This document shows positions 1 to 64,000 of a DNA stretch of 64,000 nucleotides, in pieces. Both the position numbers and the translations under genes were made by a program. The stretch's first letter is position 1, and every line of letters begins with the position of its first letter. The notes under the pieces are model-generated. The model was given only the letters and a program-made list of their open reading frames with translations. It was not told the DNA's origin and made no database searches. This DNA is from Rhodothermia bacterium (GTDB lineage: Bacteria; Bacteroidota; Rhodothermia; Balneolales; Balneolaceae), in contig JAUICM010000009.1 in the NCBI GenBank assembly GCA_030427885.1, positions 62,001 through 126,000 on the forward strand. The letters run 5' to 3'.

Positions 1-219
1 GAATATCTGTTTCTTTAACAAAAAGTTGTCAGCTGTGAGTTGATAGCTGTCAGCTTTTGTTTCCTCTATAAAAACGGAGTGAACTTCAATGAGCTTATTC
101 TCAAGCACTTGCTCCACTGCCCGCTCTCCTTCAACCAGAAACAGCCTCTCGTGTTCACGGTACTTTTTCTGTCCGAGTTTTCTCAGTAGTTTGATCTGAT
201 TTAGAGATGCTTTTTGCAA
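1..219 (-). CDS. SpoU/TrmH-type RNA methyltransferase, N-terminal part (cut by window edge)
   Basis: An open minus-strand frame runs from about 219 off the left edge. It encodes KASLNQIKLLRKLGQKKYR followed by a LFLVEGER segment, the typical N-terminal substrate-binding region of SpoU-family 2'-O-methyltransferases acting on rRNA or tRNA. The catalytic SPOUT knot lies outside the window. No ATG is present after the in-frame stop at 240-238. TTG at 219-217 is the likeliest start, and no Shine-Dalgarno sequence is visible. Codons at about 25-56 consist of a low-complexity repeat (see findings). It is divergent from the aldehyde dehydrogenase. The family call rests on about 70 residues. Confidence 0.7.
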   Translation of the reverse strand, partial: MQKASLNQIKLLRKLGQKKYREHERLFLVEGERAVEQVLENKLIEVHSVFIEETKADSYQLTADNFLLKKQIF

Positions 220-234
220 GGAATGATGGATTAA

Positions 235-279
235 GAATTATGAATTTTGAATTGGAAGGTAATTCAAAATTCATAATTC
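235..279. repeat. Perfect 19-bp inverted repeat
   Basis: GAATTATGAATTTTGAATT (235-253) is followed by a 7-nt loop (254-260) and its exact reverse complement (261-279). A third partial copy, AATTATGAATT, lies at about 290-300. It sits between the divergent methyltransferase and aldehyde dehydrogenase genes. AATTATGAATT-type AT-rich repeats are common between genes in this phylum, so it may be a dispersed repeat rather than an operator. Confidence 0.8.
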
Positions 280-302
280 AACATTTCTAATTATGAATTG
301 GC

Positions 303-310
303 TATCTTTG
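303..310 (+). promoter_or_regulatory. Possible -7 element (TATCTTTG) of the aldehyde dehydrogenase gene
   Basis: TATCTTTG matches the Bacteroidota -7 consensus TAnnTTTG and lies 31 nt before the ATG at 342. No TTG is found at the expected -33 distance, so the call is tentative. Confidence 0.35.
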
Positions 311-341
311 AATAAGAATCAGAAATAAAAGAATACGCGGA

Positions 342-1850
342 ATGGACTTTTTAAAGAAACTAGGCATCGAAGGAGTTAACGCAGGAACCAGCACCGGACA
401 GAAACATCTCGAGAGCAAGGAGATGATCAGCAGCTTTACCCCGGTTGATGGAAAGAAAATTGCGAATGTATCTGTGACCACGAAAGAACAGTATGAAGAA
501 GTGGTAACTAAAGCAGAAGAAGCATTCAAAGTATGGCGTGAAATGCCTGCACCGCAACGAGGTGAGATCGTTCGACAGATAGGGGACAAACTACGGGAAT
601 ACAAAGAACCTCTGGGTAAACTGGTGACTTATGAGATGGGAAAGATCAATCAGGAGGGACTTGGCGAAGTTCAGGAAATGATCGATATCTGTGATTTTGC
701 AGTGGGTTTGAGTCGTCAGTTGTATGGACTTACCATGCACAGCGAACGCCCTCAGCACCGCATGTACGAACAATGGCATCCAATGGGGATCGTAGGTATA
801 ATTTCTGCGTTCAACTTTCCGGTTGCTGTATGGAGCTGGAACGCCATGCTAGCCGCTGTTTGTGGAGATGTAATGATCTGGAAAGGATCTGAAAAAACGC
901 CCTTGTGTGGAGTAGCTGTTCAAAAGATCGTAGCGAAAGTGCTGAAAGAAAATAAATTACCGGAAGGGATCTTCAATCTGGTTACCGGAGCCCGTGAAGT
1001 GGGAGAATGGATGACCAAGGATGACCGAATCCCGTTGATATCAGCAACAGGTTCTATCCGAATGGGTAAAGAAGTGGCAAAAACTGTGGGTGGTCGTTTA
1101 GGGAGAACCATCCTGGAACTGGGAGGTAACAACGCTATCATCATCAGCGAACATGCAGATATTGAGATGGCTGTTCGTGCTACGGTTTTCGGAGCCGTTG
1201 GAACCTGTGGTCAGCGTTGTACCAGCACCCGTCGTTTGATCATTCATGAATCAGTGTATGATCAGGTGAAAAACAGGCTGATGAGTATCTATGAGAATAT
1301 CACGATTGGTGATCCGCTGGAGCCCGATACCCTGGTTGGGCCGCTGATCGATGAAATGGCGGTCGAGAATATGCAAAAAGCACTGAAACAGATCGCCAAA
1401 GAGGGTGGAAAAGTAATTTATGGCGGTGAAGTTCTTGATGAAGACGGGCACTATGTTCGTCCGGCACTTGCTGAAGTGAAGAACCACTATAAGATTGTAC
1501 AGGAAGAGACCTTTGCACCGATCCTTTATCTTATGAAATATAAAACAGTGGATGAGGCTTTGGCGATTCAGAATGGAGTTAAGCAGGGACTGAGTTCCTC
1601 CATGTTCACGCTGAATATGCGGGAAGCAGAAGGTTTTCTGAGCGCTCATGGTTCTGATTGCGGGATCGCCAACATCAATATTGGTACCAGCGGTGCTGAG
1701 ATCGGTGGTGCTTTTGGTGGTGAAAAAGAAACGGGTGGTGGACGCGAATCAGGTTCCGATGCCTGGAAAGCCTACATGCGCCGCCAAACCAATACCATCA
1801 ACTGGGGTGATACCTTGCCACTCGCGCAGGGTATTTCGTTTGATGTTTGA
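342..1850 (+). CDS. ALDH7-family aldehyde dehydrogenase (aminoadipate semialdehyde type)
   Basis: This 502-residue, full-length NAD(P)-dependent aldehyde dehydrogenase resembles ALDH7A1/AmaB enzymes, which oxidise alpha-aminoadipate semialdehyde (in equilibrium with piperideine-6-carboxylate) in lysine breakdown. Visible features are the Rossmann-fold segment FNFPVAVWSWN near 157-167, the ELGG motif with general base Glu259, and the catalytic cysteine Cys293 in GTCGQRCTSTRR. It has no signal peptide, so it is cytosolic. No other lysine-catabolic gene is adjacent, so the physiological substrate is inferred from family only. A palindromic repeat nest follows it, and it appears to be a single-gene unit. 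Confidence 0.9.
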   Translation: MDFLKKLGIEGVNAGTSTGQKHLESKEMISSFTPVDGKKIANVSVTTKEQYEEVVTKAEEAFKVWREMPAPQRGEIVRQIGDKLREYKEPLGKLVTYEMGKINQEGLGEVQEMIDICDFAVGLSRQLYGLTMHSERPQHRMYEQWHPMGIVGIISAFNFPVAVWSWNAMLAAVCGDVMIWKGSEKTPLCGVAVQKIVAKVLKENKLPEGIFNLVTGAREVGEWMTKDDRIPLISATGSIRMGKEVAKTVGGRLGRTILELGGNNAIIISEHADIEMAVRATVFGAVGTCGQRCTSTRRLIIHESVYDQVKNRLMSIYENITIGDPLEPDTLVGPLIDEMAVENMQKALKQIAKEGGKVIYGGEVLDEDGHYVRPALAEVKNHYKIVQEETFAPILYLMKYKTVDEALAIQNGVKQGLSSSMFTLNMREAEGFLSAHGSDCGIANINIGTSGAEIGGAFGGEKETGGGRESGSDAWKAYMRRQTNTINWGDTLPLAQGISFDV

Positions 1851-1874
1851 TCTTTTTTAGCATTTCTAATTTTG

Positions 1875-1952
1875 AAAGTCATTCTGAGCGAAAACGAAGA
1901 ACTTCATCGTTTAATCGACTAGATTCTTAGGAAGTATCCTCAGAATGACTTT
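1875..1952. repeat. Dispersed palindromic repeat, GTCATTCTGAG family, copy 1
   Basis: AAAGTCATTCTGAG (1875-1888) is exactly complementary to CTCAGAATGACTTT (1939-1952), giving a 14-bp outer stem. The interior contains GCGAAAACGAAGAA and AGATTCTTAGGAAG. A related copy lies at 18920-18991 and a diverged relative at 13895-14005. It may serve as a transcript-end hairpin for the aldehyde dehydrogenase gene, but it has the hallmarks of a REP-like repeat. Confidence 0.8.
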
Positions 1953-1987
1953 TATTTTTAAATTTAATGTCAAGCCGTACAACTCAA

Positions 1988-2151
1988 TCCCCTCTTGAGA
2001 TGGGATTCAAGGGTGTGTCAGAACCTGTTTTGCGAAGCCCTGAAGGATTTTGCTTGCTTAAATAATTGGTAATCATTCATAAGAGAGGTCAGTCTCCCCT
2101 AGAGGGGAGTACCCGCCGTATGGCGGGGGAGGGGTGTTGGGCTTCGCGAAG
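1988..2151. repeat. Cluster of nested palindromic repeats
   Basis: The roughly 300 bases before the M28 peptidase gene hold no ORF with recognisable coding character. They contain an imperfect TCCCCTCTTGAGATGGGAT hairpin near 1988, GCGAAGCCC (2032-2040) pairing with GGGCTTCGC (2139-2147), CTCCCCT-AG-AGGGGAG (2094-2109) and CCCGCC-GTAT-GGCGGG (2112-2127). GC-rich palindromes inside a long inverted repeat suggest a composite repeat element. No transposase is present. Confidence 0.7.
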
Positions 2152-2268
2152 TGTTAAGGGTGAGGATACATTTTCATTCCAGGTCCAACAGCAATTCTTT
2201 ACATCCGTGATTTAGCAATTCTCATTCGATCCCCGCATATTCTGGAAATTTAACTCTGGAGTACATCT

Positions 2269-4842
2269 ATGCATCGCATCACTATTCTTTTGCTGGTTAT
2301 TTTCCTGTTGCCGGTGATATCAAAAGCACAATCAACTAATGATATATACCTGAATGCCCTCGATGACTGGCATGACGGTCACTATCCTCAGGCACTGGAA
2401 GCGTTTCAAACTATACTTTCGGGTTCAGATGCCGATTACTATTTCAAACAAATAGCACTGAAAACCGGAGAACTGTATAAGGTAACAGAGCTGAGCATTG
2501 ACGGAACCAATGTTCGATTCGATGCATCCGGTAAGTACGCTATTTACGAACGTTCAGAAGATGGGCAAACCAATACTTATGTTGTTGAGTCAGCCACTGC
2601 AAAAGAGGTTGCAAAGGTTCGGGGTGAGAACCTCAAGGTATTGGAAAACGGGGAGATCGTTTTTCTGCAACTGGCAGATAATAAAACAGTCAGAGAGGCA
2701 GTAGCAACCCGTGATAAAAAGATCGAGCAAGCCTATGCCACTATGGACAGAGATCTATTCTATGGAGCACAACGTGAGTATGCTGCCATTGCCTTAAAGA
2801 ATACGAAGTTGATGTTCATGAAGAATGCAAAAGCGAAAGCTACAGACATCACCCCAAAAGATCATCTTGTGGCAGAATTGGCATATCCCGGTACAAGCAA
2901 TACAGTGTATCTGGTAGCACAAAAGAAAGGAACAGATTATTCGGATGTGTTTAGTTTGAAGACTTCGAATAAGAAACTCTCGAACATTACCAGTTCCAAA
3001 AGCTTTGAAAGCGGGGTCGATTTTATTGATGGCGGAAGTATGATTGTTTTCAATTATAGTGCACGAAATGCGCTGGATCCGGGATCTGATGTAAGTCCTG
3101 AAGTGCGTGGAAAAGCCGGGGTGATGAACACCAGTGGTGGGGAAGTACATTTATTGGATGGGGCACTTGCAGCAACCGGCAGCACAAAAAAGGGAATCCT
3201 GTTGACCAGAGCAGATGGAGACAATACACAGGTATTTTCAGTAGATGCTGGAAGTGGATTCACAGAAACTGAGATCTTAACCACCGATAAAGAGATACGT
3301 TATTTTGTTTTTTCTCCGAACGATTCAAAAATAGCATATGCCATCAAAGAACAGGATGATTTTGAGATCTATGTTCATGATATCAATGGAGAAAACAGAA
3401 CACGGATTACCCACGAACTGCAGCACGACCTGTTTCCTCAATTTCTCGCAGAATCAAAACTGATCGCTGCAAAAGGGGAAGGTCGCCACAGACGTTCATT
3501 TATGTATGATCTGGAAACCGGTAAAGTGATCAAACTATTTCATAACAATACCATTCGTACCATCGCTCCTGAATATCAGTGGGCGGTAAATGTTACAGGC
3601 GACAAGATACTTATCGTTTCCGAAAGGGATGGGGATACTATTTCACCGGAGCGAGGAGTATACCTGTTGGATCTTAGTAATATGATCTCAAAAGCAGACC
3701 TGAATGCTCGGGTCGCACTTCAATTGAAGAACGAAATGGAATTAAGAGCAAAGGGGCATAAGCTATTCGCACCTATTGCTGATGAGGTTAACATGGTGGT
3801 GGCAGAAGCATCCAGAAACCGGGTGTACACCTATGAAAACGACTTGTATAAGTTTGATTCCAAGTACATCTCCCAGCCGGGCAATGATAAGGCTTCGCAA
3901 TACCTGTTCGATACGTATACTTCCTTTGGCTATAGTCCCGAAAAGCAATGGTTCACACCTCCGGGAAGGCAGGTTTATGGAGGAAAGACAGCCAATGTGG
4001 TAGCCACACTTAAAGGCACAACCAATCCGGAATTGGTGTATGTGGTTAGTAGCCACTACGATTCTGTGGAAAGAGGGCCGGGCGCTGATGATAATACCAG
4101 TGGAACCGCTGCTCTCCTGGAAGTGGCACGACTTCTTGCTGATCATCCGATGCCGGCTACGATCATGTTTGCGTCTTTTACAGGTGAAGAAGCCGGTCTG
4201 CTGGGAAGCCGTGAGTTTGTGCGACAGGCCCAGGAAAACGGGATCAAAATTGTTGGTGCACTGAATAATGATATGCTTGGCTTTGCCAATGACAGTAAAC
4301 TTGATAATACTATCCGGTATTCAAATCCAGGGATCAGAGATATTCAACATGCTGCAGCATTCCTGTTCACCGACATGGTTACTTATGATGCATTGTATTA
4401 TAAATCTACCGATGCGCATGCCTACTATGAAGCATATGGTGATATTGTAGGAGGAATTGGGTCATATCCGGTACTTGGTAATCCCTTTTACCACCAGTGG
4501 AATGATAATCTGGAAACCATTAATCATCAGTTGGTGACCGAAGTTGCTAAAACAACAGCGGCTACTTTGATGCTTCTTGCTTCATCACCTTCCAGAATCA
4601 AAGGACTTGAAGCTAAAAAATCCGGTTCAAACTATTCAGTAAGCTGGACAGCTTCTCCTGAAAAAGGAATTACCGGATACATGATCGAATACACAGACAG
4701 ATCTGGTGAAACCAAAACAGAATCAGTAACTGGAACAACAGCGTTTCTGAAGAATGTGAAGGCAGGATCGCAGATCAAAGTTAAGGCAGTTAATGATAAA
4801 GGCTTCGAAGGCTGGGACTGGGCGAGAGTAGCGGCTGAGTAA
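2269..4842 (+). CDS. Secreted M28-family zinc peptidase with PD40 propeller and FN3-like domain
   Basis: 857 residues. A signal peptide (about 1-20, ending SKAQS) is followed by a TPR-like stretch, a region with TolB/PD40-type propeller repeats (about 60-470), an M28 catalytic domain (about 530-770) and a fibronectin-III-like C-terminus. M28 enzymes are two-zinc aminopeptidases. Likely ligands are His596 (SSHYDS), Asp607/608 (GADDNTSG), Glu640/641 (TGEEAG), Asp668 (NNDMLG) and His742 (YHQWND). All are present, so it should be active in the periplasm or outside the cell on peptides. It is convergent with the decarboxylase gene, separated by 2 bases. Confidence 0.88.
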   Translation: MHRITILLLVIFLLPVISKAQSTNDIYLNALDDWHDGHYPQALEAFQTILSGSDADYYFKQIALKTGELYKVTELSIDGTNVRFDASGKYAIYERSEDGQTNTYVVESATAKEVAKVRGENLKVLENGEIVFLQLADNKTVREAVATRDKKIEQAYATMDRDLFYGAQREYAAIALKNTKLMFMKNAKAKATDITPKDHLVAELAYPGTSNTVYLVAQKKGTDYSDVFSLKTSNKKLSNITSSKSFESGVDFIDGGSMIVFNYSARNALDPGSDVSPEVRGKAGVMNTSGGEVHLLDGALAATGSTKKGILLTRADGDNTQVFSVDAGSGFTETEILTTDKEIRYFVFSPNDSKIAYAIKEQDDFEIYVHDINGENRTRITHELQHDLFPQFLAESKLIAAKGEGRHRRSFMYDLETGKVIKLFHNNTIRTIAPEYQWAVNVTGDKILIVSERDGDTISPERGVYLLDLSNMISKADLNARVALQLKNEMELRAKGHKLFAPIADEVNMVVAEASRNRVYTYENDLYKFDSKYISQPGNDKASQYLFDTYTSFGYSPEKQWFTPPGRQVYGGKTANVVATLKGTTNPELVYVVSSHYDSVERGPGADDNTSGTAALLEVARLLADHPMPATIMFASFTGEEAGLLGSREFVRQAQENGIKIVGALNNDMLGFANDSKLDNTIRYSNPGIRDIQHAAAFLFTDMVTYDALYYKSTDAHAYYEAYGDIVGGIGSYPVLGNPFYHQWNDNLETINHQLVTEVAKTTAATLMLLASSPSRIKGLEAKKSGSNYSVSWTASPEKGITGYMIEYTDRSGETKTESVTGTTAFLKNVKAGSQIKVKAVNDKGFEGWDWARVAAE

Positions 4843-4844
4843 GA

Positions 4845-6188
4845 TCAGAGGTGCGATTCTATTCGCTTAACTAACTCCGGAACGAACTCTGCCTGTTCCG
4901 GGCGCATAAGTACACTACGGAGTATGGTCACTGATTCAGTATCTGCCTGATATTCGGGGTGTAGTCTTATAAACGTGGAGGCGGGCACTTTAAAGAGTGA
5001 CAGGTAGAAAGTTTGATCCCTCATTCCAGCTTCAAATACTTTTTTTGAGAGCTCACTTATGTAAGAAGTGGTTTTATTATCAGTAATTGGGAAATAGGTG
5101 AGGATATCGAGCTCAGGTTTTTTATATGCAGCTAATTTTTTACTGCTATTCATTAAAGAATAACCCGATATAGCTGCTTTCCGGCATTTAGCTAAAATGG
5201 GCCCAAAACCTTCTTTTTCTTTTAAAGGAAAACATTGTAGCGTTGCCCAAAAAGCCACAGCGGCTGCTCCGGCTCGGGAACACTCCAGGCTGATCTCACC
5301 CAGGTGTAATTCCTCAGAAGTGAAATAGGTGTAAGGAGAATCGTGCTTATAAAATTTTCCAACTGAGGGATCCTTAAATAAAACGGCTCCACAGCCATAG
5401 GGCTGAAGACCATGTTTATGAGGATCAACAACAATACTGTCTGCTTCCTGCATCAGATTCCATGAAGTTCCATCAATAATTCCGGAATCCTTGAGTGTTC
5501 TGAAAAAACCTCCGTAAGCTGAATCAATATGAATCCGGATTCCATACTTTTTGGTCCAGGGCAGGATTTGTTCCAGTGGTTCAACTTCCCCTAATCCTGT
5601 AGTTCCGAGAGTGACTACGATTGTACCAATTGCAGTTGGATCAACAGAGTTCAGGTTGAAATGCCCGTTTTCCATTAAGGGGATCTTGATGGCTTCAACT
5701 CCCAGAACTCCACACATCCTCTCGTGGGTATAATGAGAATTCTCCGAAAACGCGATACCTTTCCCGGGGTGTGATTGTCGGGCGATCCAGAGTGCCTCAA
5801 GGTTGGCGATAGTTCCGCTTGCAGTTAAATGTCCCAGATATTCATTTCCATAGCCAAAGAATTGTGCCAGTTCTGCCATCACTTCTTTTTCCATCTCAGA
5901 AGAAGGGGGGCCACCGTCAAGGGCGTGATTATTGGGATTGATACTCATTGCCATGGCGTAAGCAGCCCAGGCGATCGGGTGTGGGGGCTTGAGCATTTGG
6001 CCGGCATACACCGGGTGATGGAATGGATAATTACATTTCAGGCGTTCAGAAAGATCCTCAAATACAGCCGAGGTTTTTTCTTCGGAGATTGACAGAACCG
6101 GATCGTTCTGCCAATCTCCAAAAGAATCTTTCCAATGCTGCAGGCTGTCAAGAGCCCCGGATAAGATCTTTTCTGCCTGCTTATTCAT
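4845..6188 (-). CDS. PLP-dependent group II amino-acid decarboxylase
   Basis: 447 residues of the glutamate/tyrosine/aromatic-amino-acid decarboxylase family (fold-type I). PLP-binding Lys258 lies in DPHKHG, Asp222 in HIDSAYGG would contact the pyridine nitrogen, and His152 in NSHYT would stack on the ring. These enzymes remove the alpha-carboxyl group from an amino acid to form an amine. The substrate cannot be read from sequence. It is the last gene of a minus-strand run, 9 nt downstream of the DUF3078 barrel gene. No antiporter or amine-using gene is adjacent. Confidence 0.85.
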   Translation of the reverse strand: MNKQAEKILSGALDSLQHWKDSFGDWQNDPVLSISEEKTSAVFEDLSERLKCNYPFHHPVYAGQMLKPPHPIAWAAYAMAMSINPNNHALDGGPPSSEMEKEVMAELAQFFGYGNEYLGHLTASGTIANLEALWIARQSHPGKGIAFSENSHYTHERMCGVLGVEAIKIPLMENGHFNLNSVDPTAIGTIVVTLGTTGLGEVEPLEQILPWTKKYGIRIHIDSAYGGFFRTLKDSGIIDGTSWNLMQEADSIVVDPHKHGLQPYGCGAVLFKDPSVGKFYKHDSPYTYFTSEELHLGEISLECSRAGAAAVAFWATLQCFPLKEKEGFGPILAKCRKAAISGYSLMNSSKKLAAYKKPELDILTYFPITDNKTTSYISELSKKVFEAGMRDQTFYLSLFKVPASTFIRLHPEYQADTESVTILRSVLMRPEQAEFVPELVKRIESHL

Positions 6189-6197
6189 AGGGTATGA

Positions 6198-7076
6198 TCA
6201 ATAAAGGCTTACTGATAATCCGGCAGCAAACACCTGCTTCAACTGTACATCCTCGCTGAAATCACTGTCATATCTGAGGTCGAATTGAAAGATAGCACTC
6301 AGTGAATTGTTGATCTTACCATTGATCTCATTAGACCAAAAAATGTCAGTATCAGAAATAGAACTTCCCAAAGCGGTAAAAGTATCGATACTGGTGGTAA
6401 ATTGTACGTTGGTTGCAATGGTATTCTGATAGGTAGCGCCTAATGTGATACCACCTTCCGTTTTGAAAGATTGGCCCGGGTCAAGACCGTATGTTGGAGC
6501 GAGAGCTTCCTGGTTGATGATGGTATGCTTCAAACCGAGACCAGCATCAGCATTGAAATGCTCATTGAAATTAGCTTCAATACCGGCGCCTTCGGTCAGG
6601 TAGGCCGGAGCCATCCATCCTGATATCAAAGAGTCTCCACCGCTGGCAGCAGCTCCGTATTCAAAACCATCGGCAAACTGGGTTCTGAATTGAATGGCAC
6701 CATAGTATGAATATATGCTGCCTTCAGAAAGGTCGTATTTCGCTCTGGTGCGCAGAGAAATGAGGTCGTCGGTTTTACGAACACCTTGTCCGTCAATTTT
6801 TGACTGGCCATACCGCAGGTTTATTCTGAAGCCATATGAGAAGCGGTCCTCTCGGAAGTAGCTTGTAAAAACAGTACTGGCCGTTCCGCCAATAGTATTT
6901 ACTCCCCCTTCTGCCCAGTTATTGAAGGATGACTGCGAACCATTCAGGTTTGCAACCCAGGTTTTTTCCCAGCCGCTGAGAGTGTCAGGCACCACAATGG
7001 TCTGGGCGAATAATGAATTATTCTGGCTGAGAAATGTAATTCCCAATACTAGTAAAAGTGTGGAATACTTTTTCAT
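6198..7076 (-). CDS. DUF3078-family outer-membrane beta-barrel protein
   Basis: 292 residues with a signal peptide (about 1-24, ending SLFAQT). The SGWEKTWVANLNGSQSSFNN segment is characteristic of DUF3078, followed by alternating amphipathic strands and an aromatic C-terminal residue (LSVSLY), as in outer-membrane barrels. The function of the family is unknown; a porin or structural role is inference. It lies between the PyrR-like gene (30 nt upstream) and the decarboxylase gene (9 nt downstream), probably one transcript. Confidence 0.8.
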   Translation of the reverse strand: MKKYSTLLLVLGITFLSQNNSLFAQTIVVPDTLSGWEKTWVANLNGSQSSFNNWAEGGVNTIGGTASTVFTSYFREDRFSYGFRINLRYGQSKIDGQGVRKTDDLISLRTRAKYDLSEGSIYSYYGAIQFRTQFADGFEYGAAASGGDSLISGWMAPAYLTEGAGIEANFNEHFNADAGLGLKHTIINQEALAPTYGLDPGQSFKTEGGITLGATYQNTIATNVQFTTSIDTFTALGSSISDTDIFWSNEINGKINNSLSAIFQFDLRYDSDFSEDVQLKQVFAAGLSVSLY

Positions 7077-7106
7077 GATAAAAATTAATGAGTTATGATA
7101 TCCAGT

Positions 7107-7610
7107 TTAAATATTCTTGAAAAGTACAACTTGTTCCAGCTTGTTAGCGTTCAGGATAACTTCGATATGCTCGCCAAATTTTGTAGGAACATTAATACCG
7201 GTCAGGCCGGATAAAATAGGATAGGTTCTGTGCCCTCTGTCTACCAGCGATACGACCTCAATCTTATCAGGATCGTTGGAGTGACAAATGGTTGAAATGG
7301 CACTGAAAATAGTTTTCCCTGAGAAGATCACGTCATCTACAATTAATACATGCTTTTCGGTACAATTGGGGAGCGGTTTATTTTTTGAAGTATTAAGCAC
7401 ATGAAATTGATACAAAGTGATTTCTGTTCCGCTGAGTTCTTCAAGGTAAGAGACCAACGTTTTTGCTGTAGAAAATCCCCGTTCATTCAACCCGATAACT
7501 ACCAGCTCGGAATTCATATCAAGCCGCTCCCATATCTGGTAGGCAAGACGTTTTATCGTTCGGTCGATGCGACCTTTATCCATCAGGGTTATCTGCTGCG
7601 GCATGATCAA
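7107..7610 (-). CDS. PyrR-like phosphoribosyltransferase
   Basis: 167 residues, type I phosphoribosyltransferase fold. The PRPP loop VLIVDDVIFSGKT is at 88-100 and an RIDRTIKRLAYQI helix near the N-terminus resembles PyrR, which in Firmicutes binds pyr mRNA and has uracil phosphoribosyltransferase activity. No pyr genes or attenuator are adjacent, so regulatory function is uncertain; it could simply salvage a base. A TAnnTTTG match on the minus strand (7634-7627) may be its -7 element. First gene of the run through DUF3078 to the decarboxylase. Confidence 0.75.
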   Translation of the reverse strand: MIMPQQITLMDKGRIDRTIKRLAYQIWERLDMNSELVVIGLNERGFSTAKTLVSYLEELSGTEITLYQFHVLNTSKNKPLPNCTEKHVLIVDDVIFSGKTIFSAISTICHSNDPDKIEVVSLVDRGHRTYPILSGLTGINVPTKFGEHIEVILNANKLEQVVLFKNI

Positions 7611-7723
7611 TCAAGTTGGTTCGAAACAAAGGTAATATTTTATTCGACTATTTTGGGTACAAAACTTTAAATTAATAGCTAATACGATAACTTAACAGTG
7701 TTAACCTGAATCTTCAAACGAAT

Positions 7724-8011
7724 ATGAAAAGTACTGTGGGAAAGATGATTAGTTCTGTGGTTGCATTTGCAACAGGTGTTACGGCGGGGATACTTATAGC
7801 TCCGAAGTCAGGTAAAGAAAGCAGAAAATGGATGGCAGAGCATACCGAAGGAGCCCGGTCGTGGGTTGAAGCAAAAGGGCATCGGTTTCTTGATGAAAGT
7901 GAGGGTAGGATCAGAAGGATATCAGAAGGGGTCAAAAATTTAATTCCTGATCTGTATGAAGCTACAGAAGAGATACAGTTTGAAGAAGAGCATATTGACC
8001 AGGATGAGTAG
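7724..8011 (+). CDS. YtxH-domain small membrane-anchored protein
   Basis: 95 residues. A hydrophobic segment (about 8-25, SSVVAFATGVTAGILIAP) is followed directly by KSGKESRKWM, the hallmark of YtxH proteins, then an acidic, helical C-terminus. YtxH proteins are stress-associated single-pass membrane proteins of unknown mechanism. The stop overlaps the start of the DUF2851 gene (ATGAGTAG), which suggests translational coupling. Confidence 0.8.
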   Translation: MKSTVGKMISSVVAFATGVTAGILIAPKSGKESRKWMAEHTEGARSWVEAKGHRFLDESEGRIRRISEGVKNLIPDLYEATEEIQFEEEHIDQDE

Positions 8012-9161
8012 GTCAGAATTCACATATTCAGAAAATGTGTTGCAATGGGTTTGGAAAACCCTTCATTTTGATACCAGCTCGTTATCCACTGCAACCGGGA
8101 AGGAATGTGAAATAAGGGTGATCGATCCGGGTGAGCTGAATACTACGGATGGTCCCGATTTTAAAAATGCTGTCATTGAGATAGACGGAGTAAAGTGGCA
8201 TGGATCAGTGGAAATGCATATTGGATCAAAATCGTGGTACAGCCATGGCCATCATCACGATAAAAATTTTAACTCTGTGGTTCTGCATGTTGTGGTTGAA
8301 GAGGATCCTGTTCAGGTAAGTTGTGAAGACGGGAACAAGCCATTTACGTTAAATCTGTTGCCGCATTTTAACAAAGAAGTGGGTGATCTTTTTCGCGCGA
8401 TGAATAATTCATCTGGGTTGCCATGCGCAAATGGACTTACCTATATCTCAGAAAAAGCTCTGAGCCAGCAGATAGAAAAGGCACAGTTTGAGTACCTCGA
8501 AAAAAAAGTAAACGATTTCATTGAATTTTTTGATCCGGCTTTGCTTCCTTTCAACGCCTGGAAATCGGCACTGATCTTATCACTATTTGATGGCTTTGGA
8601 ATCAGTAAAAACAGGGAGCAAATGGTGAAAGTTGGGGAAAAATTTCTGGAAATGTATGGGGAGTGTAACAAAGGCTTTCCGATCCAGGCGCTTCACGAAT
8701 TTTCCCAAACACTGAACTGGAACTACAGAGGGGTGCGGCCACATAATCGACCCGAAATACGGGTTGTGGAATCCATAGCGATAGGACGCGCCGTGATGGA
8801 ACTTCCTGAGGAACAATTTCTTGAGCAAAGTACAACAGATCTCTGGAAGGCAATTTTGAAGAAATCCAGTATATCCGAAAGCGGAAGAACAAGGATACTT
8901 TTCGGGACGGTATTTATACCGGCAATGTATACTCTGGGTAATCTCCTTGCCTACGAAAAGTTAAAATATTCAGCCTTTCAGGAGTGGAAGTATCTGTCCG
9001 TTCCGGTTCCTGACGAACTGCTGGAAAGATACGCAAAAGTGCCCGGTTTGAGCCCGGAAATCTATTCCGGGAAACTTGGTGCTGTACATCAGCTGAGGAG
9101 TTATTGCAGCAAGCGGCGATGCCACGAATGTTTTGTACTTAAAAAAGTAATTTCGTCTTGA
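8004..9161 (+). CDS. DUF2851-family protein
   Basis: About 385 residues from MSRSEFTYSENVLQWVWKTL. This start overlaps the YtxH stop by 8 nt and gives the usual family N-terminus; an upstream in-frame start at 7956 would put 16 extra residues inside ytxH. DUF2851 is common in Bacteroidota and its role is unknown. The GPDFKNAVIEIDG and VKWHGSVEMHIGSKSW segments are the conserved N-terminal block, and the C-terminus has a C-x5-C-x2-C cluster (CSKRRCHECF) that could bind metal. It has no signal peptide. Confidence 0.8.
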   Translation: MSRSEFTYSENVLQWVWKTLHFDTSSLSTATGKECEIRVIDPGELNTTDGPDFKNAVIEIDGVKWHGSVEMHIGSKSWYSHGHHHDKNFNSVVLHVVVEEDPVQVSCEDGNKPFTLNLLPHFNKEVGDLFRAMNNSSGLPCANGLTYISEKALSQQIEKAQFEYLEKKVNDFIEFFDPALLPFNAWKSALILSLFDGFGISKNREQMVKVGEKFLEMYGECNKGFPIQALHEFSQTLNWNYRGVRPHNRPEIRVVESIAIGRAVMELPEEQFLEQSTTDLWKAILKKSSISESGRTRILFGTVFIPAMYTLGNLLAYEKLKYSAFQEWKYLSVPVPDELLERYAKVPGLSPEIYSGKLGAVHQLRSYCSKRRCHECFVLKKVISS

Positions 9162-9188
9162 TTGATTTTGTATCTGTCCCTATCTTTG
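9158..9188 (+). promoter_or_regulatory. Promoter of tRNA-Gln (TTG-N20-TATCTTTG)
   Basis: TTG at 9158-9160, a 20-nt spacer and TATCTTTG at 9181-9188 match the Bacteroidota -33/-7 consensus. The tRNA begins at 9216, leaving a leader of about 20 nt. tRNA-Ser has the same arrangement with the same spacing. Confidence 0.7.
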
Positions 9189-9215
9189 GAGTCTGTCAAC
9201 GACACGAATTTTGAT

Positions 9216-9286
9216 TGCCCGGTCGTCTAATGGCAGGACACCTGGTTTTGGTCCAGTATGTGGGGGTTCGAATCCTCCCCGGGCAA
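9216..9286 (+). tRNA. tRNA-Gln (anticodon TTG)
   Basis: A complete 71-nt cloverleaf: acceptor TGCCCGG/CCGGGCA with discriminator A (9286), D-arm GTC-TAATGGCA-GGAC, anticodon loop TTTTGGT carrying TTG, and T-arm GGGGGTTCGAATCCTCC. The CCA end is not encoded. A hairpin terminator follows. Confidence 0.97.
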
Positions 9287-9295
9287 CTACACTCG

Positions 9296-9330
9296 AAAGG
9301 ATGTAAAGGATGCATCCTTTTGTTTTATTG
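9296..9330 (+). terminator. Terminator after tRNA-Gln
   Basis: AAAGGATG (9296-9303) pairs with CATCCTTT (9313-9320) across a 9-nt loop that contains a second AAAGGATG (9305-9312). TGTTTTATTG follows. The U-tract is interrupted, so some read-through into prs is possible. Confidence 0.6.
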
Positions 9331-9360
9331 TAATCCTGAATAACTCAGTGCTAGCAAAAA

Positions 9361-10293
9361 TTGGAAAGTCCTCTCGCAATATTCTCCGGTACCAGTAATC
9401 CGGCCTTGGCTCGCGCCATAGCAAAGGAGTATGGTACAACTTTGGGTAAAGTCACTCTGAAATCCTTTTCAGATGGTGAGCTTTATGTCAAATTCGAACA
9501 AAGCATTCGCGGAGAAGATATATTTATTGTTCAGCCAACTCCTCCTCCCGGAGACAACATCATTGAATTGTTGTTGATGCTGGATGCTGCGAAACGAGCA
9601 TCCGTAAAAAGAGTAACGGCAGTGATCCCATATTTTGGGTATGCCCGGCAGGACCGTAAAGACCAACCTCGTGTTTCCATTGGTTCCAAACTGATGGCAA
9701 ACTTATTGGTTGAAGCCGGAGCCGACCGCATCCTCACGATGGATCTACACGCTGCACAAATTCAGGGTTTCTTCGATATCCCACTCGACCATTTATATGC
9801 AAGTCGGGTATTTATCGACCATTTCACCAAAAATCCTATCGGTAACTTAGTGGTGGTAGCTCCGGATGTGGGCAGCTTAAAAATGGCTCGCTCCTACTCC
9901 AAGAAATTAGGCGCAACCCTTGCCTTTATTGATAAGCGCCGCCCTAAGCCGAACGAATCCGAGATCATGAATATCATTGGTGAAGTGGCAGGAAAGAATG
10001 TGTTGATTGTTGATGACTTGATCGACACCGCCGGTACACTAACCAACGCTGCAGTTGCTATGAAAGAACGCGGTGCGCTGAATATCTCAGCTATATGTTC
10101 TCACCCGATATTATCGGGCCCGGCTTTTCAGCGAATCGAAGATTCGCCCATTGATGAATTATTAGTAACGGATACGATCCCTCTGCGCCAGCCATCTGAA
10201 AAGATCAAGGTGCTGAGTGTGGCAAATATCTTTGCTGAAGCGATCCAGAGAATTCATACTAATGATACCATCAGTGCACTGTTTGATAATTAA
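9361..10293 (+). CDS. prs: Ribose-phosphate pyrophosphokinase
   Basis: 310 residues. It makes PRPP from ribose 5-phosphate and ATP, feeding nucleotide, histidine and tryptophan synthesis in the cytosol. Visible motifs are FGYARQDRK (92-100, ATP binding), catalytic-site His130 in DLHAAQIQGFF and the PRPP loop VLIVDDLIDTAGT (214-226). The start is TTG at 9361: an in-frame TAG at 9352-9354 excludes anything further upstream, and homologues begin at the same point (IFSGTSNP near residue 7). It is followed by rplY and pth on the same strand, a common order in this phylum. Confidence 0.95.
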   Translation: MESPLAIFSGTSNPALARAIAKEYGTTLGKVTLKSFSDGELYVKFEQSIRGEDIFIVQPTPPPGDNIIELLLMLDAAKRASVKRVTAVIPYFGYARQDRKDQPRVSIGSKLMANLLVEAGADRILTMDLHAAQIQGFFDIPLDHLYASRVFIDHFTKNPIGNLVVVAPDVGSLKMARSYSKKLGATLAFIDKRRPKPNESEIMNIIGEVAGKNVLIVDDLIDTAGTLTNAAVAMKERGALNISAICSHPILSGPAFQRIEDSPIDELLVTDTIPLRQPSEKIKVLSVANIFAEAIQRIHTNDTISALFDN

Positions 10294-10316
10294 TTGTTGA
10301 TAAGGTAAACGAAAAA

Positions 10317-11003
10317 ATGGCAAAGCTAGAATTAGTAAAAATCGAAGGGACACCACGCGAGCTTAGCAAAAAAGCTAACAAAGCTCTGCGTGCCGAGAAA
10401 AGAGTACCAGCGGTACTATATGGCCCTGAGATCAAAGAAAATATTCACTTTTCAGTTGATGAACTTGAATTAGAAAAGATCCTCAGAAAGGCTCAGACTA
10501 AAATTCAGGAACTCGTTGTTGATGGAAAAGTGTACAAAACCCTTCTGAAAAGAATGGAATATGATCCGGTTACGGATCGCCCTATACACGCAGATTTTTA
10601 TGTGCTTTCTGATAAGCATAAAGTAACGCTACGTGTTCCTGTTCGGATTAATGGTACTGCACGTGGTGTGGTTGAAGGTGGTGGACGTTTGTTCCAGCCA
10701 ATGAAATTCATCCGAATTCGTGTACTTCCGGAATTTATCCCTGCTGAATTTGACGTAGACGTGACTCCGCTTAAGATCGGTAACTCATTCCATGTCGGTG
10801 ATCTGGATCTTGAAGGGATTATTCCACTCGATTCAATGAGCAGAACTATTGTTACTATTCGTCCGCCTAAAGGTGCACTCGTAAGTGAGGTACTTGAAGA
10901 TGAGGATGAAGAGACAACAGAAGAAGGTGCAGAAGAAGCAACAGCTGAAGGCGAAGAAGGCGCAGCTGAAGGTGATGCATCAGAAGAATCTTCTGAAGAA
11001 TAA
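10317..11003 (+). CDS. rplY: 50S ribosomal protein L25 (Ctc/TL5 form)
   Basis: 228 residues. The N-terminal L25 domain (about 1-95), which binds 5S rRNA, is followed by a TL5-type beta domain (about 100-190) and an acidic, low-complexity tail (about 195-228) of Glu, Ala, Asp and Thr. Long L25/Ctc proteins with acidic tails are usual in this phylum. It lies 23 nt after prs and 33 nt before pth, so the three are likely co-transcribed. Confidence 0.95.
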   Translation: MAKLELVKIEGTPRELSKKANKALRAEKRVPAVLYGPEIKENIHFSVDELELEKILRKAQTKIQELVVDGKVYKTLLKRMEYDPVTDRPIHADFYVLSDKHKVTLRVPVRINGTARGVVEGGGRLFQPMKFIRIRVLPEFIPAEFDVDVTPLKIGNSFHVGDLDLEGIIPLDSMSRTIVTIRPPKGALVSEVLEDEDEETTEEGAEEATAEGEEGAAEGDASEESSEE

Positions 11004-11036
11004 TTTTCATTCCATTGTAGGGTAGTACTATATATT

Positions 11037-11594
11037 ATGTCCATAATTGTTGGCTTAGGAAATGTTGGACAGGAATATGAAGGTACCCGCCATAACATTG
11101 GATTTGATGTAATTGACTTATTGGCCGAAACGCTGAAAGCTGAATTTACACTCGGTAACGGACCGTTTGTTGTAGCTGAAGGCAGGCATAAAGGGCGAAA
11201 GATCGTGCTGATTAAACCCACAACGTTCATGAACAGAAGTGGTACGGCCGTCAAAAAAGCCCTGGCTAAATACAATACTGATAAAAGTGATTGCCTGGTC
11301 GTGTATGATGACCTCAATCTCCCGGTAGGTTCCATTCGAATGAAAGGACAAGGGAGTGATGGCGGTCATAACGGTATTGCCGATATCAATGAGAAGCTGG
11401 CCAGCAGAGACTATCCAAGGCTTCGGGTTGGTATTGGGAACGATTTTCCGAGGGGAAGGCAGGTTGACTACGTGCTTTCCCCGTTTTCGGAATCAGAAAA
11501 AGCAGAAGTGGAAGCTTCTGTTCAAAAGGCTCACGACGCTGCTCTTGCCTTCGTGAATCTTGGAATTGAAAGAGCAATGAACTTCTTTAATTAA
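11037..11594 (+). CDS. pth: Peptidyl-tRNA hydrolase
   Basis: 185 residues, normal length for bacterial Pth, which releases peptides from prematurely dropped peptidyl-tRNA. GLGNVGQEYEGTRHNIGFD contains catalytic His19. The substrate-contact motif KPTTFMNRSG and YDDLNLPVG with its conserved Asp are present. Third gene of the prs-rplY-pth group. Confidence 0.96.
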   Translation: MSIIVGLGNVGQEYEGTRHNIGFDVIDLLAETLKAEFTLGNGPFVVAEGRHKGRKIVLIKPTTFMNRSGTAVKKALAKYNTDKSDCLVVYDDLNLPVGSIRMKGQGSDGGHNGIADINEKLASRDYPRLRVGIGNDFPRGRQVDYVLSPFSESEKAEVEASVQKAHDAALAFVNLGIERAMNFFN

Positions 11595-11650
11595 AATGTC
11601 CTTTCGGGGGCACGCCAACGGCGAAACTATAAACTAACGCTAGCGGAATT

Positions 11651-13828
11651 ATGCAAAATATAATTTACTTAATACCTGTTGCCGGAGTGATCGCACTCTT
11701 GTACACAGCTTTCAAATCTTCCTGGGTTTCAAAACAGGAAGTTGGTACCGAACGAATGGAAGGTATCAGCAAAAGCATTGCAAACGGAGCAATGGCATTT
11801 CTAAAAGCTGAGTACAAAGTACTCTCAATCTTTGTCATAGCAGTTGCTCTTCTGCTCGGTTTTTCAGCAAATGAGCAATCATCCCCATTAATTGCACTTT
11901 CTTTTGTTATGGGTGCTCTTTGTTCTGGTTTAGCCGGTTTCATTGGTATGAAAGTTGCAACCAAAGCAAACGTTCGTACTACTAATGCCGCAAGAACAAG
12001 CCTCGGAAAAGGCCTTGAAGTGGCTTTTGCCGGTGGTTCTGTAATGGGACTTGGCGTGGTTGGACTCGGTGTTCTTGGTCTCGGCGGTTTGTTCCTTGTT
12101 TATGAGCAGATCTTCGGAACAAGTATCGAAAATATCAATCAGGTGCTTACCGTTCTTACAGGATTTTCATTCGGTGCATCTTCTATTGCTCTTTTTGCCC
12201 GTGTGGGTGGTGGTATTTACACTAAAGCTGCCGATGTGGGAGCTGACCTTGTGGGTAAAGTTGAAGCTGGTATCCCTGAAGATCACCCGCTAAACCCTGC
12301 TACTATTGCAGATAACGTAGGTGATAACGTTGGTGACGTAGCCGGTATGGGTGCTGACCTTTTTGAATCTTACGTAGGATCTATTATTGGTACCATGGTA
12401 TTGGGTGCCGCTTTTATGACCATCCCGGGTTGGGCTGATGCCTTCGACGGACTTTCAGCAGTTCTGCTTCCTCTTATGCTGGCTGGTACCGGAATCATCA
12501 CATCTATTGTCGGAACGTTCTTTGTTCGTGTGAAAGAAGGTGGTGATCCTCAGAAGGCCCTTAACATGGGTGAGTTTTTCTCCGCTGGTATCATGCTTGT
12601 AGCATCATACTTTATTATCACCTGGATGCTTCCTGAAAGCTGGACATTCGGTGGAATTGAATACACCAGCATGGGTGTGTTTTGGGCAACGATCTTTGGA
12701 TTGGCTTCAGGCCTGTTGATCGGTCTTATTACCGAATATTATACTGGTACAGGAACAAAACCAGTTTGGTCTATTGTTAAACAGTCAGTAACAGGTTCTG
12801 CAACAAACATCATTGCTGGTCTTGGAGTTGGGATGATTTCAACTGCAATTCCAATCCTTATTATTGCAGCCGCTATTATTGGCGCTTACCACTTTGCCGG
12901 ATTGTACGGTATTGCGATCGCTGCTGTGGGTATGCTCGCAAATACAGGTATTCAGCTGGCAGTAGATGCTTACGGTCCTATCTCTGATAACGCCGGTGGT
13001 ATTGCTGAGATGGCTGAACTGGAGCCGGAAGTTCGTGAGCGTACTGATAAACTGGATGCGGTTGGAAACACTACTGCTGCTATTGGTAAAGGTTTTGCGA
13101 TCGGTTCTGCAGCGCTTACTGCATTGGCTCTTTTCGCCGCTTTCATCACTGCTTACAATGCTACCCACGATGTACCACTAACAGGTATTGATGTAACCAA
13201 ACCAACTGTAATGGCAGCTCTTTTTGTAGGAGCGATGCTTCCATTCCTGTTCTCAGCTCTTTCAATGCAGGCTGTTGGCCGTGCTGCAATGAGTATGATC
13301 GAAGAAGTACGTCGCCAGTTTGCAAGCATTCCTGAATTGAAAGCTGCTCTGAATGTAATGAACAGCAATGGTGATAAAGGATATGACGAGTGGAGCGATG
13401 AAGATAAAGCAACATTCGATGCTGCTGATGGAAAAGCCGAATACGAAAAATGTGTGGAGATCTCAACCACTGCTTCTATTCGCGAAATGGTTCTTCCGGG
13501 ACTTCTTGCGGTGATCGTACCAGTACTTTTTGGATTTCTTGGCGGACCTGAAATGCTTGGCGGTCTTCTTGCAGGGGTAACTTCTGCTGGTGTTCTTATG
13601 GCACTGTTCCAGTCAAATGCTGGTGGTGCATGGGATAACGCTAAGAAAATGATCGAGGAAGGCGTGACCATCGATGGTGTGGAATACGGAAAAGGTTCTG
13701 AGCCACACAAAGCTGGTGTTGTTGGTGATACTGTGGGTGATCCTTTCAAAGATACCTCAGGACCATCACTGAACATCCTTCTTAAGCTTATGTCTGTAGT
13801 AGCTCTTGTTATTGCTACCCTGATCTAA
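11651..13828 (+). CDS. hppA: Membrane-bound ion-pumping pyrophosphatase (K+-dependent class)
   Basis: 725 residues with about 16 membrane segments. It couples hydrolysis of pyrophosphate to export of H+ and/or Na+ across the cytoplasmic membrane. The substrate loop [13 protein letters not shown] and the [20 protein letters not shown] metal-binding block are intact. [10 protein letters not shown] carries Ala where K+-independent enzymes have Lys, which places it in the K+-stimulated class. Whether it pumps Na+, H+ or both cannot be decided by eye. A strong terminator follows. Confidence 0.94.
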
Positions 13829-13847
13829 GTATAGAATAATGACTTTA

Positions 13848-13881
13848 AATCCCGCATGGTTTACTATGCGGGATTTTTTTT
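13848..13881 (+). terminator. Rho-independent terminator after hppA
   Basis: AATCCCGCAT (13848-13857) pairs with ATGCGGGATT (13866-13875) across an 8-nt loop, followed immediately by a T-run. This is the clearest intrinsic terminator in the window. Confidence 0.92.
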
Positions 13882-13894
13882 GCTTTAATCTTTA

Positions 13895-14005
13895 GTCATT
13901 CTGAACTTGATTCAGGATCTGCAGTGAATAAAATTTTTGATCTGACACTATTTGTAGAACAACGTATTAGCATGAAAAAAGATGCTGAAACGAGTTCAGT
14001 ATGAC
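13895..14005. repeat. Long imperfect inverted repeat, diverged GTCATTCTGA family
   Basis: The 26-nt arm beginning GTCATTCTGAACTTGATTCA (13895-13920) pairs with 13980-14005 with four mismatches. Its outer end (GTCATTCTGA) matches the repeats at 1875 and 18920, but the interior differs. It lies between the hppA terminator and the 210-residue gene and ends 20 nt before that gene's ATG. Confidence 0.75.
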
Positions 14006-14025
14006 CTTAAACAGGAAAAGCTATT

Positions 14026-14658
14026 ATGCCTAAAACTGACATCTTAAAACTTATTTTTCATCATGATCAACGATTAGATGATCTGGCACCAGCTGCAGAG
14101 GAGGACGGATCAGAAGATCTGTTAGCCAGCTTCATGAAACCAGACCCGACCTATTCAACCTTATATTTTTCAGCTACTGATCTGAGTAGTCAGGAATTTG
14201 GGGTAAATACACTTTCCAAATACGATGAATTTATTGCAATACTGGAGAAAGGACTTGGAGAAACTGAATATCATACATCAAAGGGAAAATATTCGTCACT
14301 CAAAGAAGCCGTTGATGTTCTGGAGATGAACGAAGCCCTGGTAGTTAGTGATGATGAAGTAGAGACCGGTATAATTCACTCCTTTACCAGGAAAATGCTA
14401 CGGGATGTACTAGAGAAGGGCTGGATCATTATGTATAAAAGAGAGGCCCGGGACGGTTTCGATCTGCATTTTTTTACAAAGAAGAATATCTATACAAATT
14501 TCTTCTATCTGCTACAGGCTATGCTTCCAGATGCTTTCAGGTTTTTTAGTATTAATGGAAAACGCGTTTCCTCAGAGAAACAGTTTTACTTTGAGACCTG
14601 GAAACTGGATAAACCGCCTCATGGTTTTGAAGAGGTTTTCCCGGAATCTGTACTATAA
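14026..14658 (+). CDS. Uncharacterised 210-residue protein
   Basis: I do not recognise this family. The protein has no signal peptide or membrane segment, is acidic near the N-terminus (PAAEEDGSEDLL), and has an aromatic-rich C-terminal half (HFFTKKNIYTNFFYLLQAM, QFYFETWKL), which suggests a compact mixed alpha/beta domain. Codon use resembles the neighbours. It lies upstream of the iron-transport genes but has about 90 nt of its own downstream spacer containing a putative operator, so it is probably not part of the feo operon. Confidence 0.65.
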   Translation: MPKTDILKLIFHHDQRLDDLAPAAEEDGSEDLLASFMKPDPTYSTLYFSATDLSSQEFGVNTLSKYDEFIAILEKGLGETEYHTSKGKYSSLKEAVDVLEMNEALVVSDDEVETGIIHSFTRKMLRDVLEKGWIIMYKREARDGFDLHFFTKKNIYTNFFYLLQAMLPDAFRFFSINGKRVSSEKQFYFETWKLDKPPHGFEEVFPESVL

Positions 14659-14702
14659 AAATTATTGAAATCAGCATTCATTTAAAGTGGATAAATCTTT
14701 AT

Positions 14703-14727
14703 CTTATTTAGACTACATTTAAATAAG
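14703..14727. promoter_or_regulatory. Candidate metal-responsive operator upstream of the feo genes
   Basis: CTTATTTA (14703-14710) and TAAATAAG (14720-14727) form a perfect 8-bp inverted repeat with a 9-nt centre, ending 21 nt before the first feo start codon. Its size and AT-rich dyad shape suit a Fur- or DtxR-family iron repressor site. This is inferred from position and symmetry only. Confidence 0.45.
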
Positions 14728-14748
14728 AATGAGCAGTGCTAAATTATT

Positions 14749-14967
14749 ATGCATCCGTTAAGTAATAGCAAAGAAGGTGAAGAGATCGTGGTTCGATGTC
14801 TTGATTGCAATTGCGATGATGTATGTCGTCTCAATGAGCTAGGTTGTGTTGAAGGAGTAAATGGAAAGATCATTTCAAATCAGCAGAATATAATTCTCCA
14901 GCTTGGAGAAACCCGCCTGGCCATTGCGCGAAAACTCGCTCAAACTATTCTGGTAAGCCCTGTTTAA
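14749..14967 (+). CDS. Cys-rich FeoA-like protein
   Basis: 72 residues. The general layout of a FeoA SH3-like domain is visible (EGEEIVVRC ... CRLNELGCVEG), but the central turn carries C-x2-C-x-C-x3-C (Cys17, 20, 22, 26) plus Cys33, absent from ordinary FeoA. FeoA proteins bind or regulate FeoB, the ferrous-iron transporter. The cysteines could bind iron or act as a redox switch (inference). The gene ends 4 nt before a conventional feoA and lies downstream of a putative repressor site, so it is probably the first gene of the operon. Confidence 0.75.
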   Translation: MHPLSNSKEGEEIVVRCLDCNCDDVCRLNELGCVEGVNGKIISNQQNIILQLGETRLAIARKLAQTILVSPV

Positions 14968-14971
14968 TTCG

Positions 14972-15193
14972 ATGGCATCTTTTCTGGCAGATATAAAAGG
15001 TACCGGTACATATTTGGTAAAAGATATAAACGGGCCGGATACAACTCGTTTACTTGAAATGGGTATCACACCTGGAATCGCAATCGAAGTTATGAGAAGA
15101 GCCCCGCTTGGGTTTCCAATTGAAATTAAAGTACGGGGCTATTTGCTTTCACTCAGAGAATCAGAAGCAAAGTGTATTGAAGTTCAGGTATAA
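14972..15193 (+). CDS. feoA: Ferrous iron transport protein A
   Basis: 73 residues forming a complete FeoA domain: RLLEMGITPG, RRAPLGFPIEIKV and YLLSLRESEAKCIEV match the family pattern. It is a small cytosolic SH3-like partner of FeoB. Its stop overlaps the feoB start by one base (15193), which favours translational coupling. Confidence 0.93.
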   Translation: MASFLADIKGTGTYLVKDINGPDTTRLLEMGITPGIAIEVMRRAPLGFPIEIKVRGYLLSLRESEAKCIEVQV

Positions 15194-17337
15194 TGAAACA
15201 GCCTCTTACCATAGCACTTGCCGGTAATCCTAACACCGGGAAATCGACTTTATTTAATGCGCTGACGGGTCTTCGTCAGAAAATAGCCAATTATCCCGGC
15301 ATTACGGTGGAGCGAAAAGCGGGTACTACCATAATCGGAGGAGTGTTGCATAAAGTGATCGATCTTCCGGGAGCCTACAGCCTGAATTATAAGAAGCTGG
15401 ATGAGAGAATCGCATATGAAACACTGATCGGTTCCTATGAGCATGAAGATGCACCGGATCTGGTACTTGTAGTCGTTGATTCCAGTAATCTGGATCGGAA
15501 CTTATATCTGGCTACACAGATCATGGATCTGAACCTGCCGGTTATGCTTGTGTTGAATATGACAGATGTAGCCAAAGAAAGGGGGATTGAGATCGACCCG
15601 AATGTGATCGCTGAAAATTTAGGGATCCCGGTTTTCGCTATGTCAGCTAAGAATAAAGGAGATATTGAAGAGCTCAAGTCTCTGATAAGTGAGTTTGAGA
15701 TGGAGGTTCCCCGTCCGCTTAAATGGGTACCTAATCCAACACTGCATGAGGCGATCAAACTGGTGATCGAAGAGTGGATAGAACCATGTACCAATATCCC
15801 GGAACGGGCACAGAATATTGAAGCATTAAGGTTGATCAGTGAAGGTGAATTTATTGGGGCCTTTTATAAATTTGAGAAGGCCGAACTGGGAAAAAGGGTT
15901 ATTGCCAAAGCACGGGGTATTATTGAACAGGATGGTGGAAACCCAATGGCAGCGGAAGTTCTCCGGCGTTATAATTTCATTGGTGAAGCTACTTCAAAAG
16001 GGTCTGTTCAAACCCGCCAGAACGAGAAAACCTTGACCGATAAGATTGATGCTGTTGTAACACATAAAGTGTTCGGGCCGATGATATTCACATTTGTGTT
16101 GCTGCTCATGTTTCAGGCTATATTTTCCTGGGCAACTCCTTTTATGGATATGATTGATCTGTTGTTTGTGGAAGGTGGTAATTGGGTAGCCAATACTCTG
16201 CCACCGGGTATGCTGAACGACCTCCTGGTGGATGGTGTAATAGCGGGGCTTGGAGGAGTAGTGATATTTCTGCCACAGATCGTGTTCCTGTTCTTCTTTA
16301 TATATGTACTTGAGGGAACGGGCTATATGGCCAGAGCTGCTTTTGTTATGGACGGTTTCATGACCAAAGTGGGTTTGCATGGCAGATCGGTGGTTCCATT
16401 GATGTCGGGCTTTGCCTGTGCAATCCCGGGGATCATGGCTACAAGGACCATAGAGAACTGGCGTGACCGGATCATTACTATTATGGTACTTCCATTCATG
16501 GCCTGTTCAGCAAGGCTGCCTGTGTATGCTCTAATGATCGCGGCCTTCATCCCTGCCACAAAAGTCTTAGGTATTTTTACTCTTCAGGGGATTACATTCT
16601 TTGGGCTATATATTTTTGGGATTGTAATGGCTCTTGTTGCAGCCGCAGTGATGAAACGATTTTTTCCGAAAGGACAGGAAACACCATTTATAATGGAACT
16701 ACCAAGCTATAAAATGCCAAAATGGTCGGTGGTATTTCACAATGTATTCGAGCGTGGAAAGGTTTTCATCACAGAAGCCGGTAAGATCATAGTTGCTATA
16801 TCCATTGTTCTCTGGTTTCTGGCATCCTTTCCCAAAACCGAAATGCCTGAGGCTTTGAATGGCGATACCACGGAATACGACTCTTCCTTTGATATAACAG
16901 AAAACCCCGAATCGTATCAGCTCCGTCACAGCTTTGCAGGTAAATTTGGTAAGATCATTGAACCAGCGATCGAGCCGCTGGGCTTTGACTGGAAGATCGG
17001 TATTGGCCTTATAACTTCGTTTGCTGCGCGGGAAGTTATGGTAGGAACGCTGAATACCATCTATAGTATTGAGGAAGCGGATGACGCAGAAAATGCAACG
17101 CTGAAAGAAAAGTTAAGGAATGACATTAATCCTGAAACCGGTGAGCATGTTTATTCTATTGCCACGGCTATATCTCTTATGATCTTTTTCGCTCTGGCAA
17201 TGCAGTGTATGAGTACGATCGCGATCGTACGGCGGGAAACCAATTCCTGGAAATGGCCTACGGCAATGTTTGTTTATATGAGCGCGTTAGCCTATATATG
17301 TTCATTGATCACGTATCAGATAGGAAGTAACTTGTAG
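15193..17337 (+). CDS. feoB: Ferrous iron transporter B
   Basis: 714 residues, inner membrane. An N-terminal G domain carries G1 GNPNTGKS (11-18), G2 Thr38 in NYPGIT, G3 DLPG (57-60) and G4 NMTD (122-125), followed by a helical linker and two gate regions in a membrane domain of about eight or more segments. It imports Fe(II). The Cys in the gate motif CAIPGIMATRTI and in MACSARLPVY is conserved. It forms an operon with two FeoA-type proteins upstream and a Cys-tail mini-protein starting 1 nt after its stop. Confidence 0.96.
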   Translation: MKQPLTIALAGNPNTGKSTLFNALTGLRQKIANYPGITVERKAGTTIIGGVLHKVIDLPGAYSLNYKKLDERIAYETLIGSYEHEDAPDLVLVVVDSSNLDRNLYLATQIMDLNLPVMLVLNMTDVAKERGIEIDPNVIAENLGIPVFAMSAKNKGDIEELKSLISEFEMEVPRPLKWVPNPTLHEAIKLVIEEWIEPCTNIPERAQNIEALRLISEGEFIGAFYKFEKAELGKRVIAKARGIIEQDGGNPMAAEVLRRYNFIGEATSKGSVQTRQNEKTLTDKIDAVVTHKVFGPMIFTFVLLLMFQAIFSWATPFMDMIDLLFVEGGNWVANTLPPGMLNDLLVDGVIAGLGGVVIFLPQIVFLFFFIYVLEGTGYMARAAFVMDGFMTKVGLHGRSVVPLMSGFACAIPGIMATRTIENWRDRIITIMVLPFMACSARLPVYALMIAAFIPATKVLGIFTLQGITFFGLYIFGIVMALVAAAVMKRFFPKGQETPFIMELPSYKMPKWSVVFHNVFERGKVFITEAGKIIVAISIVLWFLASFPKTEMPEALNGDTTEYDSSFDITENPESYQLRHSFAGKFGKIIEPAIEPLGFDWKIGIGLITSFAAREVMVGTLNTIYSIEEADDAENATLKEKLRNDINPETGEHVYSIATAISLMIFFALAMQCMSTIAIVRRETNSWKWPTAMFVYMSALAYICSLITYQIGSNL

Positions 17338-17338
17338 T

Positions 17339-17473
17339 ATGGATATTCAGGCGATAATAGCATTCACTCTTCTAATAATAGTATCGGCATACCTGTTGTT
17401 CAGATATGTGTACAAACCACTGCGCAAGTCACCAAGCGATGGAGATTGTGGGCCTGACTGCAATTGTGGGTGA
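17339..17473 (+). CDS. FeoB-associated Cys-rich membrane mini-protein
   Basis: A 44-residue protein starting one base after the feoB stop. One membrane helix (about 3-22, AIIAFTLLIIVSAYLLF) is followed by a basic stretch (KPLRK) and the tail DCGPDCNCG with Cys37, 41 and 43. This matches the plan of FeoB-associated Cys-rich proteins found after feoB in many bacteria. By position it probably interacts with FeoB or iron on the cytosolic side. The tail shares the tetrapeptide DCNC with the Cys-rich FeoA-like protein. Confidence 0.8.
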   Translation: MDIQAIIAFTLLIIVSAYLLFRYVYKPLRKSPSDGDCGPDCNCG

Positions 17474-17485
17474 AGGTCGAGAATA

Positions 17486-17533
17486 GATAGAGTAATAAAG
17501 TGATTGAAGCCCCTGTCACTCTATCACTTTATC
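17486..17533. repeat. Imperfect inverted repeat after the feo operon
   Basis: GATAGAGTAATAAAGTGA (17486-17503) faces TCACTCTATCACTTTATC (17516-17533) with a 12-nt loop, two mismatches and one wobble. The arms are built of GATARAGT-like units. There is no strong T-run, so it may be a dispersed repeat that also ends the transcript. Confidence 0.6.
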
Positions 17534-17589
17534 AACTTTCAACTCTCAATACACTAAAAAAAGAGGTCGAATTCGAGGGATAGTATTGC

Positions 17590-17597
17590 TAATTTTG
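17590..17597 (+). promoter_or_regulatory. Possible -7 element (TAATTTTG) of pyrF
   Basis: TAATTTTG fits TAnnTTTG and lies 20 nt before the pyrF ATG. No TTG stands at the -33 position (TCG is there), so the match is partial. Confidence 0.35.
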
Positions 17598-17617
17598 GGC
17601 CGCATCAAAAAAGTTAA

Positions 17618-18466
17618 ATGACCTACTTAGAAAAACTGCAGCAGGCTGTAAATACTTCTCAATCAACTCTTTGTGTTGGTCTGGATCCAAATCTGGAATT
17701 GATTCCAGAGGCGGTAAAAGAAAAATTCGATACCCAGGAAGAACAGGTAGCTTTCTTCTGTAAGATGGTGATCGATTATACTTACGATTCCTGTGCTGCT
17801 TACAAACCTAACCTTGCTTTCTTCGAAGCTCTGGGACCTGCGGGACTGGCGACATTTCTCGAAGTGATCGCTCACATTCCAAACGACCGTATTATAATTG
17901 CGGACGCTAAAAGAGGGGATATAAGTTCTACTGCAGAACATTACAAAAAAGCATTTTTTGATGGTTTCAAAGTGGATGCGATCACGCTTAACCCACTGAT
18001 GGGATTTGAGACCCTCGATGCATTTGCAGGGGATGAGTCGAAAGGTATTTATGTGTTGGCTCTTACTTCGAACCCTGGTGCAGACGATTTTCTGAAAAAG
18101 CCATTTGAAGGCTTTGATATGATGGGGCAGTATATAGCACATGAGCTTTTTGAGCGTTCAGTAAAAGTGGAGACTCATCTCGGAATGGTGATAGGCGCCA
18201 CTCAAACTGAAGAAGCAAGATCTGTAATAAAGCACCACTCAACGGGCAGCCTCTTAATACCCGGAATTGGGGCTCAGGGAGGGTCAGTAACGGATCTTGC
18301 GGAAGCCCTGAAAGAACATGAGGGAATTCCATTGATAAACTCGAGTAGGGGAATCATTTATGCGGGATCTGATCAGGAAAATTGGGTTGAACATGTATCC
18401 GCAAAAGCAAAGTCAACCAAAGAAGCACTATCTGAAATAACGGAGATGTATGTCGAAGCTTCCTGA
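17618..18466 (+). CDS. pyrF: Orotidine 5'-phosphate decarboxylase (long, type 2)
   Basis: 282 residues, matching the longer PyrF subgroup of Bacteroidota, Actinobacteria and others. It converts OMP to UMP, the last step of pyrimidine synthesis. LCVGLDPNLELIP at the N-terminus and the catalytic ADAKRGDIS block (Lys and Asp of the D-x-K-x2-D triad) are intact. The rnhA start lies 17 nt inside its 3' end, so the two are co-translated. Confidence 0.95.
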   Translation: MTYLEKLQQAVNTSQSTLCVGLDPNLELIPEAVKEKFDTQEEQVAFFCKMVIDYTYDSCAAYKPNLAFFEALGPAGLATFLEVIAHIPNDRIIIADAKRGDISSTAEHYKKAFFDGFKVDAITLNPLMGFETLDAFAGDESKGIYVLALTSNPGADDFLKKPFEGFDMMGQYIAHELFERSVKVETHLGMVIGATQTEEARSVIKHHSTGSLLIPGIGAQGGSVTDLAEALKEHEGIPLINSSRGIIYAGSDQENWVEHVSAKAKSTKEALSEITEMYVEAS

Positions 18467-18893
18467 GGTTATCGTATATACCGATGGTGCATGTAGTGGA
18501 AATCCCGGTCCCGGAGGTTGGGGAGCGATCCTGATCTATAAAGGGAAAGAAAAAGAGATATCAGGAGGCGACGCTCAAACCACTAATAACCGCATGGAAA
18601 TGAAAGCGGTGATAGAGGCTCTGAAAGCGATGAAGAAACCCTGCTATGTCAAGATCCACAGCGACAGTGCTCTTATCATAAATGCCATGACAAAAGGTTG
18701 GATCCAAAACTGGCAAAAAAAGGGCTGGAGAAAAGCAGACAAAAAACCTGTTGAGAATAAAGAGCTCTGGGAAGAAATGATCAAAGCAATGAATTCCCAC
18801 AAAGTGGAATGGATCAAAGTAAAAGGCCATTCCGGGCTGGAGCTTAATGAGCGTGTAGATCAGCTGGCGGTAGCTGAAAGCAAGAAGTTTTGA
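18450..18893 (+). CDS. rnhA: Ribonuclease HI
   Basis: 147 residues. It cleaves the RNA strand of RNA-DNA hybrids. Catalytic acids Asp12, Glu50, Asp72 and Asp137 and the assisting His127 are all present (YTDGACSGNPGPGGWG, NNRME, HSDSAL, GHSG, RVDQLA), so it should be active. The ATG at 18450 is inside pyrF. Confidence 0.96.
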   Translation: MSKLPEVIVYTDGACSGNPGPGGWGAILIYKGKEKEISGGDAQTTNNRMEMKAVIEALKAMKKPCYVKIHSDSALIINAMTKGWIQNWQKKGWRKADKKPVENKELWEEMIKAMNSHKVEWIKVKGHSGLELNERVDQLAVAESKKF

Positions 18894-18919
18894 CCACTGA
18901 TTCAGTGGTGTCGCTTTAT

Positions 18920-18991
18920 GTCATCCGGAGCGAAAGCGAAGAATCTTGTCGAATAAGTGATAAGATTCTTCGGAGGTATCCTCAGAATGAC
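18920..18991. repeat. Dispersed palindromic repeat, GTCATTCTGAG family, copy 2
   Basis: GTCATCCGGAG (18920-18930) faces CTCAGAATGAC (18981-18991), and an inner stem pairs AAGAATCTT (18939-18947) with AAGATTCTT (18962-18970). GAGCGAAAGCGAAGAA and GGAGGTATCCTCAGAATGAC show it is the same element as at 1875-1952. Confidence 0.8.
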
Positions 18992-19039
18992 TTTAGAATT
19001 AAATATATTCCAGAAACATAAATTAATTCCTTCTAAAAC

Positions 19040-19465
19040 ATGAGCGATCCTGTAGCACCATTTCATCTGGCCTTTCCGGTAAAAGACCTGGAAGAAACAT
19101 ACACCTTTTATACCGAGATACTGGGTTGTTCAACAGGCAGAACATCAGATCACTGGATCGATTTTAATATGTGGGGACACCAGGTAGTTGCACACCTAAG
19201 CCCTGATGAAGCAAAGGAATCAGCTAAAAATGCGGTAGACGGACATGGAGTACCGGTACGCCATTTCGGAGTGATCCTGGAGATGGATGAGTGGGAATTA
19301 CTGGCTGAAAAGGTAAAAAATGCAGGTATCGAGTTTGTGATCGAACCTTATATTCGTTTTAAAGGTGAACCTGGCGAACAAGCCACCATGTTCTTTCTTG
19401 ACCCGAGCGGTAATGCTTTGGAGTTCAAAGCATTTGGCGATAAGAGTCAGATCTTTGCTAAGTAA
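19040..19465 (+). CDS. VOC-superfamily (glyoxalase/bleomycin-resistance fold) protein
   Basis: 141 residues, one paired beta-alpha-beta-beta-beta unit as in glyoxalase-like proteins. [20 protein letters not shown] is the typical first repeat and [15 protein letters not shown] the typical end; His and Glu here would be metal ligands. VOC proteins range from dioxygenases to drug-binding proteins, and the substrate is not evident. It is followed 2 nt later by a small lipoprotein gene, probably one transcript. Confidence 0.85.
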
Positions 19466-19467
19466 CA

Positions 19468-19848
19468 ATGATTAAAGAGAGAAAGAATATTTTAGCGTCT
19501 TCATTAATGCTTTTGTTCATGACATTAGCATTAAACAGCTGTGTTCGGGAAGGATTGGACGAGCAACTGTATGTTGAATTCAAAACCGGATTCAACTCAA
19601 CAGATGTGACGATTACAATTGACGGAGAGTTACTCTATCAAAACAACATCACAACAGATACCTCCGGATACGCTGCACTTTTTACCACCGAATTGCTCGT
19701 TGGTGATTATAATATTTCAGTATCAGCAGACACAGCCCAGCGCTCTGAAAGCTTTGACCTGAATACTCCCCTTTTGATCGAAGTGCGCAATTCGGATTCG
19801 CTGGGACTTCAGTTTAACTACCGGGAACTAAACGTACAGGTTAATTAA
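19468..19848 (+). CDS. Small lipoprotein of unknown function
   Basis: 126 residues. A lipoprotein signal ends at LALNSC (lipobox; Cys about residue 25), so the protein should be lipid-anchored in the envelope. The rest looks like one Ig-like or transthyretin-like beta domain, possibly related to carboxypeptidase regulatory-like domains. I do not recognise a specific family. Its 3' end overlaps the convergent ABC-F gene by 8 nt. Confidence 0.7.
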   Translation: MIKERKNILASSLMLLFMTLALNSCVREGLDEQLYVEFKTGFNSTDVTITIDGELLYQNNITTDTSGYAALFTTELLVGDYNISVSADTAQRSESFDLNTPLLIEVRNSDSLGLQFNYRELNVQVN

Positions 19849-21802
19849 GTTCCTGTTCTACTGATTCTATCCGGGTTGAATAATCCTCCCATTGGTACAT
19901 CAGGTCAGTAAGTGATTTTTTGATTTCCTCATATTCCAGTGAAACCTTTTTGACCATATCGGGATCATCATAGAAATCCGTTTGCCCCATTTGCTCCTCG
20001 ATCTCAGCCTTACGGGTCTCTTTCTCTTCGATCTCTTTCTCAACTTTCTGAAGTTTATTCTTGATAGGCTTAACCCGTTTGTTGAGTTCATTTCTGCGCT
20101 CAGCCTCAAGCCGGCGTTCTTCTTTTCTGGATAAATTACCCGAAGAAGTTCCTTCGTCCTTCGCCACCCGTCCTTCGCTATTATTAAGCTCTTCTTCTTC
20201 TCTTTTTTTATCCAGGAAATATGAGACATTTCCAAGATATGTCCTGAGTTTGCCGGGTTGTATCTCAAGCACTTTATTAACGATAGGATCCAGAAAAGCC
20301 CTGTCGTGGGATACAATCATACAAGTACCTTCGTACTGCTGAAGAGCTTGCTGCAGAATATTCTTACTGCTCATATCAAGGTGGTTGGTTGGCTCATCAA
20401 AGATCAGGAAGTTAGCCGGAGAGAGCAGCATTTTAGCCAGTGCCAGCCTGCTTTTTTCTCCACCTGAAAGCACCTTAACTTTCTTGAATACATCATCCCC
20501 TGTAAAGAGGAAACTACCCAGGATCGACCGAAGCCGGCTTTCCTTTTCACCGGAACCCGCATGCAGCATGATCTCTAAAGGATCTTTGGTCAGATCAAGT
20601 TCTTCCGCCTGATGCTGTGCAAAATAGGACGTGGTAACTTTATGGCCTTCTTTCTTGGTGCCGCCCTGAATGGGTTCATTTCCTGACAGGATCCGTATCA
20701 GTGTTGATTTTCCTGCCCCGTTTGGCCCTACAACCGCGATCTTATCACCACGTTCGATCTCAAGGTCGATACCGTTGAATACCGTATTGTCGCCATACCG
20801 TTTTACAACCTGATCAAGTTGCATCACCACCTGGCCACTTCGTTCCGGAGTAGGGAAGCGGAATGATACCGAAGCCAGCTCATCTTCAACCTCAATACGA
20901 TCAATTTTTTCGAGCTGTTTAACCCGGCTTTGAACCTGTCGAGCTTTGGAGGCCTTGTACCGGAACCGTTCAATGAATTCCTCTGTCTCTTTTAACTGTT
21001 TCTCCTGATTCTTTTGTGCGTTTAGCAGCAGCTCACGCTCTTCTTCCCATTTCGCTTCATAGAAAGAATAATTTCCGGAATAATCACTCATACTGCCCTG
21101 CCGGATCGCCAGCGTTCTGGTAGTGATGGTATCCAGGAAAGTCCGGTCGTGAGAAACTACAATTACAGCACCATCATAACTTTTCAGGAAGTTCTCCATC
21201 CACTGCAAAGATTCAATATCCAGGTGGTTGGTCGGCTCATCGAGCAACAGGTAGGTGGGAGTTTTAAGGAGTAGCTTTGCCAGGGCAATACGCATCAGCC
21301 AGCCCCCGCTGAACTCAGATGTGGACCTGTTGAAATCGGATTCAGAAAACCCAAGACCCATCAGCACTTTCTCGACCTGAGCTCTCAGACTGTATAAGCC
21401 TGATGTTTCCAGTTTTGTCTGCAGAGCTCCATATCGTTCTAACAAGCGTTCATATTCTGCGGATTCATGATCTGTATGACCAAGTTTTTCCTGGATAGAT
21501 TTTACTTCCATTTCCAGGTCAAAAAGTTCTTTAAAAGCAGTTTCAACTTCCTCGATCACAGTTAGTGTGAAATCGGGATCAACACCATCCTGAGGCAGAT
21601 ATCCTAAGGTTTCTGTGCTTGAATAGGAAACATGACCGCCATCAGTTTCCTGTATTCCGACAATGATCTTCAAAAGGGTGGATTTCCCGGCACCATTAGG
21701 GCCAACAAGCCCAACACGCTCACCCGGATTAATGATCGTGGAGATCCCGTCAAGCAGATCCCGGTCTCCCAGGGAAAGTGTGATATTATCTAGCTGAAGC
21801 AT
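19841..21802 (-). CDS. ABC-F family ATPase (Uup/YheS-like)
   Basis: 653 residues with two ABC ATPase domains and no membrane segment, so it is a soluble ribosome-associated ABC-F protein of the translation-factor type. The first Walker A is GPNGAGKST (34-42), the second lies near residue 360, and signatures FSGGW and LSGGEKSRLALAK are present. A charged linker follows the first domain, and a coiled coil (KKEERR ... EIEEKETRKAEIEEQ) occupies the C-terminus, as in Uup. The segment NSEGRVAKDEGTSSGN at the junction is encoded by a short direct repeat. It lies 12 nt downstream of lysC. Confidence 0.9.
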   Translation of the reverse strand: MLQLDNITLSLGDRDLLDGISTIINPGERVGLVGPNGAGKSTLLKIIVGIQETDGGHVSYSSTETLGYLPQDGVDPDFTLTVIEEVETAFKELFDLEMEVKSIQEKLGHTDHESAEYERLLERYGALQTKLETSGLYSLRAQVEKVLMGLGFSESDFNRSTSEFSGGWLMRIALAKLLLKTPTYLLLDEPTNHLDIESLQWMENFLKSYDGAVIVVSHDRTFLDTITTRTLAIRQGSMSDYSGNYSFYEAKWEEERELLLNAQKNQEKQLKETEEFIERFRYKASKARQVQSRVKQLEKIDRIEVEDELASVSFRFPTPERSGQVVMQLDQVVKRYGDNTVFNGIDLEIERGDKIAVVGPNGAGKSTLIRILSGNEPIQGGTKKEGHKVTTSYFAQHQAEELDLTKDPLEIMLHAGSGEKESRLRSILGSFLFTGDDVFKKVKVLSGGEKSRLALAKMLLSPANFLIFDEPTNHLDMSSKNILQQALQQYEGTCMIVSHDRAFLDPIVNKVLEIQPGKLRTYLGNVSYFLDKKREEEELNNSEGRVAKDEGTSSGNLSRKEERRLEAERRNELNKRVKPIKNKLQKVEKEIEEKETRKAEIEEQMGQTDFYDDPDMVKKVSLEYEEIKKSLTDLMYQWEDYSTRIESVEQELN

Positions 21803-21814
21803 GTGTTAATTATT

Positions 21815-23179
21815 CTATTCAAATAGTTTAGTATGAATGCTTCTGGCCACATCCAGCATCTTATCCTGATCCACTACAATGCTCAGGATGCGTTTTTCTT
21901 TGGTGAAAGTGATCATGTCAATATCGGTGTCTTTAACAGAATTGAATATTTTGCTTGTCAGATCATCGATATTTGAAAGTGAGCATCCGATAAGACTCAC
22001 CAGGCCCTTTTTGCGCTCCAGCTTAACAGTTCCAACTTCAATTAAATTCTTTGAAAGGACATCGAGCTTTTCGGAATCAGTGAGTGATATAGTTACGGAA
22101 GCTTCGGTGGTGTTCACTGCATCAACCGGAAGCCGTTGATTTTCGAGCTCCTCAAATACATTGGTCAAAAAGGAATAACCCATTACCGTTTCATAAGCAC
22201 TCACGGTAACCAAAGCAGCATTGTCCTTAAACGACATGGCCAGAATATCTTTATTCAATTCCGACTCACGAACAATCTTTGTCCCCGAAGCCTCGGGATC
22301 AAAAATATTCTTTACCAATACAGGGATATTCCGTTCCTGAGCTGGTTTAAGAGTGGAAGGGTGGAGCACCTTTGCTCCGTAAAATGCCATTTCTGTTGCA
22401 TCAAAATAGCTAAGCTCTGCGATAGGTTTTGCATCATCGATAAATCGGGGATCGCTGGTATAAATTCCACTCACATCCGTCCATATCTCAATAGTGTTCG
22501 AATTCAATGCACCTCCGATAAGGCTTGCGGTATAGTCGGAGCCTTCAAAGCCCAGGGTAGTGGTTGTGCCATCAGGTGCCTCCCCATAAAAACCGCCAAT
22601 AATCGGGGTGAAGCCGCTTTCGAGCACAGTTTCAAGAGAACCGCAGCGTTGGTTGATCAGCATTCTGTTTGGGTTGGCATGACCGTATTCAGCATCGGTT
22701 TTAATGATCTTTTTTGCATCGATGTACTGAGTGAGCAAATTCACAGCCAATCCACATTGAGCAAGGAGATAAGAGGATATCTGCTCTCCAATACTGGCGA
22801 TTGCGTCTTTCATTTTATCTGAAAGTTCAGCTTGTTCTTTCGTATACAAGAGAAGCTTTTTCAGCAGCCCGACCTTTTCGGAAAGTTTTTTCTCACAACT
22901 TTCACGAATCAGTTCATTTTTAGCATGTGGATTTTCAGTTAGAAAATCATTGATGATGGTAAGATGACGATCCTGAATGCTGTCTGCAATTTCGGTAGCC
23001 TTATCCAAATCTCCTGAAGCTGCGAGTTTTGCAGATTCGATCAACTGGCGTGTAGTTCGGGCTGTAGCCGATACAATTACAACCGGAGCTTCATACCCTC
23101 TGATGATCTCCAGGACCTGTTTCCAGGTCTTGTGATCATTCATTGAAGTTCCGCCAAATTTAAGTACGTTAATATCCAT
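21815..23179 (-). CDS. lysC: Aspartate kinase (lysine-sensitive type, monofunctional)
   Basis: 454 residues. It phosphorylates aspartate at the entry to the lysine/DAP, threonine and methionine pathway. VLKFGGTSMND opens the kinase domain, EGSDYTASLIGGAL and TDVSGIYTSDPR are conserved, and two ACT domains follow (about 300-454). There is no homoserine dehydrogenase fusion. It lies downstream of lysA on the same strand with a strong hairpin between them. Feedback inhibition by lysine is expected of the family but not shown here. Confidence 0.93.
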   Translation of the reverse strand: MDINVLKFGGTSMNDHKTWKQVLEIIRGYEAPVVIVSATARTTRQLIESAKLAASGDLDKATEIADSIQDRHLTIINDFLTENPHAKNELIRESCEKKLSEKVGLLKKLLLYTKEQAELSDKMKDAIASIGEQISSYLLAQCGLAVNLLTQYIDAKKIIKTDAEYGHANPNRMLINQRCGSLETVLESGFTPIIGGFYGEAPDGTTTTLGFEGSDYTASLIGGALNSNTIEIWTDVSGIYTSDPRFIDDAKPIAELSYFDATEMAFYGAKVLHPSTLKPAQERNIPVLVKNIFDPEASGTKIVRESELNKDILAMSFKDNAALVTVSAYETVMGYSFLTNVFEELENQRLPVDAVNTTEASVTISLTDSEKLDVLSKNLIEVGTVKLERKKGLVSLIGCSLSNIDDLTSKIFNSVKDTDIDMITFTKEKRILSIVVDQDKMLDVARSIHTKLFE

Positions 23180-23200
23180 TTATCTCCTAAAAACTGGGCT

Positions 23201-23208
23201 CAAAAATA
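23201..23208 (-). promoter_or_regulatory. Possible -7 element (TATTTTTG) of lysC
   Basis: On the minus strand TATTTTTG fits TAnnTTTG, about 22 nt before the lysC ATG and downstream of the hairpin at 23273-23233. The -33 position reads TTT, not TTG. If real, lysC has its own start and a very short leader, too short for a lysine riboswitch. Confidence 0.35.
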
Positions 23209-23232
23209 CGGGGTTTGGGGAAGTATTGAAAT

Positions 23233-23273
23233 GACTATTGACCAAGGAACATGTAGTTCTTTGGTCAATAGTC
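23233..23273 (-). terminator. 41-nt near-perfect hairpin between lysA and lysC
   Basis: An 18-nt arm (23233-23250, GACTATTGACCAAGGAAC) pairs with 23256-23273 across a 5-nt loop, with a single G-T wobble. On the lysA-lysC strand it is followed by ATTTCAATACTT, a weak T-tract. It probably terminates or attenuates lysA transcription, but GACTATTGACC also resembles dispersed repeats. Confidence 0.55.
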
Positions 23274-23290
23274 TGGGGTCGATTGTCAAG

Positions 23291-24448
23291 CTAGGCTAGC
23301 TCATCAGAATAAACAGACGCGATCTGGGGCCGTAGATTATACTGGCTCTTCATCACTTCACCATAAGCTCCACAACTTCTGATTGCTACCAGATCTCCAC
23401 GGTGAAGTTCCGGGATCTCAATATCCTTTCGGAAGGTATCAGAGCTTTCACAGATAGGTCCCACCACATCGTACTTTTTTGGAGGGAGTTCACTGGTGAG
23501 TACATCAATATTATGGCTTGCCTGATAGAGAGCCGGACGGATGAGTTCAGTCATACCTGCATCAACCACAGCAAAATTTTTAGCTCTGCCACTTTTGGTG
23601 TAAAGCACTTTTGTGATCAGACTACCGGATTGACCAATGATGGATCTTCCAAGTTCAAAGTGAAGTTTTTGGTGATCTTTCAGCACGATATGTTCATCAA
23701 ACAATCCAAAGAAACTCTCAAAGTCAGGAATAGAATGTCCGTTCGGATCGGCATAATTGATCCCAAATCCCCCTCCCACATTGATCACACTAAGTTTGAA
23801 TCCCTTATCCTCAATATAGTTATTCAATTCATTGGCGCGGGAGCATAACTCGCGAAAGGGTTCCAGTTTTTCAACCTGAGACCCTATATGAAAATGGATC
23901 CCGATCAATTCGAGGTTTTCAAGTTCAGGCAGTTTATCAAGAACGTCATCAAGATCTTCTTCATTGATACCAAATTTGTTTTCATTCAAACCGGTTGTGA
24001 TATAATGATGAGTTTCAGCATTCACATTAGGATTCAGACGAAGCGCTATTCGTGCTCGTGTTCCTATTTTTGAAGCAAGTGAATTGATGACCTCAAGCTC
24101 CTGGGGAGATTCGCAGTTAAAGCAAAAAATATCTTTTTCGAGTGCAAGAAGTATCTCGTCATCACTTTTACCAACACCTGCAAAAGCGATGTCAGCCGGA
24201 GTAAAACCAGCTTCAAGAGCCCGGGTAATCTCACCCCCGCTTACACAATCAGCGCCCAGACCGTAGCTGCGAATCAACTCCAGTAATCGGGTCTGATGAT
24301 TCGCTTTTAGCGCAAAATGGATGTGATAGCCCCTGGACAGACCATGCTCCTTAACGGCTGTTAGTGTGCTTCGGAGTACATCCAGGTCATAGTAATAAAA
24401 GGGGGTCTTTAACCCTCTGAGTGAATCTATAATTTGATCAGGGAACAT
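23291..24448 (-). CDS. lysA: Diaminopimelate decarboxylase
   Basis: 385 residues, fold-type III PLP enzyme. It converts meso-diaminopimelate to lysine. Lys48 in HFALKAN is the PLP lysine; GADCVSGGEI, the HIGSQ motif, the GGGFGINY phosphate loop and CESSD (second-subunit Cys) are all present. It starts 1 nt after the stop of the antiporter gene, so the two are translated from one message. lysC follows 111 nt downstream. Confidence 0.94.
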   Translation of the reverse strand: MFPDQIIDSLRGLKTPFYYYDLDVLRSTLTAVKEHGLSRGYHIHFALKANHQTRLLELIRSYGLGADCVSGGEITRALEAGFTPADIAFAGVGKSDDEILLALEKDIFCFNCESPQELEVINSLASKIGTRARIALRLNPNVNAETHHYITTGLNENKFGINEEDLDDVLDKLPELENLELIGIHFHIGSQVEKLEPFRELCSRANELNNYIEDKGFKLSVINVGGGFGINYADPNGHSIPDFESFFGLFDEHIVLKDHQKLHFELGRSIIGQSGSLITKVLYTKSGRAKNFAVVDAGMTELIRPALYQASHNIDVLTSELPPKKYDVVGPICESSDTFRKDIEIPELHRGDLVAIRSCGAYGEVMKSQYNLRPQIASVYSDELA

Positions 24449-24449
24449 G

Positions 24450-26297
24450 TTAGTTATTCGACTCGACTGTTTCTTCGATGTTAGTTGAGGTTGGAGTGAG
24501 GTCTTTTTTATCGGAGAGAGTAAAAGCTATTACAGAGTCTCCATCCTGAGGAGTTGGAGGATTATCTGTTGCAAATGGTTCGAGTGTACCATCGGAACTT
24601 AGCATAAAAACCGGAATAGCGTCATCGCCATAAAGATTCTTATAGTCCTTAAAACTAAACTCTTCTGTGATAGGAGTAGTGGTAACATCTACATCTCTTC
24701 GTGTGAAAGATGTGATATCTTCAAAATTAATGTTTGATGAGATCAGTGTTCGTCCACCAAGAAACTCATTGGAGTCATTATTTCGCCGTTTGGAAGTAGC
24801 TGATTGAGCAAGTTGAAATACAGAAGAACTACCAAAAAATTCAGCAAAACGAATTGAAGCCAAAGCGTTAACCTCATCGTTGGGCGTTAATGCCAACAGA
24901 CGTCCAATTCCGTCCAGATCAATCTCATCCATAGCATATTCGCTAAGAATATTACCGTAGTAAGTGTTCAGGCCGGACTTACGGGCTTTCGAAATATTTT
25001 CCCAGTTCGAATCAGCAACCAAAACTTTAAATCCAAGGTCTTTAAGAACTTCAGCAATCATTCTGGACCAGCGGTGAGCACCAAGGAACAAGACACCATG
25101 AGGTTGGGGTTTTGCCACACCCAAAGCCCGGGCCAGTGGGTTTGCTGAAAGTCCGTATATGGTAACAGTAGCTATGATCACGATAAAAGTATATGGAACC
25201 AGTTGTTCGGCTACCACATAACCTTCCTGCTCCAGACGTAAAGCGAAGATAGCGGAAATGGCCGCTGCTACGATCCCTCTGGGTGCCATCCAGGCAAGAA
25301 AAGTTTTTTCCTTGAATGTGAGTTTAGATCCAATGGTAGACAGGAAAATGGATACTGGACGAACTACAAAGAACAAGGCCAGCAAAAACCAGAGGCTTTT
25401 AATGTTGAAGTAAGCCAGATGTTCGATCTTCAGTCTGGAAGCCAGCAAGATGAAGAGGGTTGAGATCAGGAGAACCTGCAGATTTTCTTTGAATTCAATG
25501 ATGTGTTTTACACGTACGCTCTTCTGGTTAGCAAGTAAAATACCCATTACAGTCACGGCAAGCAGTCCGGATTCATGCTGGAGCAGATTGGATGCTGTAA
25601 AAACTCCAATCACGATCATAAGGGTCATGGGGTTTTGAAGATAATCAGGAATCCAGTGTTTTTTAAGTGTAAAGTACATGAAACCGGCACCCAGAGCTCC
25701 AAAGAAAGTGCCGTCTACAATGGTAGTTACAATCACCATTCCGGCTTTACTGCTAATAGTATCAAAACCACCAGCTATAATGATCTCGAATACCAAAACG
25801 GCCATCATTGCTCCAATAGGGTCATTCACAATTCCTTCCCACTTCAGTACAGAGCCAGCAGTTTCGGTAGGGCGAACCTGTCTGAGTAGCGGAATGATAA
25901 CAGTAGGGCCTGTTACGATGAGAATTGCACCAAAAAGTACTGATATCTCAATTCCAAGATCCAGGAAGTAATAAGAGGCAACTGCGGCTAAAAACCAGGT
26001 CAGCGCAATACCAATGGTTATCAACTTAATAACCACACCTCCGATCTTTCGGAACTCAGACATCCGCAAACTTAATCCACCTTCAAAAAGGATAATAGCA
26101 ACAGAAAATGAGACGAAAGGACTCAATAACTCGCCCATGAGCACATCAGGATCCAGTAATCCTGTTACCGGTCCTGCAATAAGACCGAAAGCAAGAAGTA
26201 CCAGGATAGCGGGTAACTTTGTGCGCCAGGCAAGCCATTGGGCTGAAATACCTAAAGCAACTACACTGGTTAACCCAACTAGTATATCTTCATTCAT
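24450..26297 (-). CDS. CPA1-family cation/proton antiporter with TrkA-type cytosolic domains
   Basis: 615 residues. About 12 membrane segments (1-385) contain the NDPIG motif typical of CPA1/NhaP carriers, which exchange Na+ or K+ for H+. An RCK_N/TrkA-N domain follows (about 390-510, VLFLGAHRWSRMIAEVL), then an RCK_C-like end (about 540-600). RCK domains usually sense nucleotides or ions. It is divergent from the APC permease gene, which also carries an RCK_C-like domain, and is the first gene of the strand leading to lysA. Confidence 0.88.
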   Translation of the reverse strand: MNEDILVGLTSVVALGISAQWLAWRTKLPAILVLLAFGLIAGPVTGLLDPDVLMGELLSPFVSFSVAIILFEGGLSLRMSEFRKIGGVVIKLITIGIALTWFLAAVASYYFLDLGIEISVLFGAILIVTGPTVIIPLLRQVRPTETAGSVLKWEGIVNDPIGAMMAVLVFEIIIAGGFDTISSKAGMVIVTTIVDGTFFGALGAGFMYFTLKKHWIPDYLQNPMTLMIVIGVFTASNLLQHESGLLAVTVMGILLANQKSVRVKHIIEFKENLQVLLISTLFILLASRLKIEHLAYFNIKSLWFLLALFFVVRPVSIFLSTIGSKLTFKEKTFLAWMAPRGIVAAAISAIFALRLEQEGYVVAEQLVPYTFIVIIATVTIYGLSANPLARALGVAKPQPHGVLFLGAHRWSRMIAEVLKDLGFKVLVADSNWENISKARKSGLNTYYGNILSEYAMDEIDLDGIGRLLALTPNDEVNALASIRFAEFFGSSSVFQLAQSATSKRRNNDSNEFLGGRTLISSNINFEDITSFTRRDVDVTTTPITEEFSFKDYKNLYGDDAIPVFMLSSDGTLEPFATDNPPTPQDGDSVIAFTLSDKKDLTPTSTNIEETVESNN

Positions 26298-26339
26298 GGT
26301 TTTGAGTTATTCTAAAAACTATTCATATTAGTGAATCAT

Positions 26340-26347
26340 CAAACATA
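26340..26347 (-). promoter_or_regulatory. Possible -7 element (TATGTTTG) of the antiporter-lysA transcript
   Basis: TATGTTTG on the minus strand fits TAnnTTTG, about 42 nt before the antiporter start codon. No TTG stands 20 nt upstream, so support is partial. Confidence 0.35.
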
Positions 26348-26397
26348 ACACTCTTTTAATTAACATATTCTGGAACTTCAGATTGTTAATAAAGATT

Positions 26398-26446
26398 GAG
26401 GATAGAGAAAAAATGATCCCGTAGATATTAAATACTATCTATCCTC
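26398..26446. repeat. 9-bp inverted repeat in the divergent transporter spacer
   Basis: GAGGATAGA (26398-26406) and TCTATCCTC (26438-26446) are exact complements 31 nt apart, ending about 37 nt before the APC permease ATG. It could be an operator or a leader hairpin. Confidence 0.5.
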
Positions 26447-26483
26447 AGGATCGAATTAATAAATAACCGTAACACCCGCCAGT

Positions 26484-28592
26484 ATGGATCACAAAAAATT
26501 AGCCAAGGAGCTTGGTCTATCCGACGTATACGCTATTGCAACAGGAGCTATGTTCAGCTCAGGGTTTTTTCTGCTCCCGGGTTTAGCTGCTGCTGAAACC
26601 GGGCCGTCAGTATTTTTAGCCTATTTAGTCTCCGGACTTATAGTTCTGCCCACGATGTTTAGTGTGGCCGAACTGGCAACAGCTATGCCAAAAGCAGGCG
26701 GGACATACTATATAATCGATCGAAGCCTCGGACCGATGATAGGCACCATTGGGGGATTTGGTTCATGGGTGGCCCTGGTTCTGAAAAGTGCTTTTGCGCT
26801 GATCGGGATGGGAGCCTATATCGCGATATTTTATGACGTTCCTATTATCCCGGTTGCGGTATTTCTTACAGTTGTATTTGGAATACTAAATGTGGTCGGA
26901 GCAAAAGAAACCACACTTCTTCAGAAAATACTGGTAGCTGCACTGGTAACGATCATGTTCTTTTATATCATTCAGGGAGTATTTGCTGTGTTTCAGATGG
27001 ATGTGATAGAAGTTACCAGGAATCGATTTACTCCTTTATTCATTGATGGTTATTACGGGTTTTTTGCAACAGTAGGTATGGTTTTTGTTTCTTATGCGGG
27101 ATTAACAAAAGTGGCCAGTGTAGCTGAGGAAGTAAAAAATCCAGACCGGAATATTCCTTTGGGTATGTTCCTGGCTATTATCACGGCAGTGGTTGTGTAT
27201 GTAGTTGGTGTGTACATCATGGTGGCTATGCTCGAACCTAGTGAGTTTCGTGAAGACCTGACACCAGTCGCTACTGCCGGCGAACAGTTTCTACACTGGC
27301 TGCCGGGGTCAACTGGGATCATTTTAGTGGTAATAGCGGCAGTGGCAGCATTCGCCTCAACAGGAAATGCAGGTATCATGTCTGCTTCCAGATATCCAAT
27401 GGCAATGGCCCGGGATAAACTGATCAATGAACGATTTGCCAGGCTTGGAAAGATGGGAACTCCATTCTGGTCAGTACTTGGAACTGTGTTAATGATGGTG
27501 CTGGTATTGGTTAGCTTCAACGTTGCAGCGGTTGCAAAACTGGCAAGTGCTTTTCAACTTTTGCTTTTCGGATTGCTGAACCTCGCTGTTATTGTAATGC
27601 GCGAAAGCAGGATCAAAGAATATGACCCGGGATTCAATTCACCTTTTTATCCATGGATGCAGGTGGTGGGAATAATATTATCTATTGTATTGATCTTTGA
27701 GATGGGGGCCTTGTCTATTTTGTTTACAGTAATAGTGAGTGCTTTTGGGATCATTTGGTTCAAGTATTATGCTGAAGATAAAGTGGACCGGCAGGGGGCC
27801 ATCTTCCATGTGTATGGTCGACTTGGAGAGAATAAAGATCAGGGGCTTGAAGTTGAGATGCGGAATATCATCAAGGAAAAGGGGCTTAGGAGAGAAGATC
27901 AGTATGAAGAAATGATATCCAGAGCTGAAGTAATCGATTTTACAGATGATGTCAGTTATGAAAAGATTGTGAAAGAGGTTTCCAGGAAATTCACGGATAA
28001 ATTTAATCGTCCCGCTGATGAACTAGCCGAACTGTTTACTGATTTTGATGAAGAACATATCATTCCTATTGCAAGAGGCGTAGCACTCAATCACGCTCGT
28101 TTGGAGGGAAATGTAACACCTGAAATGGTATTGGTTCGTTTAAAGAAAGGTTTAGAATCTGCAGATATAGAACCATTGAAGAATCACAGCTCAGTTTCTG
28201 AGAAACTTCATGCAATGTTATTCTTTGTAAGTTCATCTGAGAATACAGGGCAACATTTAAGGATGCTTGCACAACTCGCTGATAAAGTGGGAGTTCAGAA
28301 TTTCATGAGCAGATGGGAGTCTGCATCGGATGAAATTGAACTGAGAGAGATCCTGCTAAGAGACGAAAGATTCATTCGTCTTGAACTGTCAAATGAGAAC
28401 GATACCAGTCAGTTTGTTGGCAAGATGATCAAGGATGTGAAACTGCCGGGGCAAAGTCTGATCACGATCATCTATCGTAAAGACGAGATCAAGATCCCGC
28501 ATGGAGTAACGGTACTCAGAGAAGGAGATGAACTCTCGATAATAGGAGATAAAGAAGATATCGATGCCCTGAGAAAGCTAGTGGAAGCCTAA
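26484..28592 (+). CDS. APC-superfamily permease fused to EIIA-like and RCK_C domains
   Basis: 702 residues. About 12 membrane segments (1-430) have the N-terminal SDVYAIATGAMFSSGFFLLPG signature of amino-acid/polyamine permeases. Residues about 500-620 resemble a PTS EIIA type-2 (fructose/nitrogen) domain: GVALNHARLEG places His537 at the phospho-acceptor position, followed by LHAMLFFVSS and HLRMLAQLADK. Residues about 630-702 are an RCK_C/TrkA-C domain (GVTVLREGDELSIIGD). The substrate is unknown. Phosphorylation by HPr, encoded about 15 kb downstream with Enzyme I, could control it (inference). Its stop codon overlaps that of convergent hisS. Confidence 0.85.
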   Translation: MDHKKLAKELGLSDVYAIATGAMFSSGFFLLPGLAAAETGPSVFLAYLVSGLIVLPTMFSVAELATAMPKAGGTYYIIDRSLGPMIGTIGGFGSWVALVLKSAFALIGMGAYIAIFYDVPIIPVAVFLTVVFGILNVVGAKETTLLQKILVAALVTIMFFYIIQGVFAVFQMDVIEVTRNRFTPLFIDGYYGFFATVGMVFVSYAGLTKVASVAEEVKNPDRNIPLGMFLAIITAVVVYVVGVYIMVAMLEPSEFREDLTPVATAGEQFLHWLPGSTGIILVVIAAVAAFASTGNAGIMSASRYPMAMARDKLINERFARLGKMGTPFWSVLGTVLMMVLVLVSFNVAAVAKLASAFQLLLFGLLNLAVIVMRESRIKEYDPGFNSPFYPWMQVVGIILSIVLIFEMGALSILFTVIVSAFGIIWFKYYAEDKVDRQGAIFHVYGRLGENKDQGLEVEMRNIIKEKGLRREDQYEEMISRAEVIDFTDDVSYEKIVKEVSRKFTDKFNRPADELAELFTDFDEEHIIPIARGVALNHARLEGNVTPEMVLVRLKKGLESADIEPLKNHSSVSEKLHAMLFFVSSSENTGQHLRMLAQLADKVGVQNFMSRWESASDEIELREILLRDERFIRLELSNENDTSQFVGKMIKDVKLPGQSLITIIYRKDEIKIPHGVTVLREGDELSIIGDKEDIDALRKLVEA

Positions 28593-29845
28593 CTCAATTT
28601 TGTAAGTATCTCATCCAGGCTGAGAGATTCCTCTTCACTTTCATGCATATTGCGGAAGGTGAATTTGCCTTCTTCCAGTTCGTTGTCACCTACAATGATT
28701 GAATAAACTGCATTCTCACGGTTGGCATCTTTCATCTGAGCTCTCATAGAGCGCCCCAGGTAATCCATGGTGGCAGAGATACCGGCTTCTCTGAACTTTG
28801 GAAGAGCAGTTAGTGCCCATGATCGTGCATTATCACCAAGTGAGACAATGTATATATCCACTTTTTTTGGCAATGCAAGCTCAATATTCAGCTCTTCGCA
28901 AGCGATCATAAGGCGTTCCATACCCGCAGCAAAACCGACTGCAGGGGTAGGTTTTCCCCCGATCTCTTGCACAAGCAGGTCATAACGGCCACCTCCGGCA
29001 AGAGCATCCTGAGAACCCAGGTCCGGACTGGTTAACTCAAATGCAGTTCTGGTATAATAATCCATTCCGCGAACGAGTAGGGGGTCTATCGTGTATTCAA
29101 TACCAAGTTTCCTGAGATAATCACATACTTTTTCAAAGTGCCTTGCTGATTCTTCATTCAGATGGTCGCTTATAACCGGAGCATTCTTAATGAACTCCTG
29201 ATCCTCGGGTTCTTTGGAATCCAGAATTCGCATTGGATTTTTATCAAAACGTTTTTGAGAAAGTTCACTCAAAGAATCGAAGTGAGGTTTTAAATAATCC
29301 CGTAGTACAGATTTATACGCATCACGGCTTTCAGGATCGCCCACTGAGTTCAATTTCAGGTTGAAATTTTTAATGCCGATACGTTTATAGATCTGCATCA
29401 TGAATGCGATACATTCCACATCAGCAACAGGATCATCACTACCAATGATCTCAACACCAAACTGATGAAATTGTCTTTGGCGGCCTTTCTGTGGCCGTTC
29501 AGCCCTGAACATTGGCCCGATATAATAAAGCTTTTGTGAACCACCTCGTTGATCCAGGTGATGTTCTACAAAAGAGCGAACTACGGGTGCAGTTAATTCC
29601 GGCCTCAGGACATAGTTACTGTCCCCTTTTTTAAAGGCAAAAATCTCTTTGGTAACAATATCGGTAAGCTGGCCAACACCACGTTTAATGAGCTCAGTCT
29701 GCTCCATGATTGGAGTTCTGATCTCTTCAAAATTAAACTTAGCAGCCTCTTCGTGAATGATATTTTCCAATGCTCTCCATTTTGGGGATTCATCCGGGAG
29801 GATATCAAACATTCCAAGGTGAGTAGTGTATTTAGCTTTGGCCAT
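28589..29845 (-). CDS. hisS: Histidine--tRNA ligase
   Basis: 418 residues, class II synthetase. The N-terminal motif FDILPDES, motif 2 (YYIGPMFRAERPQKGRQRQF), the His-specific LVRGMDYYTRTAFE block and motif 3 (AAGMERL) are visible, followed by an anticodon-binding domain (about 325-418). It charges tRNA-His. Its TAG (28591-28589) overlaps the TAA of the convergent permease gene. Confidence 0.95.
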   Translation of the reverse strand: MAKAKYTTHLGMFDILPDESPKWRALENIIHEEAAKFNFEEIRTPIMEQTELIKRGVGQLTDIVTKEIFAFKKGDSNYVLRPELTAPVVRSFVEHHLDQRGGSQKLYYIGPMFRAERPQKGRQRQFHQFGVEIIGSDDPVADVECIAFMMQIYKRIGIKNFNLKLNSVGDPESRDAYKSVLRDYLKPHFDSLSELSQKRFDKNPMRILDSKEPEDQEFIKNAPVISDHLNEESARHFEKVCDYLRKLGIEYTIDPLLVRGMDYYTRTAFELTSPDLGSQDALAGGGRYDLLVQEIGGKPTPAVGFAAGMERLMIACEELNIELALPKKVDIYIVSLGDNARSWALTALPKFREAGISATMDYLGRSMRAQMKDANRENAVYSIIVGDNELEEGKFTFRNMHESEEESLSLDEILTKLS

Positions 29846-29962
29846 TTATAGAAAAAGTAGTCTTTTAAATTAGTGGTTGAAGATAAGGGGTGTAAGGGAG
29901 AGTTTCTCATCTGGTTTGGCTAATTATCCTAGTTTATTCTATGATTAGGATTCGCTAAGTAT

Positions 29963-29970
29963 TAACTTTG
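29963..29970 (+). promoter_or_regulatory. Possible -7 element (TAACTTTG) of the polysaccharide operon
   Basis: TAACTTTG fits TAnnTTTG and lies 13 nt before the first ATG of the plus-strand polysaccharide operon. The -33 region lacks TTG. Confidence 0.4.
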
Positions 29971-29983
29971 AATAAGAGTTTCC

Positions 29984-30526
29984 ATGTTCATGTTTAAAAC
30001 GGCTATCAAAAATCTTATTTATTCATTTCTCCGGGTTTTTGGAGGAAAGGAGTTCGGTGACAAAAAGTTCCCTTATCAGGTACTCATGAAGTCGTTTTTC
30101 TGGCAGAAGATATTAAGAGTGAATAGTGGAGTTAAATGGCCCGTTCATCACAGTTCCAGGATCATAAACCCGGAGAATATTATAAGAGGTAACCGGTGTC
30201 CGGGACTTTCCATGAATGTATATCTTGATGCAAGAAATGGGATCGAGTTAGGTAAGAATGTTTGGATTGGGCCGAAAGTGAGTATCGTTTCGATGAATCA
30301 TGATGTAAATAAATTCACAGAGTACATGAAGACAAATCCCATCACTATTGGAGATGATTGCTGGATAGGAGCCCATGCGGTCATTCTTCCGGGTGTTCAA
30401 CTCGGGAACCACATAGTTGTTGGAGCAGGAAGTGTTGTCACAAAATCATTCAGGGAAGATGATATCCTGATCGCCGGAAATCCTGCTAGATTTATTAAAA
30501 ACCTGGACAAATACGAGAACTCTTAA
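29984..30526 (+). CDS. Left-handed beta-helix acyltransferase (WcaF/Maa type)
   Basis: 180 residues. Hexapeptide repeats run from about 55 to 170 (IELGKNVWIGPKVSI, ITIGDDCWIGAHAVI, VQLGNHIVVGAGSVV) with catalytic-type His in MNHDVN. These enzymes O-acetylate sugars using acetyl-CoA. The ATG at 29984 or 29990 (MFMFK or MFK) could start it. It is the first gene of an eight-gene polysaccharide operon, so it probably decorates the exported glycan. Confidence 0.85.
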   Translation: MFMFKTAIKNLIYSFLRVFGGKEFGDKKFPYQVLMKSFFWQKILRVNSGVKWPVHHSSRIINPENIIRGNRCPGLSMNVYLDARNGIELGKNVWIGPKVSIVSMNHDVNKFTEYMKTNPITIGDDCWIGAHAVILPGVQLGNHIVVGAGSVVTKSFREDDILIAGNPARFIKNLDKYENS

Positions 30527-30547
30527 CCGGGTTAAATCAAATCTTAA

Positions 30548-32002
30548 GTGACCAAAAAGAAGAAAAACACATTAGTTGGTGATGTAGCAAAAGTTGCATC
30601 GGGAACGGCGGTAGCTCAAATTCTTACGGTTCTACTATCTCCGGTTATAGCCAGGCTGTTCAGTCCAGATGCATTTGGTATACTTGGGCTTTTTCTTAGT
30701 GTTGTTGGTGTAATCAGTGCCAATTCTACCTTCCGTTATCACATGGCGATTATTCTGCCGGAAGATGATAAAGACGCTTCTGCAATAGGTGGGTTGTCCT
30801 TTTTGAGTACATTCATTGTAAGCATATTAGCAGGGGTCTTTATCTTCGTATTCAAAGGCCATCTGGAGAAGTGGTTTGAGGTTTCGGTAGATACTACTCT
30901 TCTGATCATAATTCCTGTTGCTATAATGCTGGATGCCAGTAATATGATTTTTCGACAATGGCATATCAGAAAAAAATCATATGGTACTGCCGCAACAAGT
31001 GACGCTACTAAATCAATTGGTATTTCGGCTGCACAGCTCGGATTCGGATTCAGTGGGTTAGTGGGTGGTATCTTTTTGGTCTTTTCAAGTTTGTCGGGAA
31101 TTGTCGTTGCTTTTATTACCTACTTAAAAGGCCTTCCTGAAAAGAGGGTATTCTTTAGTTCTCAGATGTTTTCTTTGAAAAGAATTAAAACACAGGCTAA
31201 AGAACATAAGAAGTTTTTACAGTTCAGTACTTTAGGTGGAGTTGTTAATAAACTTGCATGGGAACTGCCCATATTCATGTTAACCGGATTGTTTAATACT
31301 TCAATTGCCGGATACTATGTTATGGGCCACCGATTACTCAGGCTGCCGGTATCAATGATCGGCACAGCAATTGGTGAGGTGTATTTTGAAAGGGGAGCTA
31401 AAGCGCATAAGCAAGGAACCCTTCATGAGATAACTGAATTGGTGCAGAAAAGACTTGTTCAGGTTGGGTTCTTTCCTTTTTTTGTTCTCAGCTTCATAGG
31501 TACAGATCTGTTTATAGTTTTCTTTGGGGAAAATTGGGCAACAGCGGGTCTGTATTCCCAGGTACTTGCATTATGGACCTTCGTTTGGTTTATGGCTAGC
31601 CCGAATTCAAATGTTTATAGTATTACCAATAATCAGGACAAAATGCTGAATATGCAGATATTCCTTTTTGTATTACGGTTTATAGGCCTTGGAACGGGGG
31701 CCTTAATGGGTTCTGCTCTATTGGCAATAACTTTCTTTGGCTTAGCAGGTATAATCGGATACGGATTTTTACTTGTTCAGATCTCACGTATTGCGGGTGT
31801 TTCCCCAACTATAATTATAAAAGAGATCTTTGCTGTTTGGCCAGCTTGTATAGCATTTACTGTAGTGATCTCCTCTGCTTTTTATTTTGATTTGAATTCG
31901 ATTTGGATAACAATCACTGGTATTATTGCTGTACTAATCTATTATCCATATATGCTATTTAAGGAACCGGAATTAAGAGTAATGTTTAAAAGGATACTTT
32001 GA
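30548..32002 (+). CDS. Wzx-type polysaccharide flippase
   Basis: 484 residues with about 12-14 membrane segments, of the MOP/polysaccharide-transport superfamily. It would flip undecaprenyl-linked oligosaccharide across the inner membrane. The likely start is GTG at 30548, because the first in-frame ATG lies about 65 residues later, beyond the first membrane segment. The spacing of 21 nt after the acyltransferase gene supports one transcript. A Wzx implies a Wzy-dependent route, yet no Wzy-like polymerase is seen here. Confidence 0.85.
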   Translation: MTKKKKNTLVGDVAKVASGTAVAQILTVLLSPVIARLFSPDAFGILGLFLSVVGVISANSTFRYHMAIILPEDDKDASAIGGLSFLSTFIVSILAGVFIFVFKGHLEKWFEVSVDTTLLIIIPVAIMLDASNMIFRQWHIRKKSYGTAATSDATKSIGISAAQLGFGFSGLVGGIFLVFSSLSGIVVAFITYLKGLPEKRVFFSSQMFSLKRIKTQAKEHKKFLQFSTLGGVVNKLAWELPIFMLTGLFNTSIAGYYVMGHRLLRLPVSMIGTAIGEVYFERGAKAHKQGTLHEITELVQKRLVQVGFFPFFVLSFIGTDLFIVFFGENWATAGLYSQVLALWTFVWFMASPNSNVYSITNNQDKMLNMQIFLFVLRFIGLGTGALMGSALLAITFFGLAGIIGYGFLLVQISRIAGVSPTIIIKEIFAVWPACIAFTVVISSAFYFDLNSIWITITGIIAVLIYYPYMLFKEPELRVMFKRIL

Positions 32003-32012
32003 TATTACAGAA

Positions 32013-32927
32013 ATGAGTAAAAGAGGTCTTTTAAAAAACATACAAAGCAGGATTTTTCAGCCGTTTGAGAGAATCTTAAGGAGGGGATCCGGGGCAGATG
32101 GATCAATGAAAAGTATCTGGATAGTTGGGGCGCCAAGATCTGGCACAACATTAACCTACCAAACCTTGTGTACTGCGTTTAAAGGCTATTACTTAACAAA
32201 TCGAGTTGCAGAACGGTATAGAATTGCGTTATTATCCAGAAATTTTGAGAGATTTTTTTATACCAAAAATCCGAAACCAAGGTCTTTTGACTCTAATTTT
32301 GGAGAAACTTCCTTTCAGAATGATCCACATGAAGGCGGGGCTTTTTTCTACCAGTTTTTTCCTATGGAGGATCCATATATAGAGAAATTGAATGGTCAGG
32401 CTGCAAATCTGTTAAAAAGAACGGTTAGCAGTATTTCCAAACCACACGACCTTTTTATTTCAAAGAATACGGTACATTCCTTGAGAATAAGAGCACTATC
32501 AGAGATTTTTAAAAACGGAGTATTTCTATGGGTAACCCGCGATAATGTTGATACAGCGTATTCAATAATAAAAGCAAGAGAAAAGAATGGGGTAAACGAA
32601 CATGAATGGTGGAGTGTAAAGCCCCCCGGTTGGCGGGAAACCAAAGAAATGAATGAAATTGATATGGTTCTGTGGCAAATCACTGAGATCGAGAGAATAA
32701 TAGAACGCGATCTGAAGGACTCAAAGAGCACTTTTTTAAAAGTGGACTACAAACACTTATGTGAAGATCCAAAAAAAGTAATTCAAGAAGCAGCTGAAGT
32801 TTTTGACCTGGAACATTTATTAGAGCAGGACAGGTTTGCTTTGTTGCCCTCATCTTTTAAGTTTTCAGTTGCTCCGGATAATAAATTGGCAAACGAAATA
32901 AGAATGAGATCGGAAGAATGGCCATAG
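32013..32927 (+). CDS. PAPS-dependent sulfotransferase
   Basis: 304 residues. GAPRSGTT (39-46) is the 5'-phosphosulfate loop of sulfotransferases, and FLWVTRDNVDTAYSII matches the 3'-phosphate-binding region (Arg and Ser). It would sulfate a sugar or lipid from PAPS. Its 3' end overlaps the next gene by 10 nt. Sulfated surface glycans are typical of marine bacteria, which fits but does not prove the habitat. Confidence 0.85.
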   Translation: MSKRGLLKNIQSRIFQPFERILRRGSGADGSMKSIWIVGAPRSGTTLTYQTLCTAFKGYYLTNRVAERYRIALLSRNFERFFYTKNPKPRSFDSNFGETSFQNDPHEGGAFFYQFFPMEDPYIEKLNGQAANLLKRTVSSISKPHDLFISKNTVHSLRIRALSEIFKNGVFLWVTRDNVDTAYSIIKAREKNGVNEHEWWSVKPPGWRETKEMNEIDMVLWQITEIERIIERDLKDSKSTFLKVDYKHLCEDPKKVIQEAAEVFDLEHLLEQDRFALLPSSFKFSVAPDNKLANEIRMRSEEWP

Positions 32928-33862
32928 AGACTAAGCATGATTTACCAGGAAATATTTTTACTCAACCTTGGTGGCTTGATATTGTAGCTCCGGGTCGCTG
33001 GAAGGATATTACTCTGGAAAACAATGGTGAGATCACAGCAAGAATGCCAATAGTACTTAATAAAAAGAAGGGATTGGTATATATTGAGATGCCAAAATTA
33101 ACTCAAAAACTTGGACCTTGGATCAAGAATGAAGCTGATAAACAGGAATCTATTCACAGCACAGAAAGAACTATACTTGAAGAGCTGATCGGAAAGATCC
33201 CCTATTTTGATAGCTTCAATTACAATATTGATTTGGAGATAGTCAACTATCTACCATTTACATGGTCCGGATTCAGTCAAAATTCGTTGACCACTTTCCA
33301 GATAAAATCGCCAATTGATCTGGAAAATGTTTGGGGTAACCTTAAAGGAACGGTTCGCAGACATATTCGTAGATCTAAGGAGAAACTCGAAATAGATCAG
33401 GAAACAAGTGTGAATGAGTTATACGGCATGATACAGAATACTTTTTCGAGGCAAGGAATGAAAGTTCCTTATTCAAAAAACTTATTGGCTGATCTATTCA
33501 AAGAGGCTTCATCAAGAAACAGAGCAACAATTCATGGAGCAAAGGATAAGAATGGTAAACTTCATGCAGCTCATATTTTTATTCATGACGACGAGATCAG
33601 CTATTATCTTGCAGGTGGATTCGATCCGGATTCCAATATTTCAGGAGCGGTTAGTTTTGTACTCTGGAGCGGTATTAAAGAAGCTCATAAACGGGGAAAT
33701 ACATTCGACTTTGAAGGATCCAGTATAAAATCAATCGAAAAATATTTCAGTTCTTTTGGTGCTGTACCAGTACACTTTCATCAGATCAAAGGGGTTAGTA
33801 AAAAATATGCACCCGTATACTACACAAAGCAATTTTTACAGAAATTGAAAGGAGATGACTGA
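32918..33862 (+). CDS. FemAB/GNAT-like acyl- or aminoacyltransferase
   Basis: 314 residues. NIFTQPWWLDIVAPGRW opens the protein as in many FemAB/BioF2-like GNAT proteins of polysaccharide clusters. The C-terminal half HAAHIFIHDDEISYYLAGG ... NTFDFEGSS matches the second GNAT subdomain of that group. Members transfer acyl or aminoacyl groups to amino-sugars or peptidoglycan precursors. The substrate is unknown. It overlaps its neighbours by 10 nt (upstream) and 8 nt (downstream). Confidence 0.8.
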   Translation: MAIETKHDLPGNIFTQPWWLDIVAPGRWKDITLENNGEITARMPIVLNKKKGLVYIEMPKLTQKLGPWIKNEADKQESIHSTERTILEELIGKIPYFDSFNYNIDLEIVNYLPFTWSGFSQNSLTTFQIKSPIDLENVWGNLKGTVRRHIRRSKEKLEIDQETSVNELYGMIQNTFSRQGMKVPYSKNLLADLFKEASSRNRATIHGAKDKNGKLHAAHIFIHDDEISYYLAGGFDPDSNISGAVSFVLWSGIKEAHKRGNTFDFEGSSIKSIEKYFSSFGAVPVHFHQIKGVSKKYAPVYYTKQFLQKLKGDD

Positions 33863-35216
33863 TCCCTTATTCCTTATCAAAGTTCCGTCATCTTTGGTGT
33901 ATGTATCTGAATATATAGTTAGGCTTATATTCGAAGATTTTTGGGGTCTGCAGATCAATATTGAGCTACACGAACAAGATGAATATCATATAATTCATTC
34001 AGAATCAGAACAAAAGATCGTATTGCCAGCTTTGTTTATTACCAAGGAACGACTTGTATGGATGAAGAAGAGGGAGCGAAATAAATGGGGTTTGAAACAT
34101 GTAGAATATCACGGTAATCCAAAATTCCCGGTTCTTTTTGGAGGGGACTATTCTCTGGATGGTGAATACAACATTGACTTTTTTGGGACTATTTTTTTTC
34201 TCCTGAACCGATACCATGAAAAAACTGAAAAAATAGCACGTGATCAACACGACAGGAATAAAGCAAATCAAACTTTTCTGCTCCGTAATGACTTGATAAA
34301 TAAGCCACTTTCGGATATTTACTTAAATGAATTTGAAAAATTGATTGAGAGAACTTTTGGATTTCTTCCAGGAACGAAAAGTGTATATCGAGTGCTTCCA
34401 TCGCATGACGTAGACAGACCTTTTGAATATGTTTACTATACAAGAAAAAAACTTATCAAAAGAATAAGCGGCGACCTTATAAAGAGAAAATCTTTTCGAA
34501 GTGTAAAACGCAGAGTAGGAATTTACACAAAGGTCAGGAAAGGGAGCTTCGAATCAGATCCATATAATACGTTCGAATGGATAATGAGTGAATCTGAAAA
34601 AAAGGGTTATGTAAGTACTTTTCATTTCATTCCTGAGCAAACCAATCAAAAATATGATCAGGAATACGATCTTAAAAATGCTGAGATAAAAGAGTTAATT
34701 AGTAATATATCTAATCGAGGTCATCAAATTGGCTTACATCCCTCTTATGAATCTTCATCCATTCCGGGGCAAATATCTAAAGAATTTGAAAGCTTGAAGA
34801 AAGTGACGTCAGAATTGGGTATTGAACAAAATATATGGAAGAATAGAAATCATTTTCTGAGATGGAATACCGATTGCCTTTCTGAATTGGAAAATGCAGG
34901 TATTGATGTTGATCAGACTTTAGGCTTTAGTGGAAGTCCGGGTTTCAGATGCGGCACAAGCAGGTCTTTCTACCCATTCAATTATAAAACGAATAAAAGG
35001 TCTAAAGTAATTTCCGAGCCATTATTAGTAATGGAGGTCAGTTTGTTTGATGAAATTTATTTGGGACTGGAAGATAATTTACCCGAAGCCTGGAACATCG
35101 TTGAGGCAATCAAATCTGAATGCAAAAAATTCGGAGGGAATTTCACCGTATTATGGCATAATAATAACTTCCAAACCGATGAAATGAAGGAGTTTTATAC
35201 TGAATGTATCAAGTAG
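33855..35216 (+). CDS. Polysaccharide-deacetylase-fold protein with long N-terminal domain (DUF7033-like)
   Basis: 453 residues. An unassigned N-terminal domain (about 1-185) precedes a NodB-like domain (about 190-453). Metal-site motifs are visible: SHDVDR (about 186-191), GHQIGLHPSYE (HxxxH type) and a WHNNNF end. HDVD-type members differ from classical NodB (TFDDG), and the reaction of this subgroup is not established. De-N-acetylation of the glycan is the simplest guess. Codon use looks A+T-richer than the core genes. It overlaps the FemAB-like gene by 8 nt. Confidence 0.75.
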   Translation: MTDPLFLIKVPSSLVYVSEYIVRLIFEDFWGLQINIELHEQDEYHIIHSESEQKIVLPALFITKERLVWMKKRERNKWGLKHVEYHGNPKFPVLFGGDYSLDGEYNIDFFGTIFFLLNRYHEKTEKIARDQHDRNKANQTFLLRNDLINKPLSDIYLNEFEKLIERTFGFLPGTKSVYRVLPSHDVDRPFEYVYYTRKKLIKRISGDLIKRKSFRSVKRRVGIYTKVRKGSFESDPYNTFEWIMSESEKKGYVSTFHFIPEQTNQKYDQEYDLKNAEIKELISNISNRGHQIGLHPSYESSSIPGQISKEFESLKKVTSELGIEQNIWKNRNHFLRWNTDCLSELENAGIDVDQTLGFSGSPGFRCGTSRSFYPFNYKTNKRSKVISEPLLVMEVSLFDEIYLGLEDNLPEAWNIVEAIKSECKKFGGNFTVLWHNNNFQTDEMKEFYTECIK

Positions 35217-35241
35217 AATATTCCCAGGATGAGGTAGTGGC

Positions 35242-36435
35242 ATGAACATATTAATGATTCTCGACAAGCAGTTTCCAACAGATCTGCGTGTAGAGAATGA
35301 AGCTACTTCTTTAATCAGGGCAGGCCATAATGTGGGTCTTCTATCCATTGCTAATAATGCTGTTGATGAGGTGGTGGATGTAAAAGGGATAAAGGTATAC
35401 CGGCGTAAGGTATCAAAATTCAAGCGAGACAAAATGCACGGTCTGGCAGGTATGATCCCATGGATGGATAGGTTCGTTGCAAAAGAAGTAACTAAGATAT
35501 TAGAACAGGATCATTACGACGCAATCCACTTTCACGACCTGTATTTATTTGGTGCTGCCCGAATTATCAGGAAGAAACATCAGATGTATTTTATTGGGGA
35601 TATGCATGAAAATTATGTGGAAGTGCTAAAAGACTATCGCTGGGCTAATAAATTTCCAAATAACTTGATCGTATCACTTAAAAAGTGGGAAAGAAAAGAA
35701 AAAGAGTGGCTGAAGGACATGGATCGGGTTGTTACAGTCAGCGAGGGGATAAAAGAAAGGATCATACAAAAAGGGGTATCAGAGAAAAAAGTGCTTTTGG
35801 TTCCAAATACAATACAAACCCGTTTATTTAATGATTTTTCGGTAAAAGATGAAATCATCAAAAAGTTCAAAGATTACTTCTCATTGGTATATGTTGGAGG
35901 GTTTGTGAGTAATCGTGGGCTCGAGCATGTGATAGCAGGGATGAAAATTATACAGGAAAAGGAGCCAGACATTAAACTAATTCTGGTAGGTGACGGGGAT
36001 ATTAAAACCAGGTTACAGGATTTGACCAAAGAATTCGGAGTTGAAAATTCTGTTTATTTTGAAGGCTGGCAAAGTCAGGAAATGATCAAATCCTACCTGA
36101 TGGCAAGCAAGGTGGGATTGGTGCCATTCAAACGAACTCCACAGACCGACAATTCAAGTTCCAATAAACTTTTTCAGTACATGTATTTTGGCCTTCCCAT
36201 TTTAGGAACGAACTGCACTTCGGTTAAAGAACTTGTTGAGAAAGAAGACTGTGGAATCATTTATGAAAGTGAGAATGTTTCTGAATTTGTTGCCAGTGTT
36301 CTGACTTTATATAGTAACCGGGATAAAGTTTTAGCACTTGGTGAAAATGGTAAAAATGCAGTAATTGACACTTATTGTTGGGACATCACAGTAAAAGATA
36401 TGCTCACAATGTATGATCAGCTGGATGCAAAATGA
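35242..36435 (+). CDS. Family 4 glycosyltransferase
   Basis: 397 residues with a GT-B fold: two Rossmann-like halves, with LVYVGGFVSNRGLEHVI and LVGDGDIKTRLQ opening the nucleotide-sugar domain and SSNKLFQYMYFGLPILGTN as the EX7E-like region (Glu in VKELVEKEDCG). It would add a sugar to the lipid-linked oligosaccharide at the inner face of the membrane. Donor and acceptor are unknown. It overlaps the methyltransferase gene start by 4 nt. Confidence 0.88.
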   Translation: MNILMILDKQFPTDLRVENEATSLIRAGHNVGLLSIANNAVDEVVDVKGIKVYRRKVSKFKRDKMHGLAGMIPWMDRFVAKEVTKILEQDHYDAIHFHDLYLFGAARIIRKKHQMYFIGDMHENYVEVLKDYRWANKFPNNLIVSLKKWERKEKEWLKDMDRVVTVSEGIKERIIQKGVSEKKVLLVPNTIQTRLFNDFSVKDEIIKKFKDYFSLVYVGGFVSNRGLEHVIAGMKIIQEKEPDIKLILVGDGDIKTRLQDLTKEFGVENSVYFEGWQSQEMIKSYLMASKVGLVPFKRTPQTDNSSSNKLFQYMYFGLPILGTNCTSVKELVEKEDCGIIYESENVSEFVASVLTLYSNRDKVLALGENGKNAVIDTYCWDITVKDMLTMYDQLDAK

Positions 36436-37124
36436 GCAGCTCTAAAGAAAATAATAAAGAGCATTACCAGGAGTTTTATGAAACTAATGACTGGGGAGTA
36501 AGTTATTCGAAGATCCGGTTTCAGGTGGTATCCTATGTAAAGCTAATTGAGCTTTTTTCACGAAAGCCACTTAAAAGAATACTGGATATTGGATGTGGTA
36601 CCGGCTTATATACGAAAGCATTTATGGATCTGGGGTACCGTTGTACGGGGATTGATTTTGCCGAATCAGCAATTAAGAAAGCAAAAGAGCAGTTTGATGG
36701 TGCTCATTTCTTACAACATGACGCTACAAAGATCACATTGGATGATAAATTCGATCTCTTTTTTGCCAGTGGTTTCTCACCGTTCAATTCAATGGATTTT
36801 GAGAATATCAGTCGCATAATTAATCAATGGGCAGAACAGATTGAGAATGAAGGTATGATCTTTATTCTGGGCCGGTCTGATCTGAGTGGAAAAAAATCAT
36901 CGTCAGGTTGGTATTTTCATACTGCAGAACAAGTTGAGAATATGTACCTGAATTCAGATTGTGAAGTTATGACTTTTTATATACATCCTTTACTAAGGTA
37001 CGTTTTGATCATTCCAATTTTCAGAAAAAGTGTTCTAAAATTGGTCAGCTATTTTTCAAAAAACATTATAGCAAAGATGATGCGCAGGCCTGTTCGCCTG
37101 GTATCAATTTTGATAAAGAAATGA
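36432..37124 (+). CDS. Class I SAM-dependent methyltransferase
   Basis: 230 residues. ILDIGCGTGLYTKAFMDLG is motif I (SAM binding), then GIDFAESAIKKA and the FDLFFASG strand. A C-terminal hydrophobic patch (VLIIPIFRKSVLKLVSYFS) may lie on the membrane. Its place between the glycosyltransferase and deacetylase-like genes, with 4-nt overlaps at both ends, suggests O-methylation of a sugar in the same glycan. Confidence 0.85.
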   Translation: MSSSKENNKEHYQEFYETNDWGVSYSKIRFQVVSYVKLIELFSRKPLKRILDIGCGTGLYTKAFMDLGYRCTGIDFAESAIKKAKEQFDGAHFLQHDATKITLDDKFDLFFASGFSPFNSMDFENISRIINQWAEQIENEGMIFILGRSDLSGKKSSSGWYFHTAEQVENMYLNSDCEVMTFYIHPLLRYVLIIPIFRKSVLKLVSYFSKNIIAKMMRRPVRLVSILIKK

Positions 37125-37894
37125 TCCGTTCAGTTGTAAAAAAAATAACTCAGAGTTCAAGATTAGATGAATACCGATCTATCATCGAGCTCGCTCTTCA
37201 GCAGGGATACATTGTAACTTCATTACTTGACTGGTATGAACATGATTTTTATACGGGGAAGAAAGTGTTAATACTCAGGCACGATGTTGATTATGACGCT
37301 CAGGGAGCTTTTCGAATGTATGAGATCGAAAAAAGTCTGGGGGTAAAATCCACCTTTTATTATCGATGGTATACGGTTCATCCTTACACAATGGCTAAAA
37401 TCCATTCAGATGGATTTGAAGTTTCTCTGCATTTTGAAACATTGGCTACTTATTGCAGAAACAAAAAAATTACTCAGGCTTCTCAGCTAACAGAAACTCA
37501 TTATGAAGAAGCATATCAAAACCTGTTGAATGAGATTGATACATTTGAAAAAGAATTCTGGAAGATTAAAACGATATGTTCACACGGGGATCAGCGGAAT
37601 CGCTTGATAGGTATCCCAAACCATGTGATTTTGCAAGGAAAGGACCTTTCGAGGCTGGGGATTTATTTTGAGACTTATGATGAACCTATAAAGTCTCTAT
37701 TTGATACTTATATCTCAGACTCCAGCATTAAGGCAAATCATGCATGGCGATATGGGGTACCACCTGAACATGCTATTCAAAATGGAAATGCATCTATTTG
37801 CTTGCTAACACATCCACAGCACTGGAATTATCACTTCTCTCGAAATATCAAAAAAGTGATGATTGACACCTACGAACACTTTTTCAGAAGGTAA
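37121..37894 (+). CDS. Short HDVD-type polysaccharide-deacetylase-like protein
   Basis: 257 residues. LILRHDVDYDAQGAF carries the HDVD metal motif, STFYYRWYTV and GFEVSLHFETL the next barrel strands, and CSHGDQRNR and THPQHWNYHF further His candidates. It is the second HDVD protein in the operon, without the N-terminal extension of the 33855 gene. It ends in an 11-nt overlap with the convergent wecB gene, closing the plus-strand operon. The exact reaction is unknown. Confidence 0.72.
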   Translation: MIRSVVKKITQSSRLDEYRSIIELALQQGYIVTSLLDWYEHDFYTGKKVLILRHDVDYDAQGAFRMYEIEKSLGVKSTFYYRWYTVHPYTMAKIHSDGFEVSLHFETLATYCRNKKITQASQLTETHYEEAYQNLLNEIDTFEKEFWKIKTICSHGDQRNRLIGIPNHVILQGKDLSRLGIYFETYDEPIKSLFDTYISDSSIKANHAWRYGVPPEHAIQNGNASICLLTHPQHWNYHFSRNIKKVMIDTYEHFFRR

Positions 37895-38951
37895 AAGCTT
37901 GCTGGAGTTGTTCTGCAATTTTTTGTGAAGCTTTACCATCCCCATACAATGGGGTCCATTTGGTAGATGGTGTTTGCTGGGAGGCGTAAATAATATGTGA
38001 AGCATCAGCACCTGTCAATATATTCCATTCCCCTTCGAGTGTCTCGGTCCACTCTGTTTGTTCCCTGATAGTGATACACTGTTTTTTCATCCAGTAAGCT
38101 TCTTTTTGAAGTCCGCCGGAATCTGTGATCACTTTATATGAGTTCTTCAACAGTATCATCATTTGATGATAGGATGCTGGCTCGATGAGATGAAGATTCA
38201 CCGGAATTTTTTTGTCAGTTAATTTTTTCTTGTTTCTTGGATGAACTGGCCATACAACTGGTTTGTCGAGACCAGCAAAAGCTTCAAGAATGGCATCAAG
38301 GTTTGTATCAGAATCTGTATTTACTGGCCGGTGAACCGTTGCCAGATAATATTGTTCCTCCAGAAATGGAATAATTGAGTTCAATGATATTTTTGATTCA
38401 GCAATTTCTGAAAACCGCAGCAGAGCATCGTACATCACATCGCCGACATTAAACACATTCTCAGTAATACCTTCTTTTGCAAGTTGCTCAACAGAGGGTT
38501 GTGATGAGCAAAAGAGGAAAGATGAAATGTGATCGGTAACCACCCGATTGATCTCTTCGGGCATCTCCCTGTTAAAGCTTCGGAGTCCGGCTTCGATATG
38601 AACTATAGGAATATGAAGTTTCGAAGCAACTAAGGCTCCCGCAAGAGTAGAATTGGTATCACCGTAGACCAATAGTGCCGCCGGTTTTTTCTTAAGATCC
38701 AGAATGTACTGTTCCAGTTTTGTAAGCATAAAGCCTGTTTGAGTCCCATGTGTTCCTGAACCAACTTCAAGGTTGGAAGCGGGGGCAGGAATACCAAGTT
38801 CCTCCCAAAAGACAGTACTCATTTCATAGTCATAATGCTGCCCGGTATGTATAATTTGCTCATTAATGCCTCTGGAGTGGAGGGCATGTGAAACGACTGC
38901 AGCCTTAACAAACTGTGGACGCGCACCTACGATGGTAAGTATAAAACTCAT
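37884..38951 (-). CDS. wecB: UDP-N-acetylglucosamine 2-epimerase
   Basis: 355 residues, GT-B-like fold. TIVGARPQFVKAA at the N-terminus, HIEAGLRSF, MPEEINRVVTDHIS and ITDSGGLQKEA are family signatures. It makes UDP-ManNAc, a precursor for surface glycans. Last gene of a minus-strand operon (gatC-yfhO-glycosyltransferase-wecB), overlapping the preceding glycosyltransferase by 4 nt. Confidence 0.93.
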   Translation of the reverse strand: MSFILTIVGARPQFVKAAVVSHALHSRGINEQIIHTGQHYDYEMSTVFWEELGIPAPASNLEVGSGTHGTQTGFMLTKLEQYILDLKKKPAALLVYGDTNSTLAGALVASKLHIPIVHIEAGLRSFNREMPEEINRVVTDHISSFLFCSSQPSVEQLAKEGITENVFNVGDVMYDALLRFSEIAESKISLNSIIPFLEEQYYLATVHRPVNTDSDTNLDAILEAFAGLDKPVVWPVHPRNKKKLTDKKIPVNLHLIEPASYHQMMILLKNSYKVITDSGGLQKEAYWMKKQCITIREQTEWTETLEGEWNILTGADASHIIYASQQTPSTKWTPLYGDGKASQKIAEQLQQAFTF

Positions 38952-40258
38952 GAAACAAGGTTATCTAGAATTTCGGACATCTGTTTGGTTAGGTTTTCCC
39001 GTGAATATCGGTCAACAGATGATCCATTGTAATTTACTGTACCTTCTTTCCAATTCCTGTACAGGGAATATAATTCTGATTTTAAATTTTCCTTTTCAGA
39101 ATACAGAACCATGACTCCGGCATTAGCTTCATTAAGTACGCCTTTAACATCCCCCTCCAACGGGCTTATGCAAATAATTGGCCGCCGGGCTGCAAGATAT
39201 TCAAACATTTTTCCGGTCAAAATTAGGTTGGCATTTGGGGTATTGTTGATAATAAGTAAAAGTCCCTCAGACTGTTGTTGTATTGAGATGATTTCATCGT
39301 GGGGTACATAGTCAACTAATTCAACAACTTCAGAGAGTTTATAGTCAGCAATTTTTTGTTCGATGGAAACATCAGTTTTTCCGATCAGTCGCAATACAAA
39401 CTCATCTTTAAAATTCGAAACTGATTCACTTAACTCGGAAAGAGCCTGCCATAAAATTTCAGGATTTCTGGTTGGTGTCATCATTCCTACGTGAGACAAC
39501 ACACACACATCGTTAGGTTTATAAGAAGATCGCTCGAAGTCAGAAGAATCAAAGCCATTGGTGATCACGTCAATTTCGGTGGACGTGATCTCTTCAAATT
39601 CGGATTTCATGCTCGGACTAATTACTACAACTTTGTCGCACTCATCAAGAACTTTTTTTTCCAGTTTAAGATGTTTCTTATGTGCGTAAGAGGAAAGTTT
39701 CAGATCCTGGTAAAAATCTATATTAGTCCATGGATCTCTGAAATCAGCAATCCAGGGAATAGCAAGTTCAGATTTTAATCCTAATGCGATGAGATGCATA
39801 GAATGAGGCGGTCCTGTGGATACAATGGCATCTACCGGATGGTCTTTAAGGTACTTCTTTAAAAAAGAAACAGAGGGTTTGATCCAGAACTTCCGGGCAT
39901 CTGGTATAAAAAAATTGCCACGTATCCAGAGAGAAAGATTCTGCAGGAAGGAACTTTCATTACCAGATTTCATTAATCCGGAGCCCAGTTTTTCTTCCTT
40001 TTTTAGCCCTACAAACTTTTTATATGCGGTGTAAGGTTCACGAATTGGTTGCTTTATCACTTCAAGATCTGAGGGTATATCTTTTTCAAGACTGTGATCG
40101 ATCTCAGGATACTCAGGATTTGACGGGGTATATATAACAGGTTCCCATTCAAAACTCCTGAGGTATTTTACAAATTTAACCCAGCGTTGCACACCTGATC
40201 CACCGCTTGGAGGCCAGTAATAAGCGATTATTAAAACTCGTTTATTCTGCTTTGGCAT
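38948..40258 (-). CDS. Glycosyltransferase (GT4-like)
   Basis: 436 residues. The N-terminus RVLIIAYYWPPSGGSGVQRWVK is typical of a group of GT4-like enzymes frequent in Bacteroidota; DAIVSTGPPHSMHL and IADFRDPWTN follow. The C-terminal half has GKMFEYLAARRPIICISP. It overlaps YfhO upstream by 17 nt and wecB downstream by 4 nt, so it is translated with both. Substrates are unknown. Confidence 0.85.
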   Translation of the reverse strand: MPKQNKRVLIIAYYWPPSGGSGVQRWVKFVKYLRSFEWEPVIYTPSNPEYPEIDHSLEKDIPSDLEVIKQPIREPYTAYKKFVGLKKEEKLGSGLMKSGNESSFLQNLSLWIRGNFFIPDARKFWIKPSVSFLKKYLKDHPVDAIVSTGPPHSMHLIALGLKSELAIPWIADFRDPWTNIDFYQDLKLSSYAHKKHLKLEKKVLDECDKVVVISPSMKSEFEEITSTEIDVITNGFDSSDFERSSYKPNDVCVLSHVGMMTPTRNPEILWQALSELSESVSNFKDEFVLRLIGKTDVSIEQKIADYKLSEVVELVDYVPHDEIISIQQQSEGLLLIINNTPNANLILTGKMFEYLAARRPIICISPLEGDVKGVLNEANAGVMVLYSEKENLKSELYSLYRNWKEGTVNYNGSSVDRYSRENLTKQMSEILDNLVS

Positions 40259-42689
40259 TTCTGTTTTTGAAAAAGGTAAATGCTAAGAATAGTCCCAGAA
40301 TGAGTTGTGTAACTAATGAAAACATCGATAAAGAGGAGCCTAAAGCAATTGATCTAGGTTTAAAATCAAATTCAAGGGTATGCTCTCCTGCAGGCACCTG
40401 CACGCCTCTGAGCAGATAATTAGTTTTATGAATTGGAATTTCCTCACCATCCAGCAAAGCCTCCCATCCTTCAGGGTAGTATATTTCGCTGATTACCAGG
40501 AAACCAGGCTTAGAGCGTGAAGTTTTGATCGTCATTTCAGGTCCGGTATAATAGCTCACCTCAACACTTGAGCTTGAATCAGGGCTGGTTTCAGCAGTAA
40601 AATCTTCAATTACTGCAGTATTTGAAAAATCTATTACACCAGGATATAGATGATTATATGCATCAACAGGATCATTGGTGGTGATTGTTGAGTCAACAAA
40701 AAAGGCTTTAGGTAAAACCTCATCCAGCTGAAGAACAACACCTGAATTTCCCCGGAATACCGGAGTCAGACCCGGGATGCCCAGTGGCTGATTATAGGTG
40801 ATGTACTTGGTATTTAGCAAGGCAAGAAGTCCCAGGTTAATACCTGAAGGACCGGAAAAAAGCGGTCCATCCTGAGCCATTAGCACATCCTGAACCACAC
40901 TCAATTTTGCAGCAGTATATCCTCCAATTATAGGATAAAAATAGGCGCCGGTAGCATTTTGAAAAGGACTATCCAGTAAAGGGAAAACACGGTATGGATA
41001 CGTCGAGTTTTCAGAAATATGGCCTTCAATAAATTGATCAATATCTCTTCGCTGAGACTCAAGATAATTAACAGGGTTAATATTTGAGGCAACAAAATTT
41101 TGTTCTGGCATATACCTTTGGTCAACATTGATCATATCAAATGAGATCAAAATGATCAGAATAAATGAGCCGATACTAAGGCCAATTTTGGAGTTCGAAA
41201 TAGCGAAAACCAGGCCAGTAGTAATTATAATAAACAAAGCTAACCTGAGTATATCACCTTTGGCTTTTTCCTCTCTTTCAGGAACAAGTCTGCTTTTTAC
41301 ATAGTTATTGGCCTGTTGTTGAACCTGAGGATTATTCACGCTCACCTGATTCTGCTGAGCAATTTGATTAGCAATATTTGCTACTTCGCCCTGCTTAATA
41401 AAACTCATAGAATTCACACCAATGAAAAGGATCAGCAACGTTGCTAATATGGTGCCAATTGGTGCATACAACTGTTTGAAGCTTGCAGCCTTATGAGCAG
41501 TAAAGTCCAATAGCCAGTTAAATCCATAGACAGCTACTACAGTATAACATAAGACTGTCAACACAAGCCAGGTTTCAGGAGCGCGAAATTTGTTGAAAAA
41601 AGGAATATAATCGAAAGCGAACTGATTGAGGATAAGGAAGTTGCCGCCCCAGGCAAAAAGAATGCCCAAGGTACCAACAGCAAGAAATACGAACATATTC
41701 TTTTCTCTGACTTTGAACAAAGCAATGACGAAGAATACAAATGCGACAGCCCCAAAGTAATGCGGGCCGCTTGTAAAGGTTTTAGGTCCCCAGTATTCTG
41801 CCCCCGAGCCCCCAAAGAGATCAGGAATCAAAAGGGTGAGCGTTTCTGAAATACCCTGAGACCAGCCAAATGCATATCCGGTATCCATTGTTGTAGTGCC
41901 CTGAACTGCAGAGCCTCCTCGTAAACTATAGTGCGCATATTCCTGTAGTGCCAGAACTTTTTCTGCATTACCCAATGCTCCAATCAACACCCCAGCAGCA
42001 AGTAAAAGACCAAGTGTTATCCAGGTTTTTGTTCTTTTTTCCTGGATCATTCTGTAAGAGTCGAAAATGAATAAACCACCGATCAGATAGAAATAATAGT
42101 AGGTGATCTGTGGATGTCCCGCTCTGATCTCCAGAGCCATAGCAACCGTAATAATAAAAAGGCCCAGCAGCTTTTTTTCCTTTTTCATTAGCATCCAGTA
42201 CCCTGAAAGAAGCCAGGGGATGAATCCAAGAGCTACGAATTTAGAAGTGTGACCTGCTATTATTATGATTGGAAAGTATGAGGTTAACCCAAATATAATG
42301 CTTCCAAAACAGGCTGTTAAAGGTTTAAAACCCATAAGGGTGAGAAAAAAGTACATTCCTCCAAGTAGTACCCAGAATTGGAATGCCGGATAAATTGTTT
42401 TGAAGTATCGATCCAGATTATCAAGATGTGGGACAGCTTTTTCTATAGCAATTACATAGGAAGGCATCCCGCCATAAATATTATTTGCCCAAAGAGGTTC
42501 TTCTCCAAATTGTTCCTGATATTCATAAACAGATTCAACAGCGGCACGATACTGCGTAATATCATGGCGCTGGAGTTCTTTACCACCTAGTGTGGTGTCG
42601 AAGAAAAGAATGAGAGGTATAACAAATAGAATGGCAAGAGCAATGATATGTTGTCTTGACGCAGGGAGATTTTGGAAGAAGTCTTTCAC
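40242..42689 (-). CDS. YfhO-family large membrane protein (putative GT-C glycosyltransferase)
   Basis: 815 residues, about 12-14 membrane segments with a large loop near residues 545-700 (facing the periplasm) and a final membrane segment. HDITQYRAAVESVYEYQEQFGEEP near residues 38-61 and the periplasmic FRAPETWLVL segment are typical of YfhO proteins, which in Bacillus and Listeria glycosylate surface polymers from lipid-linked sugars. A GT-C role in this envelope operon is plausible. It begins 27 nt after gatC. Confidence 0.82.
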   Translation of the reverse strand: MKDFFQNLPASRQHIIALAILFVIPLILFFDTTLGGKELQRHDITQYRAAVESVYEYQEQFGEEPLWANNIYGGMPSYVIAIEKAVPHLDNLDRYFKTIYPAFQFWVLLGGMYFFLTLMGFKPLTACFGSIIFGLTSYFPIIIIAGHTSKFVALGFIPWLLSGYWMLMKKEKKLLGLFIITVAMALEIRAGHPQITYYYFYLIGGLFIFDSYRMIQEKRTKTWITLGLLLAAGVLIGALGNAEKVLALQEYAHYSLRGGSAVQGTTTMDTGYAFGWSQGISETLTLLIPDLFGGSGAEYWGPKTFTSGPHYFGAVAFVFFVIALFKVREKNMFVFLAVGTLGILFAWGGNFLILNQFAFDYIPFFNKFRAPETWLVLTVLCYTVVAVYGFNWLLDFTAHKAASFKQLYAPIGTILATLLILFIGVNSMSFIKQGEVANIANQIAQQNQVSVNNPQVQQQANNYVKSRLVPEREEKAKGDILRLALFIIITTGLVFAISNSKIGLSIGSFILIILISFDMINVDQRYMPEQNFVASNINPVNYLESQRRDIDQFIEGHISENSTYPYRVFPLLDSPFQNATGAYFYPIIGGYTAAKLSVVQDVLMAQDGPLFSGPSGINLGLLALLNTKYITYNQPLGIPGLTPVFRGNSGVVLQLDEVLPKAFFVDSTITTNDPVDAYNHLYPGVIDFSNTAVIEDFTAETSPDSSSSVEVSYYTGPEMTIKTSRSKPGFLVISEIYYPEGWEALLDGEEIPIHKTNYLLRGVQVPAGEHTLEFDFKPRSIALGSSLSMFSLVTQLILGLFLAFTFFKNRNAKAE

Positions 42690-42716
42690 AGAAAGTGGGT
42701 TAAATTCGGTTGTTTA

Positions 42717-43004
42717 TCACTCAATAACTTTTGGCACTCTGAAATAATCAGAGTCTGCATCCGGAGCATTTTTAAGTGCATCCTCATGCGAAAGTGGAGT
42801 CTTGGCTTCATCTTTTCTAAGTCGGCTGTCCATCTCCACAACGTGCTCAAGTGGAGCGATATCGGTAGTATCTAATTCGTTTAAAAGATCCATGAAACCA
42901 AGGATCTTATTCATGTCTTCACCAAGGTGTTTTACTTCCTCATCGGACAATTGCAGCCGCGCAAGGTTGGCAACATAGCGTACTTCTTTTTCTGAAACTG
43001 ACAT
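42717..43004 (-). CDS. gatC: Asp-tRNA(Asn)/Glu-tRNA(Gln) amidotransferase subunit C
   Basis: 95 residues, normal GatC size. VRYVANLARLQLSDEEV and the LEHVVEMDSRLRKDEA and FRVPKVIE C-terminal elements match the family. GatCAB amidates mischarged Glu-tRNA-Gln and/or Asp-tRNA-Asn. gatA and gatB are not in the window. It is the first gene of the minus-strand transcript leading into yfhO and is divergent from ptsH. Confidence 0.92.
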   Translation of the reverse strand: MSVSEKEVRYVANLARLQLSDEEVKHLGEDMNKILGFMDLLNELDTTDIAPLEHVVEMDSRLRKDEAKTPLSHEDALKNAPDADSDYFRVPKVIE

Positions 43005-43151
43005 ATCTTTATTTTTAAATGATGGCTCGTAATTTAAGAAAGAAAGTTTGAAAGGTTAATTCATTATCCGGATAAAATAAAACTAGTTGAAGGTCTATCA
43101 TTTTTAATGCTTTCTTAGAATATTGTTAAAATTAGAATGCTATATTCAGAG

Positions 43152-43424
43152 ATGATCAAGAAAAAAGTAACCATATTAAATAGTTCAGGTTTACATGCCA
43201 GGCCTTCAGCCGCACTGGTGAAGCTTGCAGGGCAGTTTAAATCTGATTTTTATATACACATGTACGGTTACCGGGTAAATGGTAAAAGTATATTAGGTGT
43301 AATGACCCTTGCAGCTGAGCAGGGAGCGGAACTTGTATTTGAGGTAAATGGGTCGGATGAGAAAGAAGCATTGAACGCAATTCTTGAGCTTGTTGAGAAC
43401 AAGTTTGGAATGGAAGATGAATAA
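43152..43424 (+). CDS. ptsH: Phosphocarrier protein HPr
   Basis: 90 residues from ATG 43152. With this start the phospho-accepting histidine falls at His15 (GLHARPSA) and the regulatory serine at Ser46 (NGKSILGV), the canonical HPr numbering, which decides it against the upstream ATG at 43137. HPr relays phosphate from Enzyme I. Ser46 with its context suggests HPr kinase control. ptsI starts 6 nt later. No sugar-specific EIIB or EIIC is in the window. Confidence 0.93.
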   Translation: MIKKKVTILNSSGLHARPSAALVKLAGQFKSDFYIHMYGYRVNGKSILGVMTLAAEQGAELVFEVNGSDEKEALNAILELVENKFGMEDE

Positions 43425-43429
43425 GCATC

Positions 43430-45142
43430 ATGAGCAATCCGAAACCCGGAGAGAAAGTAATAAAGGGATTAACCGGTAGCGAAGGTATCGCTATTGGTCC
43501 GGTGCTTGTTGTTGATGAGAAACGGAAAAGGATACAGCCCAGAAAGATAAAAGCGGATGCAATCTATGTTCATCTTCAAAGGTTTGCCAAAGCAAAGGCA
43601 GCCTTTCTGAAAGAACTGGATGAGCTTACTTTAAATCTGGATAAGAAAACAGCCGAGATCCTTGAAACTCAAAAGCATATTATCTCTGATCGAGAGATAG
43701 AAAAAAAGATCAACTCCGTGATCGAGGTAGAGTTGTATGATGTTGAGTATGCGATCTACGGAACTTTCAATGAATTTATAGAGCGCTTAAGAGAAAGCGG
43801 ATCTGAATTATTTCAGCAGCGTATTGTTGATCTCGAGAATCTGAGGGATCGTCTCATTCTTCTTGCCTGCGACAATGATAGAGAACTCGAAATTGAAAAA
43901 GGTACGATCCTGGTACTTCAGGACATCAGTCCAACGGATCTGGTTACCTACCATGAGAAAGGAATAAAAGGCCTTGTAATGGATAAAGGTGGTGTTACCT
44001 CACATGCCGCCATCATTGCTCAATCTCTGAACATCCCTTGTATAGTAAGTACAAAAGTAGGGGTAAGACACGCATCCAATTCCCGTAAAGCGGTACTTGA
44101 TGCCAGTTCCGGGGAGTTGATCTTAAACCCGTCCAGAGCCGTACTTACGGAGTTCAAGAAAAAAATAAGGGATCTCAATAAAGCGCAGAAAGCATTCATA
44201 AAGGCTGGTGAGAGATCAGAAACCAAAGATGGATTTCCATTTCACCTGAGAGCAAACATTGAATTTCAGCAGGAACTTATCCTGGCAAATGAATTCAAAG
44301 CAGAAGGTATCGGGCTTTTGCGAACAGAAGCATTGTTATTTGGCGGGATGTCAAAAAGAAGCGAGATCGAACAGGATAAATACTACGATTCTATTTTATC
44401 GGGTATGTCCGGGCCGGTAACAATTCGCCTTTTTGACGTTGGAGGAGATAAACTGCATTCTCAGACTCCGGATGAAAATAATCCCTTTCTGGGGTGGAGG
44501 GGAGTGAGAATGTTACTGGATGAAAAAGCAATGTTGATCAGCCAGTTCAGATCGATCCTCAGATGTGCAGGTAAATATCCGGGGCGAATCAGGATACTTG
44601 TACCTATGGTGGCACTGGTGGAGGAGGTAGTACAGGTAAGGAAAGTAATGGAGGAAGTACAAAAGGCACTGATGGATGCCGGTATTCCCATTGATGAGTC
44701 GGTACCTTTAGGAATAATGGTGGAAGTACCAAGTGTAGCTTTGCTGGCCGATAAATTCGCCAAAGAGGTCGATTTCTTTAGTATTGGCACGAATGATCTT
44801 ACACAATATGCTCTGGCTGTGGATCGGGGGAACGAAAGGATCTGCAGTTTATATCAGCAACATCACCCATCGGTTTGGCAGCTTATTAAGGCCACCGTAA
44901 AAGCTGCCAATGAAAATGCAGTGCCTGTAAGTGTTTGCGGTGAGCTGGCAGGGAATAAACTGGGAGCACTATGTTTGCTTGGAATGGGAGTTAATGATCT
45001 GAGTATTTCACCGGCTTCTATTCCAAAGGTCAAGGAAGTACTAACATCCCGTTCTATGCTCGAGCTGAGAGATTTTTCGGAAAAAGTTCTGGATTGCTCT
45101 ACTACCGAACAGGTTCATGAAGTATATGGAAGCTGGGACTAG
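43430..45142 (+). CDS. ptsI: PTS Enzyme I (PEP-protein phosphotransferase)
   Basis: 570 residues, full length. The phospho-His is His192 in GGVTSHAAI. The PEP-binding barrel shows LLRTEALLFG, RLFDVGGDK, GWRGVRMLLD and the FFSIGTNDLTQY block with catalytic Cys in VSVCGELAG. It phosphorylates HPr from PEP. It is in a two-gene operon with ptsH; with no EIIC nearby, regulation of other proteins is a plausible role. Confidence 0.95.
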   Translation: MSNPKPGEKVIKGLTGSEGIAIGPVLVVDEKRKRIQPRKIKADAIYVHLQRFAKAKAAFLKELDELTLNLDKKTAEILETQKHIISDREIEKKINSVIEVELYDVEYAIYGTFNEFIERLRESGSELFQQRIVDLENLRDRLILLACDNDRELEIEKGTILVLQDISPTDLVTYHEKGIKGLVMDKGGVTSHAAIIAQSLNIPCIVSTKVGVRHASNSRKAVLDASSGELILNPSRAVLTEFKKKIRDLNKAQKAFIKAGERSETKDGFPFHLRANIEFQQELILANEFKAEGIGLLRTEALLFGGMSKRSEIEQDKYYDSILSGMSGPVTIRLFDVGGDKLHSQTPDENNPFLGWRGVRMLLDEKAMLISQFRSILRCAGKYPGRIRILVPMVALVEEVVQVRKVMEEVQKALMDAGIPIDESVPLGIMVEVPSVALLADKFAKEVDFFSIGTNDLTQYALAVDRGNERICSLYQQHHPSVWQLIKATVKAANENAVPVSVCGELAGNKLGALCLLGMGVNDLSISPASIPKVKEVLTSRSMLELRDFSEKVLDCSTTEQVHEVYGSWD

Positions 45143-45360
45143 TCCTATCCTGAAAAATTAATTTTAAGTCCCCACATTCAAATTCTTAATTGGTTTTTGA
45201 GGGAAACGGTTCCAAGCGTGAATAAAATAAGTAAAATCAATTTACACCTAAATTATTTAGTTAAATATTAAATAATAATAATTTCTTTACGGCAATTTGT
45301 TTGTTTTGATTTAATAATATAGGTAGGTTACCTCTCCTTTTTAACAAATGGCAATGTAAA

Positions 45361-45660
45361 ATGCTTAGCAAAAAATTCACTCCAAAAAGAACTGTTTGTA
45401 AAGTAACCTTTTCAATACCTGCTGAAATTGTGAGCAAGGAAGTGTCGTTGGCTGGCGATTTCAATAACTGGGACCCTACATCTGCTAAACTTGAAAAGAA
45501 GAAAGATGTGTGGGTTACTGAGTTGAGGCTAAAACCTGAAACATCCTATAAATTCAAGTATCTGATCGATGGGAAAAAATGGGAGAATGATTACGCTGCG
45601 GATGCTTATGTTCCTAATGAATTCGGTACTGAGGATTCAGTAGTAACCATAGGTAAATAA
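45361..45660 (+). CDS. Stand-alone CBM48/AMPK-beta-type glycogen-binding protein
   Basis: 99 residues forming one early-set/CBM48 domain: SLAGDFNNWDPTSAKLEKK, VWVTELRLKP and YKFKYLIDGKKWENDYAAD are the standard glycogen-binding strands with the aromatic Trp residues. No catalytic domain or signal peptide is attached, so it is a cytosolic glucan-binding module acting alone. The upstream 218 nt (45143-45360) is A+T-rich and shows no clear structure. birA follows 6 nt after the stop. Confidence 0.85.
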   Translation: MLSKKFTPKRTVCKVTFSIPAEIVSKEVSLAGDFNNWDPTSAKLEKKKDVWVTELRLKPETSYKFKYLIDGKKWENDYAADAYVPNEFGTEDSVVTIGK

Positions 45661-45666
45661 AAAGTA

Positions 45667-46449
45667 TTGTTTGATACGCAGCATTTCGAGGACAGGCTTG
45701 TCACTTCATGGCTAGGTCACAATTTCTTTTATTTTGAGGAATTAGGATCTACCAATTCTTATGCTAAAAAAATGGACAGGGTTGATACCCTGCATGGCGC
45801 ACTTATTCTGGCAGATAGTCAGCTTTTGGGCCGAGGACAGTACGAGAGAAACTGGGAAGCTACACCCGGCCAAAATCTGACGTTTAGTCTCGTTTTTGAA
45901 CCACAGAACGCCGATCGATTAACTATTCTTACTCTGGCATGTGCTAAGGCTATTGCAGATGTGTGTGCAGAACAGATCGAAGGCAGTGCAGAATTGAAGT
46001 GGCCTAATGATGTATTGATAGATGGTAAAAAGCTGGCTGGATTGTTAACCGAAGCAGTTTTCAATGGAAGTGTATTAGAACGTGTGATCGTTGGAATCGG
46101 GATCAATGTAAATCAGCTTGAATTTAGTGGAGAGCTGAGTGAAAAGGCTACTTCTTTGTATTTGTTGAGTGGTAAGAAATATTCCAGGGAAAGAGTGCTT
46201 GCCCATATTCTCACTAAAATTGAGTTCTACTATCGTTTGTGGCTAAAACAGGATATTGAATTAGTTAAAACGATCAATAAGTCACTGATCGGGTTTGGAA
46301 GCTGGACGCGGCTGAATGTGAACGGACTGGATAAAGAAGGGAAGTTTAAATTTCTTGGAGTAAATGAGAAAGGTTCACTAATTGTATTGAATAAAGAGCT
46401 TGAAGTGGATACTTTTTCATATGAACAAGTCCGGATCAATCTCGCTTGA
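45667..46449 (+). CDS. birA: Biotin--[acetyl-CoA carboxylase] ligase
   Basis: 260 residues, class I biotin ligase without an N-terminal DNA-binding domain, so no repressor function. STNSYAKK, the GRGQYERNWEA biotinyl-AMP loop and KWPNDVLIDGKKLAGLL are present, with an SH3-like C-terminus. It attaches biotin to carboxylases. The start is probably TTG at 45667: the previous gene's stop lies in frame 9 nt upstream and no ATG precedes the conserved FYFEELGSTN. Confidence 0.9.
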   Translation: MFDTQHFEDRLVTSWLGHNFFYFEELGSTNSYAKKMDRVDTLHGALILADSQLLGRGQYERNWEATPGQNLTFSLVFEPQNADRLTILTLACAKAIADVCAEQIEGSAELKWPNDVLIDGKKLAGLLTEAVFNGSVLERVIVGIGINVNQLEFSGELSEKATSLYLLSGKKYSRERVLAHILTKIEFYYRLWLKQDIELVKTINKSLIGFGSWTRLNVNGLDKEGKFKFLGVNEKGSLIVLNKELEVDTFSYEQVRINLA

Positions 46450-47779
46450 GGAAACCCTATCTGAAAGAATACACCAGAGCTTTGCCAGTTCGCCAAAATT
46501 ACTGGCTGGTGTAAGTGGCGGCCCCGACTCCATGGCTCTGCTTTATGCACTCTTTAAATTGAATATTGAGGTTGTCGGGGTGCATATCAATTATGGATTA
46601 AGGGGGAAAGAGTCGGATCTTGATCAGGAATTGGTAGAAGGAATGTGCTTTGAGTGGGGATTCGAATGTTGCTCAGTAAAACCCAGCAGTAAGGAGGCTG
46701 GATCAGAGAATTTTCAAAACTGGGCAAGAAATGAGCGTTACAGGATATTCCGAGATCTGAAAGAAGAATTTAAGGCGGATGCCATCGCAATAGCTCATCA
46801 CAGGGATGATCAGGTGGAAACGATATTACAGAAACTTTTCAGAGGCAGTGGACCGGAATCATGGCAGGGAATGAAGGTATTTGAACAGGATCTGTTTCGG
46901 CCACTGCTCGATCTAAGTAAGCAGGATATTCTGGATTATTGTGAACACAATGCGGTTCCATACCGGATCGATGGCAGCAACCTTGAGTCAAAATATGCGC
47001 GAAATTTTTTAAGGCGTGAATTCAAGGAGTCGCTGGAAGGCTTTTTTCCGGGTTGGGAAGATAATATCCTGAGGCTTGCATCATTTGGAAGTCTAAATTC
47101 TAAGGCCATTGAGCATATAACAGATTCAATTGTAAACGGCTCCGAGCTTGAACTTGAAGGATATTTAGATCTGGAGGACGATCTGAAGATCTCTGTCCTC
47201 AAGAAATTTATTGAGAAGAAAGTGAAAGATGTTTCACTATCCAGAGGAATGTTAGAAGAACTTGTGGGGCTGGCAGGATCACAACCAGGTACTGAAATTC
47301 CAATCTCAGGTGAAACAGTATTGGTAAGAGAGCGGGGCTCAATTATCATAAGTTCGAAAAACTCGAATGATGTAACCAGTCCTGTGAAGATCAATGAAGA
47401 ACAGATCCGTATTGGATACCAAGCCAACTTGTTAGTGTTCAGTTTTAACGATCAGTCTGGTTATTCAACAGAGTATTTGACGATTGATGCCGGGAAATTA
47501 CAATTCCCTTTAACATTAAGAGCCTGGCAGGATGGAGACCGGTTTCAACCTTTGGGGATGTTCGGATCACAAAAAATATCTGACCACCTGGCCAATAGAA
47601 AAGTTCGATCTTCGGAAAAAGAAAAAGCTTTGATATTATCCGGCGCAGATGGTACTATTTACGCATTAATTTTCCCGTTAGCTCAAGGCAACGGTCAACT
47701 TGGGACAATCTCAGAATTAGTGAAGTGCACGGCAGATACCCGGATGCTTCTTGAGATCAAATACAGGCATCCAGAATGA
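46421..47779 (+). CDS. tilS: tRNA(Ile)-lysidine synthetase
   Basis: 452 residues from ATG 46421. SGGPDS (32-37) is the P-loop of N-type ATP pyrophosphatases, and AIAHHRDDQVETIL, RPLLDLSKQDIL and the C-terminal LRAWQDGDRFQPLG domain match TilS. It converts C34 of tRNA-Ile(CAU) to lysidine, changing the codon read from AUG to AUA. It overlaps birA by 29 nt and hpt by 4 nt. Confidence 0.92.
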   Translation: MNKSGSISLEETLSERIHQSFASSPKLLAGVSGGPDSMALLYALFKLNIEVVGVHINYGLRGKESDLDQELVEGMCFEWGFECCSVKPSSKEAGSENFQNWARNERYRIFRDLKEEFKADAIAIAHHRDDQVETILQKLFRGSGPESWQGMKVFEQDLFRPLLDLSKQDILDYCEHNAVPYRIDGSNLESKYARNFLRREFKESLEGFFPGWEDNILRLASFGSLNSKAIEHITDSIVNGSELELEGYLDLEDDLKISVLKKFIEKKVKDVSLSRGMLEELVGLAGSQPGTEIPISGETVLVRERGSIIISSKNSNDVTSPVKINEEQIRIGYQANLLVFSFNDQSGYSTEYLTIDAGKLQFPLTLRAWQDGDRFQPLGMFGSQKISDHLANRKVRSSEKEKALILSGADGTIYALIFPLAQGNGQLGTISELVKCTADTRMLLEIKYRHPE

Positions 47780-48330
47780 GTTATTACTTACCAGAGACGG
47801 TAGATTGCAATGGCGAGCTATTCGAAATCTTCATCACAAAAGAACAGCTCGAAGCAAGACTGCTATTGCTGGGTAAAACCCTTGATAAAAAATTTGATGG
47901 AAAGAAGCCGATATTTATCGGAGTGTTGAACGGGGCTTTTATTTTTCTGGCCGATCTAATGCGCTATGTTTCTATTCCATGTGAGGTAGATTTCATGAAG
48001 CTGAGTAGTTATGGCGATGAAAAAGTTTCGTCGGGACAAGTTACCTCCTTAAAAGAAATTGATGCCAAAGTTAAGAACAGGCATGTGATATTGGTTGAGG
48101 ATATTATTGATACCGGACTTTCAATGAAGTACCTGGTTGATAAGATCAAAGGATATGAACCAGAGAGTGTATCTGTGATCACACTATTACATAAGAAAGA
48201 AGCTACTGTACATGATGTGCAGGTTGATTATGTAGGGTTTGAGATTCCAAATAAATTTGTTCTGGGATATGGCCTTGATTATGCTCAGGAGGGCAGAAAT
48301 CTTGGACAGATCTATGTTCTGAAGGATTAA
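47776..48330 (+). CDS. hpt: Hypoxanthine phosphoribosyltransferase
   Basis: 184 residues, normal Hpt size. GVLNGAFIFLADL, DFMKLSSYGD and the PRPP loop VILVEDIIDTGLSM are intact. It salvages hypoxanthine and possibly guanine to IMP and GMP. ATGA overlap with tilS; the tilS-hpt pair is conserved across many bacteria. Confidence 0.93.
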   Translation: MSYYLPETVDCNGELFEIFITKEQLEARLLLLGKTLDKKFDGKKPIFIGVLNGAFIFLADLMRYVSIPCEVDFMKLSSYGDEKVSSGQVTSLKEIDAKVKNRHVILVEDIIDTGLSMKYLVDKIKGYEPESVSVITLLHKKEATVHDVQVDYVGFEIPNKFVLGYGLDYAQEGRNLGQIYVLKD

Positions 48331-48361
48331 ACCATTTTAAATGTGAGGGTGGCAATAGGTA

Positions 48362-51300
48362 ATGGCAAAGATAGTCCTGGCTATTTGTACAGCTATTTTA
48401 TTTGTATCTGAGGCATCGTATGCTTTCCAGACTATCCGCCTTGCGCCCTCAGATTCTCTTACCTCAAAGAACTGGACCATAGAAGACGGTCTGCCCGTGA
48501 ATGCAGTGAATTCAATCACTCAGGATAATGATGGGTTTATCTGGTTTACCACTTATGATGGCCTGGTTCGCTTCGATGGACTTAATTTCAAGGTATACAA
48601 TCACGCAAATACTGAGGCGATGCCTCATAACCGAACTACTCATATACATATCCAGCAGGGTGTTGGGATGTGGATGGCGATGGAATATGTGGGTATGATA
48701 TTGATTCAGGATGGCAAGTTCTATCACTTTGGCCCTGAACAGGGTATGGTGAATTCGGATATAACGCATCTTTTTGAACTCTCAGATTACCGTATGTTCT
48801 TCACCACTCATGACGGGCCTTTTATATTTCAGAATGGAGAAATAAAGAGGTTTTTCAGAGGTGAAAATGAGCTGCAGGAAAGAGCCAACCATATTCTCGA
48901 AGAGGAAGACGGATCCATTTGGATGGCCACCCACGATGGTATGTTTTATTTCAGGGAAGGAGAAGAACCTGTTAAATATGATATCAGTGATATCCCGGAA
49001 CAAAATTCATTTTGGAGATTGGCACGGGATCGTGACGGAACCATCATAGCTGGAACTAGAAAAGGGGTGTATTACTTTGATGGGAGCCAGTTTAAGCCAG
49101 TTGCTAAGTATAAAGAGATAAATGGTCTTGATGTTTACAGGATCTATATTGATGAAGAAAAAAGACTTTTCAGTACAGTAAGGGGGCTTTTCGAAGAACG
49201 AAATGGAAGCTTAGTTAAGCTGGAAGACAACAGAGATGACTCTGAAGAAGCATATTACAAGTTTTTTAGAGATTCGAATGGACAATTATGGGTAATAGGA
49301 GATCAGGGTACATTAAGTATTTATAAAGATGGTCGTTTGGTAGCATTTGATGCGATCAGGGGCCTGAAAGATATTTACTATAATGAAGTCTACGAAGACA
49401 AAGAAGGTAATATCTGGTTGTCTACAAATAAGAATGGCTTGTTCAGGATCAAGAAAACGATCGTAAGAACTATTGGGAAATTAGAGGGGCTTTCGGGAGA
49501 TAATATTCTGGGACTTTATCAGGATAGTGAAGGAATTTTCTGGGCTGGTACCAGAGGAGATGGTTTGAATAAGATCGATGGTAATAAAATAACTTACTAT
49601 ACATTATTTAACTCAAACTCTTCGAGGTCAATCTCTTCAAATATCGTACACAGTATCGTAGAAGATACCCTGGGCGATATATGGATCGGAAATTATCAGA
49701 AAGGGATCGATATTATCACCCCGGAGAAAGTGAAGCATATTGATTTTGGGAAGACTCCGGACCTGAATGACATCAGAGCACTGTACCGCGATCATGAAGG
49801 TAACATCTGGGCAGGGACCTATGGCGGCTTAGTTAAAGTTGATCAACATGGAGAAGATCATAAGATATTTGATCGAAGTGATGGGTTAACAGGAATGCAG
49901 ATCCGGTATATAACCCAGGCAGAAGACAACTCATACTGGATCGGAACGCTTGATGGTGGAGTCAGTCATTATAAAGATGGGAAATTTCAGAATTACACCC
50001 ATGATCAGGGCCTTTCCTCGAATAACATAAGATCAGTGTATGTGGATGAATTTGAAGAAGGAGTTGTATGGGTTGGAACAGAAAATAACGGGCTCAACAG
50101 AATAAAAAATGGAAAGATCACCTTTGTGAATATGGAGGACGGTTTGCCTGATTACAATATCCATTGGATCACACAGGATGAAAATGGATGGCTTTGGATG
50201 TCTTCGAATAAAGGGGTGATCAAGATTTTAAAGTCGGAATTAAATGCCTACCTGAATGGTAAACTGGATTCATTCCGGCTTATTCACTTCGGGCGTCAGG
50301 ATGGGATGAGAAACCCTGAAGGCAATGGCTCATTTCAGGAAGCCGGAATCAGAACCAACAATAATAAGCTTTGGTTTTCCACGCAGGAGGGGGTAGCTAT
50401 CTTTGAAACTACTGATGAAGTAAAAGCTCAGGTCTTTCCAAAAGTGATCATTTCGGATGTTGTTGCAAAAGGGGAAAGTTTTTCCACTGATTCAATTCGC
50501 TTTGATTCAGATATAGATGACTTTACAATCTATTTCCACGCTGTCACTTTTACCAATCCGGAGAAAACGCGCTTTAGGTATAAAATGGGAGATTTGACCC
50601 AGGACTGGGTTGAAATTGGTTACGAAAGGGAAGTCCACTTTTCTGATACACCTCCGGGTGATTATACCTTTCTTGTTCAGGCAACAAACAGTGAGGGTGA
50701 ATGGGGCGATGGGGCCGGTAAATTGCTCGTTACAGTAACCCCAAAATATTATCAGCGGGTTTGGTTCTATCTCTTGTTAGTAGTTGGGTTGGTTGGATTG
50801 TTTACCATGATCTCCAAACTCAGATTTCAACGGCTTATTAAAAAACAAGAGAAGCTTGAAGATGTTATTAATGAACAGACCAGGCAGTTAAGAGCAGAAA
50901 AATCTGCAATTGAGGAACAGAAAAAAGTGATAGAGAAGCAGGCGCAGCATCTCGAAGAAGTGAATAAGACCAAGGATAAATTCTTTTCAATTATTGCACA
51001 TGACCTGAAGAACCCATTTCAGGCCATGCTGGGATACTCAGAATTTCTGGAATCAGATCTTCAGAAGATGGATAAAAAAGAACTGACGGAAAGCATAGGT
51101 ATCATCAGGAAATCATCTAAATCGCTGTACAACTTAACTGAAAACCTGTTGCACTGGGCCAATCTTCAGACTGGTAAAATTAAGCCTCATATCGAAAGAT
51201 GTTCTGTAGCAGAGATCATTGAAAAGAATAAATCGTTGTTCCTTCAATCTGCAAAACAAAAAAATATTCAATTGAATTTCGAGGCGGAAAAAGAGATAGA

Positions 51301-51655
51301 CCTGATGGCCGACCGGAATATGATTGATACGGTAATAAGGAATCTGGTATCTAACGCTATTAAGTTTACAAATCAGGATGGCAAAGTGATGCTAAAAGCG
51401 GGTTGCAAAGAAACCTATTGCACCATAGAGATATCTGATAATGGGATAGGGATGAATGACGAGCTGCTTTCAGGAGTATTGAGCCTGGATTCCAAATCAA
51501 GAAGAGACGGAACGGGTAATGAAACCGGAACCGGGCTTGGATTGATACTTTGTAAAGAGATGGTAGAAATGAATAGCGGAAAGCTTGAGATCGAATCGGT
51601 GGAAGGAAAAGGAACCACTTTCAGGGTTATACTCCCGTGCGCAAATGACTACTGA
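48362..51655 (+). CDS. Propeller-type sensor histidine kinase (Reg_prop/Y_Y_Y/HisKA/HATPase)
   Basis: 1097 residues. A signal peptide (about 1-21) leads two seven-bladed propellers made of Reg_prop repeats (DNDGFIWFTTYDGLVRFDG type, about 35-680), a Y_Y_Y domain (about 715-790), one membrane helix (about 797-817), a coiled coil, a HisKA domain with His880 in IIAHDLKNPF and a HATPase ending GTGLGLILCKEM. No receiver or AraC domain is attached, unlike hybrid SusR-type systems, and no response regulator is adjacent. The ligand is unknown. Confidence 0.88.
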   Translation: MAKIVLAICTAILFVSEASYAFQTIRLAPSDSLTSKNWTIEDGLPVNAVNSITQDNDGFIWFTTYDGLVRFDGLNFKVYNHANTEAMPHNRTTHIHIQQGVGMWMAMEYVGMILIQDGKFYHFGPEQGMVNSDITHLFELSDYRMFFTTHDGPFIFQNGEIKRFFRGENELQERANHILEEEDGSIWMATHDGMFYFREGEEPVKYDISDIPEQNSFWRLARDRDGTIIAGTRKGVYYFDGSQFKPVAKYKEINGLDVYRIYIDEEKRLFSTVRGLFEERNGSLVKLEDNRDDSEEAYYKFFRDSNGQLWVIGDQGTLSIYKDGRLVAFDAIRGLKDIYYNEVYEDKEGNIWLSTNKNGLFRIKKTIVRTIGKLEGLSGDNILGLYQDSEGIFWAGTRGDGLNKIDGNKITYYTLFNSNSSRSISSNIVHSIVEDTLGDIWIGNYQKGIDIITPEKVKHIDFGKTPDLNDIRALYRDHEGNIWAGTYGGLVKVDQHGEDHKIFDRSDGLTGMQIRYITQAEDNSYWIGTLDGGVSHYKDGKFQNYTHDQGLSSNNIRSVYVDEFEEGVVWVGTENNGLNRIKNGKITFVNMEDGLPDYNIHWITQDENGWLWMSSNKGVIKILKSELNAYLNGKLDSFRLIHFGRQDGMRNPEGNGSFQEAGIRTNNNKLWFSTQEGVAIFETTDEVKAQVFPKVIISDVVAKGESFSTDSIRFDSDIDDFTIYFHAVTFTNPEKTRFRYKMGDLTQDWVEIGYEREVHFSDTPPGDYTFLVQATNSEGEWGDGAGKLLVTVTPKYYQRVWFYLLLVVGLVGLFTMISKLRFQRLIKKQEKLEDVINEQTRQLRAEKSAIEEQKKVIEKQAQHLEEVNKTKDKFFSIIAHDLKNPFQAMLGYSEFLESDLQKMDKKELTESIGIIRKSSKSLYNLTENLLHWANLQTGKIKPHIERCSVAEIIEKNKSLFLQSAKQKNIQLNFEAEKEIDLMADRNMIDTVIRNLVSNAIKFTNQDGKVMLKAGCKETYCTIEISDNGIGMNDELLSGVLSLDSKSRRDGTGNETGTGLGLILCKEMVEMNSGKLEIESVEGKGTTFRVILPCANDY

Positions 51656-51674
51656 TTTTTATTGAATCTTGGGA

Positions 51675-51705
51675 TTGCGAAGGCTTATGAACTGCCGTAT
51701 ATTTG
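51675..51705 (+). promoter_or_regulatory. Promoter of tRNA-Ser (TTG-N20-TATATTTG)
   Basis: TTG at 51675-51677, 20 nt and TATATTTG at 51698-51705 match the Bacteroidota consensus with the same spacing as the tRNA-Gln promoter. The tRNA starts at 51742. Confidence 0.7.
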
Positions 51706-51741
51706 ATGCCTTTCCTGAAAAGGAAAGTCGGTGAAATACCC

Positions 51742-51830
51742 GGAGAGGTGGCTGAGTGGCTGAAAGCGCTCCCCTGCTAAGGGAGTTTATATGGAAACAT
51801 GTAACGAGGGTTCGAATCCCTCCCTCTCCG
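51742..51830 (+). tRNA. tRNA-Ser (anticodon GCT)
   Basis: An 89-nt class II tRNA: acceptor GGAGAGG/CCTCTCC with discriminator G (51830), anticodon stem-loop CTCCC-CTGCTAA-GGGAG with GCT, a long variable arm, and T-arm CGAGGGTTCGAATCCCTC. No CCA is encoded. Confidence 0.97.
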
Positions 51831-51851
51831 CATTAAGCCAATGTAAAGTTA

Positions 51852-51878
51852 GGGCCCTCTTTTTTGAGGGCCTTTTTT
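51852..51878 (+). terminator. Rho-independent terminator after tRNA-Ser
   Basis: GGCCCTC (51853-51859), a six-T loop and GAGGGCC (51866-51872), followed by TTTTTT. It ends the single-gene tRNA-Ser transcript. Confidence 0.9.
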
Positions 51879-51970
51879 GTTTGAGTAATTTTATCTGCAT
51901 TGGGAAGTGAGTCTTATGAAAAACGAACTTTAAGGGTTGATTACGCCTTTCTGATTAGCTAACATCGCAT

Positions 51971-52960
51971 ATGAGAACCATTTCTATTTATGTACCCGAA
52001 CATGCCGTGATGGAAGCAGTAGGTGATCCGCGGTATCTTTTCAATACAGCTAATTCTTTCTTTGAAGCATCGGACCGTCCGGCGCCTTTTAAAGTGCAGC
52101 TGGTTGGTGAGTCCCGACAGGTAAAGCTTCAGGATGGAGTATTCTCAGTAAACACCGACAGTCTCATTAATGAGGTAGAGGAGTCAGATCTGATCATAAT
52201 ACCGGCTATTTTTGGCGATTTCGGGCAGGTGATAGAACAAAACAAAGAGGCGATACCCTGGATTCAAAAGCTTCATAAAAAGGGGGCTGAAGTTGCTTCA
52301 CTATGCACAGGGGCCTTTTTTCTTGGGGCAACGGGTTTGCTGGATGGAAAACAATGTTCCACACACTGGGCTTTTTCCTCAGAATTCCGGGATTGGTACC
52401 CAAATGCAGAACTGGTCGATGGTGGAATCATCACCGATGATAATGGAGTGTACAGCAGTGGTGGAGCAAATTCATACTGGAACCTGTTGTTATATTTATT
52501 GGAGAAATACACAGACCGTGAAACAGCGATTATGGCGTCTAAGTTCTTTGCGATAGACATCGACCGACAGAGCCAGGCTTCGTTCATGATGTTTAAAGGG
52601 CAAAAAGATCATAAGGATAAGGAAGTACTGAAAGCACAGGAATACATTGAAGATAATTATGACCAACGGATCTTAGTGGATGAATTGGCAGAGAAGTGCG
52701 CAATAAGCAGGCGAAGTTTTGAGAGAAGATTCAAGAGCGCTACGAATAATACAGTGCTGGAATATATCCAGAGAGTGAAGATTGAAGCAGCCAAGCGGAG
52801 CTTTGAATTGACCACAAAAAACATCAGTCAAGTGATGTATGAAGTAGGTTATTCTGATACAAAAGCATTTAGAACTGTATTTAAGAAGATCACAGGACTA
52901 ACTCCGGTAGAGTACCGAAATAAGTTTTACAAAGAAGAACCGGATCTTGAATTGGTGTAA
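51971..52960 (+). CDS. GlxA-type AraC transcriptional regulator (DJ-1/PfpI + AraC HTH)
   Basis: 329 residues. An N-terminal DJ-1/PfpI-like domain (about 1-190) has the nucleophile-elbow Cys in ASLCTGAFFL. The C-terminal AraC helix-turn-helix (about 220-320) shows DELAEKCAISRRSFERRFK and ISQVMYEVGYSDTKAFRTVFKK. GlxA-type members regulate catabolic or stress genes; targets here are unknown. It ends 12 nt from the convergent DUF1801 gene, part of a small-molecule-handling operon that is one candidate target. Confidence 0.9.
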   Translation: MRTISIYVPEHAVMEAVGDPRYLFNTANSFFEASDRPAPFKVQLVGESRQVKLQDGVFSVNTDSLINEVEESDLIIIPAIFGDFGQVIEQNKEAIPWIQKLHKKGAEVASLCTGAFFLGATGLLDGKQCSTHWAFSSEFRDWYPNAELVDGGIITDDNGVYSSGGANSYWNLLLYLLEKYTDRETAIMASKFFAIDIDRQSQASFMMFKGQKDHKDKEVLKAQEYIEDNYDQRILVDELAEKCAISRRSFERRFKSATNNTVLEYIQRVKIEAAKRSFELTTKNISQVMYEVGYSDTKAFRTVFKKITGLTPVEYRNKFYKEEPDLELV

Positions 52961-52971
52961 ATGCATCTGAA

Positions 52972-53346
52972 CTATTTCTTTTGTTTGGACAGGTTCTGAT
53001 CTACCCGGTGTTGAACTATTTTTGTGATCAAATCTTCGGGTAAATCCTGATCTATTGGGAATTGCACTGAACCTTTTGCCCATTTATAGCCTCTTTTATC
53101 AAACTCATGATTGAATTCAGCAACTCCGGAAGCACCGGGATAAAATCCAATATGTTTAGAGAAAGCAGCAAAGTGAACCAGGTTGCCATGTAGTTTTAAA
53201 GTGGGTATTTGATAGCTAATGGCCTCTTCTGCTTTTTCTGGCAAAGATCTATGTATGATTTCACGGATCTCCTGTAATTTTTTCTGAATTTCTCCAGGAA
53301 ATGTTTGGATGTATTCATCAATGGATTGGAAATCAGTCTTTGCCAT
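52972..53346 (-). CDS. DUF1801-family (YdhG-like) protein
   Basis: 124 residues. The N-terminal DEYIQTFPGEIQKKLQEIRE, the central EAISYQIPTLKLHGN with LVHFAAFSKHIGFYP, and a VQFPIDQDLPEDLI end are the DUF1801 pattern. One member (Fra/YdhG of Bacillus) has been described as frataxin-like; other functions are open. It is the last gene of a three-gene operon with the DoxX-like and VOC genes. Confidence 0.85.
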   Translation of the reverse strand: MAKTDFQSIDEYIQTFPGEIQKKLQEIREIIHRSLPEKAEEAISYQIPTLKLHGNLVHFAAFSKHIGFYPGASGVAEFNHEFDKRGYKWAKGSVQFPIDQDLPEDLITKIVQHRVDQNLSKQKK

Positions 53347-53353
53347 ATGGCTA

Positions 53354-53767
53354 CTACTTTTTCGGTTTCTCTTTCTTGAATATCGGGATCAGTGTACGGA
53401 TTTCCGGATTTCTGAGCCATAGTCCTCCCCACATAAATAGTCCAAAATAGACCGTGAAAAGGATATGTGAGAAGAGCGGGTTATCAAGCCGGATCTGGGT
53501 TGCAACCGCCCCGCCAAAATATGCAGTTAAAAGAATGGCACCTATCATGGTAGTTCGCGGAATAATGTGCAGAATAGTAGATATCAGTCCCAATGCACCC
53601 AGAATAATGATGTGATGTTGTTCATAGCCAAGTTCAAGGGTTCCGTCTATTACCTCCTGAGGCTGAATAAATTTGAATATGCTGTCCATAAGCATGAACA
53701 GGATCACTAAACCACTCATACACCAGGAGATCCAAAAAGTAGTTTTTGATGGTTTTTTCAGAGTCAT
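53354..53767 (-). CDS. DoxX-like small integral membrane protein
   Basis: 137 residues with four predicted membrane helices (about 12-32, 51-68, 72-90 and 98-116) and the DSIFKFIQP and LGYEQHHIIILGALGLIS segments seen in DoxX-like proteins, often next to DUF1801 and VOC genes. The biochemical role is not established. It overlaps the upstream VOC gene by 4 nt and ends 7 nt before DUF1801. Confidence 0.85.
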   Translation of the reverse strand: MTLKKPSKTTFWISWCMSGLVILFMLMDSIFKFIQPQEVIDGTLELGYEQHHIIILGALGLISTILHIIPRTTMIGAILLTAYFGGAVATQIRLDNPLFSHILFTVYFGLFMWGGLWLRNPEIRTLIPIFKKEKPKK

Positions 53768-54207
53768 GATAAATCTCCATTGAAAGCTTTTTCAAGATCT
53801 GCTACAATAAGCTTCTTCATTTTAAGCATTGCATTCATCACCCGCTCACCTTGTTCTTGATTTGATTTGCTCATGAGCTCTCCCATTGCATCAGGAATTA
53901 TCTGCCAAGACATCCCGAATCTATCTTTCACCCATCCACATTGTTCTGCTTCCGGAACAGCAGACAATTGCCCCCAATAATAGTCAACTTCATCCTGATC
54001 TTTGCAATGGATCACGAGTGAAATTGCTTCATTAAAGTTAAAATGAGGTCCGCCATTCAAGCCCATGAATGTCCTGCCATTCAGTTCAAAGATGACAACC
54101 ATCGGACTAACCGTCTTTATTTCTGAGTTCTTAAATACCGAGCAATAGAATTCAGCTGCTTCTTTGGCTTGTCCGTTATACCATAAACAGGTTGTGATCT
54201 TTTCCAT
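53764..54207 (-). CDS. PhnB-like VOC protein
   Basis: 147 residues. KITTCLWYNGQAKEAAEFYCSVF and ISLVIHCKDQDEVDYYWGQLS, then CGWVKDRFGMSWQIIP, are the PhnB / 3-demethylubiquinone methyltransferase-like subgroup of the VOC fold. No enzymatic activity can be assigned. It is the first gene of the VOC-DoxX-DUF1801 operon. I see no clear promoter in the 180-nt spacer to the divergent RidA gene. Confidence 0.88.
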   Translation of the reverse strand: MEKITTCLWYNGQAKEAAEFYCSVFKNSEIKTVSPMVVIFELNGRTFMGLNGGPHFNFNEAISLVIHCKDQDEVDYYWGQLSAVPEAEQCGWVKDRFGMSWQIIPDAMGELMSKSNQEQGERVMNAMLKMKKLIVADLEKAFNGDLS

Positions 54208-54388
54208 GTCAGTTCCTGAGTTAATTTCGAATAATTGATCAATAAAAATGTATCGGAGTGACTAAAATTTTGAAAGGTGTAAAACCGGCACTTTGAAGGG
54301 GTGTTTACGCCATAAATATGTATTTACACACTTCCGGGAATGTTCTATAATCCAAGAAGTAAAAAACATCATATAAAACCAATAAGGG

Positions 54389-54850
54389 ATGATTAAACGG
54401 GGATTAGTACTTTCAGCAATACTTTTGATAATTACGGCAATAGGATGTTCAAAATCAGAGGAAGCACCTGTTGTTCAGTTTTTAAACGAGGGGCCGAATA
54501 AAGATCTTGACCTTCCATTTTCTGAGGCGGTCAGAGTAGGAGATGTACTCTTTCTTGCAGGACAGGTGGGAAATGTACCTGGAGAGATGGGCCTGGTAGA
54601 AGGTGGAATTGGTCCCGAGACACGACAAACCATGGAGAATATTAAAACTGTTCTGGAACGATATGGATCCGGGATGGAAGATGTGGTTAAGTGTACCATC
54701 TTCATGGCTGATATAGCCGAGTGGGGAGCAATGAATGAAGTATACCGGACGTTTTTTAAAAAACCATATCCGGCAAGGAGTGCTCTTGGCGCCAGTGGAC
54801 TGGCATTAGGAGCGGCAGTTGAGATCGAGTGTATTGCAGCTGTGAAGTAA
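54389..54850 (+). CDS. RidA-family protein with lipoprotein signal
   Basis: 153 residues. A lipobox (ITAIGC, Cys about residue 20) precedes a complete RidA/YjgF domain (about 40-153). RidA proteins deaminate reactive enamine/imine intermediates in the cytosol. The key Arg is kept in PARSALGASGLALGAAVEIE, and a QVG turn and FMADIAEW are present. The lipid anchor would place this copy in the envelope, so a different substrate is likely. It is convergent with the YjbQ gene, with 3 nt between them. Confidence 0.87.
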   Translation: MIKRGLVLSAILLIITAIGCSKSEEAPVVQFLNEGPNKDLDLPFSEAVRVGDVLFLAGQVGNVPGEMGLVEGGIGPETRQTMENIKTVLERYGSGMEDVVKCTIFMADIAEWGAMNEVYRTFFKKPYPARSALGASGLALGAAVEIECIAAVK

Positions 54851-54853
54851 AAA

Positions 54854-55276
54854 TCAGCTTCCCAACAAGGTCACTACTACCTTTCTGGAACCTCCATACT
54901 CCCGGTGCTCACACAGGTAAATCCCTTGCCAGGTTCCAAGGTTGAATCTTCCATTGGTAATAGGGACAGACACAGAAGATCCCATGATTGAACTTTTAAT
55001 ATGGGATGTCATATCATCGGGCCCCTCAAAGGTATGTCGGTACAAACTCATGTCCTCTGGCACCGCTCTGCGGAAATGAGTTTCAAAATCCTGACGTACC
55101 GTTGGATCTGCGTTTTCATTGATAGTCAGGCTCGCGCTGGTATGTTGAATGAAAACGTGAGCGATACCAGTAGTGATTTCCTTTATCTCCGGGATTGCAT
55201 CCAGGATCTCATCCGTTATGATGTGGAAACCTCTGGAGCGTTGTGATAAGCGAATAGTTTTTTGGTGAGTTATCAT
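54854..55276 (-). CDS. YjbQ-family (UPF0047) protein
   Basis: 140 residues with the family hallmarks: GIAHVFIQHTSASLTINENAD (His cluster), a DMTSHIKSS stretch and LGTWQGIYLCEHREYGGSRKV. YjbQ proteins have weak thiamine-phosphate synthase activity in E. coli; the physiological role is uncertain. Its start overlaps the SDR stop by 4 nt. Last gene of the DUF432-mscS-SDR-yjbQ strand. Confidence 0.9.
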   Translation of the reverse strand: MITHQKTIRLSQRSRGFHIITDEILDAIPEIKEITTGIAHVFIQHTSASLTINENADPTVRQDFETHFRRAVPEDMSLYRHTFEGPDDMTSHIKSSIMGSSVSVPITNGRFNLGTWQGIYLCEHREYGGSRKVVVTLLGS

Positions 55277-56049
55277 CCGAATATTCCTTGAGTACTACCT
55301 CCATCATGAGTGATAGTCTGGCCTGTAACATAACCAGATACCGGCGATAATAACCAAGTAGCGAGAGAGGCTAATTCGTTGGCATGTCCCATTCTTCCAA
55401 CGGGGATGCCAGATTCCATTGCTTTTTTAATAGTTTCGAAGCTTTGCCCTGAACCGTCGGCCCGTTTTTGTATGACACGGTCAATAGCGGGAGTATAATG
55501 TGACCCTGGCGCTAATACATTAACGGTTATACCACGATCGGCAATTTCCTGAGAAAGGGTTTTGGCAAAACCAACGATCCCAGCCCTGAATGAGTTGCTG
55601 AGCACTAAATTAGGAATGGGTTGTTTTACCGATTGGCTTTCGATGAAAAGCAGTCGGCCATATCTATGATCTGAGAACAATGGGACAAGTTTCAAAACCA
55701 GATCGATCTTCCATCGCATAACTTTTTGATAGGCATCATCCCATTGATCAATGGATGTTTCCATGGCCGCTAATGCAGGTGGCCCCCCTCCGTTGATCAG
55801 TGCTCCGTGAAGTTGGACATCGCCAAGTTCTGAGAGTATTAGCTCAAGTGTTTCTGGTTCACTCAGATCGCCTGATATTCCAGTAACCTGACCAGGGAAC
55901 TCTTTCTCCAGTTCAGCGAGTTTTTCTTTTCTCCGGGCTATAGCTATTACTTTAGCTCCTTCTGATAACAGTATTTCTGCTACCGCTCTTCCGAAACCAC
56001 TGGAGGCTCCGCACACCAAAAAGTTTTTATTTAATAGATTCAGATCCAT
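55273..56049 (-). CDS. SDR-family oxidoreductase-like protein with altered active site
   Basis: 258 residues, Rossmann fold. The dinucleotide motif is CGASSGFGRAV (13-23), with INGGGP in place of NNAG. The catalytic YxxxK is replaced: aligning LSNSFRA to YSASKAA puts Leu150 at Tyr and Phe154 at Lys. A subgroup of FabG-like SDRs with this substitution is known, so it is probably functional in another way rather than decayed. It lies between mscS (21 nt upstream) and yjbQ (4-nt overlap). The substrate is unknown. Confidence 0.85.
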   Translation of the reverse strand: MDLNLLNKNFLVCGASSGFGRAVAEILLSEGAKVIAIARRKEKLAELEKEFPGQVTGISGDLSEPETLELILSELGDVQLHGALINGGGPPALAAMETSIDQWDDAYQKVMRWKIDLVLKLVPLFSDHRYGRLLFIESQSVKQPIPNLVLSNSFRAGIVGFAKTLSQEIADRGITVNVLAPGSHYTPAIDRVIQKRADGSGQSFETIKKAMESGIPVGRMGHANELASLATWLLSPVSGYVTGQTITHDGGSTQGIFG

Positions 56050-56070
56050 AGCTTAAGCGTTGATTCAGGT

Positions 56071-56985
56071 TCAATCGGAGGTATTATCTTTTTCAGGTAT
56101 TTTTCTTATTTCAGATATCTCCACAGGTATTGGATCACTTGCCGATCCACTGTAGAGCGAAACATGGGGGAATGGAATCTCGATACCCTCTTTATCAAAC
56201 CGGGCTTTAACTTCCTCATTGATTGAGTTTTTGAGCAGAATGTATTCATCTTTAGGAGCCCAGACCAACAACAGAAGGTCGATAGAGGAGGATCCAAAGG
56301 CATCGAAAATAATAAGTGGGGCTGGTTCAGATAAGCAATATTGGTTCTTTTCAGCTATATCAACCAGAATCTCACGAACTCTGGCAATATCTTCTTTATA
56401 GGCTACCGAAACGCTGCAATTAAAGCGTCTGATCGGGAATTTGGTATTATTGATCACTTCCGTCTTAATGATCATCTCATTGGGAATTCTGACGTATCGG
56501 TTATCAAAGGTCCTCATTTTCACTGAAAGCATATCGATTGATAGCACAAAACCGGAGTTCGAACCTACAGTGATGATATCATCTACTTTAAAAGGTTGTT
56601 CAGCGATCAAAAAGAAACCACTGATGATATTAGATACACTCGTTTGAGAAGCAAAACCCAGTGCTACTCCTAATATACCGGCAGCTCCAAGAAGTGGGGC
56701 GAGACTTATTCCCAGCTCACCTAAAACAGTGATCAGCAGAATGGTTAATCCAACATAGAAAACGATCTTTCCGGCAAGCATACCATAATGTGTGGCATAT
56801 CGCTTTGAGAAGAACCGTTTTGCCCATCCCCTTAGTAACAAAATAAGTGGAAAAGCGATAGCAATGATTACGGCGATCCTGAACGACATAGTTAAGAAGT
56901 CTTCCGACAAAAAAGAATTCAGAGACAATTCTCCCAGGAAGGTTGTTGTGGAATCGGTGGCAACAGATGCAGAGTCTTGATTCAT
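56071..56985 (-). CDS. MscS-family mechanosensitive ion channel
   Basis: 304 residues: a short N-terminal region, about three membrane helices (to about 140), the pore-lining helix with GAAGILGVALGFASQTSVSNIISG, then the beta domain and the C-terminal alpha-beta domain (KEGIEIPFPHVSLY). It would release solutes under hypo-osmotic shock. It lies 20 nt downstream of the DUF432 gene, a recurring neighbour. Confidence 0.92.
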   Translation of the reverse strand: MNQDSASVATDSTTTFLGELSLNSFLSEDFLTMSFRIAVIIAIAFPLILLLRGWAKRFFSKRYATHYGMLAGKIVFYVGLTILLITVLGELGISLAPLLGAAGILGVALGFASQTSVSNIISGFFLIAEQPFKVDDIITVGSNSGFVLSIDMLSVKMRTFDNRYVRIPNEMIIKTEVINNTKFPIRRFNCSVSVAYKEDIARVREILVDIAEKNQYCLSEPAPLIIFDAFGSSSIDLLLLVWAPKDEYILLKNSINEEVKARFDKEGIEIPFPHVSLYSGSASDPIPVEISEIRKIPEKDNTSD

Positions 56986-57005
56986 TAGTACCTTGGTTTG
57001 ATCAT

Positions 57006-57797
57006 TTACCGGGCTGAAATAAAAGTGTCATCGAAGAGTTTTTTAAAAGTGCGGGTAGCAAAACTTTTATTAATTGGTATCCTCGCTTTGCTGATGCGTT
57101 CACCTTTCCCAACATTTTCAGGCAGTTTTCCGGTCATGGTGATATCACTGTTCATGTCTTCGCCAAAATACTCAATCTTGGTTTCATCAGCCCATAAACT
57201 ATCATTAGCATTGAAAATGCCCAGGTGATCTACCCGAAAGCAGAATTTCTCAAAATTAAGATCTTCATTGGTTTTATTTACAATAAGGATAGGGCAGTTT
57301 ATCAGATTGGGTTTATACTCCAGTTCCGCAAAGTTTCGACGGGCTTTGGTTGTGAGCCAATAACAGATCTCACCCTCAAGTGGGTTACCAAACCAGGTCC
57401 GTGACAGGATGCTTGAAGGGAGCTCGGTAAGTATATATTTGGTTTTTTCCTGACTTACCTGAACCCAAAGCGGAATTCTGGTCACTATTTGAATTCTTGA
57501 GTTTGGTGCGATTTTCAAAGGAAACTCAGAGCTGACAATGATCGGCAGGTTTGGAAATACGGGGGTAAGCTTCAGGTCACTTTCGGGAGATTTCAAGGCC
57601 CATCTTGACCATTTGATCATATCGGTTTCGATCTCATCTATCGGGCAGTTAAAATCAATCCCTTCCTTATCATAATTATGTGCCACCCACAGCTCATCAC
57701 CTTTTCGCTTCAGCCATAAATGCAGCGATTCTATATTGATATGAAGTCCCGGATGTTCTTGTTCGGGGTCATATGTTTTCCAAATTGTGTCTGGCAT
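57006..57797 (-). CDS. DUF432-like protein, partner gene of mscS
   Basis: 263 residues, no signal peptide or membrane segment. The pattern (YWLTTKARRNFAELEYKPNL, CPILIVNKTNEDLNFEKFCFRV, then a LWADETKIEYFG tail) fits my memory of DUF432, a family often encoded beside MscS channels. Function is unknown; a link to channel regulation is inference from neighbourhood. A promoter matching TTG-N20-TAGTTTTG lies about 90 nt upstream, so it leads the operon. Confidence 0.7.
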   Translation of the reverse strand: MPDTIWKTYDPEQEHPGLHINIESLHLWLKRKGDELWVAHNYDKEGIDFNCPIDEIETDMIKWSRWALKSPESDLKLTPVFPNLPIIVSSEFPLKIAPNSRIQIVTRIPLWVQVSQEKTKYILTELPSSILSRTWFGNPLEGEICYWLTTKARRNFAELEYKPNLINCPILIVNKTNEDLNFEKFCFRVDHLGIFNANDSLWADETKIEYFGEDMNSDITMTGKLPENVGKGERISKARIPINKSFATRTFKKLFDDTFISAR

Positions 57798-57885
57798 GAA
57801 TACATCCCTTGATTTTGAATTCAGTTTCGCTACCCAAAAACGAGTGTTCTTAATTAAAGAGCAGGGGCCACAAAGACCTCAGCTA

Positions 57886-57916
57886 CAAAACTATCGTACC
57901 GGTGTTGTTAAAACAA
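57886..57916 (-). promoter_or_regulatory. Promoter of the DUF432-mscS operon (TTG-N20-TAGTTTTG)
   Basis: On the minus strand TTG (57916-57914), 20 nt and TAGTTTTG (57893-57886) reproduce the arrangement at both tRNA genes. The start codon is at 57797, giving a leader of about 80 nt. Confidence 0.6.
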
Positions 57917-58026
57917 GTAAGCCTTATTCTTAAAATGAATACTCAAATTTAGTTTGGGATTGTTCTCAGATAACTCAGATCAAAGTAATTGTTCAAAGAG
58001 TATCAATCCAATAGAAAGAATCTGAG

Positions 58027-58188
58027 TCATATTTCCAGATTTCGTTTTTTGATTTCTTCAAGAAGTTTTTTTGGGATGGGAGCACACTGGCAATATTTCT
58101 GATGTTCAAGATGCCAGCTTATTTGTTGTTCAACAGATGGCTTTTTGGGCATTTTATGTTCCAGATGCCATTCTTTATTGAGCTTCAT
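58027..58188 (-). CDS. 53-residue protein with duplicated WHLEH motif
   Basis: ATG at 58188-58186, stop TGA at 58029-58027. The protein contains WHLEH at 7-11 and again at 25-29, and a CQC motif (Cys33, Cys35) followed by PIPKKLLEEIKKR. Trp-His repeats plus two Cys could make a small metal site. It resembles short conserved hypothetical proteins of this phylum that I cannot name. It is separated from the DUF432 promoter by about 110 nt and from rsgA by 81 nt. A repeated motif and a clean frame support it being real. Confidence 0.65.
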   Translation of the reverse strand: MKLNKEWHLEHKMPKKPSVEQQISWHLEHQKYCQCAPIPKKLLEEIKKRNLEI

Positions 58189-58269
58189 AACCAGGTTTTA
58201 AATTTCAGGTAATCGGGCCAATATTGAACAGGCAGATGTATTTTTAATGAAGCCAGTTAGTCTGACTGA

Positions 58270-59337
58270 TTATTTTCTTTTGTTGTACTTCTCCTGCTGA
58301 ATGCGCTTATAAAGTTTTCCCATTTTTTTATCCTTCTCCCGCCGTTCGGCTATAGTGCTGGAAAAATGAGCCTGCTCCCTCATGAGTTTATGATAGTTCT
58401 CAAATGAAGCGGCATCTAGTTCACCACTTTCAAGAGCTTCAAGTACTGCACAGCCCACTTCTTCAGTATGAGTGCAGTCGTTGAACTTACAATTACGGGT
58501 TAATTCGGTGATCTGGTCAAAAGTCTGTTCAATACCTCCGGCTTCACTTGCAATTCCCAGTTCCCTCATTCCCGGAGTATCAATTATAATCCCACCCTCA
58601 GGAAGGATGATCAACTCACGGTGACTGGTGGTATGTCTTCCCTTACTGGTGCTGGAACTAATATCACTTACTTCCATTTTTGCGTTGTGTAGCAGGTTAT
58701 TTGTCAGGGATGATTTTCCCACGCCGGATGACCCAAGTACACAATAGCTCTGGCCCCTTTTAAGTAAATCTTTAAGCTCATCATATCCTGCTTCAGTTTC
58801 ATTACTGATCGCAAGAACGGGTACGTTTGGAATACGGTTATGAATTTGAGTTTTAAGCTTCTCAAGTTCATCGGAAGGAATTAGGTCGATCTTACTTAAA
58901 ACGATGACAGGAGTTATGGAAGCAGAGTGAGAGATAGCCAGATATCGCTCCAGCCGGTTCAGGTTGAAATCATGGCCTACAGCCTGAACAATAAAAGCAG
59001 TATCAACATTGCTGGCTATGATCTGGGTATCACCCGATCTGCCAACAGCTTGTCGTTCCAGGGAAGAAAAGCGGGGTAAAACCTCAATGATAATAGCTGA
59101 ATCTTCGTCTAAAACAGAAATCTTAACCCAGTCGCCCACTGCCGGGAAGTCAGCTCTGGATTCTGCTGAATAACGAAGGCTTCCGGTAATTTCAGCCTGA
59201 TATGAGCCATCAACCGTTTGAACAATATATCGTTCTTTGTGCTCAACAATCACACGTCCAAGTTCAAGTCCTTGCAGATCGTCAAGGTTGATAAATTCAA
59301 GAGCGGACTCATTAAGTCCCAAATTTTCTAATGTCAT
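58270..59337 (-). CDS. rsgA: Ribosome small-subunit-dependent GTPase A
   Basis: 355 residues. OB-fold domain (about 25-95), then a circularly permuted GTPase with G4-like SKID (148-151) preceding G1 GSSGVGKS (202-209) and G3 DTPGMRELG. A C-terminal zinc site has CKFNDCTHTEEVGC. It acts in late 30S subunit maturation. Divergent from typA, with a 149-nt spacer in which I see no strong promoter match. Confidence 0.93.
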   Translation of the reverse strand: MTLENLGLNESALEFINLDDLQGLELGRVIVEHKERYIVQTVDGSYQAEITGSLRYSAESRADFPAVGDWVKISVLDEDSAIIIEVLPRFSSLERQAVGRSGDTQIIASNVDTAFIVQAVGHDFNLNRLERYLAISHSASITPVIVLSKIDLIPSDELEKLKTQIHNRIPNVPVLAISNETEAGYDELKDLLKRGQSYCVLGSSGVGKSSLTNNLLHNAKMEVSDISSSTSKGRHTTSHRELIILPEGGIIIDTPGMRELGIASEAGGIEQTFDQITELTRNCKFNDCTHTEEVGCAVLEALESGELDAASFENYHKLMREQAHFSSTIAERREKDKKMGKLYKRIQQEKYNKRK

Positions 59338-59486
59338 ATCGAATTAACTTATTTGCTACCAAGATACAGAATGAGAATAAAAGTTCAGGATGCTCCGGGC
59401 TCAGTTTTTTTATTAAAGAATTAACACATAACTGACTGAAAATAGCTGTATATTTAAGGCTTCGAATTTTTCATTATAATACCCAA

Positions 59487-61307
59487 ATGCAACAAGAACT
59501 TAGAAATATCGCCATCATCGCCCACGTAGATCATGGCAAAACTACATTAGTAGATCAGATCCTGAAACAAAGCGGGACATTCAGAGAGAATCAGGAAGTG
59601 GAAGAGAGAGTAATGGATTCCGGTGATCTGGAAAGAGAACGTGGTATTACCATCAGTTCCAAAAATACTGCGGTTAATTGGAAGGGAACCAAGATCAACA
59701 TCGTGGATACTCCAGGTCACGCCGATTTCGGTGGTGAAGTAGAGCGTATCCTGAAGATGGTGAATGGTGTAATCCTTTTAGTGGATGCTGCTGAAGGTCC
59801 GTTACCGCAAACTAAATTTGTATTGCGTAAATCGCTAAGTCTTGGGTATAAACCTATTGTTGTGATCAACAAGATCGACCGTAAAGATGCACGTCCTGAT
59901 GCAGTACTTGATGAGATCTTTGATCTATTTGTGATGCTGGATGCCAATAACGACCAGCTAGATTTCCCAATCCTGTATGCTGTGGCTCGTGATGGTTTGG
60001 CTAAACTTCACCTCGAAGAGGAGGGAGAAAGCCTTGCGCCATTAATGGATACTATTGTAAGTCATGTGCCAGCTCCAGCACAGCCTGTTGATGAAAATTT
60101 TAAAATGCTGGTAAGCAGTATCGACTGGAACGATTATGTAGGTCGAATTGCAGTTGGACGTATTGAGCAAGGTGCCGTCAAAATAAATCAGGAAGTAGCA
60201 CTGATCAGTGGAAAAGGTAATCAGAAAATGAAAGGCCGTGCCACAAAACTATTTACATTTAACGGACTCCAGCGCGAGCCGGTTGAAGTAGCTTACGCTG
60301 GTGATATTGTGGCAATGGCGGGATACGACAGCGTGAATATTGGCGATACTTTGACTGCGGCTTCTGATCCTACTCCTCTTGAGTATGTAGATCTTGACAA
60401 GCCAACGATCGCAATGTATTTCAGAGTAAATAACTCTCCATTTGCTGGAAAAGAAGGTGATTATGTGACTTCAAACCAGATCAAAGATCGCCTGGAGCGT
60501 GAGGTGAGAACGAACGTTGCTATGCGTGTAGAGCAAACAGACAGCCCGGATGTATTTAAGGTTTCTGGCCGTGGTGAACTTCAGATGGCGATCCTGATCG
60601 AAACGATGCGCCGTGAAGGGTTCGAGTTTTCAGTTTCCCGTCCCGAAGTATTGATGCAAGAAGTGGATGGCGTGTTACATGAACCATTCGAAGAAGTGGT
60701 TGTAGATGTTCATACCGATTATTCGAATAAAGTGATCGATAACCTCCAGAAAAGAAAAGGGATCATGCAGGGAATGAGTCAGGAGGGAGAGAACAACCGA
60801 ATTGAATTCAGAGTGCCATCCCGTGGCCTGATCGGATTCCGAGGCGAAATGTTAACTGAAACCCGGGGAACGGGAATTATGCACCAGCAGTTTGATGCAT
60901 ATGAGCCATTTGCAGGTGAAATTCCCGGAAGAAATCGTGGAGCCTTGATTGCTCTTGAACATGGAGATGTAACCGGATATGCCCTGGAAGGAATACAGGA
61001 TCGCGGAACGTTCTTTGTTGAACCGGGCGATCCTGTTTACATGGGTATGGTTGTTGGAAGTAACAACCGTTCTGACGATATGGTGGTGAATGTGGCCAAG
61101 AAGAAAAACCTTACCAATCACCGGGCCTCGCAAACTGCCGATGCGGTTAAAATCTCCCAGGCTAAGAAAATGAGTCTGGAAGAGCATATCGAATACATTG
61201 CCAATGACGAACTGCTTGAGGTAACTCCAAAAAGTCTGCGAATCAGAAAGAAATTCCTGGATCACAACGAACGAAAGCGCGAAGAGAAGAAAAAAGCGAG
61301 TGTTTAG
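59487..61307 (+). CDS. typA: Translational GTPase TypA/BipA
   Basis: 606 residues. G1 AHVDHGKTT (12-20), GITISSKN, DTPGHADFGGE and NKIDR in order, followed by domain II, EF-G-like domains III and V, and the BipA C-terminal domain (LEVTPKSLRIRKKFLD). It binds the ribosome under stress and at low temperature. TATATTTA at 59449-59456 is near the -7 consensus but lacks the final G. A hairpin follows the gene. Confidence 0.96.
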   Translation: MQQELRNIAIIAHVDHGKTTLVDQILKQSGTFRENQEVEERVMDSGDLERERGITISSKNTAVNWKGTKINIVDTPGHADFGGEVERILKMVNGVILLVDAAEGPLPQTKFVLRKSLSLGYKPIVVINKIDRKDARPDAVLDEIFDLFVMLDANNDQLDFPILYAVARDGLAKLHLEEEGESLAPLMDTIVSHVPAPAQPVDENFKMLVSSIDWNDYVGRIAVGRIEQGAVKINQEVALISGKGNQKMKGRATKLFTFNGLQREPVEVAYAGDIVAMAGYDSVNIGDTLTAASDPTPLEYVDLDKPTIAMYFRVNNSPFAGKEGDYVTSNQIKDRLEREVRTNVAMRVEQTDSPDVFKVSGRGELQMAILIETMRREGFEFSVSRPEVLMQEVDGVLHEPFEEVVVDVHTDYSNKVIDNLQKRKGIMQGMSQEGENNRIEFRVPSRGLIGFRGEMLTETRGTGIMHQQFDAYEPFAGEIPGRNRGALIALEHGDVTGYALEGIQDRGTFFVEPGDPVYMGMVVGSNNRSDDMVVNVAKKKNLTNHRASQTADAVKISQAKKMSLEEHIEYIANDELLEVTPKSLRIRKKFLDHNERKREEKKKASV

Positions 61308-61313
61308 TAAAAA

Positions 61314-61338
61314 TCCAGGTCAGTTTTACTGATCTGGA
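61314..61338. terminator. Bidirectional hairpin between typA and the barrel gene
   Basis: TCCAGGTCAG (61314-61323) pairs with CTGATCTGGA (61329-61338) with one wobble and a TTTTA loop. It sits in the 37-nt convergent spacer and could stop transcription from both sides; the T-tracts are short. Confidence 0.55.
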
Positions 61339-61344
61339 CTTACT

Positions 61345-62808
61345 TTAAAAAGTAGGATTAAACCGAACCCAGATCATAGGAGAGCGGCTCACGTGATTTA
61401 AATCCCAGGCTGCTTCCACACGGAAGAAATTGGTACCCAGGCCTATACCTCCGTTTTGTTCCATCTTCTTGAGATCGAAATCTGAAAACCCGTCAGCGAT
61501 CTGTGTATTTTCGCCGCTAAAGTCGGAAACCCAACCAGAATCGAGAAAGAGGCTCAGATAGAAGTCGTCAAAGTCGATCCAGCCACCATGCCCCCAGCTG
61601 GAGGATCCAAACTGTATCTCTGCGGTACTGAGGATCATTTTATTGCCACCCAGGCCGCCAAAAGGCAGAGCTTTGTAAGGAGAGGCCCGCAACGATCCGG
61701 GGCCACCTAGTTGAAACTCTTTCATCAAAGGGGCATCTCCGGTAATACTTCCAGCCAGTAACCGGTATTTAAGAATGCTGCCAGGTTCAAAGTTGAAATA
61801 GGAGATGAGCTCTGCAGTATACTTTCGGTAATTGTAGTCAGAGCCGGCAAATCCATGGTCACTCATCTCCATATTTCCGGTAAGTGAAAATGTGAAGTGA
61901 GGCATTATTATAACTTGCCGGGGATTGAAGGATGCTGAAAAAGACAAGCTGGAAATACTGATAGTATCAACAGGTGATCCACTTGTTACATCAACAGGAG
62001 GATTAGCTCTGTATCTACCGTGAGACCCGAATAGTGCCCAGTCTGTAGTTGCCTGAAGACTGTTGAACCGATCGTTATTGTAAGATACGCCCCCCTCAAA
62101 CAAACGATTTGTTCGTGCCATTACATAAGCACCCCATCCTTTCTGCTTGTAATAATCAAGATAGTCATAGCCAGTAAAAAATGAGGTAAGACTGGTTTCT
62201 GAAAGCCCTACTCTCCAGGCATCACTTGTAGTGGTGGCGTCGTAGATTTCACCACCGATAAGGATATGTTCTTTAAAGCCCAGAAATTTTTCAATCCCTG
62301 CTTCATAATTCCATTCCTTTTGTCCGAATGAATAACCAATGAGGCCATGAGGGGATAAATTTCTGATTCCCAGGAAGTCGTTGTTATTATACCATTGCAT
62401 GCGTTCAACTCTTACTCCGAGAAAGAGAGCGTCAACACGGTTAAAATGTACCATTGGGAGTGTTGGGTATGCATTGTATAGAGGGATAGAAGAGTATGGG
62501 CCTGATTCAAGTAATCCCCCATAATCAAGCCCTTCAAGACTTACTCGGGAGACAAATCTGTGAGCTTCGGATCTTTCATTTCTCTTAGTACGGGTTGAAT
62601 CGTATGTGTCGTCGGAAGTCCTGGTTACAGTTTTTGTTTTCTCAGGTTTGTTATTGTTACCCAGAAGTTCACTCAAAGGCTTAGAGAAAAAGGGGTCGTT
62701 TATGAATGGATCAGTTTCCTCAGAACTTTCGGATTCAGACTGAGCATAGGCGGGGAAAGCCACTCCTATCAAAAGAAATAAAAGAAGAAAAAAGAATCTG
62801 GATCTCAT
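61345..62808 (-). CDS. Omp85-superfamily outer-membrane barrel protein without POTRA domains
   Basis: 487 residues. A signal peptide (about 1-22, ending PAYAQS), an acidic low-complexity linker (SESESSEETDPF) and a 16-strand-type barrel ending in WVRFNPTF (aromatic terminus). QLGGPGSLRASPYKALPFGG matches the conserved L6 loop (RGY/RGF-like), here LRAS. It is too short for POTRA domains, so it is more like surface-antigen/patatin-associated barrels than BamA. It begins 50 nt after the phosphatase gene. Confidence 0.78.
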   Translation of the reverse strand: MRSRFFFLLLFLLIGVAFPAYAQSESESSEETDPFINDPFFSKPLSELLGNNNKPEKTKTVTRTSDDTYDSTRTKRNERSEAHRFVSRVSLEGLDYGGLLESGPYSSIPLYNAYPTLPMVHFNRVDALFLGVRVERMQWYNNNDFLGIRNLSPHGLIGYSFGQKEWNYEAGIEKFLGFKEHILIGGEIYDATTTSDAWRVGLSETSLTSFFTGYDYLDYYKQKGWGAYVMARTNRLFEGGVSYNNDRFNSLQATTDWALFGSHGRYRANPPVDVTSGSPVDTISISSLSFSASFNPRQVIIMPHFTFSLTGNMEMSDHGFAGSDYNYRKYTAELISYFNFEPGSILKYRLLAGSITGDAPLMKEFQLGGPGSLRASPYKALPFGGLGGNKMILSTAEIQFGSSSWGHGGWIDFDDFYLSLFLDSGWVSDFSGENTQIADGFSDFDLKKMEQNGGIGLGTNFFRVEAAWDLNHVSRSPMIWVRFNPTF

Positions 62809-62858
62809 ACCGGTTAAGTGAAATTATGCAACCAACATACGACTGTTTGTGATCGATG

Positions 62859-64000
62859 TTACGCTTTTCCTTCAGGATTCCTGGCATGCAAAACCATGAT
62901 GGTAATGTCATCTTCCTGTGGTTTATCGCCAGCCCATTTATCGGCAAGTTCTTTGATCGACGACAGCAATTCATCAGCAGAAAGTCCACCTGAATTTGTG
63001 AGTAATTCTTCAATAGGTTCAATGCCCAGAAGCTCCCGTTTCTCATTGAAAAGCTCCATCAGACCATCACTCATCAGTAAAATAGTATCACCGGGAGTTA
63101 CTTCAAAAGTCTTTTGCTGGTAGGGGTAATCTACTGCAGACCCGAGTGGCATTCCTTTGGTAAGAATTCGTTTTACAGATCCTTCTTTGCCATTAAAATA
63201 TAAAACCGGGGGCATTCCAGCTGAGGTATATTGAATAGAATGCTTGTTACACTTCAGAAAAAGCATACTGATGAACATCATCCGCAGGTTCATGTTCCGG
63301 ATTCCCGAAGACATCCGGCGGAGCATTTCAATGAGGTCATATTCATTGGCCAGCGTATGGAAATAACTCTTGGCAGTAGCCACCATAATCCCGGCTTTCA
63401 TCCCGTGACCCGTTGCATCACCCAAGGCAACTGACATTATTCCTTCTTTATCAAAGGCGAAATCATAATAGTCGCCACCAACTTCCTGAGCTGTTTCCAT
63501 AAATACGGCGATGTCCCAGTATTCGCTATCAGGTATTTGTTTTGGAAGCATAGACAACTGTAGTGTTCGGGCTTCTTCCAATTCACTTGATTTCCGTTCG
63601 TTCTCAGCTTCAAGTAGTTTTCGTTCAATCTCTTTTTGTTTATTGATACGTTCCTGTTGTAATGAACGGTCGGATAAGTGTTTTACCTCAATAAGTTTGA
63701 ATTGAAGGCGCTTATTGGTGCGGGCAAAATCTTTAGAAAGGTAGATAGACATACCTATGATAAGTCCGGCAGAGCCAAACAGATTTCCCAGGTCAGCATC
63801 GCCGTCAAAGAAATTAAGGTTGGCAAGCACGGTGTATAGAATACCGGCAACAAGGCAAATAAGGCCGGTACCAATCACCCAAACGCCTTCTCTTTTATTG
63901 AAGAAAGAAACAAAGAGTACCCTCATGATCTCGATCAGGGCAGCGAATACAAATAGTTGACGAAAGAGATCCAGGTATTGGGCTTCAAACCATGTTCCGA
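62859..64000 (-). CDS. RsbU/SpoIIE-type PP2C protein phosphatase, membrane-anchored (cut by window edge)
   Basis: At least 380 residues. Membrane segments at the visible N-terminal part are followed by a coiled coil (RINKQKEIERKLLEAENERK) and a PP2C/SpoIIE domain with ARTLQLSMLPKQIP, GGDYYDF and GDATGHGMKAG (metal Asp residues). Such proteins dephosphorylate anti-sigma-antagonist proteins in partner-switching systems. The ATG at 63926 is probably not the start: the frame stays open with hydrophobic codons (QLFVFAALIEI) to the right edge at 64000. Confidence 0.88.
   Translation of the reverse strand, partial: GTWFEAQYLDLFRQLFVFAALIEIMRVLFVSFFNKREGVWVIGTGLICLVAGILYTVLANLNFFDGDADLGNLFGSAGLIIGMSIYLSKDFARTNKRLQFKLIEVKHLSDRSLQQERINKQKEIERKLLEAENERKSSELEEARTLQLSMLPKQIPDSEYWDIAVFMETAQEVGGDYYDFAFDKEGIMSVALGDATGHGMKAGIMVATAKSYFHTLANEYDLIEMLRRMSSGIRNMNLRMMFISMLFLKCNKHSIQYTSAGMPPVLYFNGKEGSVKRILTKGMPLGSAVDYPYQQKTFEVTPGDTILLMSDGLMELFNEKRELLGIEPIEELLTNSGGLSADELLSSIKELADKWAGDKPQEDDITIMVLHARNPEGKA

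Follow-up and report, generated by a model that had tools for sequence, protein, structure and literature searches.

An amino acid permease from a Balneolaceae genome carries a C-terminal tail made of a PtsN fold and an RCK_C domain. We consider it fairly probable that this tail is a gate acting in cis on the carrier, whose likely pair-mate is a YcgO-like antiporter of a family that bears the module elsewhere. The gene lies on the plus strand at positions 26484 to 28592 of the window, the 64-kb stretch of DNA that was analyzed as a whole, and ORF analysis gives a single intact frame that begins with ATG and encodes 702 amino acids. From the domains and folds observed, their recurrence, their sharing with the antiporter, and the adjacency of the two genes, we infer gating and whatever is said below of its direction, phosphorylation, nucleotide input, and substrate.

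The fusion begins with an APC transport domain (residues ~10 to 429; positions 26511 to 27770), which matched AA_permease_2 (PF13520) at residues 10 to 405 with 140 bits against a cutoff of 27 (E = 1e-40) and which agrees with that family in fold, being CAT/GkApcT-like (Foldseek 5oqt, TMt 0.84). Against TIGR00909, amino acid transporter (2A0306), the permease scored 159.5 bits, below the curated cutoff of 556.8. A linker (residues 440 to 479; 27801 to 27920), helical at low confidence in predicted structures, leads to an EIIA type-2, PtsN-like domain (residues 482 to 625; 27927 to 28358), which scored 41 bits against a cutoff of 27 for PTS_EIIA_2 (E = 2e-10), and the chain ends with RCK_C, or TrkA_C (residues 641 to 699; 28404 to 28580), at 46 bits against a cutoff of 27. 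The sole EIIA family found in the fusion at Pfam E values up to 1 was PF00359, and the EIIA-Glc class domain (PF00358) was absent at that threshold. Thus, the permease, EIIA-like, and RCK_C domains of the original prediction all exceed Pfam cutoffs in one reading frame, the EIIA type-2 layout that it placed at about residues 500 to 620 falls within the Pfam match, and the His537 that it read within GVALNHA stands at that position in the translation (codon at 28092 to 28094). A chance match or a frame artifact was excluded by 44 distinct full-length homologs that align end to end. The hisS gene is convergent with the permease gene, and the two overlap by 4 bases at 28589 to 28592.

The folds agree with the profiles. 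An AlphaFold model of the module, built from an 84-row alignment (pLDDT 84), superposed on EIIA-Ntr 2a0j with a VIA Z score of 18.2 and an rmsd of 2.2 over 145 residues, and EIIA-Ntr structures were also its closest Foldseek relatives (1a6j, E = 1e-8). Moreover, a profile of 26 module sequences matched Burkholderia PtsN (4gqx; E = 2e-10) and placed His537 on the active histidine. The RCK_C part of the model superposed on the c-di-AMP-bound RCK_C domain of SaCpaA (5f29, TMt 0.83) and also on 3jxo. The profile searches and structure prediction that had been proposed as a check thus recovered both folds (Pfam, Foldseek, and VIA). The orientation of the module relative to the membrane domain is unreliable in AlphaFold, and the linker has a pLDDT below 50.

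The architecture recurs. Seven named relatives (Balneolaceae, Balneola or Gracilimonas) are 72 to 81% identical to the window protein, and 198 genomes of the phylum hold many full-length homologs, some in tandem, with identity down to ~43%. Within the class, 153 of 244 genomes were matched by the module profile (E = 1e-12), and in 128 the match was strong (E = 1e-60 or better). A published description of the fusion was not found in titles and the starts of abstracts, in a search that covered few subscription journals. Carriers with a fused EIIA are known. The LacS lactose permease is a secondary carrier with a C-terminal fused IIA-Glc-like domain that is phosphorylated by HPr~P; it shares with the present protein the fusion of an EIIA to a secondary carrier, but it belongs to a different carrier family, its EIIA is of the Glc class, and it has no RCK_C.

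The module is shared with the antiporter family. Divergent from the permease gene is a cation/H+ antiporter gene (24450 to 26297, minus strand; 615 amino acids), the product of which matched Na_H_Exchanger and TrkA_N (RCK_N) in Pfam, with neither an RCK_C nor an EIIA domain recognized. The prediction that this antiporter has RCK domains therefore holds for RCK_N but not for RCK_C. It scored 143.8 bits (E = 6e-42) against NCBIfam PRK05326, the YcgO model, for which the cutoff is 309, and the transmembrane domain of Escherichia coli CvrA/YcgO matched it with an E value of 3e-25; judged by sequence, it is a relative of the YcgO K+/H+ antiporter and not an equivalog. The RCK_C domain of CvrA/YcgO in turn matched that of the permease (E = 3e-9, 34%). 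At five loci (L041 to L045), the module forms the end of an antiporter-family protein, and the two of these that were scanned have Na_H_Exchanger and TrkA_N ahead of it. At two others (L098 and L099), genes for an antiporter-module and an APC-module protein are immediate neighbors, and at one more (L106), the module ends another frame beside an APC-module gene, the remainder of that frame being cut by the contig end. The window antiporter aligned with the L098 and L099 antiporters at 46 to 50% over ~580 residues and ends before the module, so that control of the pair through a module on each is ruled out in this genome. Related antiporters elsewhere carry the module, which makes the link to the antiporter stronger than the window alone shows.

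Gene order also varies around the fusion. A cation/H+ antiporter, of one of two types, neighbors it at many loci, and an antiporter of the CPA2 type precedes the APC gene at four of them, in full at L006 and L009 and by weak match at L007 and L129. In the two full cases (L006, 3662 to 5830; L009, 3701 to 5866), it is directly upstream of the fusion and replaces the YcgO-like antiporter; in L009, the antiporter also has two Usp stretches (Pfam). Two loci (L005 and L017) have no antiporter beside the fusion within the stretch examined, and lysA is present in both. In the window, a lysA-like gene (23291 to 24448, minus strand) lies directly downstream of the antiporter gene, and in neighborhood comparison several relatives also have lysA close to the fusion. 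The row on the minus strand of the window (21815 to 26297), divergent from the permease, comprises the antiporter gene, the lysA-like gene, and an aspartokinase-like gene. Rfam found two tRNAs only across the window and no lysine riboswitch upstream.

The closest functional parallel acts in trans. The PtsN of E. coli, when unphosphorylated, is described as binding and inhibiting YcgO, whereas phosphorylated PtsN binds less, and the CorC domain of YcgO is the proposed site of contact (PMC11808508). Both systems join a PtsN-type protein, an RCK_C domain, and a cation/H+ antiporter in one regulatory unit, with transmembrane and RCK_C domains that are homologous by sequence. The E. coli protein differs in acting in trans through the proposed CorC contact, whereas here the PtsN fold is in cis and is borne by an amino acid permease as well. 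The contact in the fusions cannot be identical to that of PtsN with YcgO, as the fusions lack the CorC domain. That a PtsN fold has become fused to the YcgO-like antiporter family is an independent evolutionary hint of the PtsN-YcgO partnership, and the permease has the fold in common with it.

Whether the tail is switched by phosphate depends in part on the phosphotransferase system (PTS) of the host. A single HPr and a single EI N-domain occur in the genome (4.15 Mb in 13 contigs, 98.7% complete), both in the window and on the plus strand (ptsH, 43137 to 43424; ptsI, 43430 to 45142; Pfam), together with one further EIIA_2, a free PtsN-like protein of 156 amino acids on a separate contig. PTS_EIIC (PF02378) and EIIA-man (PF03610), the two EII families that were searched for genome-wide, had no match. 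The original prediction had noted HPr and EI with no sugar EII companion in the window, and for PF02378 the absence extends to the whole genome. One HPr, one EI, a free PtsN, and no match to either EII family point to a PTS that is likely, or at least plausibly, regulatory only. Within the window HPr, we take GLHARP to be the histidine motif and VNGKSILGVM to be a Ser46-like motif, such that control by HPr kinase is possible. A passage in a 2008 survey has the PTS absent from Bacteroidetes (PMC2405797), whereas an EI N-domain was found here in 146 of 198 genomes of the phylum, which we take to be Bacteroidota as GTDB defines it.

In principle, His537 could take phosphate from HPr~P and switch the permease, and the regulatory PTS would then control a carrier directly. 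His537 and His591 align with both histidines of PtsN from E. coli and of the host's own PtsN, and His537 is invariant in all 8 rows of the closest alignment, the window protein included. A PTS without an EIIC match is present in the genome. Furthermore, ptsI lies 12.6 to 22.8 kb from the fusion in 22 genomes, hand-picked for having both on one contig, but this linkage may be plain synteny. An association of the module as such with EI counts toward the cis-acting gate: EI was found in 124 of the 128 strong-module genomes of the class against 88 of the 116 others (Fisher P = 7e-7, a value inflated by shared ancestry); three of the four exceptions are incomplete genomes (62 to 87%), and the fourth (G058) is 99% complete and also lacks HPr.

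Wider sampling weakened the case for phosphorylation. Of 124 modules, 6 RCK_C-only or short rows were set aside, and 3 of the remaining 118 had no transporter assignment; His537 is present in 94 of the 115 assigned copies and in 65 of the 85 on APC permeases, the other 20 of which have Tyr, Phe, or Gln. Conservation of the residue, which the prediction had put forward as a check, thus held among the closest relatives but not across the APC fusions, and the idea that His537 is universally conserved was discarded. Non-His residues arose on at least two branches of a tree that has five changes between His and non-His, one of them an artifact, and that still includes three spurious rows. The replacements occur where EI is present; for example, four EI-bearing genomes (G065, G171, G046, and G143) each have a Tyr, Phe, or Gln copy as their sole module match. 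Moreover, an arginine 16 residues upstream of the active histidine occurs in both PtsN proteins compared (E. coli and the host's own) yet in none of the 85 APC fusions; the window protein has F521 in its place, and it has N536 where PtsN has proline, a change from Pro to Asn seen across the window clade. Outside Balneolaceae, the canonical Pro-His is mostly kept.

Loss of the PTS does not remove the histidine either. In one family (f10), 8 of 9 antiporter-EIIA fusions retain His, whereas HPr was absent from 14 of 15 genomes tested and broken in the fifteenth (G307), and the only EI among the matches listed was a 181-amino-acid frame with a stop, again in G307; three further genomes (G308 to G310) are absent among the EI matches listed. 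This retention is weak evidence, as 17 to 29% of sites are equally or more conserved and several of the genomes are congeners. A tracking of the PTS by His537 fails in both directions. In G307, HPr lies in two pieces with stops, adjoining the EI fragment with its stop (contig C9, 16711 to 17369), as in a decaying PTS operon. Taken together, the replacements in EI-bearing genomes, the histidine kept where EI and HPr are gone, and the missing arginine count against direct phosphocontrol, the central claim of the original prediction; control of the permease through phospho-His537 is not established by these comparisons, and we regard phosphate switching as possible but lean against it. Phosphorylation is more credible in a set of antiporter-type fusions (L078, L079, L082, L083, L084, and L093, two of which have no transporter assignment), than in the window protein, since these keep the PtsN arginine, the proline, and both histidines. 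One of the set, L083, encodes in Pfam a CPA2/KefB-YbaL-like antiporter with TrkA_N and an EIIA domain.

Alternatively, the EIIA fold may be a scaffold or ligand gate that is never phosphorylated, as in the SLC4 carriers of animals, with a patch of His591 and Arg593 sensing together with RCK_C. In VIA, the module matched the cytosolic domains of BTR1 (Z = 15.0) and AE/band 3 (Z = 12 to 13). The EIIA-fold likeness of SLC4 cytosolic domains was already reported (PMC4664831). Band 3, AE2, and BTR1 are likewise solute carriers with a cytosolic domain of EIIA fold, but the domain is N-terminal, the carriers are eukaryotic and of another fold, and RCK_C is absent. Among 84 nonredundant modules, Arg593 is present in all 84 and His591 in 80 (residues 591 to 593, His-Leu-Arg; 28254 to 28262), against 67 for His537, and the module persists both after loss of His537 and after loss of the PTS. 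However, His537 still ranks 16th in conservation among 148 domain sites, its Pro-His context largely survives outside the Balneolaceae, the ligand is only putative, and antiporter copies keep Arg593 less strictly (24 of 30). We hold a purely nonphosphorylated gate to be possible but less likely than not, on a par with phosphate switching.

The RCK_C domain offers a third possibility, in which it would serve as a receptor for c-di-AMP, with the EIIA-like part as a spacer. The superposition on 5f29 is matched at the sequence level by an alignment with SaCpaA RCK_C through the IPHG/VPHG stretch, a diadenylate cyclase (DAC) domain was found in 22 of 22 genomes tested, and binding of c-di-AMP by RCK_C domains is established (PMC10243994). 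In SaCpaA and KtrA/TrkA, too, the cytosolic portion of a cation transporter includes an RCK_C fold, with c-di-AMP as the ligand in CpaA; here the fold is instead on an APC permease and behind an EIIA-like domain. A mere spacer seems rather improbable, as EIIA residues are strongly conserved and some antiporter fusions have EIIA without a detected RCK_C within the sequence stretch examined. The resemblance to the c-di-AMP-binding domain of CpaA, together with the DAC domain, nevertheless makes a nucleotide signal common to permease and antiporter plausible.

We therefore return to the cis-acting gate. In relatives, the module is found on both members of what is likely a physiological pair, the permease and the YcgO-like (K+/H+ type) antiporter encoded next to it, and it is probably a tethered counterpart of free PtsN in its action on E. 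coli YcgO. Depending on its state, the EIIA-fold pocket would shift the seating of RCK_C on the membrane domain and thereby raise or lower flux. Where histidine and PTS exist, that state could be set by HPr phosphorylation, such that some module members are perhaps phosphorylated; in members without the histidine or without the PTS, it would be set by ligand or packing alone. RCK_C would add a nucleotide input, for example c-di-AMP, and permease and antiporter may be switched together. The cis fusions unite EIIA and transporter in one polypeptide, on which the influence of the former can be measured, and they bear on PtsN control of potassium transporters. Moreover, copies with the histidine, copies without it, and copies from genomes without a PTS offer natural controls for whether a carrier-borne EIIA fold needs phosphorylation, and the presence of the fold on human SLC4 exchangers widens the relevance.

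What the permease carries can be approached through GkApcT, which, with the CAT family of SLC7, is the closest solved transporter fold and for which the relevant residues are named in PMC5803215. Its Glu115, Asp237, and Lys191 are not kept and correspond in a HMMER alignment to Ala97, Thr208, and Leu154 of the window permease, and in place of Ala119 there is Lys101, which is conserved without exception (35 of 35). A lysine or other cationic substrate, which adjacency to lysA and CAT likeness might suggest, found no support, given the loss of the GkApcT residues near the arginine guanidinium. An acidic substrate is a guess from Lys101. Glutamate is the usual counterion of K+, and it is conceivable, if somewhat unlikely, that the module couples K+ to organic-osmolyte flux across an antiporter and a permease of different superfamilies, the latter possibly with an acidic substrate such as glutamate, and that its control has moved away from phosphorylation by the PTS toward the sensing of a ligand or nucleotide, as seen in the series from Pro-His through Asn-His to Tyr, Phe, or Gln.

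Other arrangements were met along the way. Of the matches on haloarchaeal plasmids (~40% identity), the two that were scanned carry Usp domains where the fusion has EIIA and were set aside as a different architecture; a third haloarchaeal region has no annotated gene beneath the match. At L129, three APC-EIIA-RCK_C genes lie within ~10 kb of a single genome (190 to 9897).
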